From positions 744,001 through 808,000 of the forward strand of contig NC_020388.1 of assembly GCF_000591055.1 (NCBI RefSeq): a stretch of DNA of 64,000 nucleotides. The letters are read 5' to 3'. Below are positions 1 to 64,000 of this stretch, piece by piece. This DNA comes from Natronomonas moolapensis 8.8.11. GTDB lineage: Archaea; Halobacteriota; Halobacteria; Halobacteriales; Haloarculaceae. A program made the translations under genes and the position numbers. Each line of letters begins with the position of its first letter. Position 1 is the stretch's first letter. A model generated the notes under the pieces. That model did no database searches and was not told the DNA's origin. It worked only from the letters and a program-made list of their open reading frames with translations.

Positions 1-960
1 TCGGCGGGGCAATACGACGATCCCGGCGCGGGAACGATGGGGGCAAAGGGGTGGCGGGGCTCGGATCTCGTCTTCGACCTCGACGCCGATCACCTCCCCG
101 GCGTCGACCCGGAGACGACGAGTTACGCCGAAATGCTCGGAGAATGCAAGGGCGCGCTGCGTCGGCTGCTCGAGCTTCTCGAGTCGGACTTCGGCTTCGA
201 GGACCTCGAGGTCGTCTTCTCCGGCGGTCGGGGGTACCACGTCCACGTCCGACGGTCGGACGTGCTGACGCTTGGGCGGCGCGCGCGCCGGGAGATCGTC
301 GAGTACGTACTCGGCGAGGGGATCGAGTTCGACGACGTCGTCGCGACGCGGGCGGTCACCGGCAGTTCGGGGCGACAGTCGCCGGCACAGAAGCGAACGC
401 TCCCCGACGGCGGGTGGGCGGGCCGGACGAGCGATCGACTCGCCGGCTTCCTCGGGGACCTGCTCGCGATGGAGGAGGCCGACGCGATCGCCCGGCTACG
501 GACGTTCGACGGGATCGGCGAGGGAAAGGCGACCGCGGCGCTCAACGCGGCGCGGGACAACCGCGCGGAACTGGAGGCCGGCAACGTCGACGTCCACCCG
601 GCGGTGTACGGCCTGGCGAGGCGCCTCTTCGAGGACGTCGTCGACGCACAGTCGGCCCCGATCGACGAGCCAGTGACGACCGATATCAACCGTCTCATCC
701 GGCTGCCGGGGAGCCTCCATGGCGGGACCGGCCTCGCAGTCCGGCGGGTCGAACGCCCGGAGCTCGAGGGGTTCGACCCACTCGTCGACGCCGTTCCCGA
801 GACGTTCCTCGGCAACGAGATATCGGTGTACGTCCGCGAGCCGACGACAGTAGAGCTTCGGGGCGAAAGCTTTAGGCTCCAGGAGGGTGTGCGTTCCGTC
901 CCGGAGCACGTGGGCGTCTTCGCGATGGCCCGCGGGCACGCGAGCAAGGCAGGAGAATGA
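1..960 (+). CDS. priS: DNA primase small (catalytic) subunit PriS, 5' end outside window
   Basis: Catalytic subunit of the archaeal PriS-PriL primase, which makes primers for replication. The frame is open to the first base of the window and no start is needed at the internal ATG at 37, so the N-terminus (probably about 70 residues by comparison with the family) lies upstream. The catalytic Asp pair is in FDLDADH (bases about 73-93), the conserved SGGRGYHVHV strand lies near 217-246, and DINRLIRLPGSLHG near 676-723 matches the third acidic residue and nucleotide-binding segment of archaeal PriS. The stop overlaps the start of the next gene (ATGA), so priS and the GINS gene are probably cotranscribed and translationally coupled. 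Confidence 0.95.
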   Translation, partial: SAGQYDDPGAGTMGAKGWRGSDLVFDLDADHLPGVDPETTSYAEMLGECKGALRRLLELLESDFGFEDLEVVFSGGRGYHVHVRRSDVLTLGRRARREIVEYVLGEGIEFDDVVATRAVTGSSGRQSPAQKRTLPDGGWAGRTSDRLAGFLGDLLAMEEADAIARLRTFDGIGEGKATAALNAARDNRAELEAGNVDVHPAVYGLARRLFEDVVDAQSAPIDEPVTTDINRLIRLPGSLHGGTGLAVRRVERPELEGFDPLVDAVPETFLGNEISVYVREPTTVELRGESFRLQEGVRSVPEHVGVFAMARGHASKAGE

Positions 961-1955
961 ACCTCGACGAACTACAGTCCGTACAGGCACGCGAACGCCA
1001 ATCGAGTGACCTCCAGCACCTGCGATCGTCGTTTTATAAGGAGGTCGGCGAGTTCATCCGCGAACGGAACGAGGAGCGCGCCCGCGCCGTCGAGGACGCT
1101 GACGACCCGTTCTCCGAACCCGAGGTCAGACGGCTCACCGACGACATCGAGACCGCCGAGGGGACCGTCGAAGCGATCTACGAGCGCCGCGTCGGGAAGG
1201 TCGTAAAGAAAGCTTCCATCGCCGCCGCGGGGATGCCCGTCGAGGACGACGGGTTGACCAGCGAGGAGTCGGCGCTGTTCGAGTCGCTCGTCGACCGCAT
1301 CGAGGACAACCGCGAGCGAGTGCTGTCGGTGCTCGACGGCGACACCCCGTCGGTGTCGTGTTCGGTAGAGGAAACGACACCCGACGACTCCGACAGCGTC
1401 GCGTCCGAGGAGAGCATCGCCGGCCGCTCCGGCCCCGGAGCCGCCTCCCGCGATCCGGGGGCTGCCCCCCACGACGCGGAGGGCGTCAGCGCCGCCGATC
1501 TGATGGGAACCGCCCCGCCGACCGACACGGAGACGGCCGCCACGCCCGAGGGCTCTGCGGGAGAGTCCCCATCGACAGCCTCCGAGGCCGGGGGCGACTC
1601 CCCCGCCGTCGAGGCGGTTCCATCCGGATCGCCACTGTCGGAGGCGGTTCCGGAACCGATCGGTGGGTCCGAGGGCAGCCCCGAATCGGGCGACGCCGCA
1701 CGGGCCGGGACCGCGGCGGCTGATGGGTCCCCGTCCGCCGAGTCGGTGGCGAGTGGCTCGGCCGACCCGCCGGGGTCGGACACCGCCGGAGACGTCCCCG
1801 GAATGCCCCGCACGACGGTTCGGATCACCGCTGACGTCGGCGAGATCGTCGGCGCTGACGACCGCGACTACGACCTCGGTACCGAGGACGTCGTCACGCT
1901 CCCGGAACCGAACGCCGACGTCCTCGTCGAGAAGGACGCAGCGGAACGGCTGTAG
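957..1955 (+). CDS. GINS complex protein (Gins51-like) with long acidic linker
   Basis: GINS bridges MCM and primase/polymerase at the fork. The first ~115 residues are a helical, charged A domain. The last ~50 (RITADVGEIVGADD through DVLVEKDAAERL) form the small beta-rich B domain typical of Gins51/Sld5. Between them lie about 160 residues of Ser/Gly/Pro/Asp/Glu low complexity with no predicted fold, so the 332-residue protein is much longer than usual archaeal GINS (about 190). The coupling to priS is the usual archaeal arrangement. The call rests on the two terminal domains and the context; the linker is unlikely to be enzymatic. Confidence 0.85.
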   Translation: MNLDELQSVQARERQSSDLQHLRSSFYKEVGEFIRERNEERARAVEDADDPFSEPEVRRLTDDIETAEGTVEAIYERRVGKVVKKASIAAAGMPVEDDGLTSEESALFESLVDRIEDNRERVLSVLDGDTPSVSCSVEETTPDDSDSVASEESIAGRSGPGAASRDPGAAPHDAEGVSAADLMGTAPPTDTETAATPEGSAGESPSTASEAGGDSPAVEAVPSGSPLSEAVPEPIGGSEGSPESGDAARAGTAAADGSPSAESVASGSADPPGSDTAGDVPGMPRTTVRITADVGEIVGADDRDYDLGTEDVVTLPEPNADVLVEKDAAERL

Positions 1956-2129
1956 CCGGTCGCTCGGCGCTGTCGCTCTCGGCCGCGAGCAGTGTATACC
2001 CCCGGGAGCGATCCGACCGGGCAGTCGCCCCGGACGCACGCGCGGGCCGATCGAACCGAGCCCCGATCCGAAGTGCAATTCTACCGAACGCTCTCTGTAC
2101 GCTCCCGTCCCGCGATTTTCGTAGAAAGG

Positions 2130-2164
2130 TTTAAATACTAACAATACTAACTCATGGTTAGTAT
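2130..2164 (+). promoter_or_regulatory. Promoter with overlapping direct and inverted ATACTAAC repeats
   Basis: A TATA-like stretch TTTAAATA (2130-2137) sits about 27 bp before the ATG at 2163, which predicts a leaderless transcript. ATACTAAC occurs at 2135-2142 and again at 2144-2151, and its exact inverse GTTAGTAT is at 2157-2164. The second and third copies form a perfect 8-bp palindrome around TCATG. The repeats cover the TATA box, the predicted start site and the start codon, so a bound regulator would block initiation. The regulator is not known from the sequence. Confidence 0.65.
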
Positions 2165-2399
2165 GAGCGAACACATCCGATCGGTCCACAGTGAGGTCGA
2201 CGGTCTCGTCCGCCGCTACGAATACGACGACAGCGCCGTTTTCGTCGCCGACTTCGGTCCCGTGGACGGGACCGTCGACGTGGTCGACGGGACCGCGATG
2301 GTCGTCGTCGACGACGACCAATACGAGTTCGAGGTCGCCGAGGACGTCGACCACGCAATTATGAACAACGGAGTCGTTACCATAGAGACGGAGCAATAG
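2163..2399 (+). CDS. Small acidic DUF7127-like protein upstream of Cdc48
   Basis: A 78-residue acidic protein of predicted beta strands ([35 protein letters not shown]) resembling the core of Hsp20/alpha-crystallin-like domains. I recognise it as the DUF7127-type protein that often precedes the haloarchaeal Cdc48 gene. The ATG at 2163 is preferred over the one at 2154 because the TATA box is about 27 bp upstream of it. It ends 4 bp before the cdc48 start, so the pair is an operon, and a role with the unfoldase (substrate or stress adaptor) is an inference from position only. Confidence 0.7.
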
Positions 2400-2403
2400 A
2401 CGA

Positions 2404-4680
<2,277 letters not shown>

Positions 4681-4796
4681 CGCCCCCCGTCGGCCGAATC
4701 TTCGCTTTCTGCAGATATACCACACGATCGTTGAGTGTATTCGGAATCCGAAGCCACCCATCAAACATTTATCCGTTCGTCACCTACCTAAATACG

Positions 4797-5006
4797 ATGA
4801 ATGCACACACCGAAACAGCCGGCGACCCGCCCGATTCGAAGGCCGTTCTCTTCTGTTCAGCCTGCGATCGATCGGCCCCGATCGACGCCGCGAGCCTCGA
4901 TCGGCACCGGAACAGGACCGACGTCGAGTGCCCCGACTGTGGCGCCGTCGTCGTCAGTCAGCCGCGGTTCGGATCCGACAGCCGATACCGAACGATCTCG
5001 GCCTGA
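4797..5006 (+). CDS. Small zinc-ribbon protein
   Basis: A 69-residue protein with two CxxC knuckles (C20/C23 and C45/C48) 21 residues apart, enough for one structural zinc ribbon, and a basic His/Arg stretch between them. A TATA-like CATTTAT at about 4766-4773 is 27 bp before the chosen ATG, supporting a leaderless start there rather than the in-frame start 66 bp upstream. It is convergent with the eIF2B-like gene. No function can be assigned; haloarchaeal genomes carry many such small zinc proteins, several of them regulatory. Confidence 0.7.
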   Translation: MNAHTETAGDPPDSKAVLFCSACDRSAPIDAASLDRHRNRTDVECPDCGAVVVSQPRFGSDSRYRTISA

Positions 5007-5025
5007 TGCGGACGATCGAAGCGGT

Positions 5026-5880
5026 TCACCCGAGTTTTTCCGTGCCGGTCTCCGTGACGACGCCGTCGAGCAGATGCGCCGGCGTGGCGTCGTAGGCCGG
5101 GTTGGCGACCGAAAAGCCCTCCGCGGGTTCGCGCATCACTTCCGCCGGCGACCGGAACTCGTTCTCGAAGACGAACCCCTCCTCGATGAGTTTCTCGCTC
5201 GCGCCGACGACGGAGACGGGGACCGCGAGTTCCGCTGCCGTCGCCGCGATGGGAAACGTCCCGACGCGGTTGTACAGCGTGTCCTCGACGATCGCCGACA
5301 TCCCGAGGAGGACCCGATCGCACTCATCGAGGTACTGTCCCGCCGCGCCGTCGACGATGAGCGTCGTCTCGACGCGGTCGATCGCCGCGAGCGTCCGGGC
5401 CGTCCGTCGTCCCAGATACCGCGGTCGGGCCTCGCTGACGTAGACGTCGATGTGGTGGCCCTCGCGGGCGGCGAGTTCGATCGCCTCGACGACCGTCGAG
5501 GAGTAGTCGTGGGTCAACACCGTCGTCCCGTCCGGGAGGAGGTGTACGGCGTTCGTCGCGGCCTCGTGTTTGGCGCGCTCGACTGACTCGACGACGTCGT
5601 CGATGGCCGCATCGGTTTCGACCTTCGCCGCCTCGATCGTGTCGAACTCGCCGCCCTCGATTCGGGAGACGATCTCGCGTTGGGTGTTGTACAGCGAGGC
5701 GTGGGAGGGTTGGGCGCGCTGGAGGGCGCTGGCGTTGCGCTCGAGCGACCGAGCGTACTCCTCGACGGTCGCGAACTCTCGATCGAGGAGTTCCCGCAGC
5801 GCCTCGGCCGCTTTGACCGCGACCACCGACGACGAGTGCGTCTGCATCTCGCGGATCTCGTCGACTGTTTCGTCGATCAT
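5026..5880 (-). CDS. eIF-2B/ribose-1,5-bisphosphate isomerase-like protein, probably non-catalytic
   Basis: A 284-residue member of the eIF2B alpha/beta/delta-MtnA-R15P isomerase superfamily: a helical N-terminus (to ~110) followed by a Rossmann-like domain (VLTHDYSSTVVEA, VYVSEARPRYLG, LLGMSAIVEDTLYNRVGTFPIA). In the Thermococcus R15P isomerase the catalytic Cys follows TH, and an Asp lies in a GADSI segment. Here the first position is Asp (THDYS) and the second segment reads GMSAI, so both catalytic residues appear to be absent. I favour a regulatory or initiation-factor-like role over isomerase activity. The ATG at 5878-5880 is chosen because homology begins there; the longer upstream frame is a shadow. 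Confidence 0.8.
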   Translation of the reverse strand: MIDETVDEIREMQTHSSSVVAVKAAEALRELLDREFATVEEYARSLERNASALQRAQPSHASLYNTQREIVSRIEGGEFDTIEAAKVETDAAIDDVVESVERAKHEAATNAVHLLPDGTTVLTHDYSSTVVEAIELAAREGHHIDVYVSEARPRYLGRRTARTLAAIDRVETTLIVDGAAGQYLDECDRVLLGMSAIVEDTLYNRVGTFPIAATAAELAVPVSVVGASEKLIEEGFVFENEFRSPAEVMREPAEGFSVANPAYDATPAHLLDGVVTETGTEKLG

Positions 5881-6045
5881 GGCCGGTGGGTCGGCCGGCG
5901 AAGCTATATGCCTTCGGGGATCGGGCTCTCCCGATGCCGTCGTCGGGATCGCGACGGAATCGCGACGAGTCGCCCCGGGGCCCCGATGCGACGGGCGCCG
6001 TCCCCGAACGCGCCGTTTATTCGACTGGCGATACAAGCGTAATCG

Positions 6046-8898
6046 ATGAGTAACGGGGCCTCCGACGAGGTCGGCATGGACGCGTTCGCCGCCCTCCATG
6101 CGGACGTTCGGGCGGCGCTCTCCGAGCGGGGCTTCGAGACGCCGACGGCACCACAGCGGAAGGCGATCCCGGCGCTCGCCGACGGCGACCACGGCCTCGT
6201 CGTCGCCCCGACCGGGTCCGGCAAGACCGAGACGGCGATGTTGCCGGTCCTCTCGGCAATCCGGGGGCGCGAGCCGAGACACGGGATACAGGCGCTCTAC
6301 ATCACGCCGCTGCGAGCGCTGAATCGCGATATGCGAGAACGCCTCGATCGGTGGGGCGAGACGCTCGGCATCGAGGTCGCGGTTCGACACGGCGACACGA
6401 CCGACTACGAGCGTGGCAAACAGGCCGAGGACCCGCCGGACGTCCTCGTGACGACGCCGGAGACGTTGCAGGCGATGTTCACGGGCAAGAGGCTCCGCCG
6501 GGCGATCGCCGACGTCGAACACGTCGTCGTCGACGAAGTCCACGAACTCGCCGCCTCCAAGCGGGGGGCACAGCTGACGGTCGGGCTCGAGCACCTCCGC
6601 GAGCACGCCGGCTCGCTTCAGCGGATCGGTCTCTCGGCGACCGTCGGCGACCCGGAGGAAGTCGGGCGCTTTCTGACCGGCGACCGCGGCTGTCGGATCG
6701 CCGAGGTTGAGGCGGGGTCGAACATCGACGTCTCGGTCCGGACGCCCGAGATCACGGCGGCCGATCGGACGGCTGCGGGCGAGTTGTTGACCGACGCCGA
6801 ACTCGCGAGCCACGTCCGAACCATCGACGACATCGTCGCCGCCCACGACTCGACGCTCGTCTTCGTGAACACCCGACAGACCGCCGAGGGACTCGGATCG
6901 CGGCTGAAGTCCTACGGTACGGATCTGGGCATCCACCACGGCTCGCTGTCGAAGTCAGCCCGGGTCGAAGTCGAGGACCGTTTCAAAACCGGCGAACTCG
7001 ACGCGCTTTTGTGTACCTCCTCGATGGAACTCGGCATCGATGTGGGCCGGATCGACCACGTCGTCCAGTACTCGAGCCCGCGGGAGGTCCGCCGGCTCCT
7101 CCAGCGCGTCGGGCGAGCGGGCCACCGCCGGGAGGCGACCTCTGCCGGGACGGTCATCGCGACCGGCTCCGACGACGCCTTCGAGGCGCTCGCGATCGTC
7201 GAGCGCGCCGAACGCGGTGCCGTCGAGTCGGCGGGGATCCACCACGCCAGCCTCGATACGGTCGCGAACCAGATCCCCGGCCTGCTCATGGGCTTCGAGG
7301 AAATCCCCGCCGCGCGGGCCTACGACATCGTCACGCGGGCGTATCCGTTCCGGAATCTGTCCCGAGCCGAATTCAAATCGGTCGTCCGGGAACTTTCGGA
7401 CAACCGGCTCCTGTGGCTCGAGGAGGACGCGGATCGCCTCGAGAAGTCGGGCGGGACGTGGCAGTACTTCTACGCCAATCTCTCGATGATCCCCGACGAA
7501 GCGAATTACACGGTGACAGACATGGCGTCTGGCGACCCAGTCGGGACGCTCGCCGAGCGCTTCGTCGTCACGTTCGCCGCTCCCGGCGAGACGTTCGTCC
7601 AGGGCGGGGAGATGTGGCGGATCACCGAGATCGACGACGAGGCCGAGGAGGTCCTCGTCTCGCCGGTCGGCGACCCGACCGGGGAGGTCCCCTCCTGGGT
7701 CGGCCAGGAGATCCCGGTCCCTTACGACGTAGCCCAACACGTCGGGCGAACGCGGGCCGACGCCCACGAGCGGTTCGAGTCGGGGATGGGACGCGACCAC
7801 GTCGCGGAAGCGCTCACGGAGCGGTTCCCGGCGGACGAACACACCGCGAGCGAGGCGCTGAAACCCGTCGAGCGCCACGAAGGGCCGGTTCCGGCCGACG
7901 ACCGGGTCGTCGTCGAGGGGTTCGGCCGCGAGGTCGTCCTCAACGCCGCGTTCGGCCACACGGTCAACGAGACGCTGGGGCGGTTGCTGTCGGCGCTGAT
8001 CGGCCAGCGGACCGGCTCGTCGGTGGCGATGGAGGTCGACCCCTACCGGATCGAGCTCGAAGTGCCCTCGGGGGTGACGATCGGGGACGTCGTCGAGATC
8101 CTCGAAACGACCGACCCGGAGCACGTCGCGACCCTCGTCGAGTTGAGCCTCAAAAACGCCGATTCGCTCAAGTACACCCTCGCACAGGTCGCGGCGAAGT
8201 TCGGCGCGCTGAAACGCTGGAAGGGCAAGGGGGCGAGCCAGAATCGTTTCGGCAAGGACCGGCTGCTCGAGGCGCTCGAGGACACGCCGATCTACGACGA
8301 GGCGGTTCGGGTCGTCCTCCACGAGCAACTCGACGCCGCGACGGCGAGCGACGTCCTCCGGCGGCTCCAGTCGGGCGATCTCGCCCTCGAGACGGCGAGT
8401 CAACGGACGGCGCTCGGGCAGGCGGGGCGGTCCTCCGGGCGGGAGTTGCTCTCGCCGCAGAACGCCGACGCCTCCGTCGTCGAAACCGTCAGAGAACGGA
8501 TCATGAACGACCGGGTGTTGCTCGCGTGTCTCCACTGCGAGGAGTGGGACCGACGGCAGACGGTCGAGCGAGTCGACGAACAGCCGGAGTGCCCGGCGTG
8601 TGGGTCGACCCGGGTCGCTGCGTTGAACCCCTGGGCCGACGAGGTGCTCGAGTCGGTCCGGACCGGCGAGGACCGAAAGGACGACGAGCAGCGAAAACAG
8701 ACCGAACGCGCCCACCGGGCCGCAAGTCTGGTTCAGAGCCACGGCAAGAAGGCGGTGATCGCGCTGGCGGCGCGGGGCGTCGGCCCCCGCAACGCCGCGT
8801 TTGTGATCAACAACCACCGCGAGGACGAGGACGACTTCTACCGCGATATCATCGAGCGCGAGCGCCAGTACGCCCGGACGAACTCCTTTTGGGATTGA
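6046..8898 (+). CDS. Lhr-type superfamily 2 DNA/RNA helicase with C-terminal zinc ribbon
   Basis: A 950-residue Lhr-like helicase. Walker A PTGSGKTE lies near residue 55, the DEVH box near 163 (followed by ELAASKRG, a typical Lhr signature), and motif III SATVG near 196. The second RecA domain contains LLCTSSMELGIDVG and QRVGRAGH. A winged-helix/Lhr core region follows. Near residues 828-852 the pattern CLHC...CPACG forms a zinc ribbon, an accessory domain. Lhr proteins unwind 3'-tailed duplexes and act in replication-coupled repair or RNA metabolism. TTTAT at 6016-6020 places a leaderless start at 6046. The gene is divergent from the eIF2B-like gene. Confidence 0.9.
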   Translation: MSNGASDEVGMDAFAALHADVRAALSERGFETPTAPQRKAIPALADGDHGLVVAPTGSGKTETAMLPVLSAIRGREPRHGIQALYITPLRALNRDMRERLDRWGETLGIEVAVRHGDTTDYERGKQAEDPPDVLVTTPETLQAMFTGKRLRRAIADVEHVVVDEVHELAASKRGAQLTVGLEHLREHAGSLQRIGLSATVGDPEEVGRFLTGDRGCRIAEVEAGSNIDVSVRTPEITAADRTAAGELLTDAELASHVRTIDDIVAAHDSTLVFVNTRQTAEGLGSRLKSYGTDLGIHHGSLSKSARVEVEDRFKTGELDALLCTSSMELGIDVGRIDHVVQYSSPREVRRLLQRVGRAGHRREATSAGTVIATGSDDAFEALAIVERAERGAVESAGIHHASLDTVANQIPGLLMGFEEIPAARAYDIVTRAYPFRNLSRAEFKSVVRELSDNRLLWLEEDADRLEKSGGTWQYFYANLSMIPDEANYTVTDMASGDPVGTLAERFVVTFAAPGETFVQGGEMWRITEIDDEAEEVLVSPVGDPTGEVPSWVGQEIPVPYDVAQHVGRTRADAHERFESGMGRDHVAEALTERFPADEHTASEALKPVERHEGPVPADDRVVVEGFGREVVLNAAFGHTVNETLGRLLSALIGQRTGSSVAMEVDPYRIELEVPSGVTIGDVVEILETTDPEHVATLVELSLKNADSLKYTLAQVAAKFGALKRWKGKGASQNRFGKDRLLEALEDTPIYDEAVRVVLHEQLDAATASDVLRRLQSGDLALETASQRTALGQAGRSSGRELLSPQNADASVVETVRERIMNDRVLLACLHCEEWDRRQTVERVDEQPECPACGSTRVAALNPWADEVLESVRTGEDRKDDEQRKQTERAHRAASLVQSHGKKAVIALAARGVGPRNAAFVINNHREDEDDFYRDIIERERQYARTNSFWD

Positions 8899-8916
8899 AC
8901 CAACCGGGGCACACTG

Positions 8917-8935
8917 ATTGTGCATATAGCACAAT
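8917..8935. promoter_or_regulatory. Perfect palindrome ATTGTGC-ATATA-GCACAAT
   Basis: A 7-bp perfect inverted repeat with a 5-bp AT spacer lies directly upstream of the UspA remnant and just after the Lhr helicase stop. The size and symmetry are those of a dimeric HTH repressor site (for example an Lrp/AsnC or MarR family member); the actual regulator is unknown. It has outlived the gene it probably controlled. Confidence 0.55.
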
Positions 8936-8939
8936 ATAG

Positions 8940-9277
8940 TTGGGGAGCGGCGTCGACGGGAGACATCTCGTCACGGTCGTCCCCTCGGACGTCCACACAG
9001 AGATGCCGGGAATCGACTTTGAAAAGCGGCGAAAGAACGCTCTCGGAACGTACCGCCGCGTGAGCGAACGCGAAGGGTCCGACGTGGAGACACGCGTTGT
9101 CCGGGGCACGCCCCAACGCCGGATCAACGGTATCGCGGGGACGGTCGCCGCCGACCTGATGCTCGTCGGCTCTCGCGGGCACAGCCGCCTGCGCCGGCTG
9201 TGCTGGGAAGCGTCTCCGAGCGGATCGTCGCGGAGACGAACGCGAACGTCCTGTTGATCCCCTCGAAGAACGCCTGA
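8940..9277 (+). pseudogene. Truncated and frameshifted universal stress protein (UspA) remnant
   Basis: The first frame reads VETRVVRGTPQRRI, then GTVAADLMLVGSRGHSRLRR, the ATP-binding G-2x-G-9x-G(S/T) region of UspA. At about 9197 a frameshift moves the homology to another frame, which continues LGSVSERIVAETNANV then LLIPSKNA and stops at 9277. Roughly the N-terminal third, including the usual VPTDGS start, is missing. The gene is therefore dead at both ends. It sits between the Lhr helicase and thioredoxin genes, and a dispersed repeat begins at its stop codon. Confidence 0.75.
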
Positions 9278-9342
9278 TACTGGCGGACAAACGAACGGAC
9301 ACACGAGGCGCACGCCGTTCGACGGCGCGACTGGCGGATCAC
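9275..9342 (+). repeat. Dispersed ~65-bp repeat, copy 1
   Basis: This stretch, from TGATACTG through AAACGAACGGACACACGA to GGCGGATCAC, is nearly identical to 33441-33515. The second copy has a 7-bp insertion and a few changes. An internal CGCCG-TTCGA-CGGCG hairpin is conserved in both. It is non-coding in both places. Its nature (ncRNA, mobile repeat or shared relic) is unknown. Confidence 0.6.
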
Positions 9343-9407
9343 CTCGCCAGCAATATTGTATAGAACGTCCAAAATCATTATACGTTCTCGGGCCGTAGCG
9401 TGTAGTG

Positions 9408-9749
9408 ATGAGTTCGAACGCAACAGCCGTCCCGACCGAACCGATCCACCTGGGTGCCGAAGGCGACCTCGAGGAAGCGGTATCGACGTACGACGTCGTA
9501 CTGGTCGACTTCTACGCCGACTGGTGTGGCCCGTGTCAGATGATGGAGCCGGCGATCGAGTCGGTCGCGGCCGACACCGACGCCGCCGTCGTGAAGGTCG
9601 ACGTCGATCAGTTCCAGGGGCTCGCCGCCCAATACGGCGTCCAGGGGATCCCCGCGTTGTTCCTCTTTGCCGACGGCGAGACCGTCGAACAGCTCGTCGG
9701 TATGAAGTCCGAAGACGAGCTCTCGGGCGTGATCGAACGCTACGCGTGA
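9408..9749 (+). CDS. trxA: Thioredoxin
   Basis: A cytosolic dithiol-disulfide oxidoreductase of 113 residues. The active site is WCGPC at residues 39-43, within DFYADWCGPCQMM. The cis-proline loop is GIPALFLF, and the C-terminal helix (KSEDELSGVIERYA) completes a normal thioredoxin fold. The ATG at 9408 is preferred to the adjacent GTG because CATTATA at about 9376-9382 gives a leaderless start. It is probably reduced by a thioredoxin reductase encoded elsewhere. Confidence 0.93.
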   Translation: MSSNATAVPTEPIHLGAEGDLEEAVSTYDVVLVDFYADWCGPCQMMEPAIESVAADTDAAVVKVDVDQFQGLAAQYGVQGIPALFLFADGETVEQLVGMKSEDELSGVIERYA

Positions 9750-9888
9750 TCGGACGCCAGGGCGGCCGAGAAACGGCCGCCAGCACATCGCGGAGCGCTC
9801 CGGCACGTCCGGACGTGCTCGCGAACGGCCCGGCGCCAGCCACCCACCACCGGGACGCCGGACGACGACGCGGACGACGACACATTCC

Positions 9889-10188
9889 ATGCCAGATACG
9901 ACACCCGACGCCACGGCCGAGACGACTCGCGTGTGGATGGTCGAACGGACCTACTCGGACGACGAACAGAACCTGATCATCATCACCTACGCGACGCCCG
10001 GCGGCCGCCGGGAGTTCCGCAAGGAGCGCGCGCTGACGAGCTTCACGGGAACTCGCCGCGAGACGCCGGTCAGCCTCGAGGTCGACACCTCCGACCTCGG
10101 GACCGTTTCTGACCCCGAAACGCGGGAGCGCTACGCGGCCGAGGCCGACCGGATGGCCGAGAAGCACGACCCCGGGGACGAGTTATAA
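9889..10188 (+). CDS. Conserved hypothetical protein
   Basis: A 99-residue soluble acidic protein. Its centre, RVWMVERTYSDDEQNL then IIITYATPGGRREFRKERAL, looks like a three-stranded sheet. The C-terminus is charged and helical. There is no Cys, no signal peptide and no membrane segment. It stands alone between trxA and the convergent ferredoxin gene. I do not recognise a family with a known function. Confidence 0.6.
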   Translation: MPDTTPDATAETTRVWMVERTYSDDEQNLIIITYATPGGRREFRKERALTSFTGTRRETPVSLEVDTSDLGTVSDPETRERYAAEADRMAEKHDPGDEL

Positions 10189-10241
10189 ATCGCGGACGGA
10201 CGTTTATAAATAGATCCAGCCCGCGCTTCCGCGTTTATAAA
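10183..10241. promoter_or_regulatory. Three TTTATAAA-like TATA boxes in a convergent intergenic spacer
   Basis: TTATAAAT (10183-10190), TTTATAAA (10203-10210) and TTTATAAA (10234-10241) lie in 60 bp between two genes that end towards each other. The core is palindromic, so it could act in either direction. No start codon is correctly placed for any of them, so if active they would make antisense or small non-coding transcripts. Confidence 0.4.
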
Positions 10242-10245
10242 CAGG

Positions 10246-10578
10246 TCAGTCGTCGGCAGACGCCGGCTCCGATCCCTCGCTCGCGGCCGTATCGTCGATG
10301 CTCGGCGGGTACTTTCCGCGGTCGAGCTTGAGATCGGACTGCGGGCGGGCCATGCAGGTCAGTGCGTAGGACTCGCTTTCCTCGTCGGTTAGCCCCCGAG
10401 CGGCGGGCTGGGCGACGTCGCCCTCGAGGATCTCGGCCGAACACGCCAGACACATCCCGACGCGACAGGAGTACTCCTGTGCGATTCCCTCCTCGATGCA
10501 GCGTTTGAGGATGGTCTGTTTGTCCGAAACCGTGATCGTCTCGTCGGTCCCGACGAACTCGACGGTGTACTCTGTCAT
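10246..10578 (-). CDS. Plant-type [2Fe-2S] ferredoxin
   Basis: A small electron carrier of 110 residues. The cluster ligands are C38, C43, C46 (CRVGMCLAC) and C75, the C-x4-C-x2-C-x28-C spacing of plant-type ferredoxins. It lacks the long N-terminal acidic insertion of the abundant haloarchaeal ferredoxin, so it is a paralogue with its own partner. The C-terminus is acidic and disordered. The ATG at 10576-10578 (MTEYTVEFVG) is chosen because the preceding residues do not fit the fold. It ends about 57 bp from the convergent hypothetical gene. Confidence 0.88.
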   Translation of the reverse strand: MTEYTVEFVGTDETITVSDKQTILKRCIEEGIAQEYSCRVGMCLACSAEILEGDVAQPAARGLTDEESESYALTCMARPQSDLKLDRGKYPPSIDDTAASEGSEPASADD

Positions 10579-10708
10579 ACCGAACGGTTGGGCCACCCCG
10601 GACAAAACTCTTTACCTCCGTACGCGGTCCGACACGCTGTCGGGAGTCGGCCGGCACCGGTGGGAGACGCTCCGCCACCCTAATGGCCCGCCTGGACGAG
10701 TCACCGAC

Positions 10709-12457
10709 ATGAACGTAGAGGAGTACTGGGGGATCGGCCCGAAGACCAAAACGGTCCTCGAGGAGTCGATCGGGACCGAGGCCGCCATAGAGGCGATCGA
10801 GGCGGGCGACGTCCGGACGCTCGTCGAGGCGGGCGTCGACCGAAGCCGGGTGACGCGCGTACTCAGACACGCCCAAAGCGCCGACGGGATGGCGCTCTTG
10901 GCGACCCGCGACGCCCGGCTAGTTTATAAAGACCTTCTCGATTCGATCGCCAAACTCGCCGTGAGCGAGGCGGCCGCCGACCGGCTCCGGACGCTGACGC
11001 CGCTGGCCGACCGGTCGGCTATGGAGGCCCGTCTCGACGCCGTCGAGCGCGGGCGGGCGGGCTGGAACGCCCTCGACGACGACGACAGGACGGCGGTGCT
11101 CGGGACGTTCGAGCGCTACGACGACGCTGCCGGCCGGATCGCCGCCGTCGAAGCGGCGGTCGAGTTGGCCGAGATCGACACCGAAAGCGCCGTCTTCGAT
11201 CCGATCGCCGGCCTCGATACGGACGCGCTGGCCGAGGCGGCGGTGGCGCTCGAAGCTCTCGGCGACGACCGGATCGCCCGGGGGGCCGACGACGAACTCG
11301 ACCGGCTCCGGGACGCCCGCGAGACCCTCGACCGGCTCTCGGCGAATGCGGAAGGGGTCCTCGAGGAGCTGCGATCGGACGGCGTCGACGACAGCACGGC
11401 CTTTCGCGAGGGGCTCGTCGAGTACCTCCGCCGGGAGACGACCGTCGATCCGGCCCGGGTCCGCTCGGCGATGGTCGACGAGGCCGTCGACGCCACCGGG
11501 TTCGTCACCGAGACGCTCCGGGCGCTTCGGTCGGATCTGGAGGCCGCCATCGGGGAGCGCTCGGCGGCCGTCCGCGCCGACCTGGAGGCGGCCGTCGAGG
11601 CGGCGGGCGAGGACGTCGGGCGCGCCGAAACGGCCGTGACGACGGTCGCGCGCGAACTCTCCGTGGGCCGATTCGCGGCGGCCTACGACCTCCGCCGCCC
11701 CCGCTACGTCGACGACGAGGGCCTCGCGGTCGTCGGCGCGCGGAACCTCGGGCTGCTCGACGCCGGCGTCGACCCGCAGCCGATCACGTACGCGGTCGGC
11801 GAGCACGGCCTCGACGCCCCGGCCGGCGAACGAGTAACGGTGCTCACGGGGGCCAACAGCGGCGGGAAGACGACGCTTCTGGAGACGCTGTGTGCCGTTG
11901 CGGTTCTCGCCCATATGGGCCTGCCCGTCCCGGCCGACGCCGCCGAGATCTCGGTCCTCGATCGGCTCGTCTTCCACCGGCGACACGCGAGTTTCAACGC
12001 GGGCGTCCTCGAGTCGACGCTGCAGTCGGTCGTCCCGCCGCTGGTCTCCGGCGACCGGACGCTCATGCTGGTCGACGAGTTCGAGGCCATCACCGAACCG
12101 GGGCGGGCGGCGGACTTACTCGGCGGTCTCGTCCGGCTGTCGATCGCCGAGGGCGCCATCGGGACGTTCGTCACCCACCTGGCGAACGACCTCGAACCCC
12201 TCCCGGAGTCGGCGCGAACCGACGGTATCGTCGCCCGCGGGCTGACCGACGACCTCGAGTTGGAGGTCGACTACCAACCCCGCTTCGGCGAGGTGGGCCG
12301 CTCGACGCCGGAGTTCATCGTCTCGCGGCTGGTCGCGAACGCGGGCGACCGCGCCGAGGAGGCCGGCTTCCGGACGCTCGCGGCGGCGCTGGACACCGAG
12401 ATGGTCCAACGAACCCTCTCGGACGCGGCCTGGACGGCGCTCGACGGATCGGAGTGA
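10709..12457 (+). CDS. MutS-family ATPase with N-terminal helix-hairpin-helix (MutS5/MutS2-like)
   Basis: A 582-residue MutS-core protein without the mismatch-recognition domain. The N-terminus (YWGIGPKTKTVLEES) is a helix-hairpin-helix DNA-binding motif. A long helical lever/clamp region follows, and the ATPase has Walker A GANSGGKTT near residue 381 and Walker B LVDEFEAIT near 453. A dimerisation helix ends the protein. The absence of a GxFYE wedge and of an Smr nuclease domain separates it from MutS1 (also in this window) and from bacterial MutS2. A role in recombination intermediates or branched DNA is inferred from the family. It is divergent from the ferredoxin gene. Confidence 0.85.
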   Translation: MNVEEYWGIGPKTKTVLEESIGTEAAIEAIEAGDVRTLVEAGVDRSRVTRVLRHAQSADGMALLATRDARLVYKDLLDSIAKLAVSEAAADRLRTLTPLADRSAMEARLDAVERGRAGWNALDDDDRTAVLGTFERYDDAAGRIAAVEAAVELAEIDTESAVFDPIAGLDTDALAEAAVALEALGDDRIARGADDELDRLRDARETLDRLSANAEGVLEELRSDGVDDSTAFREGLVEYLRRETTVDPARVRSAMVDEAVDATGFVTETLRALRSDLEAAIGERSAAVRADLEAAVEAAGEDVGRAETAVTTVARELSVGRFAAAYDLRRPRYVDDEGLAVVGARNLGLLDAGVDPQPITYAVGEHGLDAPAGERVTVLTGANSGGKTTLLETLCAVAVLAHMGLPVPADAAEISVLDRLVFHRRHASFNAGVLESTLQSVVPPLVSGDRTLMLVDEFEAITEPGRAADLLGGLVRLSIAEGAIGTFVTHLANDLEPLPESARTDGIVARGLTDDLELEVDYQPRFGEVGRSTPEFIVSRLVANAGDRAEEAGFRTLAAALDTEMVQRTLSDAAWTALDGSE

Positions 12458-12519
12458 CCGTCCGCCCGACGGCACCGCCGAGGCGGTAGGCATTTCTTCG
12501 GCCCACCACACCCCAGCGT

Positions 12520-14631
12520 ATGGACAGAAAGCGGGCGATGACGAGCGTCGACCTCGCCGCGCTCGTCGGCGAGTTGCGGGAGTACACCGGCGCGGTCGTC
12601 GACAAGGCCTACCTCTACGGCGACGACTTCGTCCGGTTGAAGATGCGCGATTACGACCGCGGCCGGATCGAACTCGTCGTCGAGACGGGCGATCCCAAGC
12701 GGGCCCACGTCGCCGTCCCCGACCACGTCGCCGACGCCCCGGGGCGGCCGCCGAACTTCGCGATGATGCTCAGAAACCGCATCGCGGGCGCGAACTTCGA
12801 GGGCGTCGAGCAGTACGGCTTCGACCGCATTCTCACCTTTCGTTTCGAACGCGAGGACGCGACGACGCTCGTCGTCGCGGAACTGTTCGGCGACGGCAAC
12901 GTCGCCGTGATGAACGAGGACAGAGAGGTCATCGACTCTCTCGACACCGTCCGGTTGACCGCCCGGACGGTCGCGCCGGGATCGCAGTACGGCTACCCCG
13001 ACGAGCGGTTCAGCCCCCTCGATTGCGACGGCGAGGCCTTCGCAGCGCGGATGGCCGACTCCGATACCGACCTCGTTCGCACGCTCGCGACGCAGCTCAA
13101 CTTCGGCGGCCTCTACGCCGAGGAGCTGTGTACACGCGCCGGCGTCGAGAAGACGATGGACATCGAGGAAGCGACCGAGGAGCACTACGAGGCGCTCTAC
13201 GGCGCGCTCGAGCGTCTCCGGGAGCCGATCCTCGAGGGCCGGACCGATCCCCGGCTCTACGAGACCGACGACGGCGACGTCGTCGACGCGACGCCGCTTC
13301 CGTTGCGGGAACACGAGACAGAGGGCTACGACGCGACCGCCTTCGAGAGTTTCAACGGCGCGATCGACGAGTACTTCTATCGGCTCGAAACCGAGTCCGA
13401 GACCGAAGAACAGGCCGGCGCCGGGACCGACCGCCCCGACTTCGAGTCCGAGATCGAAAAATACGAGCGGATCATCGAACAGCAGGAGGGCGCGATCGAG
13501 TCCTACGACGAGCAGGCCGACGAGGAACAGCGGAAGGCCGAATCCCTCTACGGCAACTACGATCTGATCGACGAGATCTGCTCGACGGTTCGGGCGGCCC
13601 GCGAGGACGGCGTCCCCTGGGCGGAGATCGAGGAGACGTTCGAGGCCGGTGCCGAGCGGGGCATCGAGGCCGCCGAGGCGGTCGTCTCGGTCGACGGTGC
13701 CGAGGGGACGGTGACCGTCGATCTGGGGGACGGCCCGATCGAGTTGGACCCGACCGTCGGCGTCGAGCGCAACGCCGATCGCCTCTACACCGAGGCCAAG
13801 CGCGTCCGCGGGAAAAAAGAGGGCGCACAGGCCGCCATCGAGGACACCCGCGAGGACCTCGCCGCAGTCGAGCGCCGCCGCGAGGCGTGGGAGGCCGAGG
13901 ACGCCGACGAGGGCGAGGACGAAGACGACGACGCCGAGACCGACTACCTCGCCGTGTCGTCGGTCCCCGTCAGGTACGACGAGAAGTGGCACGAGCGCTT
14001 TCGGTGGTTCCGGACGAGCGACGGCTTCCTCGTGATCGGGGGGCGAAACGCCGACCAGAACGAGGAGCTGGTCAAAAAGTACATGGACCCCTCGGATCGG
14101 TTCTTCCACGCGCAGGCCCACGGCGCGCCGGTGACGATTCTGAAGGCGACAGAACCGGACGAACCGGCCCGCGACGTCGACATCCCGGAGACGAGCAAAC
14201 GCGAGGCCGCCCGCTTTGCGGTGTCGTACTCCTCCGTCTGGAAGGACGGCAAATTCGAGGGTGACGTCTACGAGGTCGACGCCGATCAGGTGTCGAAGAC
14301 GCCCGAGAGCGGCGAGTACGTCGAGAAGGGGAGCTTCGTCATTCGCGGTGATCGAGAGTACTACCACGACGTCTCCGTCGGCGTCTCCGTCGGCATCAAG
14401 TGCGAACCCGACACCCGCGTCGTCGGGGGGCCGCCGTCGGCCATCGATTCGGTCGCTGCGACGTCGATCCGGATCGAGCCGGGAGAGTACGCCCAAAACG
14501 ACATCGCAAAGCGGCTCTACCGGACGTTCCGCGAACGCTTTACCGACACGAGCTTCGTCCGCAAGGTCGCAAGCCCCGACCGGATCCAGGAGTTCTGCCC
14601 GCCCGGGGGGAGCCGAATGGTCGACGAGTGA
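12520..14631 (+). CDS. rqcH: RqcH/NFACT family ribosome quality-control factor
   Basis: A 703-residue archaeal homologue of Rqc2/NEMF/RqcH, which binds stalled 50S subunits with peptidyl-tRNA and recruits tRNA for C-terminal tailing. NFACT-N is at about 1-250, with an invariant Asp-Arg (YGFDRIL, D102-R103) equivalent to the DR pair needed for tRNA binding. A helical/coiled-coil middle spans about 280-460 and includes a very acidic stretch. NFACT-R begins near residue 493 (RWFRTSDGFLVIGGRN). The length is normal for haloarchaea. It lies one gene from pelota and in the same window as Cdc48, other stalled-ribosome factors. The ATG at 12538 is an alternative start. Confidence 0.9.
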   Translation: MDRKRAMTSVDLAALVGELREYTGAVVDKAYLYGDDFVRLKMRDYDRGRIELVVETGDPKRAHVAVPDHVADAPGRPPNFAMMLRNRIAGANFEGVEQYGFDRILTFRFEREDATTLVVAELFGDGNVAVMNEDREVIDSLDTVRLTARTVAPGSQYGYPDERFSPLDCDGEAFAARMADSDTDLVRTLATQLNFGGLYAEELCTRAGVEKTMDIEEATEEHYEALYGALERLREPILEGRTDPRLYETDDGDVVDATPLPLREHETEGYDATAFESFNGAIDEYFYRLETESETEEQAGAGTDRPDFESEIEKYERIIEQQEGAIESYDEQADEEQRKAESLYGNYDLIDEICSTVRAAREDGVPWAEIEETFEAGAERGIEAAEAVVSVDGAEGTVTVDLGDGPIELDPTVGVERNADRLYTEAKRVRGKKEGAQAAIEDTREDLAAVERRREAWEAEDADEGEDEDDDAETDYLAVSSVPVRYDEKWHERFRWFRTSDGFLVIGGRNADQNEELVKKYMDPSDRFFHAQAHGAPVTILKATEPDEPARDVDIPETSKREAARFAVSYSSVWKDGKFEGDVYEVDADQVSKTPESGEYVEKGSFVIRGDREYYHDVSVGVSVGIKCEPDTRVVGGPPSAIDSVAATSIRIEPGEYAQNDIAKRLYRTFRERFTDTSFVRKVASPDRIQEFCPPGGSRMVDE

Positions 14632-14697
14632 GCCGACGGGGGCAGCCGGCTGGCCGCCTCCACGGAATATAAAGCCACTGGGCGCGTTACTAAAGAC

Positions 14698-15822
14698 ATG
14701 CTCAGGGAGGCGCTCGACTACCCGACGCGGTCGCCCGAAGGGGGGCGTTCGGTCATCGTCGGCGGACTGGTCCTCGTCGTCATCACGGCCTGTCTCGGCG
14801 TTGCGGCGCTCGGCGCCCCGTACGCGTACGCCGCCGCGTTGGGTCTCCTCCCGTGGCTCCTCGTGCGGGGCTACTACGTCCGCGTCGTCCGCACGTCGAT
14901 CGGGCGCGAGCGCCCGACTCCGCCGCGGTTCGGCGACGTCCGACGACTGTTCCGCGACGGCGCGGTCGCAGTCGGGATCTCGGCGGTGTATCTGCTGCCC
15001 GGGTCGGTCGTGCTCGCCCCGCTGGTCGGCGTTCGAGCGGCCGGGACGGACGTCTCGGCGGTGTTGCTCGAGCGCGCTGTCCCCGGGGCTGCCGCGACCG
15101 CGGCCACCTCGCTGACGGGCGTCGCCGCCGTCGTCGCGCTCATGTACGCCATCGGCGCGCTCTACGTCCTCCCGGTGGCGGTCGCCCGGTTCGCCCACTC
15201 GAATCGCGTGCGCGCCGCCTTCGAGATCGGACCCGTCGTTTCCGGAGCCATCAGCGAGGATTACGCCACCGCGTGGGGGATCTCGATCGCCTTGCGGCTG
15301 TTCGTGCTTCCGTTCACGTACCTGCTTCGGCTCCTCCTCGTCGGGTTCTTCCTCCAGTTTCACGTTTCGACCGGCGCTCGGTACTGTTACGGCCAGGGCG
15401 CGGGGGCCGCGCTCGGTCTCGATGCGGTTCCCGCGACCCACGAACGGAGCGACCCCGAGGAGTGGGCTGCCCGACCCGCCGTCTCGCGCGTCCCGGCCCG
15501 CGATGGAGGGATCGGGAGTCGACGGCAACGGCCGGGACGCGGCGACCTCACACCGGCGGTGCGGCGGGTGACGGAGGGCGTCACCGACGCTGGTGCCGAG
15601 ACCGACGGCGGTTCCGGGGCCGGGCGGTCGCCGGGGGCTTCGAATGTGACCGACGGCGGCTCCGGGCCGGGAGGGGACGGCGCTTCCGAGGGCGACGGCG
15701 ATGCGGGGGGCGACGCGGACGCATCGGAGTCGCGGGGCTTCGACGGCGGGTTCCGACCCGCTATCGGCCCGGTCGAACGAGGCGGCGACACCGACGGCCG
15801 GGACGGGCACACGCCGGAGTGA
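14698..15822 (+). CDS. DUF4013 integral membrane protein with disordered C-terminus
   Basis: A 374-residue protein starting MLREALDYPTR, the characteristic DUF4013 opening. Hydrophobic segments at about 19-60, 90-115, 130-165 and 190-225 give four to six membrane helices, with RGYYVRVVRTSIG as the conserved loop. The last ~130 residues are Gly/Asp/Ser-rich and probably cytosolic. GAATATAAAG at about 14666-14674 supports a leaderless start. DUF4013 function is unknown. A second family member, fused to a zinc ribbon, is in the accessory segment at 61470. Confidence 0.85.
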   Translation: MLREALDYPTRSPEGGRSVIVGGLVLVVITACLGVAALGAPYAYAAALGLLPWLLVRGYYVRVVRTSIGRERPTPPRFGDVRRLFRDGAVAVGISAVYLLPGSVVLAPLVGVRAAGTDVSAVLLERAVPGAAATAATSLTGVAAVVALMYAIGALYVLPVAVARFAHSNRVRAAFEIGPVVSGAISEDYATAWGISIALRLFVLPFTYLLRLLLVGFFLQFHVSTGARYCYGQGAGAALGLDAVPATHERSDPEEWAARPAVSRVPARDGGIGSRRQRPGRGDLTPAVRRVTEGVTDAGAETDGGSGAGRSPGASNVTDGGSGPGGDGASEGDGDAGGDADASESRGFDGGFRPAIGPVERGGDTDGRDGHTPE

Positions 15823-15885
15823 GCGACCCGCCAGCCCCCCGATCCGAACCCGAGCGCACTTATTATCTCCGACCCGACGGCTGGT

Positions 15886-16953
15886 ATGCGCATCGCCGAC
15901 CGCGAGGCCGCCGAGGGGGGCCGCGAACGGATCACCGTCGTCCCCGAGAGCCTCGACGACCTGTGGCATCTCACCTACATTCTGGAACCCGGCGACGCCG
16001 TCTCGGGCGACACCACGCGCCGAATCCAGCGCGACGACGACATGACCCGCGACACCGGCGGTCAACGCGAGCCGATGTGGCTCGCACTCGAGGTGGCCGA
16101 TGTCGAGTTCGCGAAGTTCGCCAACCGCCTCCGGGTCGGCGGCGAGATCGTCGAGTGCTCGCGAGAGGACCAACTCGACTTCCACCACACGTTCAACGTC
16201 GAGGAGCACGACGAGATCACGATCGAGAAGGTCTGGCAGGTCGACCAACTGGAGCGGCTTGAGGAGGCCGTCGAGACTGCAGAACAGCCCGACGTCGCCA
16301 TCGCGACCGTCGAGGAGGGCGAGGCCCACGTCCACACCGTCGCCCAGTACGGCGTCGAGGAGCGCGCGACGATCACCGGGACGACGGGGAAAAGCGAGTA
16401 CGCTCGCGGCCGCGACGAACTGTTCGAGGAGTTGGCCGCGATCCTGAAACGCCTCGACGTCGAGGCGATTATCCTCGCCGGCCCGGGGTTCACCAAGCGA
16501 GACGCCCTCGATCACATCGAGGAGGACGCCCCGGAGGCGGCCGGAAAGATACAGACCGTCGACACCGCGAGCGTCGGCGACCGCGGCGTCCACGAGGTGT
16601 TGAAACGCGGCGCGGTCGATCGCATCCAGACCGAGACCCGCATCTCGAAGGAGGCCGAATACATCGACGAACTGATGGAACGGATCGCCGAGGGAGCCAA
16701 AGCCGCCTACGGAATCGATGAAGTGGCTGAGGCCGCCGAATACGGGGCGGTCGAGACGCTGCTCGTCCTCGACGAACGGCTGCGGGAGGAACGCGCCGGG
16801 GAGGGCGAGTGGGCACGCGACGTCAACGACGTCATCTCGGACGTTGAGCGACAGGGCGGCGACGTGGTCGTCTTCTCCCACGAGTTCGACCCCGGCCAGC
16901 AACTCGGGAACCTGGGCGGGATCGCGGCGCTGTTGCGCTATCGGCTGAACTGA
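15886..16953 (+). CDS. pelA: mRNA surveillance protein Pelota
   Basis: The archaeal Dom34/Pelota, which enters the empty A site of stalled ribosomes and works with aEF1A and ABCE1 to split them. The N-terminal Sm-like domain (1-~130) contains [14 protein letters not shown] and a Thr/Arg-rich loop. The central eRF1-like domain begins near 130, and the C-terminal domain (from ~260) has the L7Ae-like fold. There is no GGQ motif, as expected for Pelota. At 355 residues it has family length. CTTATTATC near 15859-15867 gives a leaderless start. Its proximity to rqcH suggests a ribosome-rescue neighbourhood. Confidence 0.95.
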
Positions 16954-17001
16954 CCCGCAGTACAGCCTCCGACCGGTCTTCGGGCTCCCGGCGGCGACGA
17001 G

Positions 17002-17763
17002 CTACCCGGTTCGTCGCAGATCCACCGTCAGGCCGTCTCTCGCCACCCGGACGTCGCCGTCGAACGCCGACTCGACGGACTCGGTCATCTCGTCGTGGTG
17101 GCCGTCGGTGTGGGGATACAGGTGCGTCAGGTAGACCCGGCCGATCTCGTGGCCCGATAGCGCCTCGCCGAGTCGGCTCGGCGTCGGGTGGTTGTCCACG
17201 TCAATACCATCGGGAAACGAACAGTCGTGCGCCAACACGGCCGATCCTTCGGCGAGTTCGGCGACGGCCTCGGTCGCCTCGCCGTCGCCGGAGAACGTAA
17301 AGATGGCGTCGTCGGTTTCGAAGCGGTAAGCCAGACCCTGCATCGAGTGCACCGTTTCGACCGCCTCGACGTCGTAGCCGGCGACCGACTCCGACCCCGG
17401 GCCGAGCTCCCGGATCGAGAGGTCAATCCGGCCGGCCATGTACTCGTGGACGTCGAGAAGTCCCTCGAGGAGCTCCTCGGTGCCGTCTGGGCCGACGACC
17501 TCGAGGTCGGTCTCGCCGGCCAGCCACCGGGCTTTAAGCAGGGCCATGAGGTCCGAGACGTGGTCGATGTGGTGGTGGGTGAGCAGGACCGTCTCGATTC
17601 CCTCGTAGCCGACGTTGGTCTCCGCGAGGCCGTGGAGCACGCCGCTGCCGCAGTCGACGAGCAGCGGACCGCCCCCGCCTGCGGGGTCCTCGAGCAGCAG
17701 GCCGGTCTGGAACCGTTCGCCGGTCGGCATCGCCGATCCGGTGCCGAGAAAAGTCACGCGCAT
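17002..17763 (-). CDS. Metallo-beta-lactamase-fold hydrolase (RNase Z-like subfamily)
   Basis: A 253-residue MBL hydrolase. The metal site HHHIDH (residues 63-68) follows VLLTH. Further ligands are in LAHDCSFPDG and in LTHLYPHTDGH near the C-terminus. The opening RVTFLGTGSAMPTGERFQTG is shared with tRNase Z and arylsulfatase-like MBL enzymes. It is shorter than canonical tRNase Z and lacks an obvious flexible arm, so tRNA 3' processing is not assured. It is convergent with pelota and stands alone. Confidence 0.85.
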   Translation of the reverse strand: MRVTFLGTGSAMPTGERFQTGLLLEDPAGGGGPLLVDCGSGVLHGLAETNVGYEGIETVLLTHHHIDHVSDLMALLKARWLAGETDLEVVGPDGTEELLEGLLDVHEYMAGRIDLSIRELGPGSESVAGYDVEAVETVHSMQGLAYRFETDDAIFTFSGDGEATEAVAELAEGSAVLAHDCSFPDGIDVDNHPTPSRLGEALSGHEIGRVYLTHLYPHTDGHHDEMTESVESAFDGDVRVARDGLTVDLRRTG

Positions 17764-17899
17764 ACCTCCCGGTCGGGGGCGGCGGGGAAGTATGTTGATA
17801 TCGGGGGCTAGGGGGTACTCGGCGTCGGATCGCCCCGGGGCGTCCTCGCGGCCCGTGTCGACTCCTCACAGCTGTATCGTACCGTCAACGTCCGCGCCG

Positions 17900-18288
17900 T
17901 CACAGTTCGTGTCGTATATATATCCCGAGGTAGCCGCCGAGAACGGCGAGTCCGACGGTGTAGGCCGCCACGAAAACGAGCGCGACGGCGCCGAACACGC
18001 CGAGTGCTATGGGGGCACCGCCGAACCCGAGGAAGGCCAACAGCAGGAAAAACAGGACCACGAAGGGGACGAACGTGACCACGCCCGCCACCGCCCCGGC
18101 CTTCAGTCCGTCCTCGAAACGTCCGCCTTGGAATAACCGGCGACGATCCCACCGAGAAGCGTCGAGAGCGGGACCGCAGAGAGGACGATGCCGACGACGC
18201 CGCCAACGAAGCCGTATATCAGGGCGTTCGACTCCGTCTCCGCCGGGAGCCGATCGCGCAGCGTGGAGGGGGGACTGTCGGGGACCAT
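17900..18288 (-). pseudogene. DUF5518 membrane protein split by a frameshift
   Basis: The N-terminal part (ATG at 18286-18288, MVPDSPPSTLRDRL) runs to ALLGGIVAGY-like sequence (SVPLSTLLGGIVAGY) and then goes out of frame. The homology resumes in another frame at GGRFEDGLKAGAVAGV and continues through two more membrane helices to YLGIYIRHEL. Together they make a normal ~125-residue DUF5518 protein with four helices. The break is at about 18128-18135, where one missing base would restore GYLQGG. It is either a recent pseudogene or a sequencing error. Confidence 0.7.
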
Positions 18289-18418
18289 GGCTCGGGGTCC
18301 GGGGGTGGGCGCGAAAGGCCTTGCGGTGGCTCGCGGGGGCGCGAGCCACACCGGCGGCGTCGATCCGCAGTTCCGCGGGCCAAACCCACTTGCACGCCCG
18401 CACCCTATCGGCCGATAC

Positions 18419-21259
18419 ATGGGAGAGACGTCGTCCCCGTCGGAGACCTCTCCGGAGGCCCGGGTCCGCGAGCAACTGGCAGACGTCGGGGTCGAGTACG
18501 ATCCGGCGTCGGTCGACATAGACGACGCGGAAGCGTTCGCCCGTCTCTCCCCCGACGTGCGGGCGTGGTGGATCGAGCAGTTCGGCGAGTTCGTCCCGGA
18601 GAACGGCGGCCTCTTCACCCCGCCACAGAAGGAGGCGATCCCGCTGATCGACGAGGGGACGAACACGTTGGTGTGTGCGCCGACGGGATCGGGCAAGACG
18701 CTCTCCTCGTTCAGTGCCATCATCGACGATCTGTTTCGGCGCGCCGAGACCGCCGAGGACGGACTCGACAACAGCGTCTACTGTCTGTACGTCTCGCCGC
18801 TGAAGTCGCTCGCGAACGACATCCACCGGAATCTGACCGAACCGCTCGAGGCGATCGGCGACCGCCTCGAATCGCGCGGGGAGTCCGTCGAGATACGCCA
18901 CGCGATCAGACACGGCGACACGAGCGATGCCGAACGACAGCGGATGCTCGAGGAGACGCCGCATATCCTCAACACGACGCCGGAGACGCTCGCCATCCTG
19001 CTCAACAGTCCGAAGTTCAAACGGAAGCTCGAGACCGTCGAGTACGTCGTCGTCGACGAGATCCACTCGCTCGCGGACGGCAAACGGGGGACACACCTGT
19101 CGGTCTCGCTCGAACGGCTCGAACGGATGTGTGAGACCTCGCCAACCCGGATCGGCTGCTCGGCGACGGTCGAACCGCTGGAGACGATCGGCGAGTTCCT
19201 CGTCGGCGGGCGGCCGCCGGCCGGCGGTGCCGACGACGCCGACGGCGACGGTTGGCACCCCCGAGAGTACGAAATCGTCGACGCGCGGTTCGTCCGGGAG
19301 TTCGACGTCGAACTCTCCTGTCCGACCGACGACCTGATCGACACGCCGCGGGCGGTCATCACGGATCGGTTGTACAAGCGACTCGACGAACTGGTCGCCG
19401 AACACACCAACACGCTCGTCTTCACGAACACGCGGTCGGGGGCCGAACGGGTGTTGCACAACCTCCGGGAGCGCGGCGGTTACGACGAGTCGAACTCCGG
19501 GTGTCACCACGGCTCGCTGTCGAAGGATCGGCGCGCGGAGATCGAGTCGGGACTGAAACAGGGGGCGTTGGACGTCGTCACCACGTCGACCTCGTTGGAG
19601 CTGGGGATCGACATGCCGCACGTCGATCTCGTCGTACAGGTCGGCTCGCCGAAGAGCGTCGCCTCGTTGCTGCAACGCGTGGGCCGGGCCGGCCACCGAC
19701 TCGACAAGACGGTCAAGGGCCGAGTGATCGCCCTCGACCGCGACGAGTTGATCGAGTGTGCGGTGATGCTACGGAAGGCCGAGGCGGGGTTCGTCGATCG
19801 GGTGTTCGTCCCCGAGCGCGCCCAAGACGTGGCGGCCCAGCAGGTGTACGGGATGGCGATCAACGGACCGCGCCGCGAGGCCGAGATCCGCGGGATTCTC
19901 GAGAGCGCCTACCCCTATCGGAACTACACGGATGGGGAGTACGAGTCGCTGTTTCGGTATCTGACTGCCGACTACGACGGTATGGAAGAAAAGAACGTCT
20001 ACGCGAAAGTCTGGCGCGACGAGAACGACCCGCCGGGCGGCGAGCACCACTACGAGGCGTTCGATCCGGGGACACCACTCGTCGGCAAGCGCGGCCGGCT
20101 CGCGCGGGTCATTTATATGACAAATATCGGGACGATCCCGGACTCGTTCAGTTGCGACGTCTACACCCGCTCTGGTGACGAATGGGTCGGCCAACTCGAC
20201 GAGGCGTACCTCGACACGCTCGAAGGAGGCGACGTCTTCGTCCTCGGTGGCTCGAACTACGAGTACCGCTACCGGCGGGGCTCGAAGGTGTATGTCGACC
20301 CGACGAACGCCCGTCCGACCGTCCCGTCGTGGTTTTCCGAGCGGTTGCCCCTGAGCTACGACCTCGGCCGGGAGGTCCTCCGGTTTCAGCGCGAGGTGCT
20401 CGAGCGGATGGCGTCAGCGGGACCGCCGGGCGTCCGCCGGTGGCTCAGAGAGTTCCCACTCGACGAAAACACCGTCCGCGCCCTGACGCGGATGTTCGAC
20501 ACGCAACTGCAGTACGCTGGCGCCGAAAGCGTCTCGACGGACCATCGGCTCGCGATCGAGGTCGAACTCGACCGCGAGGCGTACCGCCGCAACTACTACG
20601 TCCACTCGAACTACGGCCGACGGTTCAACGACGGTCTCTCGCGGCTCCTCGCCTACCGGTGTGCCCAGCGGGCGACCGCGAACGTTACCGTCGCCGTCGC
20701 CGACCACGGCTTCACGCTCTCGATGCCGCTGAACCGGAAGATCGATATCGAGTCCGTGCTCCGTGATATCGACCCCGACGGGGGCCGGGGCGACCTCCGG
20801 GCGTCGCTGTCGGGGACTGACCTTCTCAAGCGCTACTTCCGGATCAACGCGACGCGGTCGCTCATGATCCTCAAACGGTACAAGGGCCACGAGAAGTCCG
20901 CGAGCCAACAGCAAGTTTCCAGCGAGATGCTACTCGGGTTCGCCGAGGACAAGGAGCGATTCGCGGTGATGGAGGAGACCTACCGAGAGATCCTGGAGGA
21001 CAAACTCGACGTTGACGCGGTTGAGACGTTCCTTTCGGGCGTCGACTCGGGCGACATCGACGTGTCCGTGACGCGCGTCGACTCGCCGTCGCCGCGGGCG
21101 TTCGGTCTCGCGACGCTGATGGCGAGCGACGTCGTCCTCGCCGAGGACGAGTCGGCCGTCCTCCAGGAGTTCCACGACCGGGTACTCGCCGAAATTGAGG
21201 GCGATGACAGTAGTCTGTCCGAACCGAGTGCCGGCGACGGTACGGCCGACGCCGGTTGA
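18419..21259 (+). CDS. Large Lhr-type ATP-dependent helicase (second copy)
   Basis: A 946-residue SF2 helicase. Walker A APTGSGKT is near residue 87, DEIH near 213 (followed by SLADGKRG), the second RecA domain has TTSTSLELGIDMP and QRVGRAGH, and the C-terminal Lhr core spans about 480-900. Unlike the copy at 6046 it lacks the C-terminal CxxC zinc ribbon, and it carries LTRMFDTQLQYAG in its core. Two Lhr paralogues per genome are common in haloarchaea. The ATG at 18419 is chosen because the upstream extension is low-complexity and overlaps the divergent DUF5518 promoter. Confidence 0.9.
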   Translation: MGETSSPSETSPEARVREQLADVGVEYDPASVDIDDAEAFARLSPDVRAWWIEQFGEFVPENGGLFTPPQKEAIPLIDEGTNTLVCAPTGSGKTLSSFSAIIDDLFRRAETAEDGLDNSVYCLYVSPLKSLANDIHRNLTEPLEAIGDRLESRGESVEIRHAIRHGDTSDAERQRMLEETPHILNTTPETLAILLNSPKFKRKLETVEYVVVDEIHSLADGKRGTHLSVSLERLERMCETSPTRIGCSATVEPLETIGEFLVGGRPPAGGADDADGDGWHPREYEIVDARFVREFDVELSCPTDDLIDTPRAVITDRLYKRLDELVAEHTNTLVFTNTRSGAERVLHNLRERGGYDESNSGCHHGSLSKDRRAEIESGLKQGALDVVTTSTSLELGIDMPHVDLVVQVGSPKSVASLLQRVGRAGHRLDKTVKGRVIALDRDELIECAVMLRKAEAGFVDRVFVPERAQDVAAQQVYGMAINGPRREAEIRGILESAYPYRNYTDGEYESLFRYLTADYDGMEEKNVYAKVWRDENDPPGGEHHYEAFDPGTPLVGKRGRLARVIYMTNIGTIPDSFSCDVYTRSGDEWVGQLDEAYLDTLEGGDVFVLGGSNYEYRYRRGSKVYVDPTNARPTVPSWFSERLPLSYDLGREVLRFQREVLERMASAGPPGVRRWLREFPLDENTVRALTRMFDTQLQYAGAESVSTDHRLAIEVELDREAYRRNYYVHSNYGRRFNDGLSRLLAYRCAQRATANVTVAVADHGFTLSMPLNRKIDIESVLRDIDPDGGRGDLRASLSGTDLLKRYFRINATRSLMILKRYKGHEKSASQQQVSSEMLLGFAEDKERFAVMEETYREILEDKLDVDAVETFLSGVDSGDIDVSVTRVDSPSPRAFGLATLMASDVVLAEDESAVLQEFHDRVLAEIEGDDSSLSEPSAGDGTADAG

Positions 21260-21485
21260 CGTTTCCTGCCGACATCACCCGGCGGTCAATATCGGCCGAC
21301 TCCTCGTGGCGATACTACTCCATGCGACACTCGGTCGGCAGTTATTTGACACGAGCGGAAGACCTGGCGGCTACACAGACACAACTCCGACACAAAAGTG
21401 AGATGACCCGGAGGTCCGCTGTCTCCGGTACGTGAGGATATTGCTCCACCTGGGTTTCATACTGCGGACGCTACTGTTGGATTGA
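21260..21485. other. Non-coding spacer, no gene seen
   Basis: The spacer between the second Lhr gene and the relics before the lipoprotein gene shows no convincing frame, tRNA or promoter with a target. Its base composition is slightly lower in GC than the flanking genes, fitting decayed insertion DNA. Confidence 0.5.
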
Positions 21486-21601
21486 TTAAATCCCGATGGA
21501 CGGCGGTACGTCCCCGTCGCGCGCAGCGACCTCGAAATTAAAGACGAGATCCACTACTGGGCGCTCGGGCACATTCACGATCCGCGGGGGCATGAGAACG
21601 A
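21486..21601 (+). pseudogene. Fragment of an Mre11/SbcD-like phosphoesterase
   Basis: One frame reads GRRYVPVARSDLEIKDE followed by IHYWALGHIHDPRG. YWALGHIHD with its GHxH motif is the last metal-binding motif of Mre11/SbcD-type nucleases, and the preceding Y-x-PV-x-x-SDL is also typical there. There is no start, no upstream phosphoesterase motifs and no capping domain; the frame is closed by a stop 10 codons upstream. The fragment ends where an IS6-type terminus begins, so it was probably stranded by that insertion. Confidence 0.6.
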
Positions 21602-21636
21602 ACCGCCTCGCCCTTCATGCTTATTTGAACACCGCC
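21602..21636 (-). mobile_element. Solo terminal remnant of the IS6-type element
   Basis: These 35 bases match the outer left end of the element at 29511 with only 3 differences: outer GGCGGTGTTC, then ATAAG and GATGAAGG-like internal sequence, read on the minus strand. The transposase and other end are gone. It marks an old insertion, next to the Mre11-like fragment. Confidence 0.75.
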
Positions 21637-21713
21637 GATTTCGGGGCGTACGTCGGCGTTTCGAGCCGTGAGTCCGATCGAACCGCTATCACGCTGCCGT
21701 ATCGACTACCGAC

Positions 21714-22535
21714 ATGGACTATCGGACACTCGGGGCGGTGGCGTTTTGTGTGGTTCTCGCGGGCTGTTCGGGGCTACCGTTCGGCGAGGACGCTCTCAGC
21801 TTCGAGTCGGGTGAGACCGTCGTCGAGAACAGCTCTCTCGCCGAGGAGGGGTACGAGCGCCACTACGAGGGGACACGGACCGTCAACGAGACGGTGCGTG
21901 TCGGCGCGGGCGACGGGAACGAGACGCGGGTCGTCGTCCGGAACCACATGGCGCAGTACGGGCCGGAATCCGACCGCCCGGCGGGTGTCGGGACGGTACA
22001 ACTCGGAGTCATAACGACGCCGGCGGTGCGGATCGCCGGTCGGAGTCTGAACCCGTTGTTGACCGGCGATCACGAGCGGGTGTTTCGGTACCTCCCCGAG
22101 ACCGACTCACAGGGGTTCGAGCAGTACGGCAACTACACCATCGAGCCGTTCGACGAACCGGTGAACGTCACCGTCATGGCGACCGAAGCCGAGGCCGGCG
22201 AGACACCCGACGCGTTCGTCCACCTCATGCGAGCGCCACACCCGGACACCGGCGATACGGTCGTCGCGTACGGGCTGTATCCGGCCGAGGCAGATGCGGC
22301 AAACTCGATCGCGCGGTTGTTCTTGTCGCTCGAGTACACCCCGCCGTCAGAGGTCGCGGACGGCGACTCAACCGGGGACGGTAACTCGGCTGAGAACGGG
22401 GACGGCGACTCCGACGCGGGCGGAACGCCGGGGGGCGGTTCGACCGGAAACGGAACCTCAGGGAGCGAGCCAGACGGGAACGGTGGCTCCGACGGAGGGT
22501 TCGGCCCGGAGCTGCCGTTTTCGGTGCAAAGCTAG
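21714..22535 (+). CDS. Secreted lipoprotein, DUF6517-like
   Basis: A 273-residue protein. The N-terminal signal DYRTLGAVAFCVV ends in the lipobox LAGC (residues 15-18), giving a lipid-anchored Cys18 on the outer face of the membrane. The mature part begins ALSFESGETVVENSSLAEEGYE, resembling the haloarchaeal DUF6517 family. The final ~65 residues are Gly/Ser/Asp/Asn-rich and disordered. There is no twin Arg, so Sec export is likely. The function is unknown. The gene lies between an IS relic and the convergent thrC. Confidence 0.7.
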   Translation: MDYRTLGAVAFCVVLAGCSGLPFGEDALSFESGETVVENSSLAEEGYERHYEGTRTVNETVRVGAGDGNETRVVVRNHMAQYGPESDRPAGVGTVQLGVITTPAVRIAGRSLNPLLTGDHERVFRYLPETDSQGFEQYGNYTIEPFDEPVNVTVMATEAEAGETPDAFVHLMRAPHPDTGDTVVAYGLYPAEADAANSIARLFLSLEYTPPSEVADGDSTGDGNSAENGDGDSDAGGTPGGGSTGNGTSGSEPDGNGGSDGGFGPELPFSVQS

Positions 22536-22632
22536 GCGGACACGACGATTTGAGGTATGGGGCGATGATAACGAGTATAGCGCACAGAGCACGCGAGGCA
22601 ACGAGCTCGGGATTAACCAATCCGTCTCCCGA

Positions 22633-23943
22633 TCAACGGAACAGGCGCTTGAGTCGCCCCAACAATCCACCGAGTGTCCCACTTCCGCCGGCGAGCAGTC
22701 GGAGGACGGCCTCGGTGCTGTTTGCGACCGGTTCGGGGTCGTCGCCCGCCGCCGCCGCGGCGTCGGGGTCTTTCAGCAGGTGGCCGGTCGTGAGACAGAC
22801 GACGTCCTCGCCACTTCCGACGACGCCCGTCTCGCGGAGCTTCCGGAGGCCGGCGACGGAGGCCGCCGACGCGGGTTCGACACCGATTCCCTCGCCGGCG
22901 ATGGCCCGCTGTGCCGAGGTGATCTCCGCGTCGGAGACGGCGACCGCGGTCCCACCGGTCTCGCGGATGCCGGGCAGCGCCTTCGGCGCGTTGACCGGAT
23001 TGCCGATCCGGATCGCTGTGGCGATCGTCTCGACGTCCTCCCAGCGCCGGGTGTCTTCTAAGCCCTCCTCGATCGCCTCGACCATCGGGGCGGCCCCCTC
23101 GGCCTGGACGCCCGTGAGTTTCGGGACGTCGCCCGGCGCGAGATCGCCCGACGCGACCATCTCCCGGAAACACTTGTACAGAGCGGCGGTGTTGCCGGCG
23201 TTTCCGACGGGGAGGACGATCCGATCGGGGAACCGGCCGTGCTCGTCGTAGAACGACTCCAGGATCTCGAGGCCGATCGTCTTCTGTCCCTCGAGTCGGA
23301 AGGGGTTCAGCGAGTTGAGGAGGTACGCCTCGCCCCGGTCGGCCAACTCCTGGACGATGTCGAGACACGAATCGAAGTTGCCGTCGACCTCCAGGATCGT
23401 GGCCCCGTGGAGGCTCGCTTGGGCGATCTTGCCCGCGGCGACCTTGCCGGCGGGCAACAACACGAGCGTCTCGAGGTCCGCCCGCGCCCCGTAGGCGGCC
23501 AGCGCGGCCGAGGTGTTCCCCGTCGAGGCACACGCCAGGCGGTCGACGTCGAGGGTCTCCGCGACCCGCACGCCGACGGTCATCCCACGGTCTTTGAACG
23601 ACCCCGTCGGATTCATTCCCTCGTGTTTGATTCGGAGGTTTCGGACGCCGATCTCCTCGCGGAGCCCCGGAACGCGGTGCAGCGGCGTGTTCCCCTCCGG
23701 GAGCGTGACGCCCTCATCAAACGGCAACGCGGCGTCGTACCGCCAGACGCCGGTGCCTTCGAACTCGTCGAAGGCGGGATAGCGGTCGTAGCGGGCTTCG
23801 AGGAGACCGCCGCACTCCTCGCAGGTGTAGATGATACCCTCGAAGGGAGCGTGTTCGTGTCCGCACTCGATGCAGTGGAGCCAGACGCCGTCGTCGGCGA
23901 CCTCGGGAGCGTCGGGCCGGTCGGGAAGCGCGAGATCTGCCAT
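22633..23943 (-). CDS. thrC: Threonine synthase
   Basis: A PLP enzyme converting O-phosphohomoserine to threonine, 436 residues. A zinc ribbon (C24xxC27, C41xxC44) precedes the fold-type II PLP core, as in archaeal threonine synthases. The Schiff-base Lys is K117 in NPTGSFKDRG, the substrate loop is ACASTGNTSAALAAYG, and the phosphate-binding loop is LPVGNAGNTAA. The C-terminal ~40 residues after LLKDPDAAAAAG are variable and end in a basic helix. The start MADLALPDRP is chosen because the zinc ribbon lies close behind it. Confidence 0.93.
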   Translation of the reverse strand: MADLALPDRPDAPEVADDGVWLHCIECGHEHAPFEGIIYTCEECGGLLEARYDRYPAFDEFEGTGVWRYDAALPFDEGVTLPEGNTPLHRVPGLREEIGVRNLRIKHEGMNPTGSFKDRGMTVGVRVAETLDVDRLACASTGNTSAALAAYGARADLETLVLLPAGKVAAGKIAQASLHGATILEVDGNFDSCLDIVQELADRGEAYLLNSLNPFRLEGQKTIGLEILESFYDEHGRFPDRIVLPVGNAGNTAALYKCFREMVASGDLAPGDVPKLTGVQAEGAAPMVEAIEEGLEDTRRWEDVETIATAIRIGNPVNAPKALPGIRETGGTAVAVSDAEITSAQRAIAGEGIGVEPASAASVAGLRKLRETGVVGSGEDVVCLTTGHLLKDPDAAAAAGDDPEPVANSTEAVLRLLAGGSGTLGGLLGRLKRLFR

Positions 23944-24060
23944 TACCGTGAGTGGGAGGCGGAGTCGCAAAAAGGGGCCGCTTTTCCGCGCCCGCCGGGT
24001 GGGGACGCGACGCCGGATCGACGCCCGCGAACTACGTTGGATCGACGCCCGCGAACCACC

Positions 24061-24465
24061 TCACGCCTCGGCGGCGTATAGGTACAGACAGCAGGTAGCG
24101 AAGATCGCCTCGACGACTTTCGAGACGACGGCGATCGGGTTGAGACTCCCGCCCACGTAGAACGCGTCGACGCTCCAACCCTGGAACTGAAACAGCGCGA
24201 GGATCGTCACGATCCCGTAGGCCGCGGCGAGCAAAAACAGCGGTCGACGCCAAAACCGCGAGAGGTACACGACGATTCCCCCGAGGAACCCCAGCCCGTT
24301 GAGCGCGAAGAGGATCGCGAGCGTCTGGCTGAACTGTATCGCGTTCATCACCGCGAGAAGGTGTAACACGCCAGTGATCGCAGCCATGACGATCGCGACG
24401 ATCCCGACTGGGTTCGACGGCCTAGAGAACAGCGGTTCCGAGCCGGTCGCGTGTGCGGAGGACAT
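24061..24465 (-). CDS. Small four-helix integral membrane protein
   Basis: A 134-residue protein with four hydrophobic segments (about 19-40, 46-69, 73-92, 105-130), few loops and no catalytic motif. Related haloarchaeal proteins are named DUF7475, a tentative match. The gene has its own ATG at 24463-24465 and is upstream of thrC on the same strand by about 120 bp. The function is unknown. Confidence 0.7.
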   Translation of the reverse strand: MSSAHATGSEPLFSRPSNPVGIVAIVMAAITGVLHLLAVMNAIQFSQTLAILFALNGLGFLGGIVVYLSRFWRRPLFLLAAAYGIVTILALFQFQGWSVDAFYVGGSLNPIAVVSKVVEAIFATCCLYLYAAEA

Positions 24466-24582
24466 ACCATTTGTTTTCGGAGCGAGGGAGAAAAGTAGTT
24501 TGGTGCGATCAGCGAAATACTCCGGTACGCGGACCAGACCCTCGGCCCTCCCGGCCCGCTCTTTCGGGTCGACGACGGACGT

Positions 24583-24825
24583 TCAGACGCTCGTTCTCGC
24601 GAATCCGAGATCCTCGATGCACTCGCGCATCTCCTCTGCGTCGGTGTGTTTGTGCAGGATCGTCGGCGAGTCGCAGTAGTAGACCTCGCCGTCAAAACGG
24701 AGCGTCAACTCCTCGACCGACCCCAGCACCTCCGTTTTGACGACGAACCGCTCGCCGCTTTCCAGCCCCGACAGCAGCTCCTCGGCGGTTCGCTCTCCCG
24801 GTTCGACGACGGTTGATTCGGGCAT
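24583..24825 (-). CDS. Small conserved haloarchaeal protein
   Basis: An 80-residue soluble protein: LLSGLESGERFVVKTE then LTLRFDGEVYYCDSPT, probably a small beta-sheet, followed by a helix (TDAEEMRECIEDLGFA). One Cys at each end of the helix region has no partner motif. There is no signal peptide. The ATG at 24823-24825 leaves no room for a longer form. I do not recognise its function. Confidence 0.65.
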   Translation of the reverse strand: MPESTVVEPGERTAEELLSGLESGERFVVKTEVLGSVEELTLRFDGEVYYCDSPTILHKHTDAEEMRECIEDLGFARTSV

Positions 24826-24928
24826 ACGGAACCGAACGTGCCCCTGGTACTTGAGTGACGGGACGCCGTGTGACAGCGTTTCTCGACCGGGTGTCGTTTC
24901 TTCGGGGGCGTCAGCCACGGGTGAACTA

Positions 24929-24972
24929 CCCCTGCCTACTCGCCCGCTGTCGCGGACTCGTTGAGGCAGGGG
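24929..24972 (-). other. Terminal stem-loop of the TnpB remnant (possible guide-RNA scaffold relic)
   Basis: CCCCTGCCT (24929-24937) and AGGCAGGGG (24964-24972) form a perfect 9-bp stem around a 26-base loop, spanning the last TnpB codons and its stop. In IS200/IS605 elements the right end folds this way and serves both as the transposase site and as the 3' part of the TnpB guide RNA. Confidence 0.45.
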
Positions 24973-25158
24973 CTTCCTGTTTCGACGACGCGACTTGCAG
25001 ATACTCCAAGAGTATCCGTAGCGGTCGCAGTCTCCGCAGGCGTACCTTCGGAGTGAACCATCCCCAGGCGGTTCCAACCGCGTTGTTGGATGTTGAACGC
25101 CGCGTTCCAATCCCGGTCAACTTCGAACCCACAACTTGGGCAGGAATGCTTGCTAACC
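24936..25158 (-). pseudogene. C-terminal remnant of IS200/IS605-family TnpB
   Basis: The frame reads SKHSCPSCGFEVDRDWNAAFNI in pieces typical of TnpB: a CPSCG zinc knuckle, then DRDWNAAFNI with the catalytic Asp region, then SEGTPAETATATDTL and SRVVETGSPCLNE to the stop. The first zinc knuckle, RuvC-I and the whole N-terminal part are absent, so only about 70 residues survive. The sequence upstream on this strand does not resemble TnpB. It is inactive as a nuclease. Confidence 0.8.
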
Positions 25159-25274
25159 CGGAGGGTGTTCGGGGTCGCCGGCGGGAGGCGCGTCGGCGGG
25201 ACATGCGCGTACACCTCCCGACGAGTCCGTACTCGATCCCCGGGGCGAGACACCGGAGGGACCGCGCCGCGCGG

Positions 25275-25649
25275 TCACGGGAACTCGTCGATCCGCTCGT
25301 GTACGTAGGCGGCCCACTCGTCGAGCGTGTCGTGCATCAGTTCACGGGCCTCGTCCGGCGGCGTCGCCCGGTACTGGTAGACGTGGCCGCCGCTGTCGAG
25401 GAGGCGCCGCCGGCGCTCGGCGAGGTTCCTTTCCATAAGCGTCGTCAGTCCGCGGTTGACGTTGCTCCGGTCGCGGTCGACCGTCTCCGCGAGTTCGGCA
25501 ACGGTGCTGTCGGGGGCGTCGAGGAGTTCCAGATACAGGCGTGCTTCGTGGTCCTGTATCCCGAAGACACAACGGAGGACCTCCTCGAAGCCCGGTTCGG
25601 CATCGAGCATGAGATCGCGAAACCGGGCGGGGTCGGGATCGGATTCCAT
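25275..25649 (-). CDS. TrmB/MarR-like winged-helix transcriptional regulator
   Basis: A 124-residue regulator. After GIQDHEARLYLELLD comes an HTH: STVAELAETVDRDRSN then VNRGLTTLMERNLAERR (residues about 47-82), with a wing at RLLDSGGHVYQYRATP. This is the TrmB-type arrangement with a short C-terminal dimerisation helix (LMHDTLDEWAAYVHE) and no sugar-binding domain. The ATG at 25647-25649 is chosen because it precedes the fold. It is followed on the same strand by the TnpB remnant, so its target is not obvious from context. Confidence 0.75.
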   Translation of the reverse strand: MESDPDPARFRDLMLDAEPGFEEVLRCVFGIQDHEARLYLELLDAPDSTVAELAETVDRDRSNVNRGLTTLMERNLAERRRRLLDSGGHVYQYRATPPDEARELMHDTLDEWAAYVHERIDEFP

Positions 25650-25762
25650 GTACGGGCTTCGTCGCTCGCCGTCGATAAATCCCGTCGGTCTCGGTACCGG
25701 TCCGGACGCTCGGGACGCCCCGGAGCCAATCGACGGCGACAGCGATGCGGGCGGGTCACGCG

Positions 25763-26422
25763 TCAGTATCGCCCTTCCAGCCACCCGAGGACGTCGGAAA
25801 GCTCCCCGGGAGTGGTCCCGTGGCCGACGCCATAGCGCTCGAATCGGACGTCCGCGCCGCCCTCGGCGAGCGTCTCGGCCGCGCGCTCGGCGCGCTCCGG
25901 CGGGATGACCTGGTCCGTCGAGCCGCAACCGACGAAGACCGGCTTTCCGGCCGCCGCCGCCGCCCGGTCGGCGTGGGAGTCGGCGAGGTAGCCGTTCAGC
26001 GCGACGACCCACTGATAGGCTTCGGGCCGCTCCAGCAGCGCGGCCATGCTCGTGATCGCGCCCTGGCTGAACCCGAGCAGGCCGATCCGATCGGAGTCGA
26101 GGTCATAGCGGTCGACCGCCCGCTCGACGAACTCGTAGAGCAGATCGAGGCTCCGGCGGAACCCCTCGGCGTCAGGCTGGCTGGCGTGGAGTCCGCCCGC
26201 CGAGAGATCCAACCCGTACCACGTGTGGCTGTCGGGACCGTCCATCGGCTCCGGGGCGCGGACGCTCAGAACGTGGAGGGCGTCCGGAAGCCGCGCCCCG
26301 ATGGGGAGGAGGTCGCGTTCGTTCGTCCCGCGGCCGTGGAGCAACACGACGGCGGGGGCGTCGGATTCGACGGTTCCCGGGCGAGTGATGTGAACGAGCG
26401 GGAGGTCCTCGGTCGTGCCCAT
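25763..26422 (-). CDS. Alpha/beta hydrolase, phospholipase/carboxylesterase family
   Basis: A 219-residue esterase. The oxyanion loop is VVLLHGRGTNERDL, the nucleophile is S119 in GFSQG, with acid D170 (GSTDQVIP) and His201 (GVGHGTTP), a complete triad in the right order. It belongs to the YpfH/carboxylesterase 2 family that hydrolyses short acyl esters. No signal peptide is present, so it acts in the cytosol. The start MGTTEDLPLVH fits the first strand. It lies about 110 bp from the TrmB-like regulator on the same strand, and coregulation is possible but not shown. Confidence 0.85.
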   Translation of the reverse strand: MGTTEDLPLVHITRPGTVESDAPAVVLLHGRGTNERDLLPIGARLPDALHVLSVRAPEPMDGPDSHTWYGLDLSAGGLHASQPDAEGFRRSLDLLYEFVERAVDRYDLDSDRIGLLGFSQGAITSMAALLERPEAYQWVVALNGYLADSHADRAAAAAGKPVFVGCGSTDQVIPPERAERAAETLAEGGADVRFERYGVGHGTTPGELSDVLGWLEGRY

Positions 26423-26535
26423 ACCCGCCGTAGGGTGGGGGCGAACAAAAACGGCACCCCGAACGCCACGCCATCACGTTCCATGATAAGAACTACCACA
26501 GAATTTATTACGGATGTCGGCCAAGAAGTGGCTGT

Positions 26536-26703
26536 ATGGCGACCGCAAACGACGTGTTCGACGAATTCCTGGAGGACCGCGGCCACGAGACCGAGACGCC
26601 GTCCTGGGAGCGCGATTATAACAAAAAGCGGTGTCCCGACTGCGGCGGCCTCCACGGGCTCGATGCGTCGAATTGCTCGGTCTGTGGCTGGCGGCCGAAC
26701 TGA
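26536..26703 (+). CDS. Zinc-finger microprotein (HVO_0416-like)
   Basis: A 55-residue protein: acidic N-terminus, DYNKKRCPDCGGLH and NCSVCGWRPN, giving two knuckles C33/C36 and C47/C50. It resembles the HVO_0416 family of haloarchaeal zinc microproteins. GAATTTATTA near 26501-26510 is about 27 bp before the ATG, giving a leaderless start. The gene is too small for most callers but has a clean promoter and start. Its function is unknown; proteins of this size often act as regulators or adaptors. Confidence 0.8.
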   Translation: MATANDVFDEFLEDRGHETETPSWERDYNKKRCPDCGGLHGLDASNCSVCGWRPN

Positions 26704-26784
26704 CCGCTCGAGCGACGGCCCCGCTCCACCTCGACGCCGAGTATAAGCAGGCTATTTATATTTTCGGGCGGCGTTACGCGAGTA

Positions 26785-28629
26785 ATGACGACAGCTACAC
26801 ACGTGACACGGCTCTTCGGGGGACCGGGAAGCGGGAAGACGACGGCCCTGCTCGACCGGGTCGACGAGATGCTCGACGACGGAGTCGACGTCAACGACAT
26901 CCTCGTGGTTTCGTATACCCGGGCCGCGGCCGCCGAGGTCCGCGAACGGCTCGGCGAACGGCTCGATCGGTCGCCGAAATCGCTCCGCAGCAACGTCTGT
27001 ACGATGCACGCGAAGGCCTACGAGCTCTTGGACCTCTCGCGGGGCGACGTCGTCGGCGAAAAGCACAAAGAGGCGTTCTGCGAGGACTACGGCATCGAAT
27101 TCGAGGACGAGAACAAATCTAGTCGGCGCCGGTCGGCCCGATCGACGACGCTCGGCAACAAGATCATCGCCACCTCCCAGTGGCTCCAGCGGACCGAACG
27201 CGACGTCGCGGACTGGTACGACGTCCCGTTCAAGTGGGACGAAGAGGAAGTCCGGCTGCCGCCGGAAATCGACGACAACGCCCAGACTGGCAACAAGTAC
27301 ACCCCGACGTGGCCGAGCGACGACGACCGCCTCGACATCCCCGAGGCGATCCGGGCCTGGCGGAGTTACAAGGGCGACGAGGGAGTCGTCGGATTCGCCG
27401 ACATGCTCGAACGCGTCAAACAGCGCTCGCTCCTGCCCAGCGTCGACCATCTCGTCATCGACGAGTTCCAGGACATCACGACGCTGCAGTACGGGGTCTA
27501 CGACGAGTGGAAACCGCACGTCGAGTCGGTACTCATCGCGGGCGACGACGACCAGGTCGTCTACGCCTGGCAGGGGGCTGACCCGAACCTCTTGCTCGAC
27601 GAGGACGTCGAGGACGACGTCGTGCTCCCGAACAGCTACCGGCTGCCCTCCCGAATCTTGAACGTCGTCAACACCCAAATCAGCCACATCGAAAAGCGCC
27701 AGGACAAAGACCTCAAGCCGCGCAAGGAAGGCGGCTCCGTCGAAGCCGTCCCCTCGCCGTCGATGCTCGACCTGGTCCGCAACGTCCGGATGACGGTCGA
27801 TCAGGACGACGACGGCAGCGTGATGTGTCTGTTTCGAGCGCGCTATCAGATGTTCCAGTTCATGGACGAGTTCATCGGCGAGGGGATCCCCTTTACCGCC
27901 CTCACCGACCAGCGGATGTGGACCGACCGCCTGCAGGGCTACGTCGACGCCATCGAGGCGCTGGACGACGGCGATCCGATCGACGGCCTTCAGGCCAGAC
28001 GCCTCGGCGAGATGCTCGCCGACAGCGCCTTCGGGACTGGCGAGCGCGAGGACTACTTCGACGCCTTCGAGGCGCTCGAGGACGCCGAGGGCGTCGATGA
28101 CCTCACCGACCTGGAGGTCGCCCCGGAGTTCGTCGACGAACACGCCCCCTTCGCCCCCGGCCCGCGCTCGGCCGCTGATATGCTTACTCGGGTGTCGAAC
28201 TTCCAGGAACGGTCCGTCGACGCCTACTTCAGCGGCGACTACCGTGGCACCGATCCGAACCGCGTCCGCGTCGGCACGATCCACTCCGCGAAGGGCCGCG
28301 AGGCCGACCACGTCTTCGTCGCGACCGACCTCACGGAGAAGGTCGTCGAGCAGATGGCCGCCTCCGTCGAGGACCCCGAAGCGGTCCCCGGCGAGGAGGC
28401 GTTCACGAAACGCTCCGACCCCATCCCCACGATGACCGACAACGAGCGACGGGTGTTCTACGTCGGGATGTCTCGGGCCCGCGAGCGGCTCGTGTTGCTC
28501 GAGGACCTCGTCGACGGCGCGCCGACGCTACCGATCGACGTTCTCCTGTACAACGAGCCCGTCGAGAAGTCCCTCGGGGACGTCCTCTCGGACGCCCAAC
28601 AGCAGGGTGCAGAGCTGAAAGCCGACTGA
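26785..28629 (+). CDS. UvrD/Rep-family DNA helicase
   Basis: A 614-residue SF1A helicase. Walker A GGPGSGKTT is at residues 12-20, motif Ia in VVSYTRAAAAEVRERLG, motif II DEFQD near 226, motif III GDDDQVVYAWQGAD, motif V GTIHSAKGREADHVF, and motif VI YVGMSRARERLVLL near 560. All motifs for 3'-5' translocation are intact, and the length is that of the haloarchaeal UvrD-like family. Roles in repair and clearing of the fork are inferred from the family. ATTTATA at about 26755-26761 supports a leaderless start. Confidence 0.92.
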   Translation: MTTATHVTRLFGGPGSGKTTALLDRVDEMLDDGVDVNDILVVSYTRAAAAEVRERLGERLDRSPKSLRSNVCTMHAKAYELLDLSRGDVVGEKHKEAFCEDYGIEFEDENKSSRRRSARSTTLGNKIIATSQWLQRTERDVADWYDVPFKWDEEEVRLPPEIDDNAQTGNKYTPTWPSDDDRLDIPEAIRAWRSYKGDEGVVGFADMLERVKQRSLLPSVDHLVIDEFQDITTLQYGVYDEWKPHVESVLIAGDDDQVVYAWQGADPNLLLDEDVEDDVVLPNSYRLPSRILNVVNTQISHIEKRQDKDLKPRKEGGSVEAVPSPSMLDLVRNVRMTVDQDDDGSVMCLFRARYQMFQFMDEFIGEGIPFTALTDQRMWTDRLQGYVDAIEALDDGDPIDGLQARRLGEMLADSAFGTGEREDYFDAFEALEDAEGVDDLTDLEVAPEFVDEHAPFAPGPRSAADMLTRVSNFQERSVDAYFSGDYRGTDPNRVRVGTIHSAKGREADHVFVATDLTEKVVEQMAASVEDPEAVPGEEAFTKRSDPIPTMTDNERRVFYVGMSRARERLVLLEDLVDGAPTLPIDVLLYNEPVEKSLGDVLSDAQQQGAELKAD

Positions 28630-28642
28630 CCGACGACCGGCC

Positions 28643-29461
28643 TCAGGCGGCCGCTTTTTCGATCTCGGCTTTGAGCGACGTGGTGTCGAAATCGTGGTCG
28701 GGGCGGAGCCCGACGAAATCGAGGAACTCGCGCGCCGCGAGTACCGAATCGGTCGAGTACGCCTCGAGTGCCGCGGCGACGGCCGCGTTCGCCCCGATGT
28801 GCGGCGCGAGCGAGGCCAACGCGCAGGCGATGTCGTAGGCTTTCGCGTCCTCGATGGCGCCCTCGCTGACGCGGGTGGCGTCGATGAAATACAGCGTCTC
28901 GACGCCCTCGTCGTCCGGGGCGACCAACACGTTCTCGGCTCTGAGGTCCCCGTGTGCGAGTCCGGCGGCGTGCATCGACACGAGATTCGAAAACAGCGTC
29001 GGCGCGAACGACAGCGCCCGATCGGTCGGGAGGTCGTCGAACGTCCGGAACGCCGGGAGGTACTCGAGGACCAACACGCCGAAGCCGTCGTGTTCGAACG
29101 CCTCGATCGGCCTCGGGGCAGCGATGCCGAGTTCCCGGATCCGTTCGGTCGCCGCCAGTTCGTGTTCGGCCATCTCCAGCGGCGTCGAGAAGCGCTCGAA
29201 GAACCCCTCCGTCCCCGAGGAGAACGCCCCCAGGTTCCGGCCCGTGGTCAACAGCGCGTGGACGAGCGTGTGCTGGTCGGCGATCACCTTTACGAACCAC
29301 CGGTCGGCAACGACACACGGGACCGACAGCCAGTTGTCGGCGTCGAGGCGCTCGAATTCGGCGTCTCCGGAGGCGTCCCCGAAGCGGTGGGCGACCTCCG
29401 TGGCGACCGACGAGAGCGCCGACTCCGGTACGCTCGCCCGGAGGAACCGACGGAAGGCCAT
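28643..29461 (-). CDS. RIO1/Bud32-like small protein kinase
   Basis: A 272-residue kinase-like protein. The ATP-anchoring Lys is probably K58 (WFVKVI). A conserved LEYLPAFRTFDDL follows, then the catalytic loop HGDLRAEN (H170, D172, N177) and the metal-binding D194 in FIDATR, the short DFG equivalent of RIO-type kinases. The sequence lacks the RIO2 winged helix. The substrate is unknown. It is convergent with the UvrD-like gene, and its upstream region is now occupied by an IS6 element 49 bp before the start, which may have replaced its promoter. Confidence 0.75.
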   Translation of the reverse strand: MAFRRFLRASVPESALSSVATEVAHRFGDASGDAEFERLDADNWLSVPCVVADRWFVKVIADQHTLVHALLTTGRNLGAFSSGTEGFFERFSTPLEMAEHELAATERIRELGIAAPRPIEAFEHDGFGVLVLEYLPAFRTFDDLPTDRALSFAPTLFSNLVSMHAAGLAHGDLRAENVLVAPDDEGVETLYFIDATRVSEGAIEDAKAYDIACALASLAPHIGANAAVAAALEAYSTDSVLAAREFLDFVGLRPDHDFDTTSLKAEIEKAAA

Positions 29462-29502
29462 TCGCTAGCGTTACGTACTGCCGCATAATAAACGGTGTCC
29501 CG

Positions 29503-30214
29503 CGGCCGGGGGCGGTGTTCAGATAAGGATGAAGGGTGAGGCGGTGCGTTTTTTGAGTGTCTATGCCAGAAAACGCCCGCCTCAACGACAATTTGGACGA
29601 GATCGACTTAGAGTTTGTTGAACGAGAAGCGACACCACGATTTCTGATGAAGCTTAGTATTCAGCTCCATCTCGCTGGATTATCACTTTCGAATACTGTT
29701 TCTATTCTTGAATTATTTGGTGTCAATCGTGCTCGGTCAACTGTGCATAATTGGGTTCAGAAAGCAGATCTACAGCCTGAGTCTGGTCAAAATCCGGATC
29801 ACGTCGCCGTTGACGAGACGGTGATCCGGCTCAATGATGAACAATATTGGCTGTACGCGGCTGTCGATCCTGAAACAAACGAATTGCTATACACAACGCT
29901 TGAGCCAACCACAAACAGCGTAATTGCTCACGCGTTCTTTGCTGAACTCCGCGAGAAACACGACGTAGAACACGCCGTGTTTCTCATCGATGGCTCGCAC
30001 TCATTGAAGGACGCTTGCCGCCGTCACAGTCTCGATTTCAAATATGAAAAACATGGAAATCGGAATAGCGTCGAACGTGTCTTTCGAGAGATAAAACGTA
30101 GAACTACCAGTTTCTCAAACTGTTTCAGCAACGCCGAAGCAGATACCGCCGACAATTGGCTTCGATCATTCGCCTTCGCATGGAATCAGCTTATCTGAAC
30201 ACTACCCGGCCGGG
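29503..30214. mobile_element. IS6-type insertion sequence, copy 1, with 8-bp target duplication
   Basis: The 696-bp element spans 29511-30206. Its ends are inverted: GGCGGTGTTCAGATAAG on the left and GGTAGTGTTCAGATAAG on the right, read inward. The 8 bases CGGCCGGG flank it at 29503-29510 and 30207-30214, a perfect target duplication of the length typical of IS6. The transposase is intact. The element sits 10 bp downstream of the purF stop. Its base composition is clearly more AT-rich than the surroundings. Recent transposition is the simplest reading. Confidence 0.93.
29563..30198 (+). CDS. IS6-family DDE transposase
   Basis: A 211-residue transposase. The first ~50 residues hold an HTH (LAGLSLSNTVSILELFG then NRARSTVHNW). 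The catalytic domain has D in HVAVDETVIR, D in VFLIDGSHSL and E in NSVERVFREIKRR, the DDE triad with the usual short D-E spacing of IS6. The stop codon lies within the right inverted repeat. The ATG at 29563 is chosen over the GTG two codons earlier. It is about 88 percent identical to copy 2 by hand count. Confidence 0.92.
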   Translation: MPENARLNDNLDEIDLEFVEREATPRFLMKLSIQLHLAGLSLSNTVSILELFGVNRARSTVHNWVQKADLQPESGQNPDHVAVDETVIRLNDEQYWLYAAVDPETNELLYTTLEPTTNSVIAHAFFAELREKHDVEHAVFLIDGSHSLKDACRRHSLDFKYEKHGNRNSVERVFREIKRRTTSFSNCFSNAEADTADNWLRSFAFAWNQLI

Positions 30215-30215
30215 G

Positions 30216-31688
30216 TCAGTCGTCCGCGACGCCGGCGTGGGGGTCCTCTATGTCCGGGCGGACGATATCCCGGTCCGTCGACTCGCCCTCGATATCGTAT
30301 GGGTACTCGCCGGTGACACAGCCCAGACAGAGGTCGGCCCGGGACTCCTCGAGCGCCGCCGCGACCGCGTCGATCGAGAGATACGAAAGCGATTCGGCCC
30401 CGACGTCCTCGCGGATCTCGTCGGTATCGCGCCCGGCGGCGATCAACTCCTCGCGGGAGGCCATGTCGATCCCCATATAACAGGGCGCGACGATCTCGGG
30501 TGCGCCGATGCGCATGTGGACTGCCTCGGCGCCGACGTCGTTCAGGAGCTTTACCAACTGCGTCGAGGTCGTCCCCCTGACGATCGAGTCGTCGATAACG
30601 GTGACCGTCCGGCCCTCGACGACGTCCCTGATGGGGTTGAGTTTGAGGCGGACGGCGCGCTCGCGGGCGTCCTGGGTCGGCATGATGAACGTGCGGCCGA
30701 CGTAGCGGTTCTTCATCAGTCCCTCGGCGAACTCCACGTCGGCCCCGTCGTCCTGGGCGGCCTCGGCGTAGCCGGACGCGAAGGCCCGCCCGGAGTCGGG
30801 CACCGGCAACACGACGTCGCTGTCGACGCCCGACTCCTCCCAGAGCTTCCGGCCGAGTTCGCGGCGTACGTCGTAGACGAGGTTGCCGTCGATGCGGGAG
30901 TCCGGGCGGGCGAAATAAACGTGTTCGAAAAAGCAGTGGGCGGTGTTGTCCTGTTCGACGAGTTGATAGGAGTCGAACCCGGCGCCGTCTTCCTCGAGGA
31001 CGACGAGTTCGCCGGGGCGGACGTCGCGGATCAAGTCGCCGTCGAGGACGTCGATCGCGGCCGACTCGGAGGCGAGGATGTAGCCGTCGTCGAGCTCGCC
31101 GATGCAGAGCGGACGGTTGCCCTGTGGGTCCCGGACCCCGAGTATCGTGTCGTCGTGGGCGATGGTCAGCGAGTAGGAGCCGTGAATCCGGTCCATCGTC
31201 CGCTTGACCGCCCGGATGAGATCGGCCTCGAGCAGGTTGCGCGCGAGGTCGTGGGCGATGACCTCCGTGTCGCCATCGCTGGTGAACGCGTGACCGCTCG
31301 CGGCGAGCTCCTCGCGGAGCTCGGCGGTGTTGACCAGGTTGCCGTTGTGGCTCAACCCGAGCGAGCCGGATTTGAACGACACCGAAAACGGCTGTGCACA
31401 ACAGGAGTTGACGCTGCCGGCCGTCGGGTACCGGACGTGCCCGACGCCCGTCGGTCCCTTCAGCGCTTCGAGGTCCCCCTCGCCGAAGGCGTCCCCGACG
31501 AGCCCCATCTCGACGTGGCTGTGCTGTTGGAACCCGTCGTGGGTGACGATCCCAGCGGACTCCTGGCCGCGGTGTTGCAGCGCATACAGCGCGTAGTACA
31601 GCGGCCGTGCCGCGTCTCGCCCGTCCAACGAGACGCCGACGACGCCGCATTTCTCCGTCGGCCCATCCGAGTGCCGCCCGTCTGGCAT
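30216..31688 (-). CDS. purF: Amidophosphoribosyltransferase
   Basis: The first committed step of purine synthesis: PRPP plus glutamine to phosphoribosylamine, 490 residues. The glutaminase nucleophile is the Cys in TEKCGVVG (residue 14), which must be exposed by processing of the short leader. N-terminal Ntn domain motifs include LQHRGQESAG and SHNGNLVN. The PRPP loop is VTVIDDSIVRGTTS. CLGC near the C-terminus matches the Fe-S ligands of the Bacillus-type enzyme. The ATG at 31686-31688 is chosen; a TTATAAA-like box on this strand at about 31743-31750 would give a short leader. An IS6 copy lies just beyond its stop. Confidence 0.94.
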   Translation of the reverse strand: MPDGRHSDGPTEKCGVVGVSLDGRDAARPLYYALYALQHRGQESAGIVTHDGFQQHSHVEMGLVGDAFGEGDLEALKGPTGVGHVRYPTAGSVNSCCAQPFSVSFKSGSLGLSHNGNLVNTAELREELAASGHAFTSDGDTEVIAHDLARNLLEADLIRAVKRTMDRIHGSYSLTIAHDDTILGVRDPQGNRPLCIGELDDGYILASESAAIDVLDGDLIRDVRPGELVVLEEDGAGFDSYQLVEQDNTAHCFFEHVYFARPDSRIDGNLVYDVRRELGRKLWEESGVDSDVVLPVPDSGRAFASGYAEAAQDDGADVEFAEGLMKNRYVGRTFIMPTQDARERAVRLKLNPIRDVVEGRTVTVIDDSIVRGTTSTQLVKLLNDVGAEAVHMRIGAPEIVAPCYMGIDMASREELIAAGRDTDEIREDVGAESLSYLSIDAVAAALEESRADLCLGCVTGEYPYDIEGESTDRDIVRPDIEDPHAGVADD

Positions 31689-31885
31689 ATCCGAAGCTCC
31701 GGGTCCCAACGACAAAAACCCACTCCATCGTGCCTGCTGCGCGGTTTATAACGCACGAAAGTATCCACGTTTGTGAATATTCAGCAGAGGGAGAACGCAG
31801 GCTCGCCCCGGCGACACCGACTATGTACCCACCCGAGGCCGCCGTGTCGACCGGAGAAAACGAAAGAGGAACGCTCGAGTGTCAG

Positions 31886-32059
31886 TTACTCGCCCTGTTT
31901 GGACTGCCAGGCGTAGTCGCGACGCTTGGCCGTCTTGCCGAAGCCACAGGACGCACAGACCTTCTTTCGGGAGTGATAGGACTTCTCGCCGCAGCGTCTG
32001 CATTTGACGTGCGTCGTCTTGTTCTTCTTGCCTTGGCTCGGGGTCCCAGCGCCAGTCAT
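31886..32059 (-). CDS. rpl37e: Ribosomal protein L37e
   Basis: A 57-residue large-subunit protein with a zinc ribbon: C20, C23, C35 and C38 ([25 protein letters not shown]), followed by RDYAWQSK. The length and basic composition are those of haloarchaeal L37e. Its ATG overlaps the stop of the LSm gene (ATGA), a conserved archaeal pair, so the two are cotranscribed and probably translationally coupled. Confidence 0.95.
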
Positions 32060-32241
32060 GGTTGTATCGAGACGACGTTATCGCCGCGGATAACGGTTAC
32101 GTTGTCGCCTTCCTCCAAGACGAGGTTCATGTGTTGGTCGTATCCGGAGAGGACGCCCTCGCGGGTCTCGCTGTCCTTGAGTGTCACGCGCACGTCGCTT
32201 CCGAGCGTCGCTTCGAGCACGTCAAGCGGACGGTCAGTCAT
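32056..32241 (-). CDS. lsm: Archaeal LSm (Sm-like) RNA-binding protein
   Basis: A 61-residue Sm protein, shorter than most, as in other haloarchaea. Sm1 is [19 protein letters not shown] followed by HMNLVLEEG, and Sm2 is [10 protein letters not shown], containing the RGDN nucleotide-binding motif. It should form a heptameric ring that binds U-rich or small RNAs. GGTATAAACGC at about 32263-32273, read on this strand, gives a leaderless start. It heads the LSm-L37e operon. Confidence 0.95.
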
Positions 32242-32314
32242 ACCCGAAGGAGCGCGTGCGAGCGGTATAAACGCACCGACCCGCGTCCGGCACCGCGGTT
32301 CGGGCGCACCGTGT

Positions 32315-33379
32315 TTATATACCGGCGTCGAACGGCGCGAACTCGTCGAGGCGGCCGGCGACCCCGGCGAGCAGCGACGCCGCGGCGTCGAGGTCGGCCT
32401 GGTCGACGACCTCGACGGGAGTGTGCATATACCGGTTCGGAATCCCGAGATTGAGCGCGGGCGTGCCGCCCGAGGACGTATAAAAGGCGTCGGCGTCGGT
32501 GCCGGTTCGGCTCCCCGCCGCCGCCAGTTGGTAGTCGATCCCCGCCCCGTCGCCGACGCCGCGAACGGCCTCGACGAGGGCCGGGTGGTTCGCGCTCCCG
32601 CGTGCGACGACCGGCCCGCCGCCCAACTCGACGTCGCTACCACGGACGCTCGGGGTGTCCGGGTGGTCGGTCGCGTGGGTCACGTCGACGGCGACGACGG
32701 CGTCGGGGTCCAACTCGAAACCGACCATCCGCGCCCCCTTGAGGCCGACCTCCTCTTGAACCGTCGAGACCGCGTACACCGTCGCGTTCGGGTCGGTCTC
32801 GACGACACGCCGGAACGCCTCGGCCGCCGTCCAGATGCCGACCCGGTTGTCCATCCCCCGCGCCGCGAGGCGGCCGTCGGCCAACTCCGTGATCGGCGTC
32901 TCGAGCGTCACCGGGTCGCCGACGTCGACGAGTTCCCCGGCGTCGTCGCCGTCCTCGACGCCGATGTCGACGTGTTGTTCGGCGATCTCGTCGTACTCCT
33001 CGCCGCCCGCGTCCCGGAGGTGAATTGCGACCTGTCCGATGACGCCCGAGACCGGGCCGTCGTCGGCGTGGACGGTGACGCGCTGGCCGCGCGTGACGGT
33101 CCGATCGGAGCCGCCGATCCGCGAGAGCTTCAGGAAGCCGTCGTCGTCGATCGCCCGGACCATCAGCCCGATTTCGTCGCCGTGGCCGGCGATGGCGATG
33201 CTCGGAGCGTCCACACCGCCCTCGTACACCGCGACCGCGTTCCCGTAGGCGTCGACGCGCGTCTCGTCGGCGTACTCCTCGACGTAGGACAGCCACCGTC
33301 GCTGGCCGTCGGTTTCGAACCCCGAAGGCGTCGATAGCGAGAGCAACTCGTCGAGGAAGGATCGTCGCGATCGGTCCAT
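32315..33379 (-). CDS. M42-family metallo-aminopeptidase
   Basis: A 354-residue cytosolic aminopeptidase of the tetrahedral (TET) M42 family. Metal ligands are H66 and D68 (AGHGDEIG), D177 (RGMDNRVG), E210 with catalytic base E209 (VQEEVGLKG), D232 (VAVDVTHATD) and H319 (NRYMHTP). All are present, so the enzyme should be active on peptides released by the proteasome. The start MDRSRRSFLDELL is preferred to an in-frame start 24 bp earlier. It ends 73 bp before the LSm gene on the same strand, with a separate promoter between. Confidence 0.9.
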   Translation of the reverse strand: MDRSRRSFLDELLSLSTPSGFETDGQRRWLSYVEEYADETRVDAYGNAVAVYEGGVDAPSIAIAGHGDEIGLMVRAIDDDGFLKLSRIGGSDRTVTRGQRVTVHADDGPVSGVIGQVAIHLRDAGGEEYDEIAEQHVDIGVEDGDDAGELVDVGDPVTLETPITELADGRLAARGMDNRVGIWTAAEAFRRVVETDPNATVYAVSTVQEEVGLKGARMVGFELDPDAVVAVDVTHATDHPDTPSVRGSDVELGGGPVVARGSANHPALVEAVRGVGDGAGIDYQLAAAGSRTGTDADAFYTSSGGTPALNLGIPNRYMHTPVEVVDQADLDAAASLLAGVAGRLDEFAPFDAGI

Positions 33380-33440
33380 ACAACCACTGTGGTCGCCACT
33401 CACATCAACGTCTCGACGTCGCGTCCCGGCCCGCCGTGGT

Positions 33441-33515
33441 TGATACTGACAGCCAAACGAACGGACACACGACGCACGAGGCGCACGCCGTTCGACGGCG
33501 CGACCGGCGGATCAC
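33441..33515 (+). repeat. Dispersed ~65-bp repeat, copy 2
   Basis: The partner of 9275-9342. It shares TGATACTG, AAACGAACGGACACACGA and GGCGCACGCCGTTCG followed by ACGGCGCGA and GGCGGATCAC, with a 7-bp GCACGAC-like insertion in the first third. It lies between the divergent M42 peptidase and small membrane protein genes. Confidence 0.6.
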
Positions 33516-33631
33516 TCGTGCGTCGGGGTCATCTGAGTTCGTTCATCAGTATGAGTCCGGAGGCCCACCGGACGCCACGCCGGCGTGGCTCCCGCCGGTC
33601 AATATAAATCCCTCGGCGATGAAAACGCGAT

Positions 33632-33877
33632 ATGGCCGAGTTCACGTTCCTCGAACTCCACTTCGAAGACTCGGATCTGACCGCGAATGCACCGTACAGC
33701 CGCGACGAAAAGGAGATCGAAGCCGGCGCGCTGCCGGCAGAGGACTCAGCTTCGAAGCGCGGGACGCTTCTCGCCGCGATCGTCGGGTCGTGTTTCTTGA
33801 TCGCTGTCGCCTACTTCGTCCGGACGCGGATCCTCGGCGGGGACGGGGGAAATCCGAACGGAAGCGCTAGTTCATGA
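33632..33877 (+). CDS. Small single-pass membrane protein
   Basis: An 81-residue protein with an acidic N-terminal half (FLELHFEDSDLT) and one membrane helix near 46-62 (LLAAIVGSCFLIAVAYF), then a short Gly/Asn tail. CAATATAAAT at about 33600-33609 is 27 bp from the ATG, so the transcript is leaderless. A perfect 16-bp palindrome (GCCACGCC/GGCGTGGC, 33574-33589) lies just before the TATA box and may be an operator. The function is unknown. Confidence 0.75.
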   Translation: MAEFTFLELHFEDSDLTANAPYSRDEKEIEAGALPAEDSASKRGTLLAAIVGSCFLIAVAYFVRTRILGGDGGNPNGSASS

Positions 33878-34063
33878 GTTCGAACACACCTCCGTCTATT
33901 ATGTTTCGAGTATCAGGCTCTGGTACCGGGGTATCACAGCCCTGCTAACCCCCGGTGTGGTCTCGGCTTCCGGTTCGATGGATTCGATATCGTAGTACGG
34001 GGTCTACCGCCGACCGTCGACACACGGGTCACTTTTGCGTATCGGACGAGTAACGCGGGTGGA

Positions 34064-34972
34064 ATGGTACAGAACGTCGCCAGGGTGATGGCGGAGCTGG
34101 AGCCCGAGGACTTCCATCTGCTGTCGGGCATCGAACACGGGATGCGGTTTTCGCGCTGGGTCGCCCAGGGGAAACTCCCCGAGTTCTCGCGTCTCGATTC
34201 GGGGAGTATCGACTACCGGATCGACCGCTGTATGGACAGAGAGCTCCTCGAGCGGAAGACGATCCAGTACACCGGCTACCGGCTGACGTTCGAGGGGTAC
34301 GACGCGCTCGCGTTGCGGACGTTCGCGGAACGGGAGACGATCGACGGCGTCGGCGCGCCGCTCGGCGTCGGGAAGGAAAGCGACGTCTACGAGGCCCGCT
34401 CGTTTCAGCCGCTCGCGCTGAAATACCACCGCGAGGGCTACACGAACTTCCGGGCGGTGCAAAAAGAGCGCGAGTACACGGCCGACAAGGAGCATCGCTC
34501 GTGGCTCTACACCGCGAGGAAAGCCGCCGAGCGGGAGTACGACGCGCTCGAGACGCTGTACCCCGACGTGTCGGTGCCGCGGCCGGTCGACCAGAACCGC
34601 CACGCGATCGTGATGGAGCGGATCGACGGCGTCGAACTCTCGCGTGCGGAACTCGAGTCCCAGCAGGTCGTCGGGGTGTGTGATCTCGTCTGCTCGGAGA
34701 TGGCGGCGGCGTACGACGCCGGCTACGTCCACGCCGATATGAGCGAGTACAACGTCTTCGTCGCGAGCGACGGCGTCACCGTCTTCGATTGGCCCCAGGC
34801 CGTCCCGGCGGATCACGAGAACAGCCGTGAGTTGCTGCGGCGCGACGTTGCCAACGTGTTGGGTCACTTCGAGCAGAAGTATCCCCGGGAGACGCCCGAC
34901 ATCGACCGCGAGGCGCTCACCGAGGCGCTCGTGGATGATTCGTTCGACGGAATCCGAGAGTTCGCCGAATAG
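34064..34972 (+). CDS. rio2: Serine/threonine kinase Rio2
   Basis: A 302-residue archaeal Rio2, an ATPase/kinase of small-subunit maturation. The N-terminal winged helix (1-~85) carries TGYRLTFEGYDALALR. The P-loop region is GVGKESDVYEA, the ATP Lys is K120 (LALKYH), the catalytic loop HADMSEYN (D225, N230) and the metal Asp D242 in FDWPQAV. All catalytic residues are present. A leaderless start is plausible but its TATA box is weak. The next 640 bases downstream hold no confident gene. Confidence 0.93.
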   Translation: MVQNVARVMAELEPEDFHLLSGIEHGMRFSRWVAQGKLPEFSRLDSGSIDYRIDRCMDRELLERKTIQYTGYRLTFEGYDALALRTFAERETIDGVGAPLGVGKESDVYEARSFQPLALKYHREGYTNFRAVQKEREYTADKEHRSWLYTARKAAEREYDALETLYPDVSVPRPVDQNRHAIVMERIDGVELSRAELESQQVVGVCDLVCSEMAAAYDAGYVHADMSEYNVFVASDGVTVFDWPQAVPADHENSRELLRRDVANVLGHFEQKYPRETPDIDREALTEALVDDSFDGIREFAE

Positions 34973-35609
34973 CTCGTATACTGCGATACGAAATCGGCTG
35001 GCGAGACTCCACAGAGTTTCGAAGGATGGACTAGATTTATGAGGAATCTCCACCAGCTTGTGGGCCGCTTCTCCAAATCGGAGAACATGTAACCGACCCC
35101 ACCCACCCTACTTTGCTCGGCCCTGCGGTCTCGCTCGTTGAGGGTGGGGCCACCGATAGAGCGAAGCTCTATCGAGGCCTCGAAAGGCTTTGCCTTTCGG
35201 TGGCTTTGATGTGGTTCTCGCCTTCAGTTGGCGCGACGGGGAGTCTTTTGCGCCCCGCCTACCGGACGCCCTTCGGGGTCAACAAACCCACCATCCAGGG
35301 CCGGGCTACTGCGGCCCGTACTGCGCGCCACTTGTGGACGCACAGCACTAATTGTCAGTACGATATGGTGCAACACAGTGGTTGCGAAAGCTCGTGTCGG
35401 CTTCCTCTCCGGCCTACTCGCAGGGGTCCCGACTGAGCGTCGGGACTCTCCGCTCCTTGAGGCCGGAGGCTCCGCCTCGAAAACTGCTGACTTCCTTTGG
35501 TCGGGTGGAATCAGCGCTGGGACGACCATCTCGACACACTCACCGGCGGTCAACACGGGCGCGTAGTCCACAGACCAGCGCTAATCTTTTGTATGACTGA
35601 ATCAAAGTA
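34973..35609. other. Hairpin-dense intergenic region without a confident gene
   Basis: No frame here has a start, composition or motif I can support, and there is no tRNA. It instead holds a run of perfect inverted repeats, listed separately, between rio2 and vapBC. It may be a degraded IS200/IS605-type element, a structured RNA, or both. Confidence 0.5.
35102..35478. repeat. Cluster of perfect hairpins (candidate structured RNA or IS end)
   Basis: CCCACCCT/AGGGTGGG pairs 35102-35109 with 35141-35148. GCCACCGA/TCGGTGGC pairs 35149-35156 with 35197-35204 and encloses CGATAGAGC-GAA-GCTCTATCG (35154-35174), CGAGGCCTCG (35173-35182) and CGAAAGGC-TTT-GCCTTTCG (35181-35199). Further stems are GGGCCG/CGGCCC (35298-35303 with 35312-35317), GTCCCGAC-TGAGC-GTCGGGAC (35426-35446) and GAGGC/GCCTC (35459-35463 with 35474-35478). 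No promoter is obvious. Confidence 0.6.
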
Positions 35610-35933
35610 ATGACAGAAAATAGTATGAGCAAAACAGAGTCTGAAAAAGTGGTGTCCGTATCGTCGCGGGGGCAAGCCACCATCCCGAAAGAGTTCCGTG
35701 AGGAGTTAGGTATCGACACACCCGGCCGTGTGAAGTTCATTCGGACCGAAGAGGGTGAAATCGTTGTCCGCCCCATCCACTCGGTTACAGACCTGCGTGG
35801 GGTTCTGGGAAGGAAAACCGATGAGCAGGGGCGCTCGGCAACCGAGCGCCTACGGGAGGAACGTGCAGCGGACAAAGCTAATGAAGAGGAGTTGCGGCAG
35901 CGCTACGCCGATGACGACGAGGCTGACGCATGA
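35610..35933 (+). CDS. vapB: AbrB/MazE-type antitoxin (VapB)
   Basis: A 107-residue swapped-hairpin AbrB protein. The DNA-binding fold is VVSVSSRGQATIPKEFR followed by GRVKFIRTEEGEIVVRP (residues about 15-55). The C-terminal half ([17 protein letters not shown] and on) is a charged helix that would wrap the toxin. It overlaps the toxin start by 4 bp (ATGA), the hallmark of an autoregulated vapBC operon. An internal ATG at 35625 is an alternative start. Confidence 0.88.
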   Translation: MTENSMSKTESEKVVSVSSRGQATIPKEFREELGIDTPGRVKFIRTEEGEIVVRPIHSVTDLRGVLGRKTDEQGRSATERLREERAADKANEEELRQRYADDDEADA

Positions 35934-36358
35934 CGGACGGGGCTGAGGTCCCCGAAAAGATCGTTTTCGACGCCGAACCACTTATTGCCTATTTCTGCAA
36001 CGAACCGGGGAGTGACACCGTCGAAACGTACGTCGACGCCGTCGAAGGCGCAGCAGACGGCTACATCTCGGCTATTACCCTCGCTGAGATCCACTATATC
36101 GTCCGTTCGATTGACGGCGAGGAGCGGGCTGATGCTGTCGTCGATGTCCTCGAGGAAAGCGGTATCCGTCGCGTCGACACCGAACAGACGTGGGTGTCAG
36201 CAGCCGACTTCAAATTCCGCTGCTCTCCGGCGCTTGGCGACGCCTTCGCGCTCGGGACCGCAGCACACGTCGACGGGATGCTCCTCGTCGGAGCTGATGA
36301 CGATTACGACGACATCACCGACGTCCCGATCACTCGGTTCCGGACCGAACCACGGTAA
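35930..36358 (+). CDS. vapC: PIN-domain ribonuclease toxin (VapC)
   Basis: A 142-residue PIN nuclease. The acidic site residues are D14 (VFDAEPLIAYF), E53 (ITLAEIHYIV), D104 (ALGDAFALG) and D123 (VGADDDYDD), a complete set, so it should cleave RNA (tRNA or rRNA in studied VapC proteins) when free of antitoxin. The module lies between rio2 and rpl15e next to a hairpin-rich spacer, which suggests horizontal insertion into a core-gene region. Confidence 0.9.
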   Translation: MTDGAEVPEKIVFDAEPLIAYFCNEPGSDTVETYVDAVEGAADGYISAITLAEIHYIVRSIDGEERADAVVDVLEESGIRRVDTEQTWVSAADFKFRCSPALGDAFALGTAAHVDGMLLVGADDDYDDITDVPITRFRTEPR

Positions 36359-36479
36359 GTAGCGCTTCAGCGAGTTCTGGAGACTCATTTCCCCGGCCTC
36401 CGAAAGGGTCCGTCGACCGCCACGGGCTTTCGAAGCGCTTAACCGACCCAGCGGTGAATTCCGGGTAACGCGCCGGACG

Positions 36480-36554
36480 ACGGGCACCGGTGGGCACCTG
36501 TCTACACAGGTCGGGATGTGACTCCGCGGCGGAGTTGAACCACACAACGCCCGT
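36480..36554 (+). ncRNA. Foldable leader before rpl15e (candidate cis-regulatory RNA)
   Basis: ACGGGC (36480-36485) pairs with GCCCGT (36549-36554). Inside are ACCTGT-CTAC-ACAGGT (36496-36511) and TGTG-ACTCC-GCGGC-GGAGT (36517-36535), closed further by CACA near 36541. The three helices form a compact three-way element 10 bases before the start codon, so it could control L15e translation. It does not fit tRNA, C/D or clear H/ACA patterns. Confidence 0.4.
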
Positions 36555-36563
36555 GGTGAAACT

Positions 36564-37154
36564 ATGGCACGAAGCTTCTACTCACATATCCGAGAGGCGT
36601 GGAAGACGCCGAAGGAAGGCACGCTCGCGGAACTGCAGTGGCAACGACAACAGGAGTGGCGCGATCAGGGCTCGATCGAGCGGGTCGATCGACCGACGCG
36701 GCTCGACAAGGCCCGTAGTCTCGGCTACAAGGCCAAACAGGGCGTTGTCGTCGCCCGCGTTTCGGTCCGGAAGGGCAGCGCCCGCAAACAGCGCTTCAAG
36801 GCGGGTCGCCGCTCGAAGCGCCAGGGTGTCAACAAGATCACCCGCCGGAAGAACCTCCAGCGGATCGCCGAGGAGCGTTCCGGGCGGAAGTTCAAGAACC
36901 TCCGCGTTCTGAACAGTTACTGGGTCGGCGAGGACGGCTCTCAGAAGTGGTTCGAAGTCATCCTCCTCGATCCCGAGCACGGCGCGATCCAGAACGACGA
37001 CGACCTCTCGTGGATCTGCGACGACAGCCAGCGCGGCCGGGCCTACCGCGGCCGGACCTCGGCGGGCCAGCGTGGCCGCGGCCAACAACAGCGCGGCAAG
37101 GGTACCGAACACACCCGTCCGAGCATCCGCTCGGAGAACAACCGCGGAAAATAA
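36564..37154 (+). CDS. rpl15e: Ribosomal protein L15e
   Basis: A 196-residue large-subunit protein, rich in Arg and Lys. It starts [13 protein letters not shown], a diagnostic L15e opening, and contains [13 protein letters not shown] and the basic [16 protein letters not shown]. The C-terminal ~45 residues ([17 protein letters not shown] and on) form the usual extended tail. The length is normal for archaea. It stands alone behind a foldable leader, which is unusual in a genus-wide leaderless pattern. Confidence 0.96.
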
Positions 37155-37283
37155 CGCGTCCGGACGGCGCCCAGCGTTTGTATTCGGAGGCCGACACCGC
37201 CGACCGACGACCACCGCAAGCGTCAGTACCGAGCGTACCCGGATCCGCGGCATCGTTTTATTGACGGATCACGACGTGGTGGT

Positions 37284-38441
37284 ATGAAGAACTTCGAGAT
37301 CGGTCACGTCACGGACATCCCGATCCGGCTCAACGTCACGCTGGTGGTGTTCGTCCCGATATTGGCGTGGCTCATCAGCCGCGAGGAGCAGCTGTCCGTT
37401 TATGCCGGGATCGTCGACTCCATCGCGCCGCGGGCAGTCGACGTCGCCGCAGTACAGTCGGGGACAGCGCCCCTGATTGTCGGCGTCGCGACGGCGGTCG
37501 GTCTCTTCGTCGGCGTGTTGCTTCACGAACTCGGGCACTCCTGGACCGCCCGCCGGCACGGCATCACGATCTCCTCGATCACGCTGTGGATCTTCGGCGG
37601 GATGGCCCGAATGGAGGACCTCCCCGAGGACTGGAGCGCCGAGTTGTACGTCGCGTTGGCCGGCCCGGCGATGAGCGTACTCGTCGGCGCGGTCTGTTAT
37701 GCGTCGCTGTTCGTCCTCCCGGCACAGCCGGTTCTCGTGGTCGTCGTCGGCAGCCTCGCGGTCATCAACGTGACGCTCGCGATATTCAACCTGGTTCCGG
37801 CGTTCCCGATGGACGGGGGACGGGTACTGCGGGCGCTGCTCGCCCGGTCGCGGCCCTACGCGGAGGCGACCCGGACCGCAGCGACGGTGGGAAAGTTCAT
37901 AGCGGTGTTGATGGCGGTCCTCGCAGTACTCGCGTTCGCGCCGATCCTGTTGCTCGTTGCGATGTTTGTCTACGTCGCCGCCGGCGCGGAGTCGCGGGCG
38001 ACGGTCCTCCGGGAGCTGCTCCGAGGGCTGACAGTCCGGGAGTTGATGTCGACGGACATCCGGACGGTCACCCCCGAGACGACCGTCGCCGAGTTCCTCG
38101 ATCGGGTGCTCACGGAACGGACGACAGCCTACCCAGTGATGCAGCGTGGGACCGTCACGGGGGTCGTGACGCTCGAGTCGATCCGGTCAGTTCCCGTCGG
38201 GGACCGCGAGACAACGACCGTCGCCGACGTGATGGGCTCGTCGCCCCCGACCGTCGCCCCGGACGCCGACGCCTTCGACGCGCTGTCGGCGATGAGTTCG
38301 ACGGCGGGCGATCGAGTGCTCGTCGTCGAGGAGGGCCGGTTCGTCGGACAGCTCACGTCGGACGACTTCATGACGGCGATCGAAGTGTTGCAGGGGCTCG
38401 GGCCGCGGCGTGGGGTGGAGGTGTCGGACGGGTACGCCTAG
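37284..38441 (+). CDS. Site-2 protease (M50) with two CBS domains
   Basis: A 385-residue intramembrane metalloprotease. The zinc site is HELGH (H81, E82, H85) in the second membrane region and D177 in NLVPAFPMDGGR, both intact. About six membrane helices reach to ~240, followed by a CBS pair (about 255-375; VRELMSTDIRTVTPETT and VADVMGSSPPTVAPDA) that may sense adenine nucleotides. M50B proteases with CBS pairs release membrane-bound regulators. TTTTATT at about 37255-37261 gives a leaderless start. Confidence 0.9.
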   Translation: MKNFEIGHVTDIPIRLNVTLVVFVPILAWLISREEQLSVYAGIVDSIAPRAVDVAAVQSGTAPLIVGVATAVGLFVGVLLHELGHSWTARRHGITISSITLWIFGGMARMEDLPEDWSAELYVALAGPAMSVLVGAVCYASLFVLPAQPVLVVVVGSLAVINVTLAIFNLVPAFPMDGGRVLRALLARSRPYAEATRTAATVGKFIAVLMAVLAVLAFAPILLLVAMFVYVAAGAESRATVLRELLRGLTVRELMSTDIRTVTPETTVAEFLDRVLTERTTAYPVMQRGTVTGVVTLESIRSVPVGDRETTTVADVMGSSPPTVAPDADAFDALSAMSSTAGDRVLVVEEGRFVGQLTSDDFMTAIEVLQGLGPRRGVEVSDGYA

Positions 38442-38649
38442 CGAGGGCGAGCGAGGCGAGCCCTCGAAAAGGTGAGCGGAGAGCAACGCGACCCGCGAAC
38501 AGCGAGGGCGAGCGAGGCGAGCCCTCGAAAAGGTGAGCGGAGAGCAACGCGACCCGCGAACAGCGAGGGCGAGCGAGGCGAGCCCTCGAAAAGGTGAGCG
38601 GAGAGCAACGCGACCCGCGAACAGCGAGGGCGAGCGAGGCGAGCCCTCG
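38441..38649. repeat. 61-bp tandem repeat, 3.4 copies
   Basis: Identical 61-bp units begin at 38441, 38502 and 38563, with a 26-bp partial unit from 38624. Each starts with GAGGGC...GCCCTC, a stem around GAGCGAGGCGA, followed by GAAAAGGTGAGCGGAGAGCA-type sequence. The array begins right at the stop codon of the site-2 protease and ends before the promoter of the next gene. There are no spacers, so it is not CRISPR. Copies are identical, implying recent expansion or conversion. Confidence 0.9.
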
Positions 38650-38699
38650 GCACCGCTACCGTGCCGACGTTTATAACCCAGTACGCGGCCAGGCGGGGT

Positions 38700-39272
38700 A
38701 TGGGTCACCGAACGCTTGTCGCCTACGACAGAGACGGCTACGACCTCCATTACTCCCACTGGGGCGTCGCCCCGGACGAACTCACTCCGGAGACGCCGTT
38801 CGGCGGTCCACCGAACGACGGGTGGGCGCGCGAACGGGCCGCGGAGCTTCAGGAGGCCGCGGGCGGCCGGCTCACGGAGGACGACGGGCACGCCGTCGAT
38901 CCCGACCCCGTCGCAACGGGGGTGTCGTTCGTCGACCTCGCGGCGTACGTCGACCCGATCGAGCACGAGGCCCTGTACGTCGTCGACGGTGCGTTCTCGG
39001 TACGGACGTACCTCGTGTTCGGCCTCGAGGGGCGCCACGTCGGGCGAACCGACGGCCCGGCGGTCGCGCTCGTCGGCTACGACGGCTCGACCGACGCCGC
39101 CTACCTCCGCGGGTGGATGGCCGGTGGGCGAGCGGTTCGGGGCGCCTGCGGCCCCGACGACGGGGCGATCGTGCGGGCGCTGCGCTGGCTCGATCCCGAC
39201 CGGGGGACCGTCGTGTGGCTGACCGGCGGTTCGCGAGAGGATCCGGGGGCGGGGGCGGGGGCGGTTCGGTGA
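38700..39272 (+). CDS. DUF6735 family protein
   Basis: A 190-residue protein starting MGHRTLVAYDRDGYDLHYSHWG, which I recognise as the haloarchaeal DUF6735 family. The middle (FVDLAAYVDPIEHEALYVV) and LVGYDGSTDAAYLRGWMAGG are predicted strands and helices. There is no signal peptide or membrane segment. CGTTTATAAC at about 38667-38676 places a leaderless start at 38700, so the longer upstream frame is rejected. The tail ends in a short Gly/Ala run. Its function is unknown. Confidence 0.8.
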   Translation: MGHRTLVAYDRDGYDLHYSHWGVAPDELTPETPFGGPPNDGWARERAAELQEAAGGRLTEDDGHAVDPDPVATGVSFVDLAAYVDPIEHEALYVVDGAFSVRTYLVFGLEGRHVGRTDGPAVALVGYDGSTDAAYLRGWMAGGRAVRGACGPDDGAIVRALRWLDPDRGTVVWLTGGSREDPGAGAGAVR

Positions 39273-39513
39273 CCCCCCCGCGAGCACGCGAGAGTCGGCA
39301 ATCGCGAGTGCATTCGGTCCTCGCGGCCCCGAGACGTGCTCGCGGGCCGATAAGCGTCGCCAGGAGGGGAGCCGGGAGCGAAGGTGACAGGAGCGGGAAG
39401 CCGCCCCGAAATCGACCCGAAGACGTCCGAAACAGCGGAACCGAGTCCGTGCAATGCGGTTCCACGGTCGCGGCGTAGTTTAAAACCCGGCCGGCGTCCG
39501 CCCGAGTGAACCC

Positions 39514-39931
39514 ATGACCTCGATTGTCGCCGGTCCCGGTGGCGGCCTCGTCGCGGATCCCGATAGCTACCGGGACGACGGGGGGCGGCGGGCCATCGCC
39601 GACCGCCGGTTTGGTGGCCAAACACGGGGGTGGTCCCCTCGAGGAGCACGCGAGGCCCGCCGCGGCACTGTACGTGCCGTGCGGCGTCGGCGCGGGCGCC
39701 GCCTTCCTCGCCGGGGCGCCGCTGCCCGGGGGCGGCCTCGGAGCGCCCGGGGTCGCGGTCGCCGCCAGGGCGGTCTACGGCGTCGCGCTCGTAATCGGGG
39801 GCACGGTGTTCTGGATACGACGCGTCCCCGGGACGGAGCCCGACCGACGCGAGACGGCGACGTTTGGGACAGTACACATCGTCTACGGGGTCGCCCTCGG
39901 GGTGGTCGTCGCCAGCGGCGTACTCGCGTGA
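39514..39931 (+). pseudogene. Possibly frameshifted small membrane protein
   Basis: A TTTAAAA box at about 39479-39485 sits before the ATG at 39514 (MTSIVAGPGGGLVAD), but that frame turns into Arg/Gly shadow after ~35 codons. In the next frame a sequence with two hydrophobic segments follows (LYVPCGVGAGAAFLAG and VYGVALVIGGTVFWI, then VHIVYGVALGVVVASG), ending at 39931. One indel near 39590-39620 would join them. It may instead be a real short protein with a non-ATG start. No family is recognised. Confidence 0.4.
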
Positions 39932-40028
39932 GGCCGCGTGGGCTGCCCACGACCTCGAGACGGGAACACGAGCGCACGGAGCGCTCGCCGCGACGCGAAA
40001 ACACACCAGAATGGACGGCACACGACAC

Positions 40029-40586
40029 ATGACACGACTACCACTGCTCGAACTCGACGAGATTCCGGAGGCGTATCACCACCTGTTCACCGACGAGTAT
40101 CTCGGCGATCGCCACATCTTCCGCGCGTGGGCGCACAACCCCGAGGTGCTCGAAGCGACGCTCGAGTACCTGAACGTCCTCTACGACCAGTTGGGCCAGC
40201 GCCGCAAGGAGCTTGTCATCCTCGCGGTCGCGAGGGCACGCGGCGCCAAATACGAGTGGCACCAACACGTCGACATCGCCCGCGAGAAGGGCGTCACGCT
40301 CGAGGAGATGCGGGCCATCGGCGGCGGCGACTTCTCGGTGTTCGACGACGAGGAGTTCGTCCTGTTGCAGTACGCCCGCGCCGTCGAGTCCGGCACCGTC
40401 ACCGACCGGATCCACGGCGCGCTCACGCGGCGGTACTCGCCGGCCGAGATCGTCGCGTTGGGGCTGCTCGTGGACTTTTATGTCGGCCTGTGTAACTACA
40501 TCGCCGCCGTCGAGCTCCCGTTCGAGGGAGGCGAGTTCGTCGGCTGGGTGCCCGACGACGAGACGGTGTCGGAGCTCTTCGAGTGA
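40029..40586 (+). CDS. Carboxymuconolactone decarboxylase-family protein (no redox Cys)
   Basis: A 185-residue all-helical AhpD/CMD-fold protein. The core KELVILAVARARGAKYEWHQH has the EWxxH motif (E76, H80) of decarboxylase-type members and lacks the CxxC of peroxidase-type AhpD, so no peroxidase activity is expected. A second conserved part is YSPAEIVALGLLVDFYVGLCNYI. The substrate is unknown. The start MTRLPLLELDEIP is chosen; an in-frame ATG lies 18 bp earlier. Its stop overlaps the TauE start (GTGA), so the two are coupled. Confidence 0.8.
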   Translation: MTRLPLLELDEIPEAYHHLFTDEYLGDRHIFRAWAHNPEVLEATLEYLNVLYDQLGQRRKELVILAVARARGAKYEWHQHVDIAREKGVTLEEMRAIGGGDFSVFDDEEFVLLQYARAVESGTVTDRIHGALTRRYSPAEIVALGLLVDFYVGLCNYIAAVELPFEGGEFVGWVPDDETVSELFE

Positions 40587-41713
40587 GTTCCGATGAGAGG
40601 CCATACCACGACGATCGGTTCGTCGACGGACGCCGGCCGGCGCTGGGGGTGTCGCCCATGAGGCGGGGCGTCCTGGGAGGTGCCGTCGGAGTGATCGGTG
40701 GAATCGCCGCGTTGGCTGTCGGCGTGCCCGTCGAGACCGCACTCGCCGCCGGTTCCGCCGCGACCGCCCCGTTCGGCCCCGAATCGGTCGGCATCGGCGC
40801 TGGCTCGTTTCGGGCCGGTGGGACCGCCGCCCTGCAGTCGATCCCCGTTCCGGCGGGGTTCCCCGTCGATCGGTTCCTCGCCCACTGGTGGGTGTTTCCC
40901 GCGTCGATCCTCTTTTCGACGGTCGCGCTCGGGTCGGGGGTCTCGGGAGCGCTGTTCTTCAGCCCGTTTTTCATCCTCGTAGTCGGGCTGCCGCCGGCGC
41001 AGGCGATCGGGGCCGGACTCCTGACCGAGGTGTTCGGAATGGGCAACGGGCTGTTGAACTACGTCCGTCAGGGCGTAGTCGACTACGCGACCGCAAAGTG
41101 GCTGCTTCTCGGGGCGGTGCCCGCCATCGTCGTGGGCGCGTTCGCCGCTCACGCCGTCCCGACGACGCTTCTGACGCTCGCGTTCGGGGTCGGCCTGCTC
41201 GCACTCGGGGCGTTTCTCGTCGTCCACGACGCCCCCGAGGACTGCGTCCCCGGCGAGAGCGAGGGTCCGTTCCTCGAAGAAAAAAACGCCGGCCGGGGCG
41301 AGACGACGGTCGAGGCGGCCGACGGCGAGACGTTCAGTTACGACACTTGCTGGCGGCCCCCAGGGATCGGCCTCGCGACCGTCGGCGGGTTCATCACTGG
41401 TCTGATAAGCGCCGGGCTCCCGGAGATCACGACCACGCAACTCATCGTTCGGTGTCGGCTCCCGCCCCGCGTCGCGATCGCGACGAGCGTCTTCGTACTC
41501 GGGGTCGCCGCCCTCGCCGGGGCCGCCGTCCACGCGCTGGCCGCCACGCCCGTGTGGTACGTCGTCGCGTGGTCGATCCCCGGCGTCCTGATCGGCGGCA
41601 CCGTCGGAACGCGGGTCGGCAAGTACGTCCCCAGCGATATCATGGAGCCGGCGCTTGGGGTCGTCTTCGGCGTCGTCGGCGTGATCGTCCTCGGGAGCGA
41701 ACTGCTCGTTTGA
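40583..41713 (+). CDS. TauE/SafE-family sulfite/anion exporter
   Basis: A 376-residue membrane protein with about nine helices in two related halves (GALFFSPFFILVVGLPPAQAIGAG and GFITGLISAGLPEITTTQL are the repeated signatures). They are split by a hydrophilic loop of ~50 residues (DCVPGESEGPF and on). TauE/SafE proteins export sulfite, sulfoacetate or other small anions; the substrate here is not decidable. The start is a GTG overlapping the upstream stop; MRRGVLGG at 40658 is an alternative. Pairing with a CMD-fold protein is notable. Confidence 0.8.
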   Translation: MSSDERPYHDDRFVDGRRPALGVSPMRRGVLGGAVGVIGGIAALAVGVPVETALAAGSAATAPFGPESVGIGAGSFRAGGTAALQSIPVPAGFPVDRFLAHWWVFPASILFSTVALGSGVSGALFFSPFFILVVGLPPAQAIGAGLLTEVFGMGNGLLNYVRQGVVDYATAKWLLLGAVPAIVVGAFAAHAVPTTLLTLAFGVGLLALGAFLVVHDAPEDCVPGESEGPFLEEKNAGRGETTVEAADGETFSYDTCWRPPGIGLATVGGFITGLISAGLPEITTTQLIVRCRLPPRVAIATSVFVLGVAALAGAAVHALAATPVWYVVAWSIPGVLIGGTVGTRVGKYVPSDIMEPALGVVFGVVGVIVLGSELLV

Positions 41714-41737
41714 ACGCGGGCGGATCCCGCTGCGGGG

Positions 41738-42073
41738 CTACCTGTCCGTCGGCGGGGATCGGTCTATGAGGCGGGCGCGCTCGCCGTCGAGCGCGAGCGT
41801 CAGCCCCGACGCGGCGAGGTCGGCCGAGACGAGCGCCTGCTCGTTCGCCCCGCGTCGCTCCTCGGGGACCGACTGCCGGCCACACTCGGCGCAAACGACC
41901 GACGAGACCGTCCACGAGGTCGCCTCGGAGGGCCGCTCGGCGAGCACGAGGACGCGCTCACCCGGTTCGTACTCCTGTGCGCAACTCGGGCAGGTTCGGC
42001 CGAAGCCCCGGTCGACGTCGTACCCCTCGATGGCCCGCCGAAGCTCCGCCGGGATCGTGTGCTGTCGCGACAT
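41738..42073 (-). CDS. Haloarchaeal zinc-ribbon protein
   Basis: A 111-residue soluble protein with two knuckles (C28/C31 in RTCPSCAQEY and C61/C64 in VVCAECGRQ) separated by a beta hairpin (GERVLVLAERP), a treble-clef or ribbon arrangement. The C-terminus (LTLALDGERARLIDRSP) is predicted beta. No partner is indicated: it is convergent with the TauE gene and divergent from a membrane protein gene. Its function is unknown. Confidence 0.65.
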   Translation of the reverse strand: MSRQHTIPAELRRAIEGYDVDRGFGRTCPSCAQEYEPGERVLVLAERPSEATSWTVSSVVCAECGRQSVPEERRGANEQALVSADLAASGLTLALDGERARLIDRSPPTDR

Positions 42074-42269
42074 ACCTGGGCGTCGGTCGCCTCAAATCAA
42101 AATCTGTAGCGGCCGTGCAGCGCCGTCGAACGGGCGCTCGCGGGTAGAGGTGGCCGAAAGGTACGTTCGGGAGCGAAGCGAGAGCCGGGACGGGTCGGGA
42201 CACGATCGACGCCCGGACGGCAGCCGATCGGGACAACATAATTGTCGGTGGCCGCGAAAACGGTCGGGG

Positions 42270-43013
42270 ATGACGGGGCGAACACCGGCGTCCGGGGGCG
42301 ACGGCGACGGCGACGGGGCGGAGGAAGGGAGACTCGCCGGTTCCTCGGGCGGCGACCGGGGGGCGTCCGGTGCGGCGGGCGGGGCGTCCGGCGCGTCGAC
42401 GAACGCCGAGTACGAGACGGCTCCGGATACCGACCGCGAGGCGGCGCCGAACGACGAGCGCAGTTGGCTGACCGGCCTCTGGTATCGGTCGGGCGTCGGC
42501 GTCGGCGTCGTCGTCGGGGACGTGCTGTTGACGCTGTTTCTCGGGAGCGTGACGGTCGTCGGAATCGACGGCACCAGCGTCGCCTCGAGTTCGTCGGCCG
42601 GCATCGTCCCGTGGTACGTGTACGCCTTCAGCGTCCTCGGTGCGTTGGGGTTCGTGTTCACCGCGCTGATCGAGGAACTCGGCCGGTCGACGTTCGAGGT
42701 GCTCCACTACAATTTTAGACTCCCGGCCGCGTTGCCGCTCGGCGTCGGCATCTACCTGTTCTCGGACATCCTGCTCGGCGAGGTGGCCGCCGACGTCCCG
42801 CTCGTCGTCGGCCTCGTCTTCCTCTCCGGGATGTACGTCAACCTCGCGTACAGACAACTCGGGGCGCTCGCGCGGCGGCTCCTGCCGGGCGGGCGGGAGG
42901 GCGAGAGCTCGCGTGGCGAGGAAAGTCAGGACGAAGACGGGACGCGACGCGGCGACGAGGAGGGAGACGGAGAGGGCGGCGGCGCGCGGACGGACGCCGG
43001 CGGCGGCCGGTGA
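42270..43013 (+). CDS. Four-helix membrane protein with disordered termini
   Basis: A 247-residue protein. A Gly/Ala/Asp-rich N-terminus (1-~70) precedes four hydrophobic segments (about 77-97, 110-135, 150-170, 177-195), and the ~50-residue tail is Glu/Arg/Gly-rich. There are no catalytic motifs. ACATAATTG at about 42235-42243 gives a nearly leaderless start at 42270, so the long upstream frame is rejected. The function is unknown. Confidence 0.7.
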   Translation: MTGRTPASGGDGDGDGAEEGRLAGSSGGDRGASGAAGGASGASTNAEYETAPDTDREAAPNDERSWLTGLWYRSGVGVGVVVGDVLLTLFLGSVTVVGIDGTSVASSSSAGIVPWYVYAFSVLGALGFVFTALIEELGRSTFEVLHYNFRLPAALPLGVGIYLFSDILLGEVAADVPLVVGLVFLSGMYVNLAYRQLGALARRLLPGGREGESSRGEESQDEDGTRRGDEEGDGEGGGARTDAGGGR

Positions 43014-43087
43014 GCCGGACCGGTTGTCGGCCGGTTGCACACACGCTGTGTGGTTTTACCATCCGCGCCCGTCGATGGTGGTGAACA

Positions 43088-43951
43088 ATGTCTACCGACG
43101 CGTTTGAACTGACCGAACCGGAACTGACGGCCGATGACCTGCTGTTCGTCGAGGACCCGCACTTCGAGCCGGCGTCGGTCGCCATCGTGACGGGGGCGGC
43201 CTCGGGGATCGGTCGTGCGACCGCGGTCGCGTTGGCGGCCAACGGTCTCACTGTCGTCGGGGCCGACATCGACGAGGCCGGCCTCGAGGGGACCGTCGAC
43301 CTCGCCGCCGCCGTCGGCGTCGACGGAACGGTGCGACCGCTCCCGACGGATCTCACCGACGACGGTGACGTCGAGGCGATGGTCGAGACGGCCGCGGAGG
43401 CGGGCGAGCTCCGCTACATCGCCAACGTCGCCGGCATGCAACACATCGCCTCGATCCCCGAGTTCCCCCCGGAAAAGTACGATCTGCTGCTCGACATCAT
43501 GCTTCGGGCGCCGTTTCTCACCGCCAAACACGCCATGCCACACATCCGGGCGACCGGGGACGGCGTCGGCGCGATCGCGAATATGTCCTCTGTCCACGGC
43601 CACTACGCCACCCAGGACAAGGCCGCCTACATCACCGCCAAACACGGTCTCGAGGGACTCACCCGGGCGATCGCTGCCGAAGGCGAGGGCACGCTCCGGG
43701 GCTTTTCCGTCAGCGTCGGCTACGTGTTGACGCCGCTGATGGTCGATCAGATCGAGGACACCGCCGAGGAGCGCGGCATCTCCGAACGGGAGGTCGTCGA
43801 GGACGTCATGCTCGGACAGGCTCGTGGCAAGGAGATGATGAGCCCCGCCGAGGTCGCGAACCTCTTTACGTTCGGCTTCTCGAAACACGGCAAACACCTC
43901 AACGGCGCCGACCTGCTCTGGGACGGCGGCTACACGCACACGTATGAGTGA
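43088..43951 (+). CDS. bdhA: 3-Hydroxybutyrate dehydrogenase-like SDR (BdhA)
   Basis: A 287-residue NAD(P)-dependent short-chain dehydrogenase. The cofactor motif TGAASGIG is at residues 35-42, NVAG (N113) follows, and the catalytic set is S168, Y181 and K185 (YITAK). NVAGMQHIASIPEFP closely matches bacterial 3-hydroxybutyrate dehydrogenase. It overlaps the next gene by 8 bp. In Haloferax mediterranei a bdhA gene is paired with the patatin-like PHA depolymerase PhaZh1; this arrangement is the same, so conversion of 3-hydroxybutyrate to acetoacetate during PHA use is likely. Confidence 0.85.
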   Translation: MSTDAFELTEPELTADDLLFVEDPHFEPASVAIVTGAASGIGRATAVALAANGLTVVGADIDEAGLEGTVDLAAAVGVDGTVRPLPTDLTDDGDVEAMVETAAEAGELRYIANVAGMQHIASIPEFPPEKYDLLLDIMLRAPFLTAKHAMPHIRATGDGVGAIANMSSVHGHYATQDKAAYITAKHGLEGLTRAIAAEGEGTLRGFSVSVGYVLTPLMVDQIEDTAEERGISEREVVEDVMLGQARGKEMMSPAEVANLFTFGFSKHGKHLNGADLLWDGGYTHTYE

Positions 43952-44915
43952 TTCCTCGCCGACCCGGGTCGCGATCGCCTGCCAGGGCGGCGGGAGCCAC
44001 ACGGCGTTCACCGCCGGTGTGCTGAAGAAGCTGTTCCGGGAGTGGGACAACGGCTACGAACTCGTCGGGATCAGCGGGACCTCCGGCGGCGCGTTCAACG
44101 CGCTGGCGGCGTGGTACGGGCTGGTGACCGCCGACGAGACGCGAGCGGTCGAACTCCTCGATGCGCTCTGGGCTGACCTGTCCGCCTCCGACCCCACGGA
44201 CCGGTTTCTAAACGAGTTCGTCGTCGGCCTCTCGCGGTTCGGGAGCACGGGCGCGCCGGCGTTCGAGGTCAGCCCCTACCAGATCCCCGGCCCGGAACTC
44301 GGCAAGAAGGAGATCCGCGAGACGCTCGAGCGACACATCGACTTCGAGGAGGTTCCAGGCCTGTGCCGGACGGACGCGCCCGAACTCGTCGTCGGGACGG
44401 TCAACGTCAATGCCGGCGTCTTCGAGACGTTCACCAACGAGGCGGTGACGCCCGAGGCGGTCCTCGCGTCAGCGGCCGTTCCGACGATGTTCGAGGCCGT
44501 CGAAATCAACGACCACTACCACTGGGACGGGCTGTTCAGCCAGAACCCGCCGATAGACGATCTGATGACCGTCGGCGCCGACCGCAAGCCCGAGGAACTG
44601 TGGGTGATTCAGATCAATCCTCAAAAACGGGAGGGCGAGCCCACGTCGCTCGAGGAGATCGCCGACCGCCGCAACGAACTCTCCGGGAACATCTCGTTGA
44701 ACCAGGAACTCGGGGTTATAGAGCGCGTCAACGAGTGGGTCGAGGAGGGACACCTCCCCGAGGACGAGTTCACCAAGACCGAGATCCGACGGATCGCAAT
44801 GGGCGAAGCCTACCACTGCTCGACGAAAGTCGACCGACGGCCATCGTTCGTCGACGAGCTGATGGAACTCGGCGAGACACGGGCCGCGGAGTTCCTCTCG
44901 GACCGTCGGTCATGA
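43944..44915 (+). CDS. Patatin-like hydrolase, probable PHA depolymerase (PhaZh1-like)
   Basis: A 323-residue patatin-fold hydrolase. The oxyanion loop is QGGGSHTAF, the nucleophile S47 is in GTSGG, and the dyad Asp is D195 in WDGLFSQNPP. It resembles PhaZh1, the PHA-granule depolymerase of Haloferax mediterranei, and like it is coupled to bdhA. The product 3-hydroxybutyrate would be oxidised by the neighbour. No PHA synthase is seen in the window, so a phospholipase role remains possible. Confidence 0.82.
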   Translation: MSDSSPTRVAIACQGGGSHTAFTAGVLKKLFREWDNGYELVGISGTSGGAFNALAAWYGLVTADETRAVELLDALWADLSASDPTDRFLNEFVVGLSRFGSTGAPAFEVSPYQIPGPELGKKEIRETLERHIDFEEVPGLCRTDAPELVVGTVNVNAGVFETFTNEAVTPEAVLASAAVPTMFEAVEINDHYHWDGLFSQNPPIDDLMTVGADRKPEELWVIQINPQKREGEPTSLEEIADRRNELSGNISLNQELGVIERVNEWVEEGHLPEDEFTKTEIRRIAMGEAYHCSTKVDRRPSFVDELMELGETRAAEFLSDRRS

Positions 44916-45090
44916 CCACGAAGAGCGCGCCAGCCGGAACCGAAGGGGACGCTCGCTGCCGAGGAACCGATGGTGGCGTCCGATTTCGCAGACCCCACGA
45001 AAGCGTCGGTTTTCGAGGGGCCGACGGAGCAATGCGGCCGCCGTCCGACCCGAACCGTCGAGGCGCCGCGTCGCGTATCTCTGAGACATC

Positions 45091-45564
45091 ATGACCGACG
45101 AACCGGACGATCCGCCGCGGGTCGTGGTGTGGGTCCGGGAACTCTCGGTGCCGCCGGGCGATCCCCGAGAGGCCGTGTTGTCGCGGCTCGGAGAGCTCGA
45201 ATCCCGTGGCCTCGTCGCCGACGTCTCTCTCAGGGTGTGGGGGGCGACGGTCGACGCGGCAGTGGTCGACGGCGGCGAGTTCGAGCAGCCGGTCCGCTCG
45301 TGTGTCGCGGAGTTCCACCGATGGGCCGAACGGACCGGCCACTCCCTCGAACCGGCGTTCCGGCGCGAGCAACGCTCGTCGATGCTCTCGACGGAACGCT
45401 CGGCGGTCGTCCGGCTCCCGCGAGTCTGTGTGGCAGTCTACACGGACGGCGGTCTCCGGGGGGTGTTCCCGTGCTCGCCGGCCGAAGAGGCGGGGACCGA
45501 GACCGTGTGGGACTGTCTCGATCGGCTCGGAGCGGGGGCGGCCGCCGGGAAACCACTCGAGTGA
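45091..45564 (+). CDS. Conserved haloarchaeal protein of unknown function
   Basis: A 157-residue protein of mixed strands and helices: VVVWVRELSVPPGDPREAVL, VADVSLRVWGATVDAAV, then RWAERTGHSLEPAFRREQRSS and LPRVCVAVYTDGGLRGVFPCS. I recognise this pattern (RVWG, LEPxF, VFPCS) as a repeatedly seen haloarchaeal family, but no activity is known to me. There is no signal peptide, and the two central Cys residues have no metal-site spacing. It stands alone between the PHA pair and a repeat array. Confidence 0.65.
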   Translation: MTDEPDDPPRVVVWVRELSVPPGDPREAVLSRLGELESRGLVADVSLRVWGATVDAAVVDGGEFEQPVRSCVAEFHRWAERTGHSLEPAFRREQRSSMLSTERSAVVRLPRVCVAVYTDGGLRGVFPCSPAEEAGTETVWDCLDRLGAGAAAGKPLE

Positions 45565-45617
45565 CGCCTCGCACGAACGGCCGAGCTCGTCGATCGACCG
45601 AACGTCGTCGCCGCGGT

Positions 45618-45715
45618 CTGGGCGCGCACCGAGCCGTCGTTCGCCGGGGGCTGGGCGCGCACCGAGCCGTCGTTCGCCGGGGGCTGGGCGCGCACCGAGC
45701 CGTCGTTCGCCGGGG
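45618..45715. repeat. 33-bp tandem repeat, three copies
   Basis: Units of CTGGGCGCGCACCGAGCC and CGTCGTTCGCCGGGGG (33 bp together) start at 45618, 45651 and 45684. The unit is a multiple of three, so it reads through as an 11-residue repeat on the minus strand (PANDGSVRAQP), but no gene there is convincing. Copies are identical apart from the last bases. Confidence 0.85.
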
Positions 45716-45780
45716 TCATCGAGCGAGAGAGTGGGTGGGTAGGGTACGGAGCGTGTGACCGTATCGCTCCGTGTGGCGGT

Positions 45781-45806
45781 TGTATATGATTGATAAAATC
45801 TATACA
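45781..45806. promoter_or_regulatory. Extended palindrome TGTATA(T)GATT-gataa-AATCTATACA
   Basis: The arms TGTATATGATT and AATCTATACA match as inverted repeats with a single unpaired base. The site is AT-rich in a GC-rich context and is not placed before any annotated gene, the nearest start being far away. It could be a regulator site for the orphan TATA box at 45842. Confidence 0.4.
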
Positions 45807-45841
45807 GCGCCTACGTGGCGTCGTTTCACCACCACGGGGGG

Positions 45842-45850
45842 TATATAAAA
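45842..45850 (+). promoter_or_regulatory. Orphan strong TATA box
   Basis: TATATAAAA is among the best TATA matches in the window, yet about 27 bp downstream there is only non-coding sequence and then the antisense end of the reductase gene. It predicts a small RNA starting near 45870 or an antisense transcript. Confidence 0.35.
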
Positions 45851-45934
45851 ACGGCAGCCGCGCTGGCGCCCGGCCACGAGTGCAGAAGTGGGCTTTCGGT
45901 TCCCGCGCGTTGGCGTCGGGCGGCCCGGCCGCCG

Positions 45935-47296
45935 TCAGTTCCCGACGTCGCGGAATGCCGCCTCGACAACCTTGCTCAGCGTCGGATGGGCGTGGATCGT
46001 ATCGACGATGTCGTCGACGGTGAGGCCGTGACGCATCGCGACGACGGCCTCGTGGACGAGCGTCGAGGCCTCGTAGCCGATCGCGTGGACGCCCAGGATC
46101 TCACCGTCGGGGGCCGCGAGCACTTTCAAGAACCCGTCGTCGAGTTTCTTCGCCCGCCCCATCGCCGAGTCGGCGTAGTCGGCGCGCCCGACGACGTACG
46201 CCGTCCCCGTCTCGTCGAGGTCCGCCGCCGTCGCGCCAACCCCGGCTATTTGCGGGTCGGTGAATATCGTGTGTGGCATCGCGAAGAGGTCGAGCGCCCG
46301 GCGCTCGCCCTCGACGACGTTCGCGACCGTGTGCCGTGTCTCGTAGTCGCCGGAGTGTTTGAACATGGCGTTGCCCGCGACGTCACCCTGCGCCCAGACG
46401 TTCTCGGCGGTGGTTTCGAGGTAGTCGTCCGTCTCGATGAAGCCGCGGTCGTCGGTCTCGATCCCGGCGGCGTCGAGACCGAGTTCGTCGCTGTTTGGAC
46501 GGCGCCCGAGCGCGAGCAGCACCGCCTCGCCCTCGACGGTCGTTTCGTCGCCGGCTTCGGTCTCGGCGCGAATCGCGTACCCGTCGCCGGAGCGCCCGAC
46601 GGCGGCAGCGCGGTGGCCGGTGTAGACGTCGTGGCGCTCGGCTGCAACGTCGGTGAATGCCGACGCGACGTCGTCGTCCTCGCGGTGAATCAACGTGTCG
46701 TTCATCTCCACGATCGAGACGTCGGTGCCCATGGTCTCAAAGACGTAGCCCAGCTCGACGGCGATGTACCCCCCGCCCATGACGACGAGACTCTCGGGGG
46801 GTTCGTCGAGGTAGAGCGCGTCGCGGCTCGTGAGGTAGTCGACCTCGTCGAGGCCGTCGATCGGCGGGGCGAGCGGGCGGCTTCCGGTGGCGACAACGAC
46901 CTTCTCGGCGGTGACGGTCTCCCCACCGAGATCGACGGCCCGCTCGCCGACGAACGAGGTGTACTCGTCGAACAGCGTGAGGTGCTCGCGCTCGCGATAG
47001 CGGGCCTCCATGTCGGCCGCGATGCCACCGAGCAGGTCGTCCATCTCGTCGACGACGGCCCCATGGTCGATCCCCTCGAGCGTCGCGTCGACGTGGAACC
47101 GGTCGGCCTCGCGGACGTGTCTGACCGCGTTGGCCGCCTGAATGAGCATTTTCGAGGGGTTACAGCCACGGTTGAGACACGTGCCGCCGAGGGGACCCGG
47201 TTCGACGAGCGCCGTCTCGAGGCCCGCGTCGGCCGCCGCCGCCGCGACGTTGTTGCCCGTTCCGCCACCGATGACCAAGACGTCGAAGTCTGTCAT
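45935..47296 (-). CDS. Class I pyridine nucleotide-disulfide oxidoreductase
   Basis: A 453-residue FAD enzyme. The redox disulfide is C40/C45 in GGTCLNRGCNPSK, the FAD motif starts at VIGGGTGNN, the NAD(P) motif is VVMGGGYIAVELG, and the C-terminal dimer-interface HAHPTLSKV carries the catalytic His. It is annotated in related genomes as dihydrolipoamide dehydrogenase or mercuric reductase, but the LNRGCNPSKM signature and the free-standing gene (no 2-oxoacid dehydrogenase genes) also fit the haloarchaeal bis-gamma-glutamylcystine reductase. There is no N-terminal HMA domain and no C-terminal Cys pair, so Hg(II) reduction is unlikely. Confidence 0.82.
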   Translation of the reverse strand: MTDFDVLVIGGGTGNNVAAAAADAGLETALVEPGPLGGTCLNRGCNPSKMLIQAANAVRHVREADRFHVDATLEGIDHGAVVDEMDDLLGGIAADMEARYREREHLTLFDEYTSFVGERAVDLGGETVTAEKVVVATGSRPLAPPIDGLDEVDYLTSRDALYLDEPPESLVVMGGGYIAVELGYVFETMGTDVSIVEMNDTLIHREDDDVASAFTDVAAERHDVYTGHRAAAVGRSGDGYAIRAETEAGDETTVEGEAVLLALGRRPNSDELGLDAAGIETDDRGFIETDDYLETTAENVWAQGDVAGNAMFKHSGDYETRHTVANVVEGERRALDLFAMPHTIFTDPQIAGVGATAADLDETGTAYVVGRADYADSAMGRAKKLDDGFLKVLAAPDGEILGVHAIGYEASTLVHEAVVAMRHGLTVDDIVDTIHAHPTLSKVVEAAFRDVGN

Positions 47297-47399
47297 GCGT
47301 GCAGGGACGGTATGGGATATAAAGAGGCTCTCGCGGGGGTTCGGACCGCTTGCACGGACGCACCGACCGGCGATACCCCCGACCCGCAGGATCCGCCGG

Positions 47400-47993
47400 T
47401 CACGCCTCGAAGGACTCCCAGAACACGTCCGGCAGGTCTCGGTCGGGGTTCTCGTCGAGATAATCCTGTTTCGTCAGGTTCGCCGCCTCTATGAGCGAGG
47501 CGGCCTCGCCGGCCCAGACGTAGAACCCGATGAGCGTCTCGCGGCGCATCCGCTCGAGATCGACCGAGTGATACACGTTGATGACGCCCCCTTGCTCGCG
47601 GTTCAACTCCGAGCGCTGCAACAGCCCGAGGTCGACGAGCGTGTTGAGATACCGGGTCACCGTGCTCCGGTCGTAGCCGAGCGACTCCGCGACTTCGTTC
47701 GCCGAGAGCGGTCCCTCGCCGATGACGCACAGACAGATGTCCAGGCCAGCCTTCGGAAGGCCGAAGGCGTCCAACAGCACCTCCTTGACGTCCGGCGGTT
47801 TGACGCTCATCTCGACGTCGGTGATCCGCTCCATCGGCTCGCCGTGACACGACATCGGGGGGTCGTCACGGCCGATCGCGAGGACGACGTTGTCGCAGTC
47901 GGAACACGCAAACAGGTCATAGCGGCTGGATTCGGGATCGTATTGCACCTCCCTGGGCGTCTCCTCCGGGTGGTCAGTCTCTCTCTTCGGCAT
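47400..47993 (-). CDS. Winged-helix regulator with N-terminal zinc-knuckle segment
   Basis: A 197-residue regulator. The N-terminus has a metal-site candidate (C30xxC33 and C49-H50, FACSDCDNVV then MSCHGEPM). A winged helix lies at about 95-150 (SANEVAESLGYDRSTVTRYL then VDLGLLQRSELN), of the TrmB/ArsR type. The C-terminal helices (LIGFYVWAGEAASLIE) are probably for dimerisation. The haloarchaeal family is widespread and uncharacterised. It lies upstream of the flavin reductase on the same strand, about 100 bp away, and could regulate it. Confidence 0.75.
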   Translation of the reverse strand: MPKRETDHPEETPREVQYDPESSRYDLFACSDCDNVVLAIGRDDPPMSCHGEPMERITDVEMSVKPPDVKEVLLDAFGLPKAGLDICLCVIGEGPLSANEVAESLGYDRSTVTRYLNTLVDLGLLQRSELNREQGGVINVYHSVDLERMRRETLIGFYVWAGEAASLIEAANLTKQDYLDENPDRDLPDVFWESFEA

Positions 47994-48056
47994 CTGGCAT
48001 CGATACCTCCATTTCGTCTCGGAACTCGCGATCCGGTATCATAAGTACTGGGCCGC

Positions 48057-48329
48057 TCACAACTCCGAACCGCCGTTCGGTTCGTCGACAATGAGCGTCC
48101 CCTCCGTATCGAGTTCGAGGAGCTCCTCGCCGGTGATCGTCACTCGAACCCGTCCGTCGGGATACGTCCGGGCCAACTCACAGCCCGTCAGGCGCTTCAG
48201 TTGCGTCTCGACCGCGCGCCGCTCGGCGTCGAGGGCGGCCGTGAGCGTTTCGGTGGTCGTCGTCTCTCGGCGTTCGGCGTCGCTCGCCGCCGCGAGGTGC
48301 TCTAAGACCTCGCGTCTCCTCACGGCCAT
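48057..48329 (-). CDS. Small winged-helix protein
   Basis: A 90-residue protein: AVRRREVLEHLAAASDA, then LTAALDAERRAVETQLKRL (HTH), then CELARTYPDGRVRVTITGEELL (wing and sheet). This is the plain haloarchaeal winged-helix scaffold used by many small regulators. The ATG at 48327-48329 is chosen because the upstream frame is Pro/Arg-rich shadow. It lies 63 bp upstream of the larger regulator on the same strand. Confidence 0.65.
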   Translation of the reverse strand: MAVRRREVLEHLAAASDAERRETTTTETLTAALDAERRAVETQLKRLTGCELARTYPDGRVRVTITGEELLELDTEGTLIVDEPNGGSEL

Positions 48330-48632
48330 CGGCGTGCGGGATCGGCCGGAGTCGGCCGCCTCGGTACGGTGTCTCCGGGTGTGTCGGTCCGCGGGGCCGC
48401 CGAGACTGAGAAGCCAACGCGGACGGGGCGGCGGTTCGCCTCTGGGTCGGGTCGCCGTCGGCCGCAGGGGAGATCCCTTACAGGTACCATTCCGTCCGTG
48501 ATACGGCACCCAGCCATTATCGGTTCTGGAGGCGTGTAATCCGATTACAACGCCAGCGAGACGGTCGCCGAGGAGTGGGGCGGTCCACGCTGCGGGAAAC
48601 GCTTTTTTAGCACCTCCGCGGAGCTACGAGGT
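48330..48632. other. Intergenic stretch with a TGTAAT-CCG-ATTACA palindrome
   Basis: Between a divergent pair of genes. No coding frame is supported. A perfect 6-bp inverted repeat (48535-48549) lies about 85 bp before the PhoU/RCK gene, and CTTTTTTAG at about 48602-48610 is its TATA-like box. The rest is featureless. Confidence 0.5.
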
Positions 48633-49838
48633 ATGGACCCCCTAGAGGGCGAGGCGTCCTCGCCCGTGGCGTACGAGCCGGTGAGCGTCAAGGACGTGCT
48701 GGTAGAGATGAAAGACACCGCGGAGTTGCTCATCGACCTCTCGTACTCGGCGGTGTTGCACCGCAACGTGGGCCTCGCCGAGGAGGTGCTCCGCCTCGAA
48801 GAGCGGATGGACGTCCTCGAGATGCGGGCGCGGATGAGCCTCCTCATGGCCGCCAGGAGCCCCGACGACGCCGAACGGCTCGCGCCGGTGCTCAGCATCG
48901 TCGCCGCCACCGACGGGATCAGCGACGCGGCGGGCGACATCGCGAAGATCGTCCTCGAGGACATCCGCGTCCCGGAGGCGATGCGGGCGGCGTTGCCGGA
49001 GGCTCTCGAGACGCTCGTCCGGGGGAGCGTCGAGGCGGACTCGCCACACGCCGGACGGACCCTGAAGGGGATCGACCTCGAGTCGAAGACGGGCGTCCGG
49101 GTGATCGCGCTCCGGCGCGGGTCGGAGTGGCTTCTGAACCCCGGCCCGACGACGCGGATCGAAGCGAACGACGTGGCACTGTTGCGCGGTCCTGACAGCG
49201 CGATCGGCGAGGTTTACCGCGAGATGACCGGCGAGGCGTACGAGCCCTTCGATCCTGATTCGCCCGCGGTGGCCGACCTCGAGCGGGCGGTCGACACGAT
49301 CGTTCACATGAAGAACCTCTCGGAACTCGCCGTGGACCTCGCCTACAGCAGCGTGCTTTTCGACAGCGAGGCGCTCGCCGAGGAGGTCAGAAACCTCGAG
49401 GTCGAGGTCGACGCCCTCGAATCACGCTTCGAGGCGTGGGTGCTCCGGGCGGCCGCCGACGCGGAGGACCCGGTGTCGCTCCGGGGGCTGATCCACCTCG
49501 GCACCAGCACCGAGGTGATAAGCGACGCCGCGGTCGACATCAGCGAGGGCGTGTTGCGCGACATCGAGGTCCACCCAGTCGTCGGGATGGCCGTCCAGGA
49601 GAGCGACGAGATCATCACCCGAATCGAGGTCGCCCCCGAGAGCGCCCTCGACGGGACGGCGGTCTCCGGGGGCGTGCCGGACGCCGAGGTGACGATGTCC
49701 GTGATCGCCATCCGCCGCCCCGAGGAGGGGTGGCTCCTCGTCGCCGACGCCGACACCGAACTCCGCGCCGGCGACGTCGTGCTCGCGAAAGGGACCCGGA
49801 GCGCAGCCGAGCAGTTCGAGGCGCTGGCGGGCACTTAA
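48633..49838 (+). CDS. Duplicated PhoU-RCK_C (TrkA-C) regulatory protein
   Basis: A 401-residue cytosolic protein built of two repeats, each a PhoU-like three-helix bundle (VLVEMKDTAELLIDLSYSAVL; MKNLSELAVDLAYSSVLF) and an RCK_C domain (VRVIALRRGSEWLLNPGP; MSVIAIRRPEEGWLLVAD). RCK_C domains bind small ligands and gate ion transport. It converges on the MgtE pair with stop codons overlapping (TTAA), and PhoU-RCK_C proteins commonly accompany such MgtE halves in haloarchaea, so control of divalent-cation flux is a reasonable inference. The TATA box is at about 48602-48610. Confidence 0.85.
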   Translation: MDPLEGEASSPVAYEPVSVKDVLVEMKDTAELLIDLSYSAVLHRNVGLAEEVLRLEERMDVLEMRARMSLLMAARSPDDAERLAPVLSIVAATDGISDAAGDIAKIVLEDIRVPEAMRAALPEALETLVRGSVEADSPHAGRTLKGIDLESKTGVRVIALRRGSEWLLNPGPTTRIEANDVALLRGPDSAIGEVYREMTGEAYEPFDPDSPAVADLERAVDTIVHMKNLSELAVDLAYSSVLFDSEALAEEVRNLEVEVDALESRFEAWVLRAAADAEDPVSLRGLIHLGTSTEVISDAAVDISEGVLRDIEVHPVVGMAVQESDEIITRIEVAPESALDGTAVSGGVPDAEVTMSVIAIRRPEEGWLLVADADTELRAGDVVLAKGTRSAAEQFEALAGT

Positions 49839-50407
49839 CCCAACACCAGCGTCGACACGCCGATGAAGATGACCATTCCGAAGACGTCGACGACGTTCGT
49901 CACGATCGGGATCGTCGTGTCGTCGGGGTCGATCCCGAGCCGGTAGGAGCCGTACGTCGTGGCGAGGCCGAACACGACGGCGACGACGGCAACGGACATC
50001 CCGCTGACCAGCGAAATCGTAAGCAACGCTGACAGCGGTAGCGGAGCGTCGATCACCCGGCCGATGACCCACGCACCCACAGCGAGGGCGCTAAACACCG
50101 TCGCCGCCAGCGCCAACACGGCGACGACGTTCGCCCACAGCACTCGATCGCGGACGTCCAGTTCGGTCGTCCCCAGGTGGAGCCGCGTCGTGAGCCGCGA
50201 ACTCAGGATCGTCCCGAGGTTGCCGCCCGCCCCGACCATCGTCGGCACCATAACCGCGAGCAACCCGTACTCCTCGAGCAGCGCCTCCGCCTCCTGGAGT
50301 GTGATCCCCGCCCAGAGGACGATGGTGCACAACACGACGAGCAGCGGGAGCATATTCGACATAATGGTCCGGGCGTCCCAGCTACCGAGACGGGATCCGG
50401 CCGCCAT
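49835..50407 (-). CDS. MgtE-type magnesium transporter half (second)
   Basis: A 190-residue membrane protein equal to one MgtE/SLC41 transmembrane domain with five helices. The pore motif is VPTMVGAGGNLGTILSS. There is no cytosolic N or CBS domain, so gating must come from another protein. It is coupled to the first half through TGATG (stop and start share one base). Together the two halves give a ten-helix SLC41-like transporter. Its stop overlaps the convergent PhoU-RCK gene. Confidence 0.88.
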   Translation of the reverse strand: MAAGSRLGSWDARTIMSNMLPLLVVLCTIVLWAGITLQEAEALLEEYGLLAVMVPTMVGAGGNLGTILSSRLTTRLHLGTTELDVRDRVLWANVVAVLALAATVFSALAVGAWVIGRVIDAPLPLSALLTISLVSGMSVAVVAVVFGLATTYGSYRLGIDPDDTTIPIVTNVVDVFGMVIFIGVSTLVLG

Positions 50408-50979
50408 CAGACGACCACCGCCTCAACGACGGCGACGGCGACGAACAGAAACACCATCCCGAAGACGTCGCCGAGCGTCGTGACGATCGGGCCGACCAGG
50501 TTGTCCGGATCGTAGCCGAGTTTGTACCCGCCGAAGAGGATCGCGAGCAGGCCGAAAATCAAAACGACGGAGGTCAGGGTGCCGGCGATCAGCATAATCG
50601 CGACGAGTTCCGAAAGCGCCGCTGAGGGCCACCCGAGCGCCTGCAGCGCGATCCACGAGAGGACGCCGATGACGGCCGAGATGGTGACCCCGTTGAGAAA
50701 GGAGGCGACGACCGCGTTGACGAGACGGTCGTTCCACTCGAACTCGGGGGGGATGAGCCCCTGGTGGAGCCCACTCGAGATCCGCCCGCCCAACGCGCCG
50801 TAGACGTTGCCGCGGGTCGCAAGAAAGACCGGGACCATCACGAGGAGCCCGGGAAACCGGGCGACGCTTTCGAGCAGTTCCTCGAGCACCAACCCCGAAA
50901 AGAGTCCCCCCGCAAGCGCGACGAGCAACACCGGCAGCGCCTCGCGGTAGATCGACCAGAACCCCTCCCGGAAGTTCAT
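50407..50979 (-). CDS. MgtE-type magnesium transporter half (first)
   Basis: A 190-residue homologue of its downstream partner, with five helices and the motif VPVFLATRGNVYGALGGR in place of the canonical GNxG pore segment. The AT-RGN variation shows the two halves have specialised. The start MNFREGFWSIYREAL leads straight into the first amphipathic helix. It is first in the operon. Mg2+ or another divalent ion is the expected substrate from family knowledge. Confidence 0.88.
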   Translation of the reverse strand: MNFREGFWSIYREALPVLLVALAGGLFSGLVLEELLESVARFPGLLVMVPVFLATRGNVYGALGGRISSGLHQGLIPPEFEWNDRLVNAVVASFLNGVTISAVIGVLSWIALQALGWPSAALSELVAIMLIAGTLTSVVLIFGLLAILFGGYKLGYDPDNLVGPIVTTLGDVFGMVFLFVAVAVVEAVVV

Positions 50980-51025
50980 GTCCGTGGATGTCCCAGTTCG
51001 GGGTTAAATCTACCGACCTCGGCGG

Positions 51026-51436
51026 TCAGGGCCACCCGGTGTGCTCGTCGCCGTCCGCCTCTGCGTCGCCATCGTGGAGAAGCCACCCGGCCGTCTCGGC
51101 GGCCTCCTCTATGTGTCTGAACTCCCAGTCGTGGCTCTCGGCGACCGACTGTATCCCCTCGTCGGCGGAGACGAGGACGTATCGATCCGCGTCGTGTTCG
51201 GGCTGGTTGCCGATCTTCACGAGGCTCTCGGCGCGGTCGCGCGGCCCCGGGAGGAAATCGGGCGTGAACCCGTAGTCGCGGGCCCGCTTTCTGACCAGGT
51301 GCGTCGGCTCGTCGCTCACGATTCCGAGGTGATCCGTCCAGCGCTGGGTGTCCCGGATGACGTCTGAGGGGTCCAAGAGCCGCTCCAGCGCCGCCAACTC
51401 GAAGGCGAGCGTGATCGTCTCGGCTTCGTCGGGCAT
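51026..51436 (-). CDS. DUF7124-like protein
   Basis: A 136-residue acidic soluble protein starting MPDEAETITLAFELAALERL, with WTDHLGIVSDEPTHLV, DFLPGPRDRAESL and ADRYVLVSADEGIQSVAE, a pattern I recognise as the haloarchaeal DUF7124 family. The EEAAETAGW segment near the C-terminus resembles the end of P-loop-free Rossmann-like folds. No catalytic residues are known. It is divergent from mutS and next to the MgtE operon. Confidence 0.75.
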   Translation of the reverse strand: MPDEAETITLAFELAALERLLDPSDVIRDTQRWTDHLGIVSDEPTHLVRKRARDYGFTPDFLPGPRDRAESLVKIGNQPEHDADRYVLVSADEGIQSVAESHDWEFRHIEEAAETAGWLLHDGDAEADGDEHTGWP

Positions 51437-51490
51437 ACCAGCGGTTCGGGTGAGGCATCAAAAACGGTGTCGGTCGGGCCGGCGTCGGCC

Positions 51491-51629
51491 CTCGGTCGGT
51501 CCGATGTTGGCCTCCGGTCGGTCCGATGTTGGCCTCCGGTCGGTCGGTCCGATGTTGGCCTCCGGTCGGTCGGTCCGATGTTGGCCTCCGGTCGGTCGGT
51601 CCGATGTTGGCCTCCGGTCGGTCGGTCCG
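51491..51629. repeat. 22/26-bp tandem repeat upstream of mutS, five copies
   Basis: GATGTTGGCCTCCGGTCGGT recurs at 51503, 51525, 51551, 51577 and 51603. The first spacing is 22 bp and the rest 26 bp; the difference is one CGGT unit inside the repeat. Slippage at the tetramer has clearly occurred. The array occupies the mutS upstream region. Confidence 0.88.
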
Positions 51630-51714
51630 GCGTCGACTCTCGGCCGATCGGGCCAAGACGCGCCGACCGCCGGGATGGCGGTGAGTATTTGCCCGGCGAG
51701 ACACACGCCCGGAT

Positions 51715-54300
51715 ATGGACGAGGCCCTGGGGCCGCCGCCGGAGATGGCCGGGAAGGCCGAGGAACTCACGCCGATGCTGTCGCAGTATCTCGAGCTGTG
51801 CGAGCGCTACGGCGACGCCTTGGTGTTGTTTCAGGTGGGCGATTTCTACGAGACGTTCTGTTCGGCCGCCGAAACGACCGCCAGGCTCCTCGAGATCACG
51901 CTAACCCAACGGGAGGACTCGACGGGCACCTATCCGATGGCCGGCATCCCGATCGACAACGCCGAGTCGTACGTCGAGACGCTCTTGGACGCCGGCTACC
52001 GGGTCGCCATCGCCGACCAGATCGAGGACGCGGCGGAGGCCTCCGGGCTGGTCGAGCGGGCCGTCACCCGGGTGGTCACGCCGGGGACGCTCACCGAGAC
52101 GGAACTGCTCTCGGCGACGGACAACAACTTCGTCGCGTGCCTGACCGACGGCTACGGGCTCGCCTTCCTCGACGTCTCGACCGGCGACTTCTACGCGACC
52201 GAACTCGACCGGCTCGGGGCCGTCTCCGACGAACTCGAGCGCTTCGACCCCGCGGAGGCGGTCGTCGGCCCCGACGCCCCGAGAGAGCCCTTCGGGGCCG
52301 ACTGCATGGTGACGCCCTACGAGCGCTCGGCGTTCGAGTCCGAGGCCGCCGCGGCGAAGGCGGCGTCGTATTTCGGCGAGGGGTCGCTGGCCGGCGAGGC
52401 CGAAACCCGCGCCATCGGGGCGTTGCTCGCCTACGCGGAGTACGCCCGCGGCGTCCGGGCCGACGGCGAGACCGGCCGCCTGGAGTATCTCACCCACCTC
52501 ACGCGCTACGATCCACGCGAGTACATGCTGCTCGATGCGGTCGCGCTCCGGTCGCTCGAGGTGTTCGAACCGCGACACGTCCACGGGCTCGAGGGGGCGG
52601 CCCTGATCGAGACGATCGACGAGACCGCGAGCGCGCTCGGGGGCCGGACGCTCCGCGATTGGCTCCGCCGGCCGCTGTTGGACCCCGACCGCATCCGGGG
52701 GCGTCTCGACGCGGTCGGGGCGCTTCGGGAGCGCGTCGGCGACCGCGAGCGGGCGGGCGAGTGCCTCGCTGACGTCTACGATGTCGAACGGCTGGTGTCG
52801 CGGATCTCGCGGGGCCGCGCCGACGCCCGCGACCTCAGGGCGCTCGAGTCGACGCTGTCGGTCGTCCCCGACCTCCGGGCGTGTCTCTCGGCGGCCGCCG
52901 CCGACAGCGACCTGCTGGCGGCGCTCGAGTCCGGCCTCGACGACTGCCCCGATGTCAGGGAGTTGATCGACTCGGCGATCGCCGAGTCGCCGCCCGTCGA
53001 GATCACCGATGGCGGCGTGATCCGTGAGGGGTACGACGAGCAACTCGACGACCTCCGACGGACCGAACGCGAGGGGAAGGCCTGGATCGACGCCCTCGAG
53101 GCCGACGAGCGCGAGCGGACCGGGATCGACTCGCTGAAGGTCGGGCACACCGCCGTCCACGGCTACTACATCGAGGTGACAGACCCCAACCTCGATGCGG
53201 TCCCCGACGATTATCACCGCCGGCAGACGCTGAAGAACGCCGAGCGCTTTTACACGCCCGAATTGAAGGACCGCGAGGAGGAGATCATAACCGCGGGCGA
53301 GCGCGCCGACGAGTTGGAGTACGACCTCTTCAGAGAGGTCCGAAGCGAGGTCGCAGAGGCGACAGAGCGGTTACAGCGAACCGCCGACGCGATCGCCCGC
53401 CTCGACGCGCTCCGCTCGCTTTCGGCCGTCGCCGCAGAGCACGGCTACTGCCGCCCCGAGGTCGGAGCCGACGGGATCGACATCGAGGGCGGTCGACACC
53501 CGGTCGTCGAACGCAGCGAGGCGTCGTTCGTCCCCAACCCGACGGAGCTCCCACGGGAGCGCCCGATAGCGGTCCTCACCGGGCCGAACATGTCGGGAAA
53601 GTCGACCTACATGCGCCAGGTCGCGTTGATTTCGCTGCTCGCGCAGGTGGGGTCGTTCGTCCCGGCCGACCGCGCCGAGGTGCCGATCGTCGAGCGGGTG
53701 TTCACCCGCGTGGGGGCCTCCGACGACATCGCTGGCGGGCGCTCGACGTTCATGGTCGAAATGACAGAACTCGCCGCCATCCTCGGGGCGGCCGACGGGG
53801 ATTCGCTGGTCGTCCTCGACGAGGTGGGGCGGGGCACCTCGACGCGGGACGGCTACGCCATCGCGCAGGCGGCGACGGAGTACCTCCACGATTCGGTCGG
53901 CGCGTACACCCTCTTTGCGACGCACCATCACGAGCTGACGGACGTCGTCGAGGAGCTCCCGCGGGCGCGGAACTACCACTTCTCCGCGACCCGGGGCGAC
54001 GACGGTGTCGCGTTCGAACACGACCTCCGCCCCGGTCCCGCAGGGGCCTCCTACGGCGTCGAAGTCGCCGAGATGGCCGGCGTCCCGGCGAGTGTCGTCG
54101 ACCGAGCCGACGCGTTGCTCGCGGGCGGGACGCACTCGGCGACCCCGTCGACCGGAGGCGCTCGACCCGAGAGTGACCCCGCGAGCACCGACGGCGGCCG
54201 CGAGGCGTTACTGGCGGAGCTCGCGGCGATCGACCTCGCCGAGACGACACCGCTGGAGGCGCTGAACCTGCTTTCGGAGCTCAAATCCGAACTCGAGTGA
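51715..54300 (+). CDS. mutS: DNA mismatch repair ATPase MutS
   Basis: An 861-residue MutS1. The mismatch wedge GDFYETF (F44, E46) is intact in domain I. Connector, lever and clamp follow, and domain V has Walker [15 protein letters not shown] near residue 622 and Walker [14 protein letters not shown]. The C-terminus has the usual helix-turn-helix ([15 protein letters not shown]). Everything needed for base-base mismatch recognition is present. The start follows a short-tandem-repeat array. The stop is 26 bp from the convergent nucS stop. Confidence 0.96.
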
Positions 54301-54326
54301 GCGGCCTCGTGGTGCAGTCCCGTGGC

Positions 54327-55073
54327 TCACGATTCTTCGCGCGGCGACAGCGGGACGAACTCGAGGCCCTCCTCGGCCAACAGCGCCCGCGCTCGTTCGG
54401 TCACGGAGGGCGCAACGAGCAGCCCCCGGATCGTCGCGCCGGCGTGAAGGTCCCGTTCGAGCGCCTCGACGTAGCGGTTCAGCTGCCCGACAGCGTCCGG
54501 GCCGACGCGGCGGCGCTTCAACTCGAGGACGACTGTCCGGCCCGCGTCGTCCTCGCCGTAGACGTCGACGGCTCCAGCAGGGGTCTGTCGCTCCGTCGCG
54601 AGCGGTCGAAAGCCCGATTCCACGAGCCCCGGCTCCTCGAGGATCCGCCGTTTCAGGTCGGCCTCGGTCCCGACGACGTCGAGCGATTCCTCGTCGGTCG
54701 GATCGAAGGCGGCGGCGAAGGCGACCGCAGAAAACCGGACCGTGAGGCGTTCCGCGGGCGAGTCGCGGACGCTCTCGACGACGAGATCTCCGCCGTTGGC
54801 CCGGCACTCGTGGGCGCAACCGGGTGGCTGCCAGTTCACGGGTTTCTGTCCCTCGTCGGTGTGGACGAGCGCCGTCCCGTCGGGTTTCAACATCACGTGC
54901 CGGTCGCCCGACGCCAGCGACGAGGCTGCCCGGCCGTCGTACTCGACGGTACAGCGGCCGAAAAGCGTCGCGAGCGCGTCGCGTTCGACCGCCGCCGCGA
55001 CGAAGGAGGCGGCCGCGGACGCGTCGGGGGCCGTGAGGGTTCGGGGGGTCCGATCCGTCGGGTCGTCGGCCAT
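54327..55073 (-). CDS. nucS: Mismatch-specific endonuclease NucS (EndoMS)
   Basis: A 248-residue two-domain nuclease that cuts both strands at mismatches in archaea and actinobacteria. The N-terminal domain is a dimerising beta fold with a conserved WQPPGCAHE loop. The RecB-like catalytic core has E147 (LEEPGLV), D170 (GAVDVYG), E184-x-K186 (LELKRRR) and Q197 (VGQLNRYVEAL), all intact. No clear PCNA-binding box is seen at the C-terminus. The ATG at 55071-55073 is preferred to the preceding GTG. It sits tail to tail with mutS. Confidence 0.92.
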   Translation of the reverse strand: MADDPTDRTPRTLTAPDASAAASFVAAAVERDALATLFGRCTVEYDGRAASSLASGDRHVMLKPDGTALVHTDEGQKPVNWQPPGCAHECRANGGDLVVESVRDSPAERLTVRFSAVAFAAAFDPTDEESLDVVGTEADLKRRILEEPGLVESGFRPLATERQTPAGAVDVYGEDDAGRTVVLELKRRRVGPDAVGQLNRYVEALERDLHAGATIRGLLVAPSVTERARALLAEEGLEFVPLSPREES

Positions 55074-55176
55074 CACGGCGACGGTAGCCGCGTCGGGGGA
55101 TTAAACCCCGCGTTCGCCTGGCGGCGCCGCGTCGGGGAGCCGCTCGGCGATCGGGCCGGACGACGGCCGGCGACGA

Positions 55177-55302
55177 TCAAGCGTCGCGACGGTCGAGGAG
55201 GAGCGCGCGGGCGACGTAGACGAACACGGCGGCGACGAGGAGGATCGAACCCCACACGAGGACGGCGAAGGTCGTCGCCCCGACAGCCGAAGCGGCGATC
55301 AT
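55177..55302 (-). CDS. 41-residue single-pass membrane protein, last gene of the thiamin operon
   Basis: Too short for usual gene calling. It reads MIAASAVGATTFAVLV then WGSILLVAAVFVYVA and RALLLDRRDA: one membrane helix of about 22 residues and a positively charged C-terminal tail, which predicts a cytosolic C-terminus. Its ATG overlaps the stop of the symporter gene (ATGA), strong evidence that it is real and coupled. Small one-helix partners are known for other transporters; a role in stabilising or regulating this symporter is an inference. Confidence 0.75.
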   Translation of the reverse strand: MIAASAVGATTFAVLVWGSILLVAAVFVYVARALLLDRRDA

Positions 55303-56876
55303 CGGCGCTCACCACCCCCCGTTTCGTCCGGGGCGTCGTTCCCGCCCCGCCCCCCGCCCTCGCCGGGAGCAGGCGGCTCGGTTCCGCCGTCAGCGACCGG
55401 GTCGTCGAGCGCGCGGATCCGCCCGTCGATGGCGTCGAGGTCGGCCCCGGCGTCGGACAGCGCGCTCGCGACGAGGGTGACAGCGACGGAAGCGCCTGTC
55501 GCGCCGGCGAAGGCGACGAGGAACGACGGCTCCGGCAACGCGCCGCCGAGTCCGGGCACCGCCGCCAGCGGTCCGCGCAACATCGGAAAGTGCGCGACGC
55601 CGACAGCGATCCCCGAGAGGCCGGCGAGAATCGCTCCGGGACCGGAGAGCCGTTCGGTGTACAGCCCTGCGAGGAAGGGGAAAAACACCGCGGCGGCCAG
55701 CAGGTCGGCACTCAAGAACAGCCGGAGGACGCTGTACCCCTGCGCGCCGATGAAGATCGCTCCGACCGCGACCGCGACGGTCAGCCCCCGGCCGCCGAGC
55801 CAGAGGGTCCGCTGGTCGGCGTCGACCAGCCTGGCGAGGTCGGCGGTGACGACGCTGGCGATGGCGTTGAACATCGTGTCGGCCGAACTCATCACGAGCA
55901 GGACGACCAACACGACGACGGCAAGGGTGACCCACGTCGGGAACGCCGCCTCGAGGACGAGAAAGAAGGCGACGCTGGCGGTGTCGGGACCGGTGAGACC
56001 GAGCGCGGCGGCCGCGACGCCGAACAGTCCCGCGAGCAGGATCATCGGGACGACGACAACGGCGGCGGCCCCGAAGCCGCGGCGCAGGGACGTCTCGCCG
56101 TCGGCGGCGTACACGCGCTGCCAGATACCCTGGTTCAGCATGTTCGCGCCGAGGATGGCGAAGGCGACGTAGATCCCGAACTCGACGCCCGGACGGAACC
56201 CGGGGTCGAGAAGCGTCGCGTCGGCGGCGACCGCAGCAGCGTGGATCTCGCCCGTCCCGCCGAGGGCGACGAGCGCGCCGCCGAACCCGACCGCCAACAG
56301 CGGGAGGACGACGAGCGTCTGGATCGTGTCGGTGACGATGCTGGCGACGAGGCCGCCGTAGACGGTGTAGACGAGGACGAACCCGCCGACGAGCAGCGCC
56401 GTCTGCCACTGGGGGACGCCGGCGACGAGCGAGAGCGCGCCGGCGATACCCGTCATCTCGGCGGCGAGGAAGACGAACATGTAGAACACCGAGACGACGA
56501 GTACGAAGAGATACATCGCCGCGCCGAAGCGGGCGTAGGCGAACTCCGTCAGCGAGTGCCCCGAGGGCATCACGGATCGGATCCGGGAGCCGACGGGGAT
56601 GAACAACAAGAGCGGAATCGTGCTACCGACGGCGTAGCCCAAGATTGCGGGCAGGCCGCCGAAGGCGGCCCCCGCCTCGGCGGGGCTGAACAGGATCCAG
56701 GCCCCCATCATCGAGGCGACGACCGTCGCCGTCACCGTGCCGTGGCCGGCGGAGTCCCGTGCCGAAATGAAGTCCTCGACGGAGTCGACGCGGCCACGCG
56801 CGGCGAGGAGGCCGACCGCGGTAACGGCCGCGACCGTCGCAGCCGTCACACCGAGGACGAGCGCGCTCGAGACCAT
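55299..56876 (-). CDS. SSS-family sodium:solute symporter (probable thiamin-precursor transporter)
   Basis: A 525-residue integral membrane protein with about 13 helices. SSS signatures are VTDTIQTLVVLPLLAVGFGG and ANMLNQGIWQRVYAA, and TM1 is LVLGVTAATVAAVTAVGLLAA, with FSPAEAGAAFGG near the sodium site. The C-terminal ~60 residues are cytosolic and Gly/Asp-rich. The start MVSSALVLG is chosen because it leads directly into TM1. It begins one base after the tenA stop and is divergent from thiR, so uptake of a thiamin pyrimidine precursor is the best guess. Confidence 0.85.
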   Translation of the reverse strand: MVSSALVLGVTAATVAAVTAVGLLAARGRVDSVEDFISARDSAGHGTVTATVVASMMGAWILFSPAEAGAAFGGLPAILGYAVGSTIPLLLFIPVGSRIRSVMPSGHSLTEFAYARFGAAMYLFVLVVSVFYMFVFLAAEMTGIAGALSLVAGVPQWQTALLVGGFVLVYTVYGGLVASIVTDTIQTLVVLPLLAVGFGGALVALGGTGEIHAAAVAADATLLDPGFRPGVEFGIYVAFAILGANMLNQGIWQRVYAADGETSLRRGFGAAAVVVVPMILLAGLFGVAAAALGLTGPDTASVAFFLVLEAAFPTWVTLAVVVLVVLLVMSSADTMFNAIASVVTADLARLVDADQRTLWLGGRGLTVAVAVGAIFIGAQGYSVLRLFLSADLLAAAVFFPFLAGLYTERLSGPGAILAGLSGIAVGVAHFPMLRGPLAAVPGLGGALPEPSFLVAFAGATGASVAVTLVASALSDAGADLDAIDGRIRALDDPVADGGTEPPAPGEGGGRGGNDAPDETGGGERR

Positions 56877-56877
56877 C

Positions 56878-57678
56878 TCAAACGTCCTCCGTTCCTGCCC
56901 CCGCGTGGCTCGCGTCCCCCGTCGATCCGTCACCGGAACCGGAGCCGGACCCCTCGCCCGGGGAGTGCGTCTCGAAGAACTCGACCTCGAGTTCGACAGT
57001 CCGCGAAAAGAGGCGCTCGACGCGGCGGCGACGCGGCGAGGAGAGCTCCGGGCCGACCGAGTCCAGTTGCGCGCGGAGCCACCCGACGAACGAGCGGAAC
57101 TCGTCGGTGGCGTGGAGGTCGATCCACTCCGCGTAGTAGAACGGCAGGTCCGCGCCGTCGCTCGGGGGATCGGTGTGGGGGTCGGCGTGGGCCTCGACGG
57201 CCGCGAGCGCCCACGACTCGTAGATCCACTCGGCGGGCACCAACACGGCGAGCGTCTCCGCGTAACCGCCCTGCCGGGCGGCCCGCCCGAGAAGGTCGGC
57301 GAAGGCCTCGGTCGTGTCGGTCCGCTCGGGATCGGCGTATCGGTCGGCCGGCACGCCCAGCGCCTCGAAGGAGCGCTCGAAGTAGTCGTTCTCCGCGTCG
57401 GTCACGACGTCGAGGAACTCGATCAGGGGGCGCTTGGCGGCGATGCCGGGGGCTTCCCCGACGGCGAAGCCGAAGGTCCCCACGAGGGCGTCGAGGAAGG
57501 CGTAGTCCTGGACCAGATACGACGCGAACGCGTCCGGATCGAGCCTCCCGGCGCCGAGGCCGGCGACGAAGGGGTGTTCGACCGCCTCGGAGAAGGCCGG
57601 CTCGGAACACGCCCGGAGGTGATCGGTGAAACGGCTCGTTTCGGGTCGGTCGGCGTCGGTCCCGTCGGGGGTGTTCAT
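56878..57678 (-). CDS. tenA: TenA-family protein (TenA_E-like, lacking the catalytic Cys)
   Basis: A 266-residue helical TenA protein. The first ~225 residues carry the family pattern (FASYLVQDYAFLDALV, FEALGVPADRYADPE, YAEWIDLHATDEFRSFVGWL). At the position of the thiaminase nucleophile, usually LPC, it reads VPAEWIYES: Ala replaces Cys, and Glu sites remain, as in TenA_E members that deformylate or hydrolyse pyrimidine intermediates. A Gly/Ser/Asp tail of ~40 residues is added. AGTTATATAG on this strand at about 57704-57711 gives a leaderless start. It is first in the operon with the symporter. Confidence 0.85.
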   Translation of the reverse strand: MNTPDGTDADRPETSRFTDHLRACSEPAFSEAVEHPFVAGLGAGRLDPDAFASYLVQDYAFLDALVGTFGFAVGEAPGIAAKRPLIEFLDVVTDAENDYFERSFEALGVPADRYADPERTDTTEAFADLLGRAARQGGYAETLAVLVPAEWIYESWALAAVEAHADPHTDPPSDGADLPFYYAEWIDLHATDEFRSFVGWLRAQLDSVGPELSSPRRRRVERLFSRTVELEVEFFETHSPGEGSGSGSGDGSTGDASHAGAGTEDV

Positions 57679-57783
57679 CCTGTCGGTGGATCGTCGTCCG
57701 AGCCCTATATAACTAACTAATATTATGTGATTATACACGGGCCGGGGGAGACGATTGAAGAGCGGGTCGGCCCAAGGGGCGGT
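57679..57783. promoter_or_regulatory. Divergent tenA/thiR control region
   Basis: The AT-rich block 57704-57735 in GC-rich DNA includes a TATA box for tenA (minus strand, 57704-57711), the palindrome TAATATTA (57718-57725) and ATTATA (57730-57735) as a possible box for thiR. TATAA near 57708 and TTATA near 57731 form outer inverted arms. It is the natural place for autoregulation by the ThiR-type protein. Confidence 0.55.
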
Positions 57784-58710
57784 ATGACCCTGCAGCTGCC
57801 GAGCGAGATCGTCGTCGAACGGTTCCTGCCGACGCTGCGGGTGCGGCTCGCGGCGGCGCTGGACGACCGCGGGATGACCCAACAGGAGATCGCCGACCGC
57901 CTCGGGGTGACGCAGGCGTCGGTCAGCAACTACGTGGGTGGCGGCGTCGAGGGTGAAAAGCGGTTCCTGGAAGACGAGCGTTTCGAGGCGACGGTCGAGC
58001 GCGTCGCCGAGGGGTTCGCTGACGGGACGATGGACGACTACGAGGCCATCGCGGAACTGCTCGAGTTGATCCGGGCCTTCGAGGATCGGGGGCCGATCTG
58101 TGCGATCCACGAGACGGAGGTGCCGGCGCTGCGGGGGCTGGGCTGTGATCTCTGCATTCGCGGGCGCGATGCGGACCTGCGGGCCGAACGCACGGCGATC
58201 GAGTCCGTCCGGCGGGCGGCGCGGGCGGCGACGAACGCCCCAGCGCTCGTCGATCACGTCCCGAACGTGGGCACCAACATCGCGACGGCGCGCCCCGACG
58301 CGGCCGACGAACTCGACGTGGCGGCGATCCCGGGTCGGGTCCACGCCATGCACGGCCGCATCAACGTCCCTTCGGACCCCGAGTTGGGCGCCTCCGAACA
58401 CGTCGCCGGGATGGTCCTCGCCGCGATGGACGTCGATGCGTCGATGCGGGGTGCGATCAACCTCGCGACGAGCGAGGCGGTGTTGGCCGCCGCCCGCGAG
58501 CGTGGGATCGATCCCATAGAGTTCGAGGCGGGCTACGAGGACCGCCGGAGGCGGTTGGCGGCCGCCTTCGAAGAGCGCGGGTCGGTCCCGCGGATCGTCT
58601 ACCACACCGGGGCGTTCGGTATCGAACCGATCACGTACGTCCTCGGCGAGACGGCCGTCGAGGCGGTGTCACTCGCGGCGGAGTTGGTCGGCGATGGCGA
58701 CGGCGAGTAG
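57784..58710 (+). CDS. thiR: HTH-ThiN transcriptional regulator (ThiR-like)
   Basis: A 308-residue regulator. The HTH is MTQQEIADRLGVTQAS then VSNYVGGG (residues 31-54), followed by a CxxC-bearing linker (GLGCDLC). The C-terminal ThiN domain (about 145-305) has VDHVPNVGTNIATARPDA, DVAAIPGRVHAMHG and HTGAFGIEPITYVLG. The archaeal ThiR family uses a ThiN domain, without synthase activity, to sense thiamin phosphates. It is divergent from tenA and the symporter, its likely targets. A GTG at 57727 would add a poor N-terminal extension and is rejected. Confidence 0.88.
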   Translation: MTLQLPSEIVVERFLPTLRVRLAAALDDRGMTQQEIADRLGVTQASVSNYVGGGVEGEKRFLEDERFEATVERVAEGFADGTMDDYEAIAELLELIRAFEDRGPICAIHETEVPALRGLGCDLCIRGRDADLRAERTAIESVRRAARAATNAPALVDHVPNVGTNIATARPDAADELDVAAIPGRVHAMHGRINVPSDPELGASEHVAGMVLAAMDVDASMRGAINLATSEAVLAAARERGIDPIEFEAGYEDRRRRLAAAFEERGSVPRIVYHTGAFGIEPITYVLGETAVEAVSLAAELVGDGDGE

Positions 58711-58713
58711 CTG

Positions 58714-58988
58714 TTACACCCCGTCGACGAGACGCTCGAGGTGCTCCGGCGGGACCGCCCCGCGGGCGGCGTGGTCGTCGTAGACGAACGTCGGAACGCC
58801 CGTGATGCCCTCGCGTTTCGCCTCGGCGAAGCGCTCTCTGACCTCGGCCCGGAGTGCGTCGTCTGCGAGCGCCGAGCGCACTTCCTCGGCCCCGACCCCG
58901 GCGTCCGCCGCGAGCTCGACCAGTAGGTCGGCATCGCCGATGTCCTCACCCGCCTGCCAGAGCGCGTCGAAGACCGCCTCGTCGAAAC
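58714..58988 (-). pseudogene. DsbA/FrnE-like oxidoreductase truncated by IS6
   Basis: The fragment reads YRFDEAVFDALWQAGEDIG, then DADLLVELAADAGV, then FAEAKREGITGVPTFVYDD, ending ERLVDGV. This is the C-terminal part of a DsbA-family (FrnE/2-hydroxychromene isomerase-like) oxidoreductase, including the cis-Pro loop GVPTFV. Everything upstream, including the CxxC active site, is replaced by the IS6 end at 58989. A readthrough frame into the IS is an artefact. The missing part should lie beyond the right edge if the flanking IS copies came in together. Confidence 0.8.
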
Positions 58989-59685
58989 GGTAGTGTTCAC
59001 ATAAGCTGATTCCATGCGAAGGCGAAGGATCGAAGCCAATCGTCGGCGGTGTCTGCTTCGGCATTGCTGAAACAGTTTGAAAAACTGATAGTTCGTCGTT
59101 TTACCTCTCGAAAGACACGTTCGACGCTATTCCGATTTCCATGGCGTTCATATCTGAAATCGAGGCTATGGCGGCGACAGGCGTCTTTCAGTGAGTGCGA
59201 GCCATCTATGAGAAACACCGCGTCGTCAACGTCGTGTTTCTCGCGGAGTTCGGCAAAGAATGCGTGAGCGATTGCCTTGTTTGTCGTCGGTTCAAGCGTT
59301 GTATACAGTAATTTGTTTGTCTCAGGATCGACAGCAGCATACAGCCAGTACTGCTCATCATTGAGTCGGATCACGGTCTCATCCACCGCAACGTGATCCG
59401 GATCCCGACCAGATTCGGGCTGTAGATCTGCCCTGTGAACCCAGTTGTGAACAGTAGATCGAGCTCGACTGACACCGAATATCTCAAGGATAGAAATGGT
59501 ATTCGAAAGTGATAGGCCAGCTAAATGGAGTTGAATACCAAGCTTCATCAGTAATTTCGGTGTCGCTTCTCGCTCCACAAAACCTAACTCGATCTCGTCC
59601 AAATGGCCGTTGAGGCGGGCGTTTTTGGGCATAGAGCACTCAAAAAATGTACCGCCTCACTTTTCATTCTTATCTGAACACCGCC
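58989..59685. mobile_element. IS6-type insertion sequence, copy 2 (minus orientation)
   Basis: 697 bp, with GGTAGTGTTCACATAAG at the left edge (one base different from copy 1) and the inverse GGCGGTGTTCAGATAAG at 59669-59685. The outside 8-mers, GTCGAAAC (58981-58988) and TATTGACC (59686-59693), do not match, so this copy is not a simple insertion. It is a junction between core DNA and the accessory segment. The transposase is intact. Confidence 0.92.
58997..59632 (-). CDS. IS6-family DDE transposase (copy 2)
   Basis: 211 residues, full length, with the triad D (HVAVDETVIR), D (VFLIDGSHSL) and E (NSVERVFREVKRR). About 26 positions differ from copy 1, including NGHLDEIE for NDNLDEID and REVKRRTIS for REIKRRTTS, so these are distinct isoforms rather than a fresh local duplicate. 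The stop lies within the terminal repeat. Confidence 0.92.
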   Translation of the reverse strand: MPKNARLNGHLDEIELGFVEREATPKLLMKLGIQLHLAGLSLSNTISILEIFGVSRARSTVHNWVHRADLQPESGRDPDHVAVDETVIRLNDEQYWLYAAVDPETNKLLYTTLEPTTNKAIAHAFFAELREKHDVDDAVFLIDGSHSLKDACRRHSLDFRYERHGNRNSVERVFREVKRRTISFSNCFSNAEADTADDWLRSFAFAWNQLM

Positions 59686-59858
59686 TATTGACCCAAAGTC
59701 CTTTTAATAGGTTTCCACTGGAACTGTTCAACCGGTAGAGAGGCTCTCCTAGTTATCGATCCCTTTTCGGCTGTGATTGTTCCAAAGGTGTCCTTATTGT
59801 TCAAGCGGTCAGATGCAACCGTTTCATACCACCTTCCTGCCGTATCTGGGAAAGAGAT
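59685..59858 (-). pseudogene. Possible gene remnant cut by IS copy 2
   Basis: An open frame of 57 codons ends exactly at the IS junction: ISFPDTAGRWYETVAS, then DRLNNKDTFGTITAEK, then LPVEQFQWKPIKRTL. The composition looks protein-like (no shadow-type Arg/Pro bias), but no family is recognised and the start is missing. It may be the end of a gene that the IS interrupted. Confidence 0.3.
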
Positions 59859-59924
59859 TTATTACTTTGATTGAAGCACGTGAAGGTGGTTTTTATGTTG
59901 TTCGAGCGTTTTATGTCCGATTAA

Positions 59925-60740
59925 ATGACTTTTGACGATGATTCGTATGCTGACGTCGTCAAGACGTTGTTTGGGCGACGTGATGTGATGGAGCAGTTAG
60001 TGAAGCGTCCGATGGATAAATCGGAGCTGATTGATACGACCGGCACATCCCGGTCGACGGTCACCCGTGCACTCAAAGATCTCCAGACGGTCGATCTTGT
60101 GGAGCAGGCCAACGGTGAGTATGTCCCGACACCGTATGGCGAGTTCATATACAGCCAGTTCGTCAGCTTGGCTGATGTCGTCGAACTCGGTGATGAGATC
60201 CAGACGTTGCTGCCACACCTGCCACTGGAGGATTTGACATTCGATCTGGCCCACTTGGCTGATGCTGAGATCACGTTCGTGAGCCGGGTTGAACCAGCCG
60301 CTCCACTTGAACGGGTCGGTGAGCTCAAACAGGGTGCTGCCCGGTCACGGACACTTGCAAGCGGGAAGAACCCGGTTGGCCTAGAGGCACACTATGATGC
60401 TGTTGTGAATCAAGGACAACGGTTCGAGGCGGTCTGTCCACCCGCATTATTCGACGCGACAGCTGCAGACAGCGACCAACGGGCGATGATGCTCGACCTG
60501 TTGGAGTATGATGTGGCCCAGTTCTACGTCGCTGAGGATACCATACCGGTCCCGCTCGGAATCGTCGATGACATCGTGTTCTTCGGGGTTGAAAACGAGC
60601 AGGGATCACCGCTGGCACTGATCGAGACCACTGATCCGAACGTCCGACGCTGGGCGGAAATCGAGTTCACAACCGTTCGCGACCAGGCTACACAGCTGAC
60701 CCGTCATGACTTCGAACATGACTGGCCACGACAGGACTGA
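59925..60740 (+). CDS. Winged-helix regulator with FilR1 domain
   Basis: A 271-residue haloarchaeal regulator. The N-terminal winged helix (about 12-70) contains KSELIDTTGTSRSTVTRAL, then LVEQANGEYVPTPYGEFI. The C-terminal FilR1-type sensor (about 90-260) has LADAEITFVSRVEPAAPLE, FEAVCPPALFDA and IVDDIVFFGVENEQGSP. The family is large in haloarchaea, and ligands are unknown. TTTTTATG near 59890-59897 places an almost leaderless start. Codon use is less GC-rich than in the core genes. It precedes, in the same direction, the three-gene operon and is its likely regulator. Confidence 0.85.
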   Translation: MTFDDDSYADVVKTLFGRRDVMEQLVKRPMDKSELIDTTGTSRSTVTRALKDLQTVDLVEQANGEYVPTPYGEFIYSQFVSLADVVELGDEIQTLLPHLPLEDLTFDLAHLADAEITFVSRVEPAAPLERVGELKQGAARSRTLASGKNPVGLEAHYDAVVNQGQRFEAVCPPALFDATAADSDQRAMMLDLLEYDVAQFYVAEDTIPVPLGIVDDIVFFGVENEQGSPLALIETTDPNVRRWAEIEFTTVRDQATQLTRHDFEHDWPRQD

Positions 60741-60828
60741 ACCCAAGATTTATATAACGGTCTTCGGCTTGTGAACGGATTTACCGCTCGATGACATATT
60801 AACCGTCTCCTAATGACCTACGATGTAA

Positions 60829-61476
60829 ATGAGTGGGTCTAGCAACGCATCAATCGATGGACGGCATCGTGGCTCTTCGATCCAACGGAGACGGTTCATC
60901 CAGGCCACAGTGATCGGTGTTCTTACAGGGTTGGCCGGTTGCTCCGGTGATTCCCCCGATACCGAAGGCTCGAACGGTGATCAGGACTCCACTGATACGG
61001 AGAATCCTGCTGATAGCGATCCCACAACGACACCGGATCAGGGTGCTAACGGGCCAGGGCCAGAGGAGACCTCGACGCCGGAGGCCACCGACACACCAGC
61101 TGAACCAGGTGAGGACGGCACCGGAACGAGCCAGTACGAGCCACGTGAGGGGTGTACGCTCGTCACCTCGACCGAGATCGAGCGTGATGAAACTGTGACG
61201 GTGTATCCGATCAACGGTGACCCTGAGACAGAGGGGATGCGGCTTACCTACCAGCGAATCGATGCTGAGGGGCAAGCAGAGATCCGCGTTGCGTTCATCG
61301 ATGGACTCACCCTCGACCATTATTTGAATGAAGGCCAGCGGCTGGATATCGGTCCAGTCACTGGTATCGAGCTGACCGGCCTCGGGGAGGACCAGATCCA
61401 GGTACAGTTCCTCCGGGTACCGGAGGAGTATGACGCCCGTAGCGAGTGGGAACCTGCTGAGGTGGAACTATGCTGA
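60829..61476 (+). CDS. Tat-type lipoprotein of the accessory operon
   Basis: 215 residues. A twin-arginine motif (RRRFIQA, residues 20-26) is followed by a hydrophobic core and the lipobox LAGC (C38). The next ~65 residues are Thr/Asp/Gly/Pro-rich linker. A folded domain follows (CTLVTSTEIERDETVTVYP, RLDIGPVTGIELTG) of beta type, with a Cys at each end of the domain (about residue 107 and the final C215), possibly a disulfide. ATATTAAC near 60796-60803 is the TATA candidate. It overlaps the next gene by 7 bp. No known family is recognised. Confidence 0.75.
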   Translation: MSGSSNASIDGRHRGSSIQRRRFIQATVIGVLTGLAGCSGDSPDTEGSNGDQDSTDTENPADSDPTTTPDQGANGPGPEETSTPEATDTPAEPGEDGTGTSQYEPREGCTLVTSTEIERDETVTVYPINGDPETEGMRLTYQRIDAEGQAEIRVAFIDGLTLDHYLNEGQRLDIGPVTGIELTGLGEDQIQVQFLRVPEEYDARSEWEPAEVELC

Positions 61477-62978
61477 GAGATGCCCTCGCCTATCCCCGGA
61501 GCGATGGGCAGTGGCTCCGCCGGCTTGGTATCGGCGGTGTTGTGATCCTTGGGAGTTTCTTGCTTGTCCCCTTGTTCATCTTTTTCGGGTACATCGTTCG
61601 TGTCCTCCGCTCTGTCACAGCGGGCCAAACCACACCACCGGACTTCGACGGGATCGGCTCCCTCACCGTTGACGGGATCAAATTCTACGGGATAACATTC
61701 GCCTATGGTCTCCCGGTCATCTTGATCCCGATTTTTGCCGGGGCCTTTGGCCAGGCACTCGGCCTCGGTACTTCTGTCGCTGGATCTGATCCCGGAGCCG
61801 GGCCGGTCGCAACATCCATCATCGGGCTGTTACTGTTGGGAACTGTCGTGGCCGGTGCTGTTTCCTTCTACTCCGTCCCGGCTGCTGTCTGCCATTTTGC
61901 CTACACAGGATCGATGAAAGCCGCCTTCGATGTCCGAACCGTTGTCGGCACGGTCAGTTTCTCGGGGCCGTACCTCAAGGCATATTTCCTCACTGCAGTC
62001 ATCGGAATCGTGTTGTTCCCTGTTGTTGCGGCCCTCAGCGTGGTCCTCGTCGGTATCTTTATCGCTGTCTATCAGGCCCTGGTCGCAGGATATCTCATCG
62101 GGAACGGGTATGCAGTCAGTCGAAACCTGCCACAGGACGGCCACACTATCGTCCCAGGAACGACACCGGCGGGAGCTGGTCAACAGACCGGCCGAGATGC
62201 TGCTGGACAGGGAGACACCACCCCGGAGCCCACGACACCAACCACCGGGGCAAAGGCTACCCAGTCAAGCAGTGGTGCCTGTCCGGAGTGTGGGCGGTCA
62301 GTTGGTACTGATGCCTCATTCTGTCCGGACTGCGGGACCGAAATCACCCACGTCGGTGATACAGGTGAGGATACGACCGGTGGACCACAGCCACCGACCG
62401 ATTCCGCCGGTACGTCCGGTCAACGGACTACTGACGGACAGACCGTCGCCGCTCAACGTGACGAGGCGACGTCCGGTCCACAGGCGGTTACCCAGACAAG
62501 CCAGGGGACAGATCCACATCCAGAGCATGACCCAGATGGTGTAGAACCGGATTCCGCTCCTGACAGCGGTGACCCGGACGAGACCGATGCAGCATCATCG
62601 TCCCCGGCACAGGTATCACAGGACCAACTCTACACCGACGAGACAGGCACGACATACGTCGAGACATCGATCGGGCCGGATAAACAGCTCCACGTCGACA
62701 GTGATGGCCATCATTTCTATCAACGCGGTCGGGCGATGCGGGCAGTGTCCGGTGGTTTCACGATCATCTGTGCCGGGTTCGCCCTGTTCGCGTTCTTTAT
62801 GCTTCCCGGTATGGCTGGGGGACCGAATGCTCCCCGTGGCCGATTCTTCTTTGCACTCATCGAGGCCATCCCCTTCGGGAACGTACTCATCGGTCTTCTC
62901 GCCATCTGGATCGGCTCCCGCCTTGCCTACATCGCATACACCGGACGAGAGTATATGGACGTCGAAGAGACAGACTAA
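61470..62978 (+). CDS. DUF4013 membrane protein fused to a zinc ribbon
   Basis: 502 residues. The first ~215 are DUF4013: MLRDALAYPRSDGQWL, six hydrophobic stretches, FFGYIVRVLRSVTAG. A Thr/Gly linker leads to a zinc ribbon, C271xxC274 and C285xxC288 (ACPECGRS, FCPDCGTEI). A further ~90 residues are Thr/Gln/Asp/Ser-rich. The C-terminal domain has two helices (FTIICAGFALFAFFMLPG and FGNVLIGLLAIWIGSRLAYI). The core-genome DUF4013 at 14698 has no ribbon, so this is a derived architecture. It overlaps the lipoprotein gene and precedes another zinc-ribbon membrane protein. Confidence 0.82.
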   Translation: MLRDALAYPRSDGQWLRRLGIGGVVILGSFLLVPLFIFFGYIVRVLRSVTAGQTTPPDFDGIGSLTVDGIKFYGITFAYGLPVILIPIFAGAFGQALGLGTSVAGSDPGAGPVATSIIGLLLLGTVVAGAVSFYSVPAAVCHFAYTGSMKAAFDVRTVVGTVSFSGPYLKAYFLTAVIGIVLFPVVAALSVVLVGIFIAVYQALVAGYLIGNGYAVSRNLPQDGHTIVPGTTPAGAGQQTGRDAAGQGDTTPEPTTPTTGAKATQSSSGACPECGRSVGTDASFCPDCGTEITHVGDTGEDTTGGPQPPTDSAGTSGQRTTDGQTVAAQRDEATSGPQAVTQTSQGTDPHPEHDPDGVEPDSAPDSGDPDETDAASSSPAQVSQDQLYTDETGTTYVETSIGPDKQLHVDSDGHHFYQRGRAMRAVSGGFTIICAGFALFAFFMLPGMAGGPNAPRGRFFFALIEAIPFGNVLIGLLAIWIGSRLAYIAYTGREYMDVEETD

Positions 62979-62997
62979 CCGATCCGGAGACAATCAG

Positions 62998-63621
62998 ATG
63001 TACTGTCACAACTGCGGCACAGAAACGACAGACCACCAGACCTACTGTACAGACTGTGGTGCCGAACTCGTCTACCAGTCTCCTTCCACCGGTCCCGAGC
63101 AAGAGACCACCGTTACACCGCCAGGATCAGCTGAACCGGGAAGCTCGGACCACGAAGACACTGAGCAACGAACCGATCACCAGGACAACGCAAGATCGTC
63201 CGAGAAGCGATCACCAGAGCGAGAACAGACAGCCTCGGAGACAGCACAACCCGTATCGACCACAGCCTCCGACGAACCCGACAGATCGGACCAAGCCCGT
63301 GAATTAGCCAGCAACGCGTTGTTCGGCTACAGCTTCATCATCCTATTCAGACTGACCGGTATCAGCGGAATCCTGTTCCAACCCCATGCTGAGAACCCGT
63401 TTTTCGCCACCGCCCTCCACGATATCGGTGTCTTCGTCTTCTATGACGGCTTCCTCCTCGCCATCACCGCCTTCCTCACAAGTGCCTACCTCACAGCACG
63501 ACACCACCTCGACCTGGGCCTCCCCGCTGACACACGTAGCCAGCTTGACACAGTCGCAACCATCGGGCTCTCCGGCTCGTCCCTGCTGTATATCCTCGGG
63601 ATCCTGCTTTCACTCGCGTAA
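62998..63621 (+). CDS. Zinc-ribbon membrane protein
   Basis: 207 residues. An N-terminal zinc ribbon (C3xxC6, C17xxC20; YCHNCGTETTD, YCTDCGAEL) matches the one in the preceding protein. A disordered linker of ~75 residues (Glu/Thr/Ser/Asp) leads to four hydrophobic segments (FGYSFIILFRLTGISGILF; LHDIGVFVFYDGFLLAITAF; SSLLYILGILLSLA). CGGAGA 9 bases before the ATG is one of the few Shine-Dalgarno-like sites in the window. It is the last gene of the operon. Confidence 0.78.
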   Translation: MYCHNCGTETTDHQTYCTDCGAELVYQSPSTGPEQETTVTPPGSAEPGSSDHEDTEQRTDHQDNARSSEKRSPEREQTASETAQPVSTTASDEPDRSDQARELASNALFGYSFIILFRLTGISGILFQPHAENPFFATALHDIGVFVFYDGFLLAITAFLTSAYLTARHHLDLGLPADTRSQLDTVATIGLSGSSLLYILGILLSLA

Positions 63622-63646
63622 CTCACCACCTGTACATTAGAATGTA

Positions 63647-63790
63647 TTAGCCCAGACGGAGGTCGACGTAGTCGGCGAGTTTGGACTCATTCAGGGCTTC
63701 TTTTTTTCCTCTGTGAGATCTGTATAGTGGAAGGAGCCGTCGCCTAAGAGCTGGATGATGAGGAAGGAGTATCTGTGTAACTGGTGATCA
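63647..63790 (-). pseudogene. Frameshifted gene remnant cut by IS copy 3
   Basis: Read on the minus strand from the IS edge: DHQLHRYSFLIIQLLG, then DGSFHYTDLTEEKK. A 7-A run then shifts the frame, and the other frame continues EALNESKLADYVDLRLG to a stop. The two parts join well into a soluble C-terminus if one A is removed. The family is unknown. It marks the inner right boundary of the accessory segment. Confidence 0.5.
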
Positions 63791-64000
63791 GGTAGTGTTC
63801 AGATAAGCTGATTCCATGCGAAGGCGAAGGATCGAAGCCAGTCGTCGGCGGTATCTGCTTCGGCGTTGCTGAAACAGTTTGAGAAACTGGTAGTTCGTCG
63901 TTTTATCTCTCGAAAGACACGTTCGACACTATTCCGATTTCCATGTTTTTCATATCTGAAATCGAGGCTGTGACGGCGACAGGCATCTTTCAAGGAGTGC
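63791..64000. mobile_element. IS6-type insertion sequence, copy 3 (partial, minus orientation)
   Basis: GGTAGTGTTCAGATAAG begins at 63791, the same end and orientation as copy 2, and the element runs out of the window. It matches copy 2 at about 92 percent over 200 bases by eye. It is a separate lineage: the coding part is closer to copy 1. Confidence 0.92.
63799..64000 (-). CDS. IS6-family transposase, C-terminal part (continues beyond window)
   Basis: The visible 66 codons hold SLKDACRRHSLDFRYE, the catalytic Glu region NSVERVFREIKRRTTS, and the conserved end SFAFAWNQLI. The frame is open to the last base. The first two catalytic Asp residues lie outside the window, so activity cannot be judged. 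Confidence 0.9.
   Translation of the reverse strand, partial: HSLKDACRRHSLDFRYEKHGNRNSVERVFREIKRRTTSFSNCFSNAEADTADDWLRSFAFAWNQLI

Follow-up and report, generated by a model that had tools for sequence, protein, structure and literature searches.

DUF4013 (PF13197) denotes a membrane core of four to five helices that is encoded on haloarchaeal chromosomes, and the core alone is common, being found in 57 of 116 genomes of the family considered here at E ≤ 1e-14. Our literature search returned a single paper that mentions DUF4013, on cotton fibre traits. Haloarchaea also encode zinc-ribbon proteins with transmembrane (TM) helices (Zn_Ribbon_1, DUF7575/DUF7577 type), several per genome in the genus of interest, and a Gram-positive zinc-ribbon membrane protein, TcaA, offers a further point of comparison. 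Among winged-helix regulators, FilR1 itself is a methanogenesis regulator described in Methanosaeta (PMC3991700). Here we compare with these systems a gene cassette of Natronomonas moolapensis 8.8.11, located in a window of 64,000 nucleotides, by which we mean the whole stretch of DNA analysed (positions 744001-808000 of a single-contig 2.91 Mb genome).

The initial annotation of the window described a membrane operon at 60829-63621, in which a FilR1 regulator is followed by three genes in one direction, for a Tat lipoprotein, a ribbon-bearing DUF4013 protein and a second zinc-ribbon membrane protein. All three ORFs were recovered on the plus strand at these coordinates, and the regulator ahead of them (59925-60740) lies above both Pfam cut-offs (HVO_A0261_N, 60.7 bits against 35; FilR1_middle, 60.5 against 27). 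The genes for the lipoprotein and the DUF4013 protein overlap, as had been noted, and share 7 nt; the gap between the DUF4013 gene and that for the zinc-ribbon 3-TM protein is 19 nt, so that co-transcription of the three genes is likely. Because the N-terminus and promoter region of the regulator survive, colinear, in a relic of the cassette in a genome of another family (G135, locus L048), the regulator is, on sequence evidence, part of the cassette, which comprises four genes at about 59885-63621. The features of the cassette and its borders are as follows.

58714-58988, minus strand: C-terminal fragment of a DsbA-like gene, matching PF01323 at profile positions 105-189 and nowhere else; its ORF continues up to the IS end at 58989
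58989-59685, minus strand: left copy of an IS6-family insertion sequence, with its transposase at 58997-59632 (NCBIfam transpos_IS6, 195.6 bits)
59885-59924, plus strand: putative promoter region of the regulator, with a TTTTTAT box, conserved in G135; similarity to L048 begins here
59925-60740, plus strand: FilR1-type winged-helix regulator (HVO_A0261_N and FilR1_middle, by Pfam), with an N-terminal relic in G135
60749-60757, plus strand: TATA-like box TTTATATAA ahead of the lipoprotein gene, read from the sequence
60795-60803, plus strand: second TATA-like box CATATTAAC ahead of the lipoprotein gene, likewise read from the sequence
60829-61476, plus strand: predicted Tat lipoprotein, 215 aa, with RRRFIQ, lipobox LAGC38, a T/P/E-rich linker and a predicted all-beta mature domain (residues 100-215)
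61470-62978, plus strand: DUF4013 membrane protein, 502 aa, with DUF4013 at residues 28-190, a zinc ribbon at 271-291 and a C-terminal 2-TM domain at 379-502
62998-63621, plus strand: zinc-ribbon 3-TM protein, 207 aa, with an N-terminal ribbon (residues 2-24), a linker and three TM helices
63791-64000, minus strand, continuing past the window end to about 64486: second IS6 copy, 90% identical to the left copy and in the same orientation

The export signature of the lipoprotein can be read directly from its translation, where the twin-arginine motif RRRFIQ is followed by the lipobox LAGC with Cys38. By inspection, RRRFIQATVIGVLTGLAGC places the twin-arginine motif before a hydrophobic stretch that leads to the lipobox cysteine; export is predicted, in agreement with the exported, lipid-anchored domain first proposed. 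Beyond the T/P/E-rich linker lies a mature domain of about 110 residues, with one cysteine near either end, for which a single-sequence AlphaFold model predicts an all-beta fold of 10 strands (pLDDT 82.7, pTM 0.75). Searching with this domain among the 392 genomes of the order returned only itself, and full-length matches in 280 of 293 genomes were rejected as reflecting the Tat signal and the low-complexity linker. A PDB fold search gave no match at E ≤ 0.001.

The DUF4013 protein matches PF13197 along nearly the whole profile (positions 2-167 of 168; 109.6 bits against a curated cut-off of 26.9, E 1.9e-31), though the AlphaFold model of this core is too poor for a fold search (pLDDT 55). At residues 271-291 it carries a CxxC-CxxC ribbon, which scores just under the Zn_Ribbon_1 cut-off of 25 (PF13240) in the protein scan (24.4 bits) and above it in the genome scan (29.1 bits). 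An acidic linker then leads to a two-helix TM domain at the C-terminus (about 124 residues), 80% identical in G135. As had been observed, the DUF4013 gene on the chromosome (14698-15822 in the window) lacks a ribbon, and no ribbon was found in the 31 other DUF4013 loci inspected; matches to the cassette protein in genome contigs and viral contigs were discounted as lone ribbons. These comparisons support a ribbon-bearing variant that was seen elsewhere in the order in one relative only.

The 3-TM protein begins with a ribbon (residues 2-24) that scores 27.9 bits for Zn_Ribbon_1, above the cut-off of 25, and continues with an acidic linker and three TM helices. Weak profile matches to its TM domain in two genomes (G122 and G201) were rejected, as by appearance they are unrelated, metal-dependent-hydrolase-like membrane proteins. 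The two cassette ribbons belong to one class, sharing by inspection about 8 of 22 residues, mostly the Cys/Gly framework. That part of the earlier interpretation stands, and its corollary, that the shared ribbon marks a common partner or mutual binding, is weakened. A census of the genus gave roughly 2-11 ribbon matches per genome, many of them belonging to small membrane proteins, and a further genome (G286) also encodes two ribbon membrane proteins side by side. With such proteins this common in the genus, and at times encoded next to each other, a shared ribbon says little about whether the two bind one another.

We consider the four-gene set to be best explained as a regulated accessory envelope complex, horizontally acquired, a reading held tentatively and with somewhat less than even confidence. 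Here, the products would form one envelope assembly, in which the lipoprotein, its beta domain already folded, would leave by the Tat pathway and become anchored on the outer face, while the DUF4013 protein and the 3-TM protein would be membrane-embedded and keep their zinc ribbons on the reducing, cytosolic side. There the ribbons could dock with one another or with a cytosolic partner, and the FilR1-type regulator, from its own promoter, would switch the set on upon some signal. Given the rarity of the set and its decay through transposon insertion, the likeliest benefit would lie in maintaining or sensing the envelope in a particular niche, not in a core function.

The main rival holds that IS6 elements gathered a loose, decaying set of accessory genes, in which the DUF4013 and ribbon proteins would be a functional pair and the lipoprotein and regulator passengers, with no complex formed; we regard this as a real possibility, albeit a doubtful one. 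The cassette is found in 2 of the 392 genomes of the order, and the distinctive domains of the lipoprotein, the DUF4013 protein and the 3-TM protein occur in 1, 2 and 3 of them respectively, each count including the genome of the window. The co-occurrence of all three families, which the initial annotation proposed to score across haloarchaea, was seen in no other intact set, and the lipoprotein is lost from or absent in the only relatives. In G135 (contig C24), a decayed copy lies on the minus strand at 10336-13140 of L048, colinear and in the same orientation. There, regulator residues 1-30 and the sequence upstream of them (13140-13010, 78% identical in DNA) come first, followed by a TnpB-type element (11587-12960), then DUF4013-protein residues 306-502 and, last, the complete 3-TM ribbon protein; the regulator body, the lipoprotein and the DUF4013 core have been lost, with the TnpB-type element in their place. 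Such breakage, and a lipoprotein found in no other genome, count for this rival; against it, the relic still has the N-terminus and promoter region of the regulator in their order, and the lipoprotein gene overlaps that of the DUF4013 protein. With the lipoprotein deleted in G135 and none found beside the second relative, this overlap is what ties it to the cassette.

The comparison with G135 also provides pairwise dN/dS estimates, which are approximate, being drawn from short segments at dS 0.6-0.9: 0.08 for the ribbon of the 3-TM protein, 0.15 for its TM domain, 0.13 for the C-terminal domain of the DUF4013 protein and about 0.7 for the linkers. On these estimates the ribbon, TM and C-terminal domains are under purifying selection and the linkers drift, and since this codon-level selection is measured against an independent copy, the cassette is not a product of chance.

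The second relative, in a genome of the window's own family (G341, L088 8251-9612), is a 3-TM protein homologue encoded directly behind a different ribbon-bearing multi-TM protein and beside a fumarase-like gene; no lipoprotein or regulator match lies next to it. Apart from the window itself, it is the only intact relative of the 3-TM protein seen in that family. A common origin of its partner and the DUF4013 protein was rejected, as BLAST similarity is confined to the ribbon. The arrangement suggests that two ribbon membrane proteins pair recurrently, though the ribbon census of the genus tempers this; a ribbon-TM protein that stands beside another partner also counts for the passenger reading.

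The initial annotation placed the cassette on a mobile segment, and lateral movement is supported by base composition and by IS6 elements on both sides. GC content is 49-60% over most of the island and mostly 66-74% outside it, and the left IS6 copy truncates the DsbA-like gene. Insertion of the whole island into dsbA was rejected, since what comes after the second IS6 copy is an SDR-like gene and not the N-terminal part of dsbA. No matching 8-bp target duplications, outer or inner, were found at the two IS6 ends; a composite transposon, with near-identical IS copies and a target-site duplication, was likewise rejected at 90% identity between the copies. Because no target duplications tie the two copies together, we describe the island as bounded by IS copies, a composite transposon not being demonstrable, and the best explanation of the sequence is that the cassette was acquired horizontally and is carried in this IS6-bounded island. 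Across the genome, one IS6-family element is represented about 25 times, as copies or fragments, at 73-100% identity, two of them 100% identical, and this copy number and identity spread show repeated transposition bursts. Both the abundance of the element and the missing duplications round the island count for the rival of IS6-driven gathering. Nevertheless, we keep the envelope complex as the best explanation. Counting for it are the packed co-directional genes, the Tat/lipobox signature, the predicted all-beta fold and the Pfam matches, and further the colinear relic in G135, the dN/dS of domains versus linkers, the ribbon pairing in G341, the island GC and the IS6 borders. Counting against it are the absence of the lipoprotein from the relatives, a G341 partner that shares the ribbon alone, adjacent ribbon pairs elsewhere and the poor DUF4013 core model.

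A mobile module for defence, competition or superinfection exclusion at the envelope, in line with the transferable function that had been suggested at the outset, appears improbable. The cassette is mobile, rare, strain-specific and envelope-located, and the lipoprotein domain is weakly fold-similar to small viral beta proteins (TM about 0.5), including His1 virus ORF23 (E 0.007, TM 0.45), although these matches are uninformative. PADLOC returned no system match, giving only short partial matches of at most 17.3 bits on the helix-turn-helix and the low-complexity linker; plasmids, phage records and viral contigs held no relatives of the distinctive parts, the one viral match being a lone ribbon; and profile scans found no toxin or nuclease domain. 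Neighbouring defence or secretion genes, for which the earlier interpretation proposed to look elsewhere, were not noticed beside the G135 and G341 copies. Beyond mobility and rarity, positive evidence for such a role was not found.

We give a similarly low probability to a reading in which the cassette copy is a mobile branch of a ribosome-rescue-linked membrane factor and has gained a ribbon that might bind a translation or quality-control factor. On the chromosome, the window's DUF4013 gene is flanked by an NFACT/RqcH gene (12520-14631) and a Pelota-type gene (15886-16953), all three on the plus strand with gaps of about 65 nt, and Pfam confirmed both the NFACT identity and eRF1 domains 1-3 of the Pelota-type protein. 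Of the 32 DUF4013 loci fetched from two families (L002, L051-L081), 23 have RqcH, PelA or both no more than 1.5 kb away, a biased figure rather than a general estimate, as these loci are the best matches to the window protein. Tandem DUF4013 pairs occur in six loci of family genomes (L053, L054, L059, L064, L071 and L073), some of them between rqcH and pelA. The linkage, on which our literature search found no paper, hints that DUF4013 may be a membrane factor tied to ribosome rescue, and the cassette copy falls beside the linked genes in a tree (88/60 support, long branch). However, linkage is not function, the tree position is weak and the cassette itself is nowhere near rqcH or pelA. Least probable of all, and far from being favoured, is a transferable membrane-spanning module in which a ribbon-bearing, rescue-linked DUF4013 derivative would couple a cytosolic translation or quality-control partner, across the membrane, to the surface lipoprotein. 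Given the repeated position of haloarchaeal DUF4013 genes between rqcH and pelA, one can test directly whether DUF4013 acts in membrane-associated ribosome rescue.

Several components of the cassette have described counterparts from which they depart. The regulator is about 30-34% identical to many plasmid-borne haloarchaeal regulators of the FilR1/HVO_A0261 type, but the methanogenesis context of Methanosaeta FilR1 is absent here. TcaA likewise has an N-terminal cytosolic-type ribbon followed by TM sequence, yet the ribbon alone matches, the full-length equivalog model scoring 10.8 bits against a cut-off of 550. The DUF4013 protein shares the membrane core of its chromosomal relatives, to which it is 29-40% identical, and differs in its extra zinc ribbon and conserved C-terminal 2-TM domain. 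Haloarchaeal zinc-ribbon TM proteins similarly carry a short CxxC-CxxC ribbon at the end or in a linker and are numerous within the genus, whereas the TM domain of the 3-TM protein was found in only three of the 392 genomes of the order. Laterally moving and selected, the cassette combines two undescribed conserved membrane domains with one orphan exported domain, and it recombines known building blocks in a rare arrangement rather than forming a recognisable new system.
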